The notes beneath the pieces are model-generated. The model worked only from the letters and a program-made list of their open reading frames with translations, was not told where the DNA came from and did no database searches. Of a stretch of 22,589 nt of DNA, positions 1 through 22,589 are shown one piece after another. This DNA is from a virus, in IMG/VR virus record IMGVR_UViG_3300026519_000067, positions 1 to 22,589 of that record. One strand, 5' to 3'. Both the position numbers and the translations under genes were made by a program. Within the stretch, counting starts at the first letter, position 1. Each line of letters opens with the position of its first letter.

Positions 1-182
1 ACGAGCTGGCCGGCCCGTTGGGTGGCGGTGAGGCCATGCTGGTCGTGGAAAACCGGCATGGCCGGGACGTGCTGGTCATCGGCTCGGAGCGCGACCGGCC
101 AGTGGACGGCGACAGGCTGTGCCTGCTCGAAAGCAGTCGCGGCCTCGCCGTCTGGCTGGTGAAACAGTCGGCGGCCGCGTGA
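1..182 (+). CDS. C-terminal end of an unidentified protein (partial)
   Basis: The reading frame is open from the first full codon at position 3 to a TGA at 180-182 and gives about 59 residues. The start lies outside the window. The visible part alternates short hydrophobic stretches (MLVVEN, DVLVIG, LAVWLV) with charged turns, which suggests a small beta-rich domain. There is no motif I can name. It lies on the same strand as the early-type block, and its stop is followed within 10 bases by the first copy of the recurring palindrome, so it probably belongs to the same transcription unit. Function unknown. Confidence 0.6.
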   Translation, partial: ELAGPLGGGEAMLVVENRHGRDVLVIGSERDRPVDGDRLCLLESSRGLAVWLVKQSAAA

Positions 183-190
183 ACGAAACC

Positions 191-222
191 GGCCCCGCCG
201 TGACGGCCGTCACGGTGGGGCC
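191..222. promoter_or_regulatory. Recurring palindrome, copy 1 (leader of the 247-756 gene)
   Basis: A 32-base inverted repeat centred between 206 and 207 with core GTGACGGCCGTCAC. Sixteen positions are paired on each side, with one G/T mismatch at 197/216. It fills the space between the stop at 182 and the ribosome-binding segment CACAGGGAGA at 231-240. It could be a DNA operator for a dimeric protein or a very stable RNA hairpin. There is no T-tract after it, so it is not a standard intrinsic terminator. Confidence 0.75.
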
Positions 223-246
223 CCAACCAACACAGGGAGAATGAGC

Positions 247-756
247 ATGAGCAGGAAATCCGACCTCATGGAATACGCCCAGCGGATGCTGCCGGGCGGG
301 TTCCACCTGACAGAATACAACCCCGGAGACGGGCAGACCCGCTACCGGATCGTCTACGGCGACAACCACTACTTCGGCGGGCGCGAGGTGTGCACCGCTT
401 TGGGCCTGAAAGAGGCCGAGGTGATGGTGCGTGCCTTCATCAAAGGCCTGCACTACAAGGACCTCATCGGCACTGCGGCAACCCCTGCGGTCGGTGAAGG
501 CCCGTTGTCCGCTTACGAAGTGGACTTCGACCAACAGGCCGTTACCCGTTGGCGGGTCGAATTCAAGGCTCCGGCCTCGTTGACAGACGAGGAGGCCGAA
601 GCCATCGGCGAGGCCATCTATTACGGCGGAGCCCCCAAGGACATGCCGGAGAAGCTGGCTGCCATCGTCAACGCCCTGCTGGAACAGGGCGCGGCCCCGT
701 ATGAGAAGGACACCGAAGGGTTCGAGACGGAGCCGGTCGGTGTCTCTCGGTGGTAA
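247..756 (+). CDS. Hypothetical early phage protein, 169 aa
   Basis: Function not recognised. The protein is soluble and acidic, with no signal peptide or membrane segment. It contains aromatic-rich stretches (RYRIVYGDNHYFGG near residue 35, EAIYYGGAPKDM near residue 130) and looks like a small globular alpha/beta protein. I place the start at the second ATG (247) rather than at 241. The GGGAGA at 235-240 then has a 6-base spacer, matching the gene at 2592, where only the equivalent position is an ATG. The gene follows palindrome copy 1 and its stop is followed nine bases later by copy 2, so it sits as a separate cassette in a run of small early genes. A role in host takeover or defence evasion is only a guess from position. 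Confidence 0.8.
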   Translation: MSRKSDLMEYAQRMLPGGFHLTEYNPGDGQTRYRIVYGDNHYFGGREVCTALGLKEAEVMVRAFIKGLHYKDLIGTAATPAVGEGPLSAYEVDFDQQAVTRWRVEFKAPASLTDEEAEAIGEAIYYGGAPKDMPEKLAAIVNALLEQGAAPYEKDTEGFETEPVGVSRW

Positions 757-764
757 TCGAAACC

Positions 765-796
765 GGCCCCACCGTGACGGCCGTCACGGTGGGGCC
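765..796. promoter_or_regulatory. Recurring palindrome, copy 2 (perfect 32-base version)
   Basis: A perfect inverted repeat of 16 bases per arm centred between 780 and 781. This is the longest perfect form of the family, with CCCCACC and GGTGGGG flanking the GTGACGGCCGTCAC core. It lies between the stop at 756 and the CACAGGGAGA at 802-811. The nine bases before it (CGAAACCGG type) match those before copy 1, so the shared unit extends beyond the palindrome itself. Confidence 0.8.
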
Positions 797-817
797 CCCG
801 ACACAGGGAGAATGATC

Positions 818-1390
818 ATGACCATGACCAACCTGCCTTTCCCGACCGCCTATGCGGCGGCGATGCATTGGCTGAACGAGGCTGCGGCTTTCGCGCAACC
901 GCCCATGCCGGCCCCACGGGAAGCGACGTATTTCGCGGCCACGGCGTTGGCCGTCCTGCGCGGCGACGAACACACCGACGGCAGGCTCGACGCCGCGTTG
1001 AAGCTGCACGGCAACCTGTTCCGGATGCCGCCTCGTCCGGTCCGGTTCATCGGGCCGGACGAGGCGCCGGCGCCTGGGGACGCCCTGGTGGTGCGGGTGC
1101 CAGACGGGGAATTGCCACGCCCTATGCCGCCGGAGAACGGGTTCCTGCTCGATGAGCTTTCGTTTTCCTGCCGGACACAGAACATGCCGCCGGCGCTGGT
1201 CTGCGAAATCATCGAGTTCGCGTTGACGCGGAGTGCGGAAGACGCGCTCCGGTTGAGCCGGCTCGTGGTGAGCCATCCGGATTACGTGGCGCGCCGGGTG
1301 AAAACACCACGGGGCGTGCCCAATGGGGCGGCGCAGGAACATGAATGGCGTGTCGCGCTGGCCCGGTTCCATCGCGGTGAACAAGGCTGA
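818..1390 (+). CDS. Hypothetical early phage protein, 190 aa
   Basis: Function not recognised. The sequence opens with an alanine-rich helical region (about residues 5-50), continues with a proline-rich middle that includes a likely beta hairpin (FIGPDEAPAPGDALVVRVPDG, about residues 77-97), and ends with a second helical part and a basic tail. There are no membrane segments and no catalytic motif. Three in-frame ATGs occur at 812, 818 and 824. I use 818 because GGGAGA ends at 811 and the 6-base spacer matches the other genes with this leader. It is flanked by palindrome copies 2 and 3, as another self-contained cassette in the accessory block. Confidence 0.75.
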   Translation: MTMTNLPFPTAYAAAMHWLNEAAAFAQPPMPAPREATYFAATALAVLRGDEHTDGRLDAALKLHGNLFRMPPRPVRFIGPDEAPAPGDALVVRVPDGELPRPMPPENGFLLDELSFSCRTQNMPPALVCEIIEFALTRSAEDALRLSRLVVSHPDYVARRVKTPRGVPNGAAQEHEWRVALARFHRGEQG

Positions 1391-1396
1391 AGGGGT

Positions 1397-1424
1397 CCCC
1401 ACCGTGACGGCCGTCACGGTGGGG
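1397..1424. promoter_or_regulatory. Recurring palindrome, copy 3
   Basis: A perfect 28-base inverted repeat (14 per arm) centred between 1410 and 1411, with the same core and CCCCACC/GGTGGGG arms. After one mismatch, pairing could resume for three more bases on each side. It starts seven bases after the stop codon at 1390 and precedes a variant leader, CAACACGGGGAGA, in front of the gene at 1453. Confidence 0.78.
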
Positions 1425-1452
1425 CCCCAACATCAACACGGGGAGAATGACC

Positions 1453-1866
1453 ATGAGAGAGAAACCTTTCGTCCGCATCCATGACGTGGTTGCCGGTATC
1501 GTCGGCGGTGCCGTAGACGCCGCACCTCCGAAAGCGGTGTTCTGCCAGGATCATTTCTGGAACGGGGAGAGCTTCGAGGCCGGGGACGTCTGGCTCGACA
1601 GCGCTGACGAACCGCGCCCGCTGACGGACGTGCTGGACGAGTGGCTGGCTGCCGTCGACGCGGGCCACTACGATGGCGACATTGTCGCCGCCGCCGAAGA
1701 GGGTCGGCAGAAGCGGGACGAGACGATCGCGCTGAACGTGATCTTCACCGTCCAGGTCCGTCGGCACCGATATGCATACGTGCGGGCCGACGTCATGTTG
1801 ACCGCAGCCGAGGTCCGCCGGCTGCTCACCGAACATTCCGACCGTAACCGGAACGAGGGAGAATGA
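1453..1866 (+). CDS. Hypothetical early phage protein, 137 aa
   Basis: Function not recognised. The protein has a short hydrophobic opening (VVAGIVGGAV), then an acidic helical centre (LTDVLDEWLAAVDAGHYDGDIVAAAEEG), a beta-type stretch (NVIFTVQVRRHRYAYV) and a final helix (LTAAEVRRLLTEH). It looks like a compact alpha/beta domain of the kind common among small phage genes. Start 1453 is preferred over 1447 because it keeps the 6-base spacing from GGGGAGA seen in sister genes. Its TGA (1864-1866) lies inside the ATGATCATG start region of the next gene, so the two are probably translationally coupled. This junction lacks the palindrome. Confidence 0.75.
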   Translation: MREKPFVRIHDVVAGIVGGAVDAAPPKAVFCQDHFWNGESFEAGDVWLDSADEPRPLTDVLDEWLAAVDAGHYDGDIVAAAEEGRQKRDETIALNVIFTVQVRRHRYAYVRADVMLTAAEVRRLLTEHSDRNRNEGE

Positions 1867-1868
1867 TC

Positions 1869-2525
1869 ATGGTCGTCAAGATCGAATACCTCATCCAGCC
1901 GAATGATCACGGGCTGATCGTCCTCGAAGGCAACAACGGCGGCATGCCGTATGACAACCTCATCCTCTACATCGAGGAAACCGGGAAGGTGAAGCTGGAT
2001 ACCCGCACCACCTACACCAGCAACGACGGCGAGCCGATAGACGAATGGCATGAACGCACGTTGACGGTCTGGATCACCAGCGCGGCAGGTGGACACCAGG
2101 TCTTGTGCTTCGAGGATATACGTTCTGTCCTCGAAGGGGAGCGCGTGCAGCCCTTGCTGAAACGTATCATCGACGGCCACGACGTGCGCTGGGACGGCTC
2201 CAACTACCGGGGCCGGGTGAGCGATGACGCCCGGGATGCCGCTGACGATCTCGACTGGATCCTGGCCGAGACGGACTGGGATTGCGGCTGGACGGCGTGG
2301 GATGCCGCGGAATGGCTGGTCGGACCGCAGTCCGACACCGCGGCCGCGCGCACGATCGGTCTGACGGTCGATTCCGGCCCGGAGGATATCAACCGGATGG
2401 TGGATAGGCTTTGGGGGACGGCGCTGTCTGAAAAGCAGTGGATCGTCGGGGGCAAGGAAGCGCTGGGAGACGCTATCCTGGCGCTCCAACAGCGCCTGCG
2501 CGAAGAAGCCGAAGAAGCCCGTTGA
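1869..2525 (+). CDS. Hypothetical early phage protein, 218 aa
   Basis: Function not recognised. The N-terminal half is beta-rich (VVKIEYLIQPNDHGLIVLEG and a following strand set to about residue 80). The C-terminal half is acidic and tryptophan-rich (DWDCGWTAWDAAEWL near residue 135) and ends in a charged helix, QQRLREEAEEAR. I see no metal-binding or nucleotide-binding motif. GAGGGAGA at 1855-1862 is 6 bases before ATG 1869, the same arrangement as the other genes of this block; ATG 1863 is the alternative start. It directly follows the 1453 gene without a palindrome, so these two form a pair, and palindrome copy 4 follows its stop. Confidence 0.78.
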   Translation: MVVKIEYLIQPNDHGLIVLEGNNGGMPYDNLILYIEETGKVKLDTRTTYTSNDGEPIDEWHERTLTVWITSAAGGHQVLCFEDIRSVLEGERVQPLLKRIIDGHDVRWDGSNYRGRVSDDARDAADDLDWILAETDWDCGWTAWDAAEWLVGPQSDTAAARTIGLTVDSGPEDINRMVDRLWGTALSEKQWIVGGKEALGDAILALQQRLREEAEEAR

Positions 2526-2539
2526 CGACAGGCCCGACT

Positions 2540-2563
2540 CCACCGTGACGGCCGTCACGGTGG
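2540..2563. promoter_or_regulatory. Recurring palindrome, copy 4
   Basis: A perfect 24-base inverted repeat centred between 2551 and 2552 with the GTGACGGCCGTCAC core. The right flank (GGGGCCCCAACCAACACAGG) is identical to that after copy 1, while the left flank has drifted, so the outer arm pairs only partly. It separates the stop at 2525 from the start at 2592. Confidence 0.76.
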
Positions 2564-2591
2564 GGCCCCAACCAACACAGGGAGAACGACA

Positions 2592-3440
2592 ATGCGCCTG
2601 ACAAAAGCCCTCAAGACGGAGTTCATCAAGACGGCCTCCCACCGGGAGGTCGCTCATCTGGTGCGCGAGTATTACATCGCACAGGAAAACCGCATTCGTG
2701 CAGCCGCACAGATGCGCTCGCTGGTCGAAGAAGCGCAGCCGACCTTCATGCTGGACTGGCTGCAGGAACACGGACGGGAACGCGAGGCCGTCATCAAGCG
2801 TATTCTCGACGCCTGGACAGAGGCTGACCCCGTGGCCTCCTGGGCCCGTCAATTCATCGGAGTCGGGCCGGTGATTGCCGCCGGTTTTCGAGCGCGCATC
2901 GACTTCACGGTGCTGTATCCGTCGCAGGTCCTGCAGTTCTGTGGCATAACCAAGGCGGCCGTGAAGAAACGCGGGCAGAAGCTCAACTACTGCACCGACA
3001 TGAAACGACTGGCCTATCTGCTGGCCAATTCGTTCGAGAAGTGCGGCGCGCGAGCAGCGGCGGACGATCCGCGCAATTTCTACTGGGTCCTGCTTCAGGA
3101 AGAGAAACGCAAGGGCCGGCAAGCCAACGAGGCCGGCAAGTTCGCTCGCCAGGCTGCGGAAAAACTGGCCAACGCCCGAGGCGCCAGCGCGGAGACCCGT
3201 GCGACGTGGGAACAGGGCAAACTGACGGACGGCCACCTGCGCATGCGGGCGCTGCGCAAGGTGGAACAGGTGTTCCTGACGCACCTGCATGAAGTCGGGC
3301 ACTACCACGAAACCGGCGAGCTGCCACCGTTGCCGTGGCAGTTCGAGCACACGCCGGAAGGCAGCGCTGGCCCGCACGACAAGCGCGAATACATCCCCGT
3401 TCCACTGCGGCCGGACTGGCTGCCGGAACGAGTGTTGTGA
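2592..3440 (+). CDS. Stand-alone IS110/IS116-type C-terminal (HhH) domain protein, no transposase catalytic half
   Basis: The 282-residue protein has a helical N-terminus (1-85), then a helix-hairpin-helix signature GVGPVIAAGF at about 90-99 and FCGIT at 116-120. These resemble the Transposase_20 domain at the C-terminus of IS110-family transposases (known from the family; recognised by eye here). A long charged helical region (165-205) and a conserved-looking tail (KLTDGHLRMRALRKVEQVFL, about 210-229) follow. The N-terminal DEDD domain is absent, and the serine expected downstream of the HhH in active IS110 enzymes is not visible, so transposition by this protein alone is unlikely. Related stand-alone proteins occur in other phages and are often annotated as transposases. 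GGGAGA lies 6 bases before the only nearby ATG, which calibrates the starts of its neighbours. It is immediately followed by the 34-bp repeat array. Nucleic-acid binding is the most I would infer. Confidence 0.75.
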   Translation: MRLTKALKTEFIKTASHREVAHLVREYYIAQENRIRAAAQMRSLVEEAQPTFMLDWLQEHGREREAVIKRILDAWTEADPVASWARQFIGVGPVIAAGFRARIDFTVLYPSQVLQFCGITKAAVKKRGQKLNYCTDMKRLAYLLANSFEKCGARAAADDPRNFYWVLLQEEKRKGRQANEAGKFARQAAEKLANARGASAETRATWEQGKLTDGHLRMRALRKVEQVFLTHLHEVGHYHETGELPPLPWQFEHTPEGSAGPHDKREYIPVPLRPDWLPERVL

Positions 3441-3756
3441 GCCGAACCGGAGAGCCATGTCGGATGTGAACGAGCCGCTTGAACATGAGCCATGTTCGTG
3501 AAGAACGAACCGCATGCAAAGAGACATGGCGCAATTGAATGAGCCGCTTGATATGAGCCATGTTTGAGAAGAACGAGCCAAACACCGGAAACCATGCAGA
3601 AGCGGAACGAACCGCAATGAGGAGAGCCGCGCAAGCAAAGCCATGCGCCATATGAACGACCCATCGGACACAAACCATGCAGTGCCAGAAGGAACCGTTG
3701 TGAAAGAACCATGTAGTGGCAGAATGTCTTGCAACCCATACCAGAGGAGCACGACC
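3441..3756. repeat. Imperfect 34-bp tandem repeat array between the IS110-like gene and the 3757 gene
   Basis: This 316-base gap holds eight units beginning at about 3455, 3490, 3524, 3558, 3592, 3641, 3675 and 3709. The consensus is CCATG, eight variable bases, G, AACGARCCG, then about 11 variable bases ending in a purine run. The distance from CCATG to GARCC is constant at 12 bases. The period is 34 (once 35), with one 49-base and one terminal 46-base unit. Unit 3 has ACATG, units 6 and 7 deviate in the second block, and unit 8 keeps only the first. Two units counted by eye are 47-50% GC, well below the neighbouring genes, and A-rich on the + strand. A partial unit overlaps the stop codon at 3438-3440. 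Iterons of a replication origin, a protein-binding array or a structured RNA are all possible. Confidence 0.7.
3481..3497. repeat. Short inverted repeat inside the 34-bp array
   Basis: GAACATG and CATGTTC form a perfect 7-bp stem with the loop AGC across the junction of units 1 and 2. The equivalent junction of units 3 and 4 keeps ATGAGCCATG but loses outer pairing. Because CATG is self-complementary, each unit carries a potential pairing nucleus. Confidence 0.4.
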
Positions 3757-4377
3757 ATGAAGACGACCGTGGTTACGACGACCGCCACATCCGATCCCGT
3801 GGCCTGGATAGAAGGGATCCCCTACTATCATCTCGCCGGAACACCGCTGGCCACACCGCTGGGCGTCCTGGTGAAACGCGGCCGGTCTCGATGGCCGGAC
3901 CGCCGGTTCATGGCCAGCGACGTGCGGTTGTATGTTCCGGGGCCGTGTATCGTCATGGCCGGCACGCCGGTGTTCGACGAATGGACGGACGAACCGGCCA
4001 TGTCCGGCTATCCGTTGTTCGACCTGCGCACCCCGCCGGTCATTTTCAACCGGGACACCGTCTCGGCAGATACCGGACTGTTCGGGTTCTGGCTGGCCCA
4101 CGACAGCATCCTGACCTACGGGACGTTCCCGGAGCCAGACCTGGTGATGCCGGGCCTCGTCGTGCCGCACCGGCAGGCCACGGCGGTGGATTTCGTTCGC
4201 TGGGAGGACACCCTGGCCCTGTGGGTGCGCAACATGCAGCGCGACGGCGAGAATGCCGTCCTGTTCGGGCATGCCTTCGGATGCGGGGACCCGAGACCCT
4301 TGCTGCACCAGACGGCGACCATCGAGGCCGGACGCATCGACGCCGGTCTGGTGGCTGCTGGCTCCGGGGAGGAGTGA
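3757..4377 (+). CDS. Hypothetical phage protein, 206 aa
   Basis: Function not recognised. After a threonine-rich start, the sequence contains an unusual series of beta-type stretches rich in proline and glycine (VAWIEGIPYYHLAGTP; VRLYVPGPCIVMAGTPVFDE; LVMPGLVVPHRQ). This suggests a compact all-beta or beta-sandwich protein. No membrane segment is seen, and two cysteines are not arranged as a metal site. Start 3757 has GAGGAG at about 3744-3749 with an 8-base spacer. An upstream in-frame ATG at 3643 would run through the repeat array and has no comparable ribosome-binding site. The start codon itself sits in a CCATG, continuing the array motif into the gene. The next gene starts 11 bases after the stop, so the two are probably cotranscribed. 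Confidence 0.72.
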   Translation: MKTTVVTTTATSDPVAWIEGIPYYHLAGTPLATPLGVLVKRGRSRWPDRRFMASDVRLYVPGPCIVMAGTPVFDEWTDEPAMSGYPLFDLRTPPVIFNRDTVSADTGLFGFWLAHDSILTYGTFPEPDLVMPGLVVPHRQATAVDFVRWEDTLALWVRNMQRDGENAVLFGHAFGCGDPRPLLHQTATIEAGRIDAGLVAAGSGEE

Positions 4378-4388
4378 AGGAGATGCCG

Positions 4389-4733
4389 ATGCCATCGGAA
4401 CGACTGTTGCGGTTGACCGGCGGGACGACGGCCACGACGCGCCGGCTGGCCCGTCGGCTGCTTTCCGATACGCCGGGGAAACGTGGGCCGAAGCCGACCC
4501 GGGCGGTGGAGATTATTGCTCGGCTGCTGTCGGGGCGATACCGGCCGGCCGACGTGGCCAGGACCCTGAAGGCGGAACCGGCGTTCGTCTCCAACACGAT
4601 ACGCCGCGCCAGACTGGTGCCCGTAACCGTGTTCGTGCCAGCCGACAAGGCCGACGAGATGCGCGTCCGGCTGCAGACGAAGGTCAACGCGGAGATGCTG
4701 CAGGACATCGAGGAAAACCAGGCGACAGCGTGA
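4389..4733 (+). CDS. Small helix-turn-helix DNA-binding protein, 114 aa (candidate regulator)
   Basis: The protein is strongly basic in its first half. Residues about 30-75 contain GKRGPKPTRAVEIIARLL followed by RYRPADVARTLKAEPAFVSN, a good helix-turn-helix pattern with A-x-x-L before the turn and a recognition helix after it. The C-terminal third (VPADKADEMRVRLQTKVNAE) looks like a helical dimerisation segment. The start at 4389 has AAGGAG at 4377-4382 with a 6-base spacer; ATG 4383 would directly abut that site. Its TGA at 4731-4733 lies inside palindrome copy 5, and a strong hairpin follows. That makes it the best local candidate for the protein that reads the palindrome family, but this is inference from position. 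A small terminase-like or recombination-accessory role cannot be excluded. Confidence 0.68.
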   Translation: MPSERLLRLTGGTTATTRRLARRLLSDTPGKRGPKPTRAVEIIARLLSGRYRPADVARTLKAEPAFVSNTIRRARLVPVTVFVPADKADEMRVRLQTKVNAEMLQDIEENQATA

Positions 4734-4744
4734 CGGCCGTCACG
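4729..4744. promoter_or_regulatory. Recurring palindrome, copy 5 (overlaps a stop codon)
   Basis: A 16-base perfect palindrome with core GTGACGGCCGTCAC centred between 4736 and 4737. The first TGA of the core is the stop codon of the helix-turn-helix gene. The GGGGCC arms found in copies 1-4 are missing. The right flank CGGAAAG matches copy 6 instead. Confidence 0.72.
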
Positions 4745-4749
4745 GAAAG

Positions 4750-4780
4750 AACCCCCGCCGGCGGCATGCCGACGGGGGTT
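4750..4780 (+). terminator. Strong hairpin, possible transcription terminator
   Basis: The arms at 4750-4762 and 4768-4780 pair at 12 of 13 positions around the 5-base loop GGCAT. The stem is AACCCCCG on one side and CGGGGGTT on the other. It follows the stop codon of the helix-turn-helix gene by 16 bases. There is no T-run after it, so termination would be weak by the classical rule. It may instead stop ribosome or nuclease traffic, or act in a Rho-dependent setting. Confidence 0.5.
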
Positions 4781-4838
4781 CACCCGGCGTTGACGGATGG
4801 ACGGAAGAAGGATCCGGCAACGGGTAACCCATACGCGC

Positions 4839-4855
4839 TGTTGCATCTTGCAACA
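4839..4855. promoter_or_regulatory. Short inverted repeat in front of the 4867 gene
   Basis: TGTTGCA and TGCAACA form a perfect 7-bp inverted repeat around TCT. It ends directly at the AAGAGG ribosome-binding segment (4855-4860) of the next gene, so it could be an operator half-site pair or an RNA hairpin that limits access to the ribosome-binding site. The 133-base gap 4734-4866 otherwise contains palindrome copy 5 and the 4750 hairpin. I see no convincing -35/-10 promoter in it. Confidence 0.35.
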
Positions 4856-4866
4856 AGAGGCTCGCT

Positions 4867-5046
4867 ATGGCAGAACATGAAAAACACGTGGGGGAGACCC
4901 CCGTCATCAAGGGTGGTTTTCTGTGGTGCGGGGGCAGGAAATACCAATTCAGCATCGACAAGGGGTTGGAACCGGCCGGGCCTGATGCCCGGCCGTTCGA
5001 TGGGCTAGAGCGGTATTTCCCGCAGTTTGCCTCGCACGGTGGCTGA
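4867..5046 (+). CDS. Small hypothetical protein, 59 aa
   Basis: A 59-codon gene from ATG 4867 to TGA 5044-5046, with AAGAGG at 4855-4860 and a 6-base spacer. The product begins MAEHEKHVGETPVIKGG and continues with a compact hydrophobic/aromatic core (FLWCGGRKYQFSI, RYFPQFASHGG). It is soluble, with one cysteine and no recognised family. The clear ribosome-binding site, sensible composition and tight fit between the hairpin region and the methyltransferase gene (17-base gap) support it as real despite its length. Confidence 0.65.
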   Translation: MAEHEKHVGETPVIKGGFLWCGGRKYQFSIDKGLEPAGPDARPFDGLERYFPQFASHGG

Positions 5047-5063
5047 TACACAGGGACAGGACA

Positions 5064-5849
5064 ATGGCGCGACCCGGATACACGTCGTCGGCGGCAGTCA
5101 TGGCCCGCCGTCATGCTCCGCTGGACGACCTCGACTATTTTCCGACGCCGGCGTGGGCGACGCGGGCTCTGTTCGAATACGTCCTGAAGCCGCGGAACCT
5201 TTGCCCGCGCATGGCGTGGGAGCCGGCTGCGGGCGGGGGACACATGGTCAGGGCCCTTCGAGAATACGTCCCGTTCGTTCGGGCATCGGACATCGAGGAT
5301 TACGGGGCTGGCTTTGAACAACGCGATTTCCTGGCGGCGACCGGGCCCAGGAAGACACCCATCATCACCAATCCGCCTTTCTCGCGTGCGCTCGACTTCG
5401 CCTTGAAGGCGCATGCTCTTCAGGCCCCGCTCATCGCGTTGTTCGTGCGCACGGCTTTCCTGGAGGGCGCGGAGCGCTACAACAAGCTGTGGTCGAAACA
5501 CCCGGAGTTCATCCTGGCGCCGTTCTCCTGTCGGGTTGGGCTGACAAGGGACGTGGCCGTTCGCAAGGTGTCTTCGGCCACGTCATATGCGTGGGTCGTC
5601 TGGGGGCGGGGGGTGTCCGGCACGTCCATCGTGCACATCCCACCGGAGGCCAGACCGCGCCTCGAACGCACGCATGACTACGATGCGGATGATCCGGCGG
5701 CGGTTCTGACCTGCGGCGAGTGTGGCGAGATATTCGTGCCGGGCCCCGGCGTCGATCCTGACGAGGCCAGCGTCCTGGCCGCTCATGCCGGATGGGCGGT
5801 CGGGGATACTGTGTTATGCCAGCAATGCAAGGAGGACAGGACATGCTGA
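5064..5849 (+). CDS. DNA methyltransferase (N6-adenine/N4-cytosine type) with C-terminal zinc ribbon
   Basis: The 261-residue protein has an SAM-binding motif EPAAGGGHM at 53-61 and the catalytic NPPF motif at 103-106. These are the hallmarks of amino-methyltransferases acting on adenine N6 or cytosine N4 in DNA. The upstream FPTPAWATRALFEYVL (26-41) is typical of phage members of this class. A C-terminal extension carries CGEC at 217-220 and CQQC at 252-255, a likely structural zinc ribbon for DNA or protein contact. No separate target-recognition domain is obvious, so specificity cannot be read from the sequence. Start 5064 follows GGGACAGGACA. It overlaps the next gene by 7 bases. The probable role is masking phage DNA from host restriction or marking it for replication. 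There is no cognate nuclease nearby. Confidence 0.82.
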   Translation: MARPGYTSSAAVMARRHAPLDDLDYFPTPAWATRALFEYVLKPRNLCPRMAWEPAAGGGHMVRALREYVPFVRASDIEDYGAGFEQRDFLAATGPRKTPIITNPPFSRALDFALKAHALQAPLIALFVRTAFLEGAERYNKLWSKHPEFILAPFSCRVGLTRDVAVRKVSSATSYAWVVWGRGVSGTSIVHIPPEARPRLERTHDYDADDPAAVLTCGECGEIFVPGPGVDPDEASVLAAHAGWAVGDTVLCQQCKEDRTC

Positions 5850-6067
5850 AAACGCCCAAGGCCGGCGGTCTTGTGGGGAATGAATCCGGCGAATATCTGG
5901 TTCGGTGTGGTCGGTGTGGAACCATGATGCACTTGTCGTTTTGCGACGGGCCGGCACACGCCGGATCGCGTTTGCAGGTGCGAGGGTGGTTGGCGGTCAA
6001 AGACGAAGATGGCGTTCGGAAATGGATGTGCCGGCCGTGCGTCAACGAGACGTTGTGGGGAGACTGA
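5843..6067 (+). CDS. Small zinc-ribbon protein, 74 aa
   Basis: The protein carries CGRC at about residues 22-25 and CRPC near residue 64, spaced as in a zinc ribbon, with a cysteine and a histidine between them that might also contribute. Start 5843 is set by GGAGGACAGG at 5831-5840 and overlaps the stop of the methyltransferase by 7 bases, so translation is coupled. The layout, CG.CG near the start, then GW followed by a V.D-type stretch and a final CxxC, parallels the C-terminal domain of the methyltransferase just upstream. It could be a duplicated domain working with that enzyme, or a separate transcription or DNA-binding factor. Confidence 0.72.
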   Translation: MLKTPKAGGLVGNESGEYLVRCGRCGTMMHLSFCDGPAHAGSRLQVRGWLAVKDEDGVRKWMCRPCVNETLWGD

Positions 6068-6071
6068 AGAC

Positions 6072-6737
6072 ATGGCAGGGCTGTTCATCGCGATAGAAGG
6101 CCCGGACGGCGTCGGGAAATCCGATGTGTCCGTGCGGCTGGCCGACGCCATCAGACGGAGCGGCCGGGACATAATGCTGGTGCGCGACCCCGGCGGGTCG
6201 CCGACGGCGGAGCAGGTGCGCCACCTGCTGTCCCTGCTGCTGGCAGCGCGGGTCGGACCGGTTCCGGAAGTCCTGGCGTATTCCCTGTCGCGGGCTATTT
6301 CCACGAAAGAGGTCGTGGCGCCGGCACTGGCGCAGGGGAAAGTAGTCGTGTCGGACCGTTGGGGCATGTCCACGAGGGCGTATCAGTATGGCCGGGATGC
6401 CACCGCCGACTATCTCATTGGTGTGCTGGAAAACACCCTGTCGACGTTCTGCGTCGAACAGGCCGGCCGGGATGTCAGCCCCGACGTGTATGTCGTGCTG
6501 ACGGCTGATCCGGGGGTCCTGGTCCAGAGGCTGGCCTACAGGGCAGACCAACGTGGTGTGGACATGGAGGACCCTTCGCCGGCCGAGTTGGCGCGCATTC
6601 AGGATCGATACCTGGAGATCATGTCCGGCGGGTCGCCGATGGCCAGCCGGACAATCCATGTGGATACGACGGCAAAACAGCCTCAGGCCGTCTGCGATGA
6701 GATCATGGTCGCGTTGAAGAAGAGGGGGGTGCTATGA
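6072..6737 (+). CDS. tmk: dTMP (thymidylate) kinase
   Basis: The enzyme phosphorylates dTMP to dTDP with ATP in the cytoplasm. The 221-residue protein has the P-loop EGPDGVGKS at 9-17, the dTMP-kinase-type VRDPGG at 37-42 (RxPGG/REPGG in relatives) and DRWGMSTRAYQ at 95-105, corresponding to the DRY...S.AYQ substrate motif. The length is within the usual range for the family. ATG 6072 is chosen because it begins the conserved MAGLFIAIEG and has GGGGAGA upstream; a longer in-frame start at 6009 would overlap the preceding gene. With dCMP deaminase and thymidylate synthase downstream, it completes a route from dCMP to dTDP. Its stop overlaps the next start as ATGA. Confidence 0.9.
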   Translation: MAGLFIAIEGPDGVGKSDVSVRLADAIRRSGRDIMLVRDPGGSPTAEQVRHLLSLLLAARVGPVPEVLAYSLSRAISTKEVVAPALAQGKVVVSDRWGMSTRAYQYGRDATADYLIGVLENTLSTFCVEQAGRDVSPDVYVVLTADPGVLVQRLAYRADQRGVDMEDPSPAELARIQDRYLEIMSGGSPMASRTIHVDTTAKQPQAVCDEIMVALKKRGVL

Positions 6738-7159
6738 CGGAACTCATGTATCGCATCAACACGTCGCCGACACAACGGACGTTCCGCCTGAACGGCGCGT
6801 CTCATCCTTTCCGGCATGAGGAGCTCGTCGAGAAATCGCGCAACATGGCCTTTTCCGTGACGGCCGTCACGGAAAGCGGGCAGACCTGTTGCCATCAACC
6901 CGATGAACCGCGAGCGGAAGACGAACCAGCAACAGACACGAGTTTCGGTCTGACATTCTGCCCTCTGTGGGTATTCGTCGTCTTTGCGTTTGGCATTGCC
7001 TTTGGGGCGCTCGCAGCCACGTCGGCCATGCTGATGGCCACGTCGCCCGCTCCGGCCGTGGTGGAAGCGTCGGCTGCACGGACGGCGGAGGCGGTGGCGG
7101 CCATCAAGAAGAACAACGCCGGGTTCAAGATCGAGGACAGGATACAGGAGGAACAATGA
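6734..7159 (+). CDS. Single-pass membrane protein of unknown function, 141 aa
   Basis: The N-terminal 70 residues are soluble and polar. A hydrophobic segment at about 75-100 (LWVFVVFAFGIAFGALAATS) should span the membrane, and the remaining 40 residues end in a charged helix (AAIKKNNAGFKIEDRIQEEQ). There is no signal peptide before it, so a bitopic topology is likely. Palindrome copy 6 lies inside the coding sequence at 6852-6875 and is translated as part of SVTAVTE. The start overlaps the dTMP kinase stop (ATGA), and the stop overlaps the next start. The position among nucleotide genes gives no direct clue; superinfection exclusion is one guess for a small early membrane protein. Confidence 0.72.
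   Translation: MTELMYRINTSPTQRTFRLNGASHPFRHEELVEKSRNMAFSVTAVTESGQTCCHQPDEPRAEDEPATDTSFGLTFCPLWVFVVFAFGIAFGALAATSAMLMATSPAPAVVEASAARTAEAVAAIKKNNAGFKIEDRIQEEQ
6852..6875. promoter_or_regulatory. Recurring palindrome, copy 6 (inside a coding region)
   Basis: A perfect 24-base inverted repeat, TTTCCGTGACGG and its complement, centred between 6863 and 6864. It shares the 14-base core with the intergenic copies but has AT-containing arms instead of the GGGGCC arms. It lies in the early part of the 6734 membrane-protein gene and preserves its frame. Confidence 0.7.
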
Positions 7160-7440
7160 TGACAGGAGACAACGCGAAACCCATGCGCGCAGCCGTCATT
7201 CACCGATTCAACAAGATCAAGAACATGGAAGAAGAGGTGAAGGAGCTGCGCCGCGAAATCAATCTCCTCGTCGGCGAGATCGCCGCGCACATGGGTGTGG
7301 AGAAGAAGGAAGCCCGCATGGTGTATCGCGCCTGGAAGGACCGCATCATGTGGGAGGAGGAGACAGCTATCGTGCAGAATTGGCTGGACATCCTCTTCTC
7401 CGGGCTTCCCGGGGAAGACGAGAAACAGACGGATGGGTGA
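7159..7440 (+). CDS. Small helical protein of unknown function, 93 aa
   Basis: The protein is basic at its start. Residues about 14-45 (HRFNKIKNMEEEVKELRREINLLVGEI) form a likely coiled coil, followed by a charged helical region (MGVEKKEARMVYRAWKDRIM) and an acidic tail. AGGAGG at 7146-7151 is 7 bases before ATG 7159; ATG 7156 is possible but closer than ideal. The gene overlaps the preceding stop, and its TGA shares one base with the methyltransferase start (TGATG), so it is translationally coupled to the cytosine methyltransferase. It may act with that enzyme or simply share its transcript. No family recognised. Confidence 0.7.
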   Translation: MTGDNAKPMRAAVIHRFNKIKNMEEEVKELRREINLLVGEIAAHMGVEKKEARMVYRAWKDRIMWEEETAIVQNWLDILFSGLPGEDEKQTDG

Positions 7441-8543
7441 TGCGCTATCTGTCCCTGTTCAGCGGCATAGAAGCCGCCTCCGTGGCCTGGCGGCCGTTGG
7501 GATGGAAGCCCGTGGCGTTCGCCGAAATAGACAGATATGCCTGCTGCGTCTTGCGCAGACGGCACCCACTCGTGAGGAACCTCGGAGATGTCAACAAATA
7601 CAGGGAATGGCCAAATTTCGAGGTCGACCTCGTCGTTGGAGGGAGCCCCTGCCAGGCCTTCTCGGTTGCCGGACACCGTCTCGGCCTGGACGATCCGCGT
7701 GGCAACCTGGCCATCGCCTTCTGCCATGTGGTTGCTCGCTATCGCCCTCGATGGGTCGTGTGGGAAAACGTCCCGGGCGTCCTGTTCAGTAACCAAGGAC
7801 GGGATTTTGCCGCCATCATCGGGGCGCTGGGGAAGTGCGGGTATGGTCTCGCCTGGCGAGTGTTGGACGCTCAATATGTGCGAGTGGCCGGCTACTGCAC
7901 CGGGGTGCCACAACGACGCCGTCGTGTGTTCCTTGTCGGATATCTTGGAGACTGGCGACGTGCCGCCGCGGTATTATTTGACACCGCGGGCGGCCAGGGG
8001 CATTCTCCGCCGCGCCGAGAAAAGACGCGCGGCCGGCGGGGTGTCGATCCCGGAGAAACTGAGAGTGGCGCTGGAAGCTCTTTCGTCCCGGACGTAGCCA
8101 ACATTCTCACCGGTCGAATGCACAAGGGCATCAACACCACGATGGATGAGGGCCAGACGTTGTTGGCGTTCGACCATCAACGTAGTGGCGAAGGTCTGAC
8201 CGTCGATTGTTCCCCTCCGCTAATCACGACAGGCGCGGGAGCCGTATACGGGCCAACTGTCGTGTTGAACATCCGACAGAACCCAGTCCATTCGGAGGAA
8301 GTGGCCCTGCCGTTGTCCACCTACAACGACAACCACGCGGTGTTCACGGACGCATCCATCCGACGACTGACGCCGAGAGAAGCGGAACGGCTCCAGGGGT
8401 TCCCAGACGACTACACCCTCGTCAAGGGGCCGAACGGGCGGATGATGTCCGACACGCAGCGCTACAAGATGTTGGGTAACAGCATGCCGGTAAACGTCAT
8501 GCGATGGATAGGCATGAGAATCGAGATGGTGGAGGCGATATGA
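7440..8543 (+). CDS. DNA (cytosine-5)-methyltransferase
   Basis: This enzyme adds a methyl group to carbon 5 of cytosine in duplex DNA, using SAM. The 367-residue protein shows the family motifs in order: motif I LFSGIEAASVAW (6-17), motif IV GGSPCQAFSVAG with the catalytic Cys71, motif VI WENVPG (109-114), motif VIII QRRRRVFLVG (158-167), motif IX RRLTPREAERLQGFP (308-322) and motif X KMLGNSMPVNVM (343-354). The region between VIII and IX (about 170-305) is the variable target-recognition segment, and I cannot tell which sequence it reads. The start at 7440 gives MRYLSLFSG directly and overlaps the previous stop. It appears intact and has no restriction partner nearby, so it is probably an orphan methylase protecting phage DNA. 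Its stop overlaps the next start (ATGA). Confidence 0.92.
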   Translation: MRYLSLFSGIEAASVAWRPLGWKPVAFAEIDRYACCVLRRRHPLVRNLGDVNKYREWPNFEVDLVVGGSPCQAFSVAGHRLGLDDPRGNLAIAFCHVVARYRPRWVVWENVPGVLFSNQGRDFAAIIGALGKCGYGLAWRVLDAQYVRVAGYCTGVPQRRRRVFLVGYLGDWRRAAAVLFDTAGGQGHSPPRREKTRGRRGVDPGETESGAGSSFVPDVANILTGRMHKGINTTMDEGQTLLAFDHQRSGEGLTVDCSPPLITTGAGAVYGPTVVLNIRQNPVHSEEVALPLSTYNDNHAVFTDASIRRLTPREAERLQGFPDDYTLVKGPNGRMMSDTQRYKMLGNSMPVNVMRWIGMRIEMVEAI

Positions 8544-8851
8544 ACAAGAGGCTTCGATTAGTTCCAGTCCGCCCAGAAAGAAAAATCCTGACGATAGAGG
8601 GGGCCCTGGAATACGGGTTTCAGCACATGCCGTTGCCGGCGGCCACGTATGACGTGCTGCGCCGGTTCATGCGCGAATGCGAGACAGACCACGTCGAGAT
8701 ACGCCGAAGGACCAGCGATACTGTTGACGTGGAGCACATACAGGCCCTGCTGGAGAACGCGCTCGACGAACTTCGATACGGAGAAGACCCGGAGGTTGTC
8801 GAAGCGCACATCCTGGACGCCCTCACCGCCTTGAAAGGGGATGACGCATGA
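8540..8851 (+). CDS. Hypothetical protein, 103 aa
   Basis: Function not recognised. The product starts with a basic segment (MNKRLRLVPVRPERK), followed by a mostly helical, acidic body with DVEHIQALLENALDELRYGE at about 64-83. There are no cysteine pairs and no membrane segment. ATG 8540 is set by GGAGG at 8531-8535 and overlaps the methyltransferase stop as ATGA. The stop overlaps the dCMP deaminase start in the same way, so it is embedded in a coupled chain of nucleotide and modification genes. It may be an accessory or inhibitor of one of those enzymes, but nothing in the sequence proves it. Confidence 0.72.
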   Translation: MNKRLRLVPVRPERKILTIEGALEYGFQHMPLPAATYDVLRRFMRECETDHVEIRRRTSDTVDVEHIQALLENALDELRYGEDPEVVEAHILDALTALKGDDA

Positions 8852-9303
8852 CGAAGGTCCTCGAAACCCGTTGGGCCTTGCGCGCGCTTGGGCTCGCCCG
8901 AGAAATCGCCGGTTGGTCGAAGGACCCAAGCTCGCAGGTGGGCGCGATCATTTTTCGGCCTGACAAGACCATCGCCGCGCTCGGCTACAACGGGTTCGCC
9001 AGGGGCGTGGCCGACACACCGGGGCGGCTGTCTGACAGGGACGTGAAACTCGCGCTCATGATTCACGCCGAGCAAAACGCCATCTTGAACTGTAGAGACA
9101 ACAACCTGATGGGCTACGCCTTGGCGGTCTGGCCATTGCCGCCGTGTGCGCATTGCGCGTCCCTAATTATTCAGGCCGGCATCCGGCAGGTCATCGCGCC
9201 AAACGACATCCCACCTGCGCGTTGGCTAGACAACATGCACCTGGCTGAAACGATCCTGACCGAAGCCGGCGTTACCATCACCAAACTACCGACCGGAGGA
9301 TGA
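8848..9303 (+). CDS. Deoxycytidylate (dCMP) deaminase
   Basis: The enzyme converts dCMP to dUMP, the substrate of thymidylate synthase. The 151-residue protein contains the zinc-dependent deaminase signature: HAE at 73-75 (zinc-binding His and proton-shuttling Glu) and PPCAHC at 98-103 with the two zinc-binding cysteines. The upstream [13 protein letters not shown] (24-36) and GYNGFARGV (46-54) are typical of the dCMP deaminase family rather than of cytidine or tRNA deaminases. The second zinc site seen in some phage enzymes is not evident. It overlaps the previous stop (ATGA) and lies directly before thymidylate synthase, a very common phage pairing for raising the dTMP supply. Confidence 0.9.
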
Positions 9304-9305
9304 AC

Positions 9306-10130
9306 ATGTCGACCGAAACATGGCGGTGGGGGGAAACCGGCTATCTGGCGCTCCTGCAGCGCGTCCTGGAGGAAGGGCAGGAGCGGCCGGATCGCACTGG
9401 CGTCGGGACGTTAGGGTTGTTCGGAGAATCCCTGCGGTTTGATCTGAAGGACCGGCACCTCCCCGTCCTGACGACGAAGAAGGTGCACCTCAAGTCCGTC
9501 ATCGGAGAGCTGTTGTGGTTCATTCGCGGTGATACCAACATCCGCTGGCTGCACGAGCATGGAATCACCATCTGGGATGAATGGGCAGATGAAAACGGCG
9601 ATCTTGGCCCCATCTATGGGGCGCAATGGCGCTCATGGCCCGCGCCGGATGGACGGCACATAGACCAGCTGGCGGTGGTTCTGGACAACCTGCGGAGGGA
9701 CCCGTATTCGAGACGGCATGTCGTGTCGGCCTGGAACGTGGCTCAACTGGACGAAATGGCCTTGCCGCCATGCCATCTGCTGTTTCAGTTCCATGTGCAG
9801 GGAAAGACCTTGTCGTGTCAGGTCTATCAGCGCAGCGCCGACATCTTTCTAGGCGTGCCGTTCAACATAGCGTCCTATGCGCTGCTGACGCACATGGTGG
9901 CCAGTGTTACCGGCCTCGAAGCCGGCGCGCTGGTCATGGTATTCGGAGACGTGCACCTGTATCGCAACCACATGTATCAGGCGCACACGCAATTGAGCCG
10001 CACCCAGAGAACACCGCCGACGGTCCGATTTGCGCGCGCACACGAGCGCCTCGAGGATTTCACGTTCGACGACATCGTCGTTGAGGGCTACGACCCACAC
10101 CCGGCCATCCCGGCGCCCGTGGCCGTGTGA
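9306..10130 (+). CDS. thyA: Thymidylate synthase (ThyA type)
   Basis: The enzyme methylates dUMP to dTMP using methylenetetrahydrofolate. The 274-residue protein closely follows bacterial ThyA along its length: RPDRTGVGT (27-35), [13 protein letters not shown] (67-79), [16 protein letters not shown] (90-105), [17 protein letters not shown] with nucleophile Cys156, [20 protein letters not shown] (175-194) and the terminal [13 protein letters not shown]. The Asn in [10 protein letters not shown] marks dUMP rather than dCMP specificity, so it is not a dCMP hydroxymethylase. I use ATG 9306 because GGAGGA at 9295-9300 has a 5-base spacer; ATG 9300 overlaps that site. This is the last gene of the + block, and its stop directly abuts the stop of the convergent lysis block. 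Confidence 0.95.
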
Positions 10131-10409
10131 TCACGGCTTTCTGGATTCTATGAGGCTGTCGAGCTTGCGCTCGATGGCCTCCAACCGGCGATACAGGGCG
10201 TCCAGTCGGACATCGTTGCGCACCTGCCGGTCTTCGGCCATACGCATGCGGTCGAGCGTCGGCCGCACTTGCATCTCCAGCAGCTCCACACGGGCGTTCA
10301 GGTTCGAGGCCCACCATACGATGCCGGCAGTCTGCACCAGGAGAGTGGCGATAATGGCAACCGGAATGCGTTTGTCCAAATGCCAACTCCGATCGTCATA
10401 CCCATCCAT
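10131..10409 (-). CDS. Small membrane protein with coiled coil, possible holin or lysis accessory
   Basis: The 92-residue protein has a short polar N-terminus, DKRIPVAIIATLLVQTAGIVWWAS as a single membrane span (about 13-36), and a C-terminal coiled coil (ARVELLEMQVRPTLDRM to LEAIERKLDSLIE). This layout is common for short genes at the end of phage lysis cassettes, where they are called holin-like, although holin activity cannot be read from sequence. The start is set to 10409 by GAGGAGAAATGACATG upstream, with the o-spanin stop lying between. It is the last gene of the - strand block and its stop codon touches the thymidylate synthase stop. If it is not a holin, it may tune lysis timing or anchor another factor. 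Confidence 0.72.
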   Translation of the reverse strand: MDGYDDRSWHLDKRIPVAIIATLLVQTAGIVWWASNLNARVELLEMQVRPTLDRMRMAEDRQVRNDVRLDALYRRLEAIERKLDSLIESRKP

Positions 10410-10410
10410 G

Positions 10411-10638
10411 TCATTTCTCCTCGATGAACGCCACGAGGCGTGCATGGCGGTCCCGACAGGCCAACAGGGCCGCGCGGTGCTCGCCCAACGCTCGGACGGC
10501 GTTACGATGAACCTTCGGAACGTCGCAGGCTGCCTTGAGGTCGGCCGGGACGGTCATGGGGGCCGTGCGTGGCGTTGTTGCACACCCGGCCAAGAGGATC
10601 CCAATGACACCCGCCAGAGCCGTCGTCATGCGCGTCAT
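10411..10638 (-). CDS. o-spanin (Rz1-like outer-membrane lipoprotein)
   Basis: The 75-residue product starts MTRMTTALAGVIGILLAGC, a lipoprotein signal peptide with lipobox LLAGC and lipidated Cys19. The mature part is short and helical (ADLKAACDVPKVHRNAVRAL to ACRDRHARLVAFIEEK) with a cysteine pair. This fits the outer-membrane half of a two-component spanin, which fuses inner and outer membranes at the end of lysis. Start 10638 overlaps the i-spanin stop by ATGA; an in-frame upstream ATG at 10683 would place extra charged residues before the signal. Unlike lambda Rz1, it is not embedded in the i-spanin gene but follows it. Confidence 0.8.
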   Translation of the reverse strand: MTRMTTALAGVIGILLAGCATTPRTAPMTVPADLKAACDVPKVHRNAVRALGEHRAALLACRDRHARLVAFIEEK

Positions 10639-10919
10639 GGCATCGCTTCCAGTTTTCGGCGCACGTCGTCTGACAACATGCATTCCTGATCGAGTTGCTG
10701 CAGGATGCGCTGTCGTTCCGTTTCGCGTTTGGCTGCCTCGATTCGACGCTCCGCGTCAGCTCGGTGCGCGCGAATGTCTCTTTCCATCTGGGCCAGCGCC
10801 ACCTCATCCATGCATATGGAGCGGGCCTGAAACCACACGAACGCTGACCATACCACCAGCACGGCGGCGATGGCCAACGGATAGGCAAAGCGCGCCAGAA
10901 ATCCCCAGAGGATGGTCAT
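10635..10919 (-). CDS. i-spanin (Rz-like inner-membrane coiled coil)
   Basis: The 94-residue protein has one N-terminal membrane span (LARFAYPLAIAAVLVVWSAF, about 8-27). A periplasmic, highly charged helical segment follows (ALAQMERDIRAHRADAERRIEAAKRETERQRILQQL, about 41-76), the Rz architecture. The adjacent downstream gene encodes the matching lipoprotein. Its ATG overlaps the endolysin stop, so endolysin and spanins are made from one coupled message. It should act in the inner membrane, reaching through the periplasm after peptidoglycan degradation. Confidence 0.82.
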   Translation of the reverse strand: MTILWGFLARFAYPLAIAAVLVVWSAFVWFQARSICMDEVALAQMERDIRAHRADAERRIEAAKRETERQRILQQLDQECMLSDDVRRKLEAMP

Positions 10920-12028
10920 CGGCTGACGTAGCTCCCTTCCCGATGCCGCCGCACCCGGTTGCGCCGCCAGGTCCAGGCCAATGCCGCCCCGGCGATCCCC
11001 GCCGCGATGAGAATGGCGGTCGCGTTGTCCGCGATGAACAGACGAATGGGGCTGGCGATGCTGTCGAGAGAATCGCCAACCCTTCTGGCGGTTTCTCCGA
11101 CTGCCCCCAGCATCGCCAGCCCCGTGCCCCCGGCCAGCCCCCAGTCTGCCCTTCGTATATCCGTGCTTCCGGCGCGACGCAAGTCGGCTGCGGTGGCCGT
11201 TTCGCGCTGCGGGCTTTCCGGGCGCCCCCGGTTGGCGGTCAGCAAATCAGCGCGAACGTCGTCATCCAGCGCATACACATCGCGCACGGGCTGGTATCCG
11301 TGGTCCAGCAGCCAAGCATTCAGCGCCGCTCTCGTGCGCGGCCCAGCGATGCCATCGACGGCGCCCACTTCATGATAGCCCAGTTCCTTGAGCTTGCGTT
11401 GCACCGCCTTGACCATCCCGTGGTCCAAGGCGTCCGCGACCGGCGCGCGCTCCCGCAAGGCCCGCTGGGCTAGCTCCAGGGGGTCGAAAACACCGCTGGC
11501 CACGGGCCGGCCGGAATCGTCTGCCGTCCATAGCGTGGCCTTGGACAGGTCGTCATAGTCGGCATCGCGCCACAGAGCAAGCTCCCGGCGACGCCGCGGG
11601 ATCACGTCATCCGGCCGGCGCCACCACATGAATCTGGTTTCTGCCTCGCGCAAGCGCCCTTGCATCAGGGGCTTCAGGAAACTGGCCTTGTGAATGCCGC
11701 CCGTGTTGTAGTCGAAGCTGACCAGCGCGTCGAACACGTGTTGGGGGACTTCACGCCCGCCAAGCGCCCGGCGCACTCGACGCTCATAGCGGCGAAGATC
11801 GGTGGCCATCAGCCGGACTGCCGCCTCCTGCGTCAAGTGCATCCCGGCGCGCGGGCGCGGTGCCCCGGCGGCGGCAGTGTGGCCAACGCCGATCGTCCAA
11901 ACGCCCTGTGAATCCCGGTAAGCCTTGACGGCCAGTCCCTCTTCCCGGAGCAGGAACGCGATGCCCTCGACGCTCATCTGCAGGCGCTTGCCGCGGCGTG
12001 TAGGGAACCGTGAAGCTATACGGCCCAT
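10916..12028 (-). CDS. Modular endolysin: GH24 lysozyme, peptidoglycan-binding domain, C-terminal membrane segment
   Basis: The 370-residue protein cleaves peptidoglycan. The catalytic triad of T4-type lysozymes is visible as Glu30 (REEG), Asp39 (YRDSQG) and Thr45 (WTIGVGHT), with the same spacing as T4 Glu11/Asp20/Thr26. SFDYNTG near 104-110 is also family-typical. Residues about 200-245 (VKAVQRKLKELG, then DGIAGPRTRAALNAWL) form a PG_binding_1 repeat. The last 40 residues contain a strong membrane span (331-353) followed by a basic tail rich in Arg. The start at 12028 is chosen because AGGAGGAG lies directly upstream; a longer in-frame frame up to 12061 lacks this. It overlaps the preceding gene by 13 bases. 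The tail anchor at the C-terminus, rather than an N-terminal signal, is unusual. Confidence 0.88.
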   Translation of the reverse strand: MGRIASRFPTRRGKRLQMSVEGIAFLLREEGLAVKAYRDSQGVWTIGVGHTAAAGAPRPRAGMHLTQEAAVRLMATDLRRYERRVRRALGGREVPQHVFDALVSFDYNTGGIHKASFLKPLMQGRLREAETRFMWWRRPDDVIPRRRRELALWRDADYDDLSKATLWTADDSGRPVASGVFDPLELAQRALRERAPVADALDHGMVKAVQRKLKELGYHEVGAVDGIAGPRTRAALNAWLLDHGYQPVRDVYALDDDVRADLLTANRGRPESPQRETATAADLRRAGSTDIRRADWGLAGGTGLAMLGAVGETARRVGDSLDSIASPIRLFIADNATAILIAAGIAGAALAWTWRRNRVRRHREGSYVSR

Positions 12029-12480
12029 GTCAACTCCTCCTGCCCGTGCCGGCGCAACCACTCATGCAGTTCGGCTGGCGTCATGGTGGCCGCCGTTCGA
12101 CGTGGAAGCCCGAGCAGCCAACCGCAAAGCTCAGAACAGAACCACCGGGATTTCGAATCAAGCCACGCCCAGTCCGACCATGCACCGAGCGCCCCGAGCC
12201 AATCGTATCGGGCACCCTCGGGGATGGTATCGAGACGGCGCCTGACCAGTCCGGTGGTCTTGAACGGCCCGACAAACTCCCAGTGCCCCGGCTTTGGGCG
12301 GAAACACTTGACGCGAACGCCTCCATCGCGCGGCGAGGAAGAAATCCAGTGGTTGTCGCCGAACAGCAGCTCCACATGGCTATATGGAGAGCGCGTGGCC
12401 AGGCGCACCAGGCGATCGAATGCAGCCCCGGGGCCGACGTAGAAGGCAACGTGAAAAGTGTTCTCGACGGGCGTCGGCAC
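12016..12480 (-). CDS. Permuted papain-like (NlpC/YiiX-type) putative hydrolase, 154 aa
   Basis: The protein has YSHVELLFGD (33-42), with His35 and Glu37, early in the chain, and WFCSELCGW (113-121), with Cys115, late. This His-before-Cys order is the mark of circularly permuted papain-fold enzymes such as YiiX and related NlpC/P60 superfamily members. YDWLGALG before the Cys also fits that fold. Such proteins can be peptidoglycan amidases/peptidases or acyl-transfer enzymes; the exact bond here is unknown. It lies between the fibre-associated gene and the endolysin, overlapping both (TGATG at its start, 13 bases at its end). It may be a virion-associated cell-wall enzyme used during entry, or a second lysis enzyme. 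Confidence 0.7.
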   Translation of the reverse strand: MPTPVENTFHVAFYVGPGAAFDRLVRLATRSPYSHVELLFGDNHWISSSPRDGGVRVKCFRPKPGHWEFVGPFKTTGLVRRRLDTIPEGARYDWLGALGAWSDWAWLDSKSRWFCSELCGWLLGLPRRTAATMTPAELHEWLRRHGQEELTWAV

Positions 12481-13082
12481 TACGCTGTTACTCCTGCCAT
12501 GAACGCCTGCATGCGCTGTTGGGCGGCCTGCAGCAGCCTAGCGGCGAACGCTAGCACCTCAATGTCCGACTTGAACTTCCCGGCGGCCAGCGCTGCGTAT
12601 CCTTCCGCGCGTGCGGCCTTGGCTTCTGCCACTGCGTTCTCGTAGAAAGACCGCTTGGCCGCCACCTTGGTCGCCAACCACAAGGCGCGCGCCTGCCCAT
12701 CGGGCAGCCCTTCCGCCTGCGCCACCGCGTCAGGCACTTGACGGGCCAGCCAGCCACAGGCCGCGGTATCACCCGCCTTGCAGGCGGCGGCCTTCTCGGC
12801 CATTAGCGGCCACGTGGCCATCTCCTCGGGGCTGGCGTGTCGCGTGAATGCGCGCAACGCCTCGGTGTAAAGCTGCTCGACGAGCCGCTCCACCGCCGAT
12901 ACGGCTTCCGACACGGGCATTTCGGCGAGCCTCTGGCCGACAACCACGGCTGCGCCCATCGGATCGTCCGGGTCCGGCTCGCTATAGACCTCCTCCACGA
13001 CGGCGTTGGGTGGGACCCAAACCAGTTCCCCTTGCCCCCCGAGTTCTCGGGTCTGGGGATGTATGTAGAGCAGATCGGTCAT
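12480..13082 (-). CDS. Hypothetical protein after the fibre gene, 200 aa (possible fibre chaperone)
   Basis: Function not recognised. The first 50 residues form a small beta-type segment with prolines (GELVWVPPNAVVEEVYSEPDPDDPM). The rest, from about residue 60 on, is alanine-rich and nearly all helical, ending in LAFAARLLQAAQQRMQAFMA. It starts by overlapping the stop of the fibre gene as ATGA. Genes in this place often encode fibre-assembly chaperones or fibre-associated proteins, so that is a reasonable guess from position only. Charged and Ala-rich composition without heptad clarity argues against a simple coiled-coil fibre. Confidence 0.65.
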   Translation of the reverse strand: MTDLLYIHPQTRELGGQGELVWVPPNAVVEEVYSEPDPDDPMGAAVVVGQRLAEMPVSEAVSAVERLVEQLYTEALRAFTRHASPEEMATWPLMAEKAAACKAGDTAACGWLARQVPDAVAQAEGLPDGQARALWLATKVAAKRSFYENAVAEAKAARAEGYAALAAGKFKSDIEVLAFAARLLQAAQQRMQAFMAGVTA

Positions 13083-14608
13083 GCGATATACCCCGCGTCT
13101 GTCGCCTCGGTGCCCTTGGCCGGCACGAACACCGGCGTGTTCCCGACAGTGCCGGCCTCCCAGATGGTCGAGTTGCTGTTCGCTCTCACGGTCCGCGCCT
13201 GCGCTGGGGCCGCCGCATCAAAAGTGCAGTTGTAGAACTTCCCGGAAGACCCGCGCACCACCTGCATGGCCTCGGCGACATTGCCGCTGAACACGACGGC
13301 GTTCGCCTCCACATGGCTGCCGGTCGAAGCATAGAATACCGGGAACGATGCGTTGGTGGCCACCCGGTCCAGGTTGGCGTTAATGACACTCACGGTGCCC
13401 CGATCATATGCTGACGCCACGTGCCGCTCGATGGCTGCGAACTGGGTGGAGTTCGCCACGGTGTCGGCGATGGCCGATGTTACGCCATTGCGCGATACCT
13501 GCAGCCCCGTGGAAGAGTGGGCAATGAGGGCAACCGACCCGGTGTAGGACGCGATGTGCGCGTTTCCACCCAGCGTCGAAAAGGCCGCTGCGGTGCCGGC
13601 GAATATCACGCCGCCATTCCACTGGATGCAGGCGTTGTTGTCGCACCCGATGGCCGTCCCGCCGCCGATATAGGCACAGTTGTCGGCATACACGAAACTG
13701 CCACCTCGCGCACGCAGGGCGGACCCGGTCCCAGCCCCGACCGCCTTGAACAGGATATTGCGAACAAACACCGCCGCGTTCTCCACGGCCCACACGCACG
13801 TCCACGATGCGACATCAATGCGCACCGGATACGCGGCCTCCAGCGCTGCCTCATCAGCAGCGCGATTCGGCGTGCCGCCGTTGCTGAACGACCACGTGGT
13901 CGGAAGCGTGGGCGCTGTCAGAGCCTCGATGCGAATACGCGCGCCGGTGGTTGGATAGACGCCCAGCACCGAATCCGCAGTATACACCCCGGGGCGCAGC
14001 TGGACGATCACCATCGCCCCGTTTCCCTGAAGGACGGCCGCTGCTGCCCCGACTGCCGATACCACTCCAGCCCACCCGGTGGTCCCCCAGTCCCCCGGCT
14101 GGCGAGAAGCGGCGTCCGGGGCGACGATAATGCTGACCGTGGTGTCCGTCATGCGAGGCAGGGGGAGGCCATTCAGTTCAGGCACCTTAAGAATGGTGCC
14201 ATTGACATCCGCCCCGCCCCACGTATGCGGAACCAACGTGTCCAGCAACGTCTTGTTGACATGATCATGCCGCTTGGCCGCGGCGTCATCGATGTCAGCG
14301 ATCGCCGCGTTGTGCATGTGCGCCGTCGTCTGCAGAGCCGCGAGCGTTGGTGCCAACTGTTCCGTGAACGCCTCCCACTCCGACAGCTTCAGCCAAGCTC
14401 CGGGAATGCCCTGGTAGGCATACACGGCGTAGCCCATGTCCACCGTAGGATCGGCAGAAGCATCGGCCACCAACACAATGTCTCCCTCGGACAGCTCCGG
14501 TTCCAGGGCGTTACGGGTTGCGATGTCCGGAACGATCCGATGATCCGTTCCTGGGAAAGGCTGGGACGGTATGCCGCCACCACCTCCGCCATCAAACACG
14601 AGACCCAT
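13079..14608 (-). CDS. Tail fibre / receptor-binding protein, beta-helix-like, 509 aa
   Basis: The N-terminus has a hexaglycine run (8-13), then a small domain (IATRNALEPELSEGDIVLVA and AYQGIPGAWLKL, about 30-95) that occurs in many phage fibre proteins and probably attaches to the tail. A helical connector with HMHNAAIADIDDAAAKRHDHV follows (96-120). From about residue 150 the chain is built of short repeated beta strands and Gly/Ala/Asn-rich turns (GSFVYADNCAYIGGG, GSHVEANAVVFSGNV), as in right-handed parallel beta-helices of receptor-binding or polysaccharide-degrading fibres. No active site can be assigned. The stop and start overlaps with both neighbours show coupled expression. The final GNTPVFV is also present in the small upstream gene product. 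Confidence 0.78.
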   Translation of the reverse strand: MGLVFDGGGGGGIPSQPFPGTDHRIVPDIATRNALEPELSEGDIVLVADASADPTVDMGYAVYAYQGIPGAWLKLSEWEAFTEQLAPTLAALQTTAHMHNAAIADIDDAAAKRHDHVNKTLLDTLVPHTWGGADVNGTILKVPELNGLPLPRMTDTTVSIIVAPDAASRQPGDWGTTGWAGVVSAVGAAAAVLQGNGAMVIVQLRPGVYTADSVLGVYPTTGARIRIEALTAPTLPTTWSFSNGGTPNRAADEAALEAAYPVRIDVASWTCVWAVENAAVFVRNILFKAVGAGTGSALRARGGSFVYADNCAYIGGGTAIGCDNNACIQWNGGVIFAGTAAAFSTLGGNAHIASYTGSVALIAHSSTGLQVSRNGVTSAIADTVANSTQFAAIERHVASAYDRGTVSVINANLDRVATNASFPVFYASTGSHVEANAVVFSGNVAEAMQVVRGSSGKFYNCTFDAAAPAQARTVRANSNSTIWEAGTVGNTPVFVPAKGTEATDAGYIA

Positions 14609-14877
14609 CAGCTCGCCTCGCTCACGTTGACCGGCACCGGATAACGGGCCGGGTTGTAAAACCAGAAATCCCCTTCAGGGCTGAACGCCCTCGCCTCCCC
14701 AGGCGACAGCATAATCCCATGCGAGCCATCCGCAACCGTTGGTGGGGTGGCGCCGGTTGCCACGAAGACCGGCGTGTTGCCCTTGTTCTGGATGGCGTAG
14801 ATGAGCCCGGGCGTGGGCGCGGTAGCACCCGCATGCCAGCCGCCGGGGTCGACCAGGAAATCATCCGTCGTCGGCAT
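14608..14877 (-). CDS. Small tail-accessory protein, 89 aa
   Basis: This short acidic protein has NKGNTPVFVATG in the middle and LSPGEARAFSPEGDFWFYNP near its end, consistent with a small beta-sandwich. The stretch around GNTPVFV recurs at the C-terminus of the adjacent fibre protein. TGAGGAGAGAAAG precedes its ATG, and its stop shares a base with the fibre start. It is probably a structural or fibre-attachment component of the tail tip, but no characterised family was recognised. Confidence 0.65.
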   Translation of the reverse strand: MPTTDDFLVDPGGWHAGATAPTPGLIYAIQNKGNTPVFVATGATPPTVADGSHGIMLSPGEARAFSPEGDFWFYNPARYPVPVNVSEAS

Positions 14878-14887
14878 CTTTCTCTCC

Positions 14888-17335
14888 TCACGGGTTTACT
14901 GTGATGTCTTGTAGCACGCTTTGCAAACTGAACAAACCGCTCCGCTGGGCCGTCAGCCGGATTTTCCCTGTGAACGGGAGGGCCCCGAATACCGCGACGG
15001 GCAAGCTGACGCTGGTGCCGCCCTCCGGGGCCACAACGGAATGGATGACGGTGCCTGCGCCATCCAGCACCTCCACCAACGTCTCCTGCCCGGGCTCGTG
15101 GTCGCTGGTGGTATCGCTCCACGCCTTCGGAGCCGTCGGGTCTTCGGTCAGGCGGTTCCGATTGGCCCATTGCACCGTGACGGCCGTCACGCCATTCACT
15201 ACGGCTGCGGCCGGCCACGCCGTCCCACCGACAGACGTGTTGGCGGGGCGAAGCGGCAACTGGCCTCTGGTTTCAACCGTGTGGGCGACATCCGGCGCCG
15301 AAGCCAGATCGAGCACCCCGACGGCCGTCTTCGTCCGGAACCTATAGATCTCGTTGCCCGGCGGGCGGGCTTCCGACAACATGTTCCTGCTCCTGGTGCG
15401 GTCAAGGAACCACACCGGCGTCCCCACTGGCCAGGCCCGGGGGAGTGTGTCAAACACACCACGCCGTAGGGTAACGGTTTGGTTGGTCGTGTTGAAACCG
15501 GAGATGAAAGCCCATTCCTGGTCCGCATCCCCCAGGATCACCGGCTGGCCGAGAACGGGACCATGCCCACCGCGATGCCCGATTGTAAGTTGGTCGACTG
15601 GAATGGTTGTCTCCGATTCCGCCACCAGGGCCTGGCCTAGTTGCGCCGTGTCCGTGAGCCGCAGCTCGCCGTTGTCCTGCCACCCCGCGCCGCCGTTGCG
15701 CACGGCCAGGAAGCCGAGACAGTCGTTGGCGGCGTCGGTGGCCAGCACCATAAGCACCTCCCGATCTTCCGGGATGCCGTCGGGCCGCCACACATAGGGC
15801 GCGGACAGGATGACGTTCTTGTCCAGCGGGGTGGGGTTTGTGAGCGTGGATTGCGGCGTTTCCAGCGGTAGCACCGGCGCCGGCGGCACGGACAACCCGA
15901 AAATATCCTCCGACAGGCCCACCGTGATGCCGACGCCTTTCGTCGGTTCGTGAATGATGCTCGTTACCCGACACGGAATCCCGTTTATCTCCAGCTCCGG
16001 GATGACCAGTCGGACGACATCACCGGGGCGCAGGTCCCACATGGAATAGTCCGTCCGGCACTGCACCATGATACGCCGGGCCCGGCCGAGCCGGAGATCC
16101 CGCAGCCCCAGCTGGAAGGCCAGATAGCGGTCCCGGACCATCCAGTAGTCCTTCTGGACGGACTGGTAGTCCTCGTAGGACAGCGGGATGGACGGGTCCT
16201 GCACCAGCGTTGTCTCGTCGTTCATGTTCTCCGGGTTGACCCAGGTGATGGCCACCTCGTTCGGGGGCGTGTCGCAGGCTGCAAACTCCACGAGGTCGAA
16301 ACTGGCGTTGTAGGGGTCGATGGTCGGGATGTTCGGGTCCGTGAAATCATAGTCCCCGCGCAACAGGCGAAGCCGCCATTTGTCAGTGGCAGGATCGACA
16401 TCGAGCACGGCGTGAATGTGCTCCAGGATGTCCTGGACGATGCTCTCCAACTTCGTGAACCCAGACCAGGCCAATGATATGCCGAACTGCTCGTTGGCCA
16501 GTGTCGAGGCCGCAGCCTGGAACGTCGGCGCATCGATCTTCCCGAAATCGACACCAAACCCCCAGTCCCTGTTGGTCAGGATGTCATAGAGGACGTGCGC
16601 CGGGTTGGCATCCCCCGGATACGGGATCTCCACCGTTACCACGGAATCGTAGTCGGCCCCCGTGGTGCGGTTCGTCTGCATGACGATGTTGCTGGTGCGG
16701 GGGATGATGGCCGTAGTGGGATCCAGTTCCGTCGGGAAGCGCGATACCAACGCCGAGACTTGCAAATCGATGAGCGGCAGGCCTTCCGTCGTCTCGCCCC
16801 AGCAGAATTCGTCAAAGAACAGCATGGACTGTCCGGTCATCTGAACCAACGCCGCGGCCGTCGTGCCATAGGCCGCCTGCAACCGGCTCGACGGGCTCTG
16901 ACCGGGCTCTCCGGTGTAGAACTCGATGGCGCCACGCAATCCGTGCGCCGGGTGGTCTACGCGCACCCGGGTGAAACTCGTGATGGCCCCCGTCGGAGCC
17001 ACCGGCGTGCCGGGTTCCAGCCCCGGAAACGTGGAGCTCGACAGGGTGGGAATGTTCTCCGCCCAGACGACGTGCTTGTTGACACGCAAGGCGTGAAACG
17101 TAACCGGGTGCTTGGTTACCGTCATGTGCGCCCCGAGTTGGTATAGCACGGGGTCCTGAGTCCAGTTCTCCTGCCCCATCCACTGCAGCGACATCTGACG
17201 GACGACGTCGGTGCCCCACACGACCACGGCCGGGACGTTGGTCGTGCCGGGCGCCTGCACCTGACGGGCGGAAGCCGACCCTCCGCCAACGCAACTGCCA
17301 GGGGCGGCAAAAATGGCCGGCATGAAAGATGTCAT
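14888..17335 (-). CDS. Tail tip / host-specificity protein (J-like, Phage-tail_3 type), 815 aa
   Basis: This large protein forms the distal tip of the tail and contacts the cell. The middle part contains NPAHVLYDILTNRDWGFGVD, then an FG-x-S-x-x-W stretch, LEHIHAVLDVDPATDKWRLR and LLRGDYD, a run typical of phage tip proteins related to lambda J and GTA tail proteins. Further on, RPGDVVRLVIPELEINGIPC marks the next hub-type domain. The last 150 residues look like immunoglobulin/FnIII-like modules. ATG 17335 is used because GGAGGG lies 8 bases upstream and it gives MTSFMPAIF; a longer open frame to 17467 would run into the preceding gene. Palindrome copy 7 lies within it at 15176-15191. Confidence 0.85.
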   Translation of the reverse strand: MTSFMPAIFAAPGSCVGGGSASARQVQAPGTTNVPAVVVWGTDVVRQMSLQWMGQENWTQDPVLYQLGAHMTVTKHPVTFHALRVNKHVVWAENIPTLSSSTFPGLEPGTPVAPTGAITSFTRVRVDHPAHGLRGAIEFYTGEPGQSPSSRLQAAYGTTAAALVQMTGQSMLFFDEFCWGETTEGLPLIDLQVSALVSRFPTELDPTTAIIPRTSNIVMQTNRTTGADYDSVVTVEIPYPGDANPAHVLYDILTNRDWGFGVDFGKIDAPTFQAAASTLANEQFGISLAWSGFTKLESIVQDILEHIHAVLDVDPATDKWRLRLLRGDYDFTDPNIPTIDPYNASFDLVEFAACDTPPNEVAITWVNPENMNDETTLVQDPSIPLSYEDYQSVQKDYWMVRDRYLAFQLGLRDLRLGRARRIMVQCRTDYSMWDLRPGDVVRLVIPELEINGIPCRVTSIIHEPTKGVGITVGLSEDIFGLSVPPAPVLPLETPQSTLTNPTPLDKNVILSAPYVWRPDGIPEDREVLMVLATDAANDCLGFLAVRNGGAGWQDNGELRLTDTAQLGQALVAESETTIPVDQLTIGHRGGHGPVLGQPVILGDADQEWAFISGFNTTNQTVTLRRGVFDTLPRAWPVGTPVWFLDRTRSRNMLSEARPPGNEIYRFRTKTAVGVLDLASAPDVAHTVETRGQLPLRPANTSVGGTAWPAAAVVNGVTAVTVQWANRNRLTEDPTAPKAWSDTTSDHEPGQETLVEVLDGAGTVIHSVVAPEGGTSVSLPVAVFGALPFTGKIRLTAQRSGLFSLQSVLQDITVNP
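15176..15191. promoter_or_regulatory. Recurring palindrome, copy 7 (inside the tail-tip gene)
   Basis: A perfect 16-base copy of the core, centred between 15183 and 15184, within the - strand J-like gene. No GGGGCC arms are present. It is the only copy found in the late block and could be an isolated binding site or chance retention. On the - strand it is read as part of GVTAVTV. Confidence 0.6.
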
Positions 17336-17339
17336 GGTT

Positions 17340-18167
17340 TCAGCCCTCCGCGATGAACGGCGAATCTCCGGGCAGTGGTGGGCGGCCCAGCATGCCGCCA
17401 TACCGCGCGATGTTGTTGAACCTGTTCTGACATGTCTCCGGCGTCTTGTCGCACGCCGGATAGACACGTATCGTGTCGCCGGGGGCTATGTTGTATTCCC
17501 GGTCGATGACGATGGCCGTGTCCGTGGCGTTCAGGATCCATGCCGTAACGGAAACGCCGGGATAGAACTCCCAGGCGAAGGCGCCGAACGTGTAGTCGGC
17601 CGGCGTCAGCGGAGCCGCCCAACCGGTCGGCAGGTTGACCGTCGGGCCGGAAGCGCCGACCGCGATGAGGTCCTTCCGGAACGCGGCTGACGACACTCCG
17701 CATTCATCGCTGTAGACCATATACGGGCAATACCTGGTGCGGAACATCCGGTTTATCTTCGCGCGCGACAGTTGTTGCTTGCCGGTGCGCACGGTGATGT
17801 CCGCCACACCATTGGCCAGGCGCACCCGAAAACCGACCAGTCGGGCCCGGAATATCTCCTTGCGTTCACTATCCCCGAAATGCATGCCCCACACGGTAAC
17901 CAGAACCCGCGGCATGTCCGGCTCCAGGAGGATTTCCCGCGCCGGGCTTTCGGTGAAGGGCACGGTAATGGTTATGTCCTGCCTGTCTGTCTGGGGTTGC
18001 AGGACCAACCGCGTCCGTGTGATAGGCACCGGGCGATACACAAGACCCCCGAACTCTATCTTGTAGGCGGCGTTGGTGAGACGTAGCACACGACCCGCGA
18101 GGTAAAAGTCGTAGAGCTCGACGGGCCGCCCTTCCGACCGCGAGCGTTGTAACGTATCGTATGCCAT
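17340..18167 (-). CDS. Phage BR0599/DUF2163-type tail assembly protein, 275 aa
   Basis: The protein matches the pattern of the BR0599 family found directly upstream of tip proteins in GTA-like and related siphophage tails. It has an N-terminal beta-rich half (VELYDFYLAG, YKIEFGGLVYRPVPITR), then paired cysteines in RTRYCPYMVYSDECGV (147, 156). The C-terminal signature YPACDKTPETCQNRFNN has Cys239 and Cys246 and is followed by GRPPLPGDSPF. In homologues this domain is thought to be a hub or baseplate element near the tail tip. Cysteines are conserved in family order, so a disulfide or metal site is possible. It lies 4 bases before the tip gene, with a stop immediately in front of the latter's ribosome-binding site. 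Confidence 0.85.
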   Translation of the reverse strand: MAYDTLQRSRSEGRPVELYDFYLAGRVLRLTNAAYKIEFGGLVYRPVPITRTRLVLQPQTDRQDITITVPFTESPAREILLEPDMPRVLVTVWGMHFGDSERKEIFRARLVGFRVRLANGVADITVRTGKQQLSRAKINRMFRTRYCPYMVYSDECGVSSAAFRKDLIAVGASGPTVNLPTGWAAPLTPADYTFGAFAWEFYPGVSVTAWILNATDTAIVIDREYNIAPGDTIRVYPACDKTPETCQNRFNNIARYGGMLGRPPLPGDSPFIAEG

Positions 18168-18168
18168 G

Positions 18169-19791
18169 TCAATCCACCCGTAGTGTCTGGTAGGATATCT
18201 TCACGTCTGCCACTTCGTCCGTCAACCACGTAATCGACAGGCTGTCGGAAGCGAACCGACACAAATACAACCATTCCACCGCGGCCGGGGTCCAGCTCCC
18301 GACGATCGGGTTGACCAGGGTCGCCACGGACCGCCCGTCCGGCGTCGTGGCCCAACCGGAGATCTTGTGGTAGTGCGGCGTTCCGTCCGGCTCGCGGATG
18401 ACCACGGCCCGGTGAACCGGGTCATTCTGGTAGTCCCGGTAGATCGCCGAATCCTCGAACTGCAGGAGATAGGTGCCATCGAGGACTGGCAGGGCTTGCG
18501 GAAAGTCATTGGTGTGCGACGGCGCCCAGAACTCTCCGGCCATCCCGCGTTGCTTGCGAAAGAAGCTCTCCAGCTCGAATACGAGGCTCCGCTTTGCCCT
18601 TGTCCAGACGGCCGACATTACCCTGGTGTTGATGCCGGACAGGGGCACCAGCGTCCAACGGCCGTAACCGAAATTGACCAACGGGTCGTTGGACCGCCAC
18701 GATTGCGTTACATCCTCTCGCCAGTTCGGCCTCAAGGCCAGGATGTCCCGTCCATCGAACACGTCGGCCCACGCCGGCGCTGGGTAATACACATACCCTG
18801 GTTCGGCGTAGAAAACCGCATCGAGCTCGCCATACGTATCGGCCCGCCACGTCGCCGTGAGGTTACCGCTGAACCGCCCCGGGATACCCATATGCACGAC
18901 TGCGCCGGCCGGGTGATCCTTGCCGAGCGGCTGGTGCAACTCATATGTGGTCCCGTTGTTGGCCGCGATGACGCCGATTTCGTCGCCGATGACAATGATG
19001 TTCCCGTTGACGGCCCAGGGCTCGTCGCTCTCCAGCGTAATAGTCGCGTCGCCAGTGGACACCGGCGCGACCAGGCGCGTCTTGCGGACGTCGTCGGGCA
19101 TGATGATGACGGAATCCTGCCAGGTGGCCAGCGTGCGCACCACGTCCGGCGTGGAACGCACCAACTGGCGGCGCGTCCATCTCGGCTCGACATCGAGCGA
19201 GCGCCGCTGTTCTCGCTGGCGCTGGGCGACGATAACGTCGGTGGAGAAGGTGAAGGTGTCAGAAACGGCCTGGCGCCAATTCGGCGGTTCCGGGAACACG
19301 GTCGTGCGCAGGCCGACGATCGCCACCGAAGCCGTGGGATGCAACGGCGCAGTCGTGTCGATCGTGAATCTGTCATTGAGCGCGAACGGCCCGTCGGCCA
19401 ACGCCGTAATGTCGAAATCGACAGCCCGTAGCGGCCCCAGAGTCGTCGGGATGACCAGGGAATCCGCAAGCCCGGCACCACTGGCAAAAGCTTTGGCCGT
19501 GATATCGACAGACACCCTGTAGGCGTTCCAGAGCTGCACGGTCCGCGCCTGCTCGCCGACGATGAGCCCGAAGTCCACTGGGGCCGGGGCGAAATGGATG
19601 TTGTCATACCAGTCGTTGACGTAACTGAAGAGCGGGCCGGTGCCACCTCGCGTCCCGGCCGGGACGGCCACAGCCCCGGCTTCGTTCACGGCTCCCCCTT
19701 GCACGACATCGGGTGCCTCCAGTCCAACCACCGGGAGCCCGGTTCCGGAAGAGGTGGAAACACCCAGAGAGAACACGCCAACGTAAAGCAT
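18169..19791 (-). CDS. Large minor tail protein, 540 aa
   Basis: The protein begins with a low-complexity Gly/Ala/Val part and then enters a beta-rich body, with FSYVNDWYDNIHFAPAPVDF at about 55-74 and GEQARTVQLWNAYRVSV soon after. This is an immunoglobulin-like segment seen in structural proteins of several siphophages. The C-terminal half contains an adhesin-like or hub-like part (WTLVPLSGINTRVMSAVWTR, MAGEFWAPSHTNDFPQALPV). The last 100 residues are again beta-type. It lies between the two related minor tail proteins and the BR0599 protein, so it should be a tail-tip component, perhaps the distal-tail equivalent. No precise family name is justified from sequence by eye. Confidence 0.75.
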   Translation of the reverse strand: MLYVGVFSLGVSTSSGTGLPVVGLEAPDVVQGGAVNEAGAVAVPAGTRGGTGPLFSYVNDWYDNIHFAPAPVDFGLIVGEQARTVQLWNAYRVSVDITAKAFASGAGLADSLVIPTTLGPLRAVDFDITALADGPFALNDRFTIDTTAPLHPTASVAIVGLRTTVFPEPPNWRQAVSDTFTFSTDVIVAQRQREQRRSLDVEPRWTRRQLVRSTPDVVRTLATWQDSVIIMPDDVRKTRLVAPVSTGDATITLESDEPWAVNGNIIVIGDEIGVIAANNGTTYELHQPLGKDHPAGAVVHMGIPGRFSGNLTATWRADTYGELDAVFYAEPGYVYYPAPAWADVFDGRDILALRPNWREDVTQSWRSNDPLVNFGYGRWTLVPLSGINTRVMSAVWTRAKRSLVFELESFFRKQRGMAGEFWAPSHTNDFPQALPVLDGTYLLQFEDSAIYRDYQNDPVHRAVVIREPDGTPHYHKISGWATTPDGRSVATLVNPIVGSWTPAAVEWLYLCRFASDSLSITWLTDEVADVKISYQTLRVD

Positions 19792-19799
19792 GAGCCCGT

Positions 19800-20855
19800 T
19801 TACTCCCGATAGGCCAGCCCCAGCGGACCGCTGTTCTCTTCGTCAACGAAATACTGGCTCGTGCCATAGAGGTCCGTCTCGTTGGCCAAGTCGAGCCGCG
19901 CTTCAGGGAACACGCGCCACGTCTCGGCCCCCACGGTGAAGGCATCCCCCGGCGACAACCCGGTCATGTCCAGGACGCGCACTCCGGCCGGATGACCGAT
20001 CGGCACGTAGACGGCCGCCCCGTTGATGAACAAAGGCGCAAACAGCTCGACCGGGATAAGCGCAGCCCGGCCCGAGGGCAACGTCCTTTGGCCGGCCGGC
20101 GTTACGAGTGGGTCGATGGGGCCGTCGCGAAAACCACCCATGACGCTGGCACTCCGATCCACTGCGTGCATGTTGTATGCGGTGTCGGCATGAAACTTGC
20201 GGAGCGGGTTGGGGTTGTCTGGGTGGTCCACCCAAACACCACCCGGCCATGTGATACGATCGCCATACCAACCCCCTTCGTTGGCCTGGAATAGGCGGGC
20301 ATGATCGTCGGCATGCCATTTGGCCGGGGAACCGAAGGTGCTCTTGGAGTTCTTGACCATCGTGCCGCTTATGATTTGCCCGCCCGTATAGCCACCCCGC
20401 TTGGCCACGCGCCCGATATAGAAATGCCTGAACCGGTTCGCCCCGAACTCGACGGCGCCGGCCACATAACCGGCAGGACCCGTCCCCCCGAACAAATACA
20501 ACGCACTGGCCAACCGAGGTGCGGCATCGACGGCCCCGCTGCCGGTTGCATAGCAGGGGCTCGGGATGCGACACCCAAGAGGGGCCGGCAAATCGTTGGT
20601 AAAGAAAATGTGGATATAGTTGTTTATGGTGCCGCCGTAGAGATCCGTCGTTACCGTCGCCCCGTTCAATGCCATCAGGTCGAACGACTGGGCCGGATCC
20701 GTGCCGTCGGCGGGCATATCTATGCGGGCGCGCACTTCGCCATTGGGGCCGGGCGTTACCAGGGCTGCGGTCCATCCGGTCATGTTGGTATTGACGAAAT
20801 CCACCACTTTGGCTGGAACGTCTTCAATGTTCGTCAAGGTGTAGGACTGGAACAT
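19800..20855 (-). CDS. Minor tail protein, 351 aa (related to the 20857 gene product)
   Basis: The N-terminus has DVPAKVVDFVNTNMTGWTAAL, a short helix followed by beta strands. The central region is glycine-rich (LYLFGGTGPAGYVAGAVEFG) and aromatic. The end contains LSPGDAFTVGAETWRVFPEAR, a segment also found in the preceding gene product as EDQVVVGGRTYRVFPNVYR. The shared end and similar start suggest two paralogous tail-shaft or tip proteins. Its start is 2 bases past the previous stop (TGAGATG), and GGAGG lies just upstream. The exact role in the tail is unknown; the position after the tape measure fits a distal tail or baseplate component. Confidence 0.75.
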   Translation of the reverse strand: MFQSYTLTNIEDVPAKVVDFVNTNMTGWTAALVTPGPNGEVRARIDMPADGTDPAQSFDLMALNGATVTTDLYGGTINNYIHIFFTNDLPAPLGCRIPSPCYATGSGAVDAAPRLASALYLFGGTGPAGYVAGAVEFGANRFRHFYIGRVAKRGGYTGGQIISGTMVKNSKSTFGSPAKWHADDHARLFQANEGGWYGDRITWPGGVWVDHPDNPNPLRKFHADTAYNMHAVDRSASVMGGFRDGPIDPLVTPAGQRTLPSGRAALIPVELFAPLFINGAAVYVPIGHPAGVRVLDMTGLSPGDAFTVGAETWRVFPEARLDLANETDLYGTSQYFVDEENSGPLGLAYRE

Positions 20856-20856
20856 C

Positions 20857-21813
20857 TCATGCCTCCTCTAGCGCCCAAAGCTCGGCACGCCCCTGGCGAT
20901 ACACATTGGGAAACACCCGATACGTTCGTCCACCAACAACAACCTGATCTTCGGCGGTCAACGTCGGGGCCGATACGGAGACTACGCCGTCGAGCGTCCC
21001 TAGAATGCCCGTGTGAGGGGATGTCGAGGATATGATCTGATAAGGTGTCAGCACGGCTTCCGTGGTGCCAAACGGGGATTGCATGCGCTCCATGACCTCG
21101 CGCATGCCCCAGCCGTAACCGACGCTGTATGCGTAATCATGGAAGGAAACGGTTTGCCATACGTATGATCCGCCAACACTCGGCCACAAGGCCCATGAGG
21201 CCCCGGTTACCACGTCGGACAGAACACCATCCCACATCCCGTCAGGTCGGCGGACGTAGGCCGGAATCCCGCTAAACGCCCGGGTGAAAGCTCGATGTCC
21301 GTCCGTCGTGTCGGTCCATATGCTCGGCGTGGATCCGGGCTGCGCGCACCCTCCAACGAACACCGGTAGCGGATATTCCGCCGGCGTGGCGTATGGCAGG
21401 AAACACCCCCCATACGCCAGCTCATACACCGTGGAAACCTTGACGACGAGGACGAACCGGTGCCCGTTGACGGCCAACCAATACGGCATGGTGTCATCAT
21501 GTAGCAGAATGCGCGGCTGCGGGCTTGGGTTGACGTGGCCGGCGTAATCCGTCGCGCCTGCGGTAACGGAATCCACCGCCCCGATGGCCCATTCGTATCT
21601 CTGGGCGGTCGGGTCCGCCAGGCGGCTGATGCCCACACGCACTGGTGTGGTGCCACCGAACCCGGGCCCGGTGAGAATGGCCTGGTCTCCGGACACCCAG
21701 GTTTCCGTCCACTGTTCGTTGGCGGCCACAAGGCCGGGGTCGTTCAACAGATGGCCCCGGAACTTCGTCCACAAATCAGTGAACCCGATCGCCGTTCCCG
21801 TTATCCACACCAT
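20857..21813 (-). CDS. Minor tail protein, 318 aa, first gene after the tape measure
   Basis: The protein starts MVWITGTAIGFTDLWTKFRG, a helix that resembles the start of the next gene product (length and W/T pattern). The middle is beta-rich (HRFVLVVKVSTVYELAYGG, WTDTTDGHRAFTRAFSG). The C-terminal VVVGGRTYRVFPNVYRQGRAELWALEE repeats the VFP signature found in the 19800 gene product. The ATG overlaps the tape-measure stop (TGATG). In many siphophages the gene after the tape measure encodes the distal tail protein, and this one may play that part, but its family was not recognised. Confidence 0.75.
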   Translation of the reverse strand: MVWITGTAIGFTDLWTKFRGHLLNDPGLVAANEQWTETWVSGDQAILTGPGFGGTTPVRVGISRLADPTAQRYEWAIGAVDSVTAGATDYAGHVNPSPQPRILLHDDTMPYWLAVNGHRFVLVVKVSTVYELAYGGCFLPYATPAEYPLPVFVGGCAQPGSTPSIWTDTTDGHRAFTRAFSGIPAYVRRPDGMWDGVLSDVVTGASWALWPSVGGSYVWQTVSFHDYAYSVGYGWGMREVMERMQSPFGTTEAVLTPYQIISSTSPHTGILGTLDGVVSVSAPTLTAEDQVVVGGRTYRVFPNVYRQGRAELWALEEA

Positions 21814-22589
21814 CAGCTCAGATCCTTCTTGATGGTATCCGCGTTGGCCCGAATGGCATTCAGAAGAACCTCTTCGCCTTCCGCCGTTCCCAGCGCCTCC
21901 GACATGAAGGAAACCGGATCGACGGCATTCACGACGGTTACCTTGACAGGCTGGCGGGTGGGGCCTGTCCTCGCGCCGGCTTCGGCCGCCTCCATTTGCG
22001 GGGCGACAACTTTGCTGAAACCCTCGAGCGAGTTCTTCACGGTCTCCGCCGCCATGCCGACCACCCCGCCCTCATGGAACTTCGGGACGCCGTTGAACAG
22101 GCTCGGACCTGGCGGCAGTTTCACGTTGGCGCGCAGCATGCGCAACATGACCGGCCCCTGGTTGAGGATGTGCCTCGGATCATCACGCGTCAGCACCTCC
22201 TCACCCTTCTGCAGGATGGCCGGCACCTCATCCGCCGCCAGCCCGCCGGTATGGAACTTCGGGGCGCCGGCGAACGCGGCCGCGACCGCTTCCGTCATGG
22301 GCCGATAACGGAGCACCCGTCCGACGATACCACCGCCGTGGGCCACTTTCGGGCCGGGCCCGCCGCCGGCGCCACTGCCGCCGGCACCTTTGGCCCCATC
22401 ACCGCCCATGACTAGCGCCTTGAGCTGGCACCAGAAATGCTCGAGCCAGCAGAACAACGCCCCGCCAATCGAATCCGACCGACCGGCACAGAACTCCTGA
22501 AGACAGCCGCAAGGGCCGCAGTCCCGGGGTGGTGGTTTCTGGCCGCCACCGCCTCCACCGCCTCCGCCGCCTCGGCCACCACCACCACC
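21813..22589 (-). CDS. Tape-measure protein, C-terminal part (partial)
   Basis: The frame is open to the window edge, so the N-terminus and most of the protein are missing; 258 residues are visible. The motif KFHTGGLAADEVPAILQKGE, followed by EVLTRDDPRH, is the standard C-terminal signature of phage tape-measure proteins, and a second, shorter FHEGGVVG follows. Upstream of it is a polyglycine run near 22540-22589 and a cysteine cluster (CGPCGC, then CWLEHFWC). The only start-like codon in view is a TTG near 22457, but the reading frame continues through it without a stop, so I treat it as internal. The protein sets tail length and guides DNA ejection. Confidence 0.82.
   Translation of the reverse strand, partial: GGGGGRGGGGGGGGGGQKPPPRDCGPCGCLQEFCAGRSDSIGGALFCWLEHFWCQLKALVMGGDGAKGAGGSGAGGGPGPKVAHGGGIVGRVLRYRPMTEAVAAAFAGAPKFHTGGLAADEVPAILQKGEEVLTRDDPRHILNQGPVMLRMLRANVKLPPGPSLFNGVPKFHEGGVVGMAAETVKNSLEGFSKVVAPQMEAAEAGARTGPTRQPVKVTVVNAVDPVSFMSEALGTAEGEEVLLNAIRANADTIKKDLS

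What the first reader, a model, noticed from the sequence alone, without database searches (positions are those of the whole stretch)
3441..3756. Array of ~eight 34-bp repeats with constant and variable blocks
Seen directly: CCATG, then 8 variable bases, a G (8 of 8 units), then AACGARCCG, then about 11 variable bases ending in a purine run. The CCATG-to-GARCC distance is the same in all units and the period is 34 in most. The stretch is visibly more A-rich than its neighbours (two units counted at 47-50% GC). Fixed blocks around same-length variable segments are not typical of simple iterons. Candidates are a replication-origin iteron array, a binding array for a phage protein, or a structured RNA. 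No standard feature type explains the variable segments.
Basis: partly seen in the sequence, partly recalled or inferred. Interest (0 to 1): 0.78.

Follow-up and report, generated by a model that had tools for sequence, protein, structure and literature searches.

The report
Phage TIGR guide-RNA array beside TasA
The repeats are an array of short guide-RNA units lying right behind the gene for their partner protein, a phage-borne TIGR-Tas system (an RNA-guided DNA-binding family first described in 2025), here in a slightly shortened 34-base form.

Summary
In detail: eight units of mostly 34 nt, two fixed blocks around same-length variable segments, far beyond chance. It is a dual-repeat TIGR array (Tandem Interspaced Guide RNA). 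The gene that ends at its first base, 2592-3440, encodes a Tas protein. It passes the curated NCBIfam model for TIGR-Tas (E 7.5e-35, above cut-off). Its predicted fold (pLDDT 93) matches solved TasR and TasH best. A DNA-only search for TIGR arrays in viral contigs returned 80 loci, 61 of which carry a protein of this family, the best 36-37% identical to it. The protein has no RuvC or HNH domain, so it is TasA-like. [quoted passage not shown] Per unit: edge GAACGARCCR (10), spacer A (8), loop RARCCATG (8), spacer B (8). The 34-nt unit and the short loop ending in TG differ from the 36-nt units of every other dual-repeat array I looked at. Most likely it makes ~34-nt guide RNAs that lead a nuclease-less Tas dimer to bind and bend other mobile DNA. 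Expression, processing and targets are not shown. No self-target was found.

The parts
2592..3440 (+). tasA-like gene: 282-aa Tas protein (coiled coil plus Nop/IS110-type RNA-binding domain), no nuclease domain
   Evidence: NCBIfam NF052498 TIGR_Tas_endo E 7.5e-35, 120.9 bits, cut-off 100; Foldseek top 11 hits all TasR/TasH; no RuvC/HNH Pfam match at E<=10
3438..3731 (+). dual-repeat TIGR array, eight guide units, 34-nt period
3438..3444 (+). 5'-truncated first edge repeat TGAGCCG; its TGA is the tas stop codon
   Evidence: L088 also begins with a truncated edge overlapping the tas stop
3445..3467 (+). unit 1: spacer A AACCGGA, loop GAGCCATG (3452-3459), spacer B TCGGATGT
3468..3502 (+). edge GAACGAGCCG, spacer A CTTGAACAT, loop GAGCCATG (3487-3494), spacer B TTCGTGAA
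3503..3536 (+). edge GAACGAACCG, spacer A CATGCAAA, loop GAGACATG (3521-3528), spacer B GCGCAATT
3537..3570 (+). edge GAATGAGCCG, spacer A CTTGATAT, loop GAGCCATG (3555-3562), spacer B TTTGAGAA
3571..3604 (+). edge GAACGAGCCA, spacer A AACACCGG, loop AAACCATG (3589-3596), spacer B CAGAAGCG
3605..3653 (+). irregular 49-nt unit: edge GAACGAACCG, CAATGAG, extra edge-like GAGAGCCG (3622-3629), spacer A CGCAAGCA, loop AAGCCATG (3638-3645), spacer B CGCCATAT; looks like the relic of a partly deleted unit
   Evidence: relic status is inference
3654..3687 (+). edge GAACGACCCA, spacer A TCGGACAC, loop AAACCATG (3672-3679), spacer B CAGTGCCA
3688..3721 (+). edge GAAGGAACCG, spacer A TTGTGAAA, loop GAACCATG (3706-3713), spacer B TAGTGGCA
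3722..3731 (+). last, 3'-truncated/degenerate edge GAATG(TCTTG)
3757..4377 (+). downstream gene of unknown function (206 aa), start codon behind AGAGGAG; not shown to belong to the system
   Evidence: no family match, no relative found

Best explanation
This is a phage-borne TIGR-TasA system. The array is transcribed on the + strand together with or behind tasA and cut within the edge repeats into guide RNAs of about 34 nt (half edge, 8-nt spacer A, loop, 8-nt spacer B, half edge). A Tas dimer holds edge and loop repeats through their shared RCCR (box C) and RA (box D) elements. The two spacers pair with opposite strands of adjacent 8-bp target stretches, and the complex opens and bends the DNA. 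Since the protein has no nuclease domain, it most likely blocks replication or transcription of competing mobile DNA, or acts as an RNA-guided DNA-architecture factor, rather than cutting. Shown here: array anatomy, Tas identity, adjacency, absence of a recognisable nuclease domain. Inferred from the published system: transcription, processing, dimer binding, two-strand targeting. Speculative: the biological role.
For: P0001 passes NCBIfam NF052498 TIGR_Tas_endo (120.9 bits, cut-off 100) while the IS110 transposase model is far below its cut-off, 18.4 against 140. Among all solved structures phmmer finds only TasR 9mty (1.5e-5) and TasH (0.17). AF2 model pLDDT 92.8: Foldseek top 11 are TasR/TasH, E from 1.7e-6, then IS621/ISCro4. 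An HMM built from published TasH, Mvi-JY20 and L089 proteins only hits P0001 at 2.8e-18. A DNA-only array pattern gave 80 viral loci, of which 61 carry a Tas ORF, 36-37% identical to P0001 at best, E down to 1e-41. L088, the first relative found (36%), has a 36-nt TIGR array starting at its tas stop codon. The published array of Salicola phage CGphi29, recovered as a positive control by the same scan, has the same layout. The edge here, GAACGARCCR, agrees with the clade edge GAGCGAGCCA at 9 of 10 positions counting R as compatible. Published anatomy: alternating 8-12-nt repeats, truncated edges at both ends (PMC12045711).
Against: The unit is 34 nt, not the 36 nt of all other dual-repeat arrays inspected; the loop is 8 nt and ends in an invariant TG that the edge lacks, so box C is not matched exactly between edge and loop. 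No terminator follows the array although published arrays typically have one. No target was found in the window or in 2.5 Mb of held loci. No relative with this exact array was found. No transcription data exist.
Confidence: 0.95

Rival explanations
1. A decayed or non-functional TIGR array: the tas gene is intact but the repeats have drifted and no longer give proper guides.
For: One 49-nt irregular unit, degenerate last edge, substitutions in several repeats, long branch of the protein, no terminator.
Against: All regular units share one and the same altered geometry and 13 columns are held in 7-8 of 8 units; random decay would not change every unit alike. The tas ORF is full length and conserved.
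Confidence: 0.12
2. An iteron array or protein-binding array (origin, operator or partition site) next to a DNA-binding gene.
For: Tandem spacing, A-rich stretch, phage DNA-metabolism region.
Against: The neighbour is a Tas protein; the layout with 8-nt variable blocks matches TIGR arrays found independently; the sign change of GC skew lies near 10 kb, not here.
Confidence: 0.02
3. A row of very short genes: most units read ATG-xxx-xxx-xxG-AAY-GAR-CCN (M-x-x-x-N-E-P), with changes mostly at third codon positions.
For: ORFs MSDVNEP.., MFVKNEP.., MAQLNEP.., MFEKNEP.., MQKRNEPQ.
Against: The period is not a multiple of 3, so the frame shifts each unit; peptides end at unrelated places and the last unit is ATG-TAG. 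The 36-nt arrays of relatives lack a conserved CCATG.
Confidence: 0.01

Closest known systems
SpTIGR-TasH of Salicola phage CGphi29 (Faure et al. 2025, PMC12045711)
   Same: Tas gene followed at once by a dual-repeat array with 8-nt spacers, same strand; repeats end in CCA and the edge contains CGAG.
   Different: 36-nt unit, 10-nt loop, HNH nuclease domain; the window protein has none and its unit is 34 nt.
L088 (IMG/VR 3300028840_004707) TIGR-Tas locus
   Same: Tas 36-38% identical over nearly full length, array begins at the tas stop codon, edge GAGCGAGCCA resembles GAACGARCCR.
   Different: 36-nt unit, loop GAGGGAACCA (10 nt), box C spacing 18/18 instead of 14/20.
TIGR-TasA (Flavonifractor plautii FpTIGR, published)
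   Same: Tas protein without a nuclease domain next to a dual-repeat array.
   Different: 9-nt spacers and 36-nt guides in the published case; its sequence was not compared here.
IS110 transposases (IS621, ISCro4) with bridge RNA
   Same: Related RNA-binding fold, two-guide logic.
   Different: The window protein lacks the RuvC (DEDD) domain and misses the IS110 model cut-off; array instead of one bridge RNA.

Membership tests
TIGR-Tas | Tas protein with Nop/IS110-type RNA-binding domain | tested here: met
   NF052498 above cut-off; Foldseek TasR/TasH; HMM built without it hits at 2.8e-18
TIGR-Tas | Adjacent array of two different alternating repeats of 8-12 nt with two short spacers of about equal length per unit | tested here: met
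   10-nt edge, 8-nt loop, 8-nt spacers, directly after tas. The sum is 34 nt; published guides are 36 nt, but the paper says repeat sequences and spacer sizes vary among loci
[quoted passage not shown]
   TGAGCCG at 3438-3444 and GAATG at 3722-3726
TIGR-Tas | Rho-independent terminator behind the array (described as typical, not defining) | tested here: not met
   none on the + strand in 2400-4200; the next gene starts at 3757
TIGR-Tas | Box C/D elements shared between edge and loop | tested here: inconclusive
   RCCR and a preceding RA are in both, but the loop carries an extra TG after CCA and only 1 nt between the elements
TIGR-Tas | Array processed into guides bound by Tas; two-strand DNA targeting | not testable with these tools
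   needs RNA-seq and binding assays; no target found in silico
TasA subtype | No RuvC or HNH domain at the N terminus | tested here: met
   TIGR_Tas model covers residues 21-235, only 20 residues before it; all-helical N terminus; no nuclease Pfam at E<=10
TIGR stem-loop array subtype | Palindromic hairpins in place of edge repeats | tested here: not met
   no inverted repeats in 3300-3900; RNA folding z -1.14
IS110 transposon | RuvC-like DEDD domain and IS110 transposase profile above cut-off | tested here: not met
   18.4 bits against cut-off 140; no PF01548/PF02371 hit
CRISPR array | One repeat of 25-36 nt with spacers of similar size, cas genes | tested here: not met
   two different short repeats, 8-nt spacers; no cas or defence family among the genes scanned

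The most novel reading that the evidence does not exclude
A TIGR-TasA lineage with a changed guide geometry: 34-nt guides with an 8-nt loop repeat RARCCATG, box C spacing 14/20 instead of 18/18, and either an invariant TG closing the loop or a fixed first dinucleotide in spacer B, matched by a fast-evolving Tas protein (longest branch of its clade). It would show that Tas tolerates asymmetric repeats, contrary to the symmetric edge/loop recognition seen in TasR.
Probability: 0.5. Interest if true: 0.55.

Novelty: new member of a known kind. Interest (0 to 1): 0.45.

Why it matters
TIGR-Tas was described only in 2025 and its natural role and targets are unknown, above all for nuclease-less TasA. 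An intact example in a siphophage with compact, odd guides adds a natural variant to test the limits of guide length and repeat symmetry. The simple array search used here also shows that such arrays are common in public viral contigs, where Tas genes are still labelled 'transposase'.

Tried and rejected
Close relatives of P0001 and of the downstream protein: none in phages or viral contigs by single-protein queries, none in genome contigs, and for the L088 relative none in plasmids. Two-unit pattern of this exact array in viral contigs: none. Thymidylate-synthase neighbours were too general to use. Folding P0001 without an alignment failed (pLDDT 38). Rfam: two chance-level matches below gathering score. 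Self-targets of tandem spacers in the window: best 3 mismatches of 16, same as random queries; exact targets in 2.5 Mb of held loci: none. Coding reading (M-x-x-x-N-E-P) considered and rejected.

Full report
Setting. The window is a 22.6-kb IMG/VR virus record. Genes of the left half lie on the + strand (thymidylate kinase-like, cytosine methyltransferase, dCMP deaminase, thymidylate synthase), and on the - strand of the right half an endolysin and siphovirus tail genes. Tail relatives are distant, at most about 33% identity, so this is an unfamiliar siphophage.

Eight CCATG-type blocks lie at 34-nt steps, with one 35 and one 49, and GAACGARCC sits at a fixed distance behind each. Thirteen columns are conserved in 7-8 of 8 units; the best elsewhere in the window is 2 and in 2000 shuffles 3. 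The variable blocks show little column conservation. GC drops to 53% from 63.5%.

The neighbour explains it. The gene that ends at the first base of the array, 2592-3440, matches PHROG 4285 'transposase'. Its only sequence relatives among solved structures are TasR (9mty, named in the TIGR-Tas paper) and TasH. It passes the NCBIfam model TIGR_Tas_endo above the curated cut-off and is far below that of IS110 transposase. With an alignment of 60 relatives its predicted structure has pLDDT 92.8, and Foldseek ranks TasR and TasH in the first eleven places, IS621/ISCro4 after them.

Independent support from arrays. The published array of Salicola phage CGphi29 was recovered as a control, directly behind tasH: edge AAGCGAGCCA, 8 nt, loop AAGACAACCA, 8 nt. 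A relative in viral contigs, L088, 36% identical to the window protein, has a 13-unit 36-nt array that starts at its tas stop codon. In 61 of these an HMM built without the window protein finds a Tas ORF, and the same HMM finds the window protein at 2.8e-18. BLASTP of the window protein against them gives 36.9% identity, E 1e-41 at best. In the tree it sits within a 24-row dual-repeat clade (support 99), on a long branch.

Parsing the array by homology. The clade edge is GAGCGAGCCA and the loop GAGAGAACCA. GAACGARCCR corresponds to the edge and RARCCATG to the loop. So the array begins with a truncated edge TGAGCCG whose TGA is the tas stop, runs through eight guides and ends in a truncated edge GAATG, as published arrays do. 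One unit is 15 nt longer and holds an extra edge-like GAGAGCCG, perhaps the relic of a deleted unit. Edge 10, spacer A 8, loop 8, spacer B 8 make 34 nt. In the other arrays successive box C elements are 18 and 18 nt apart; here 14 and 20. Whether the invariant TG after CCA closes the loop or opens spacer B cannot be settled from sequence. The array pattern used for the survey demanded 36-nt units, so the survey does not measure how rare 34 is; the arrays found through proteins (L084, L087, L088, L089) are all 36 nt.

Mechanism. By the published scheme (PMC12045711) the transcript is cut in the edges, a Tas dimer binds edge and loop, and the two spacers pair with opposite strands of adjacent target DNA. 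There is no nuclease domain, so binding and bending without cutting is expected; NCBIfam's name 'endonuclease' should not be taken over. No self-target was found, no terminator, and the RNA alone is not more structured than shuffles, as expected for guides shaped by the protein. The role (inter-element competition, regulation, help to a recombinase) is open.

Verdict. A real TIGR-TasA locus: known kind, new member, with a modest but consistent change in guide geometry.

Noticed in passing
L083:2200-3241 (Mycobacterium phage Kanely; about 76 mycobacteriophage records): Mycobacteriophages (Kanely is a Fromanvirus) encode a Tas-like protein annotated 'transposase' or 'DNA binding'; the stretch upstream holds long hairpins that look like a stem-loop TIGR array.
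   Followed up: partly
L085:1830-3190 and L086:1770-2270: Rhodococcus phage Peregrin and Arthrobacter phage Talia1610: Tas-like gene flanked by hairpins whose loops carry repeated GCTAATACCCA / CATACCC motifs, apparently stem-loop TIGR arrays.
   Followed up: partly
L087:3021-3330: Microcystis phage Mvi-JY20: unannotated dual-repeat TIGR array (ATGCGAGCC / ACGAAACCC, 9-nt spacers) right behind a Tas gene of 241 aa.
   Followed up: partly
L096-L175: One array pattern returned at least 120 TIGR-like stretches in viral contigs; in some loci (L101, L111, L114, L120, L127, L135, L150) the start of edge and loop changes together from AG to TG, fitting the reported covariation of box D.
   Followed up: partly
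L089:610-1464: A gene that reads like a ParB N-terminal domain (DGQHR motif, judged by eye only) directly before a Tas gene with a 36-nt array further downstream, as in the published tasParB-tasA operons.
   Followed up: no
L088:4735-5259: A 36-nt TIGR array reads through as a spurious 174-aa repetitive ORF; such arrays may be annotated as proteins elsewhere.
   Followed up: no
window 5064-10130: Gene cluster with cytosine-5 methyltransferase, thymidylate kinase-like protein, dCMP deaminase and thymidylate synthase, suggesting phage nucleotide metabolism or DNA modification.
   Followed up: no
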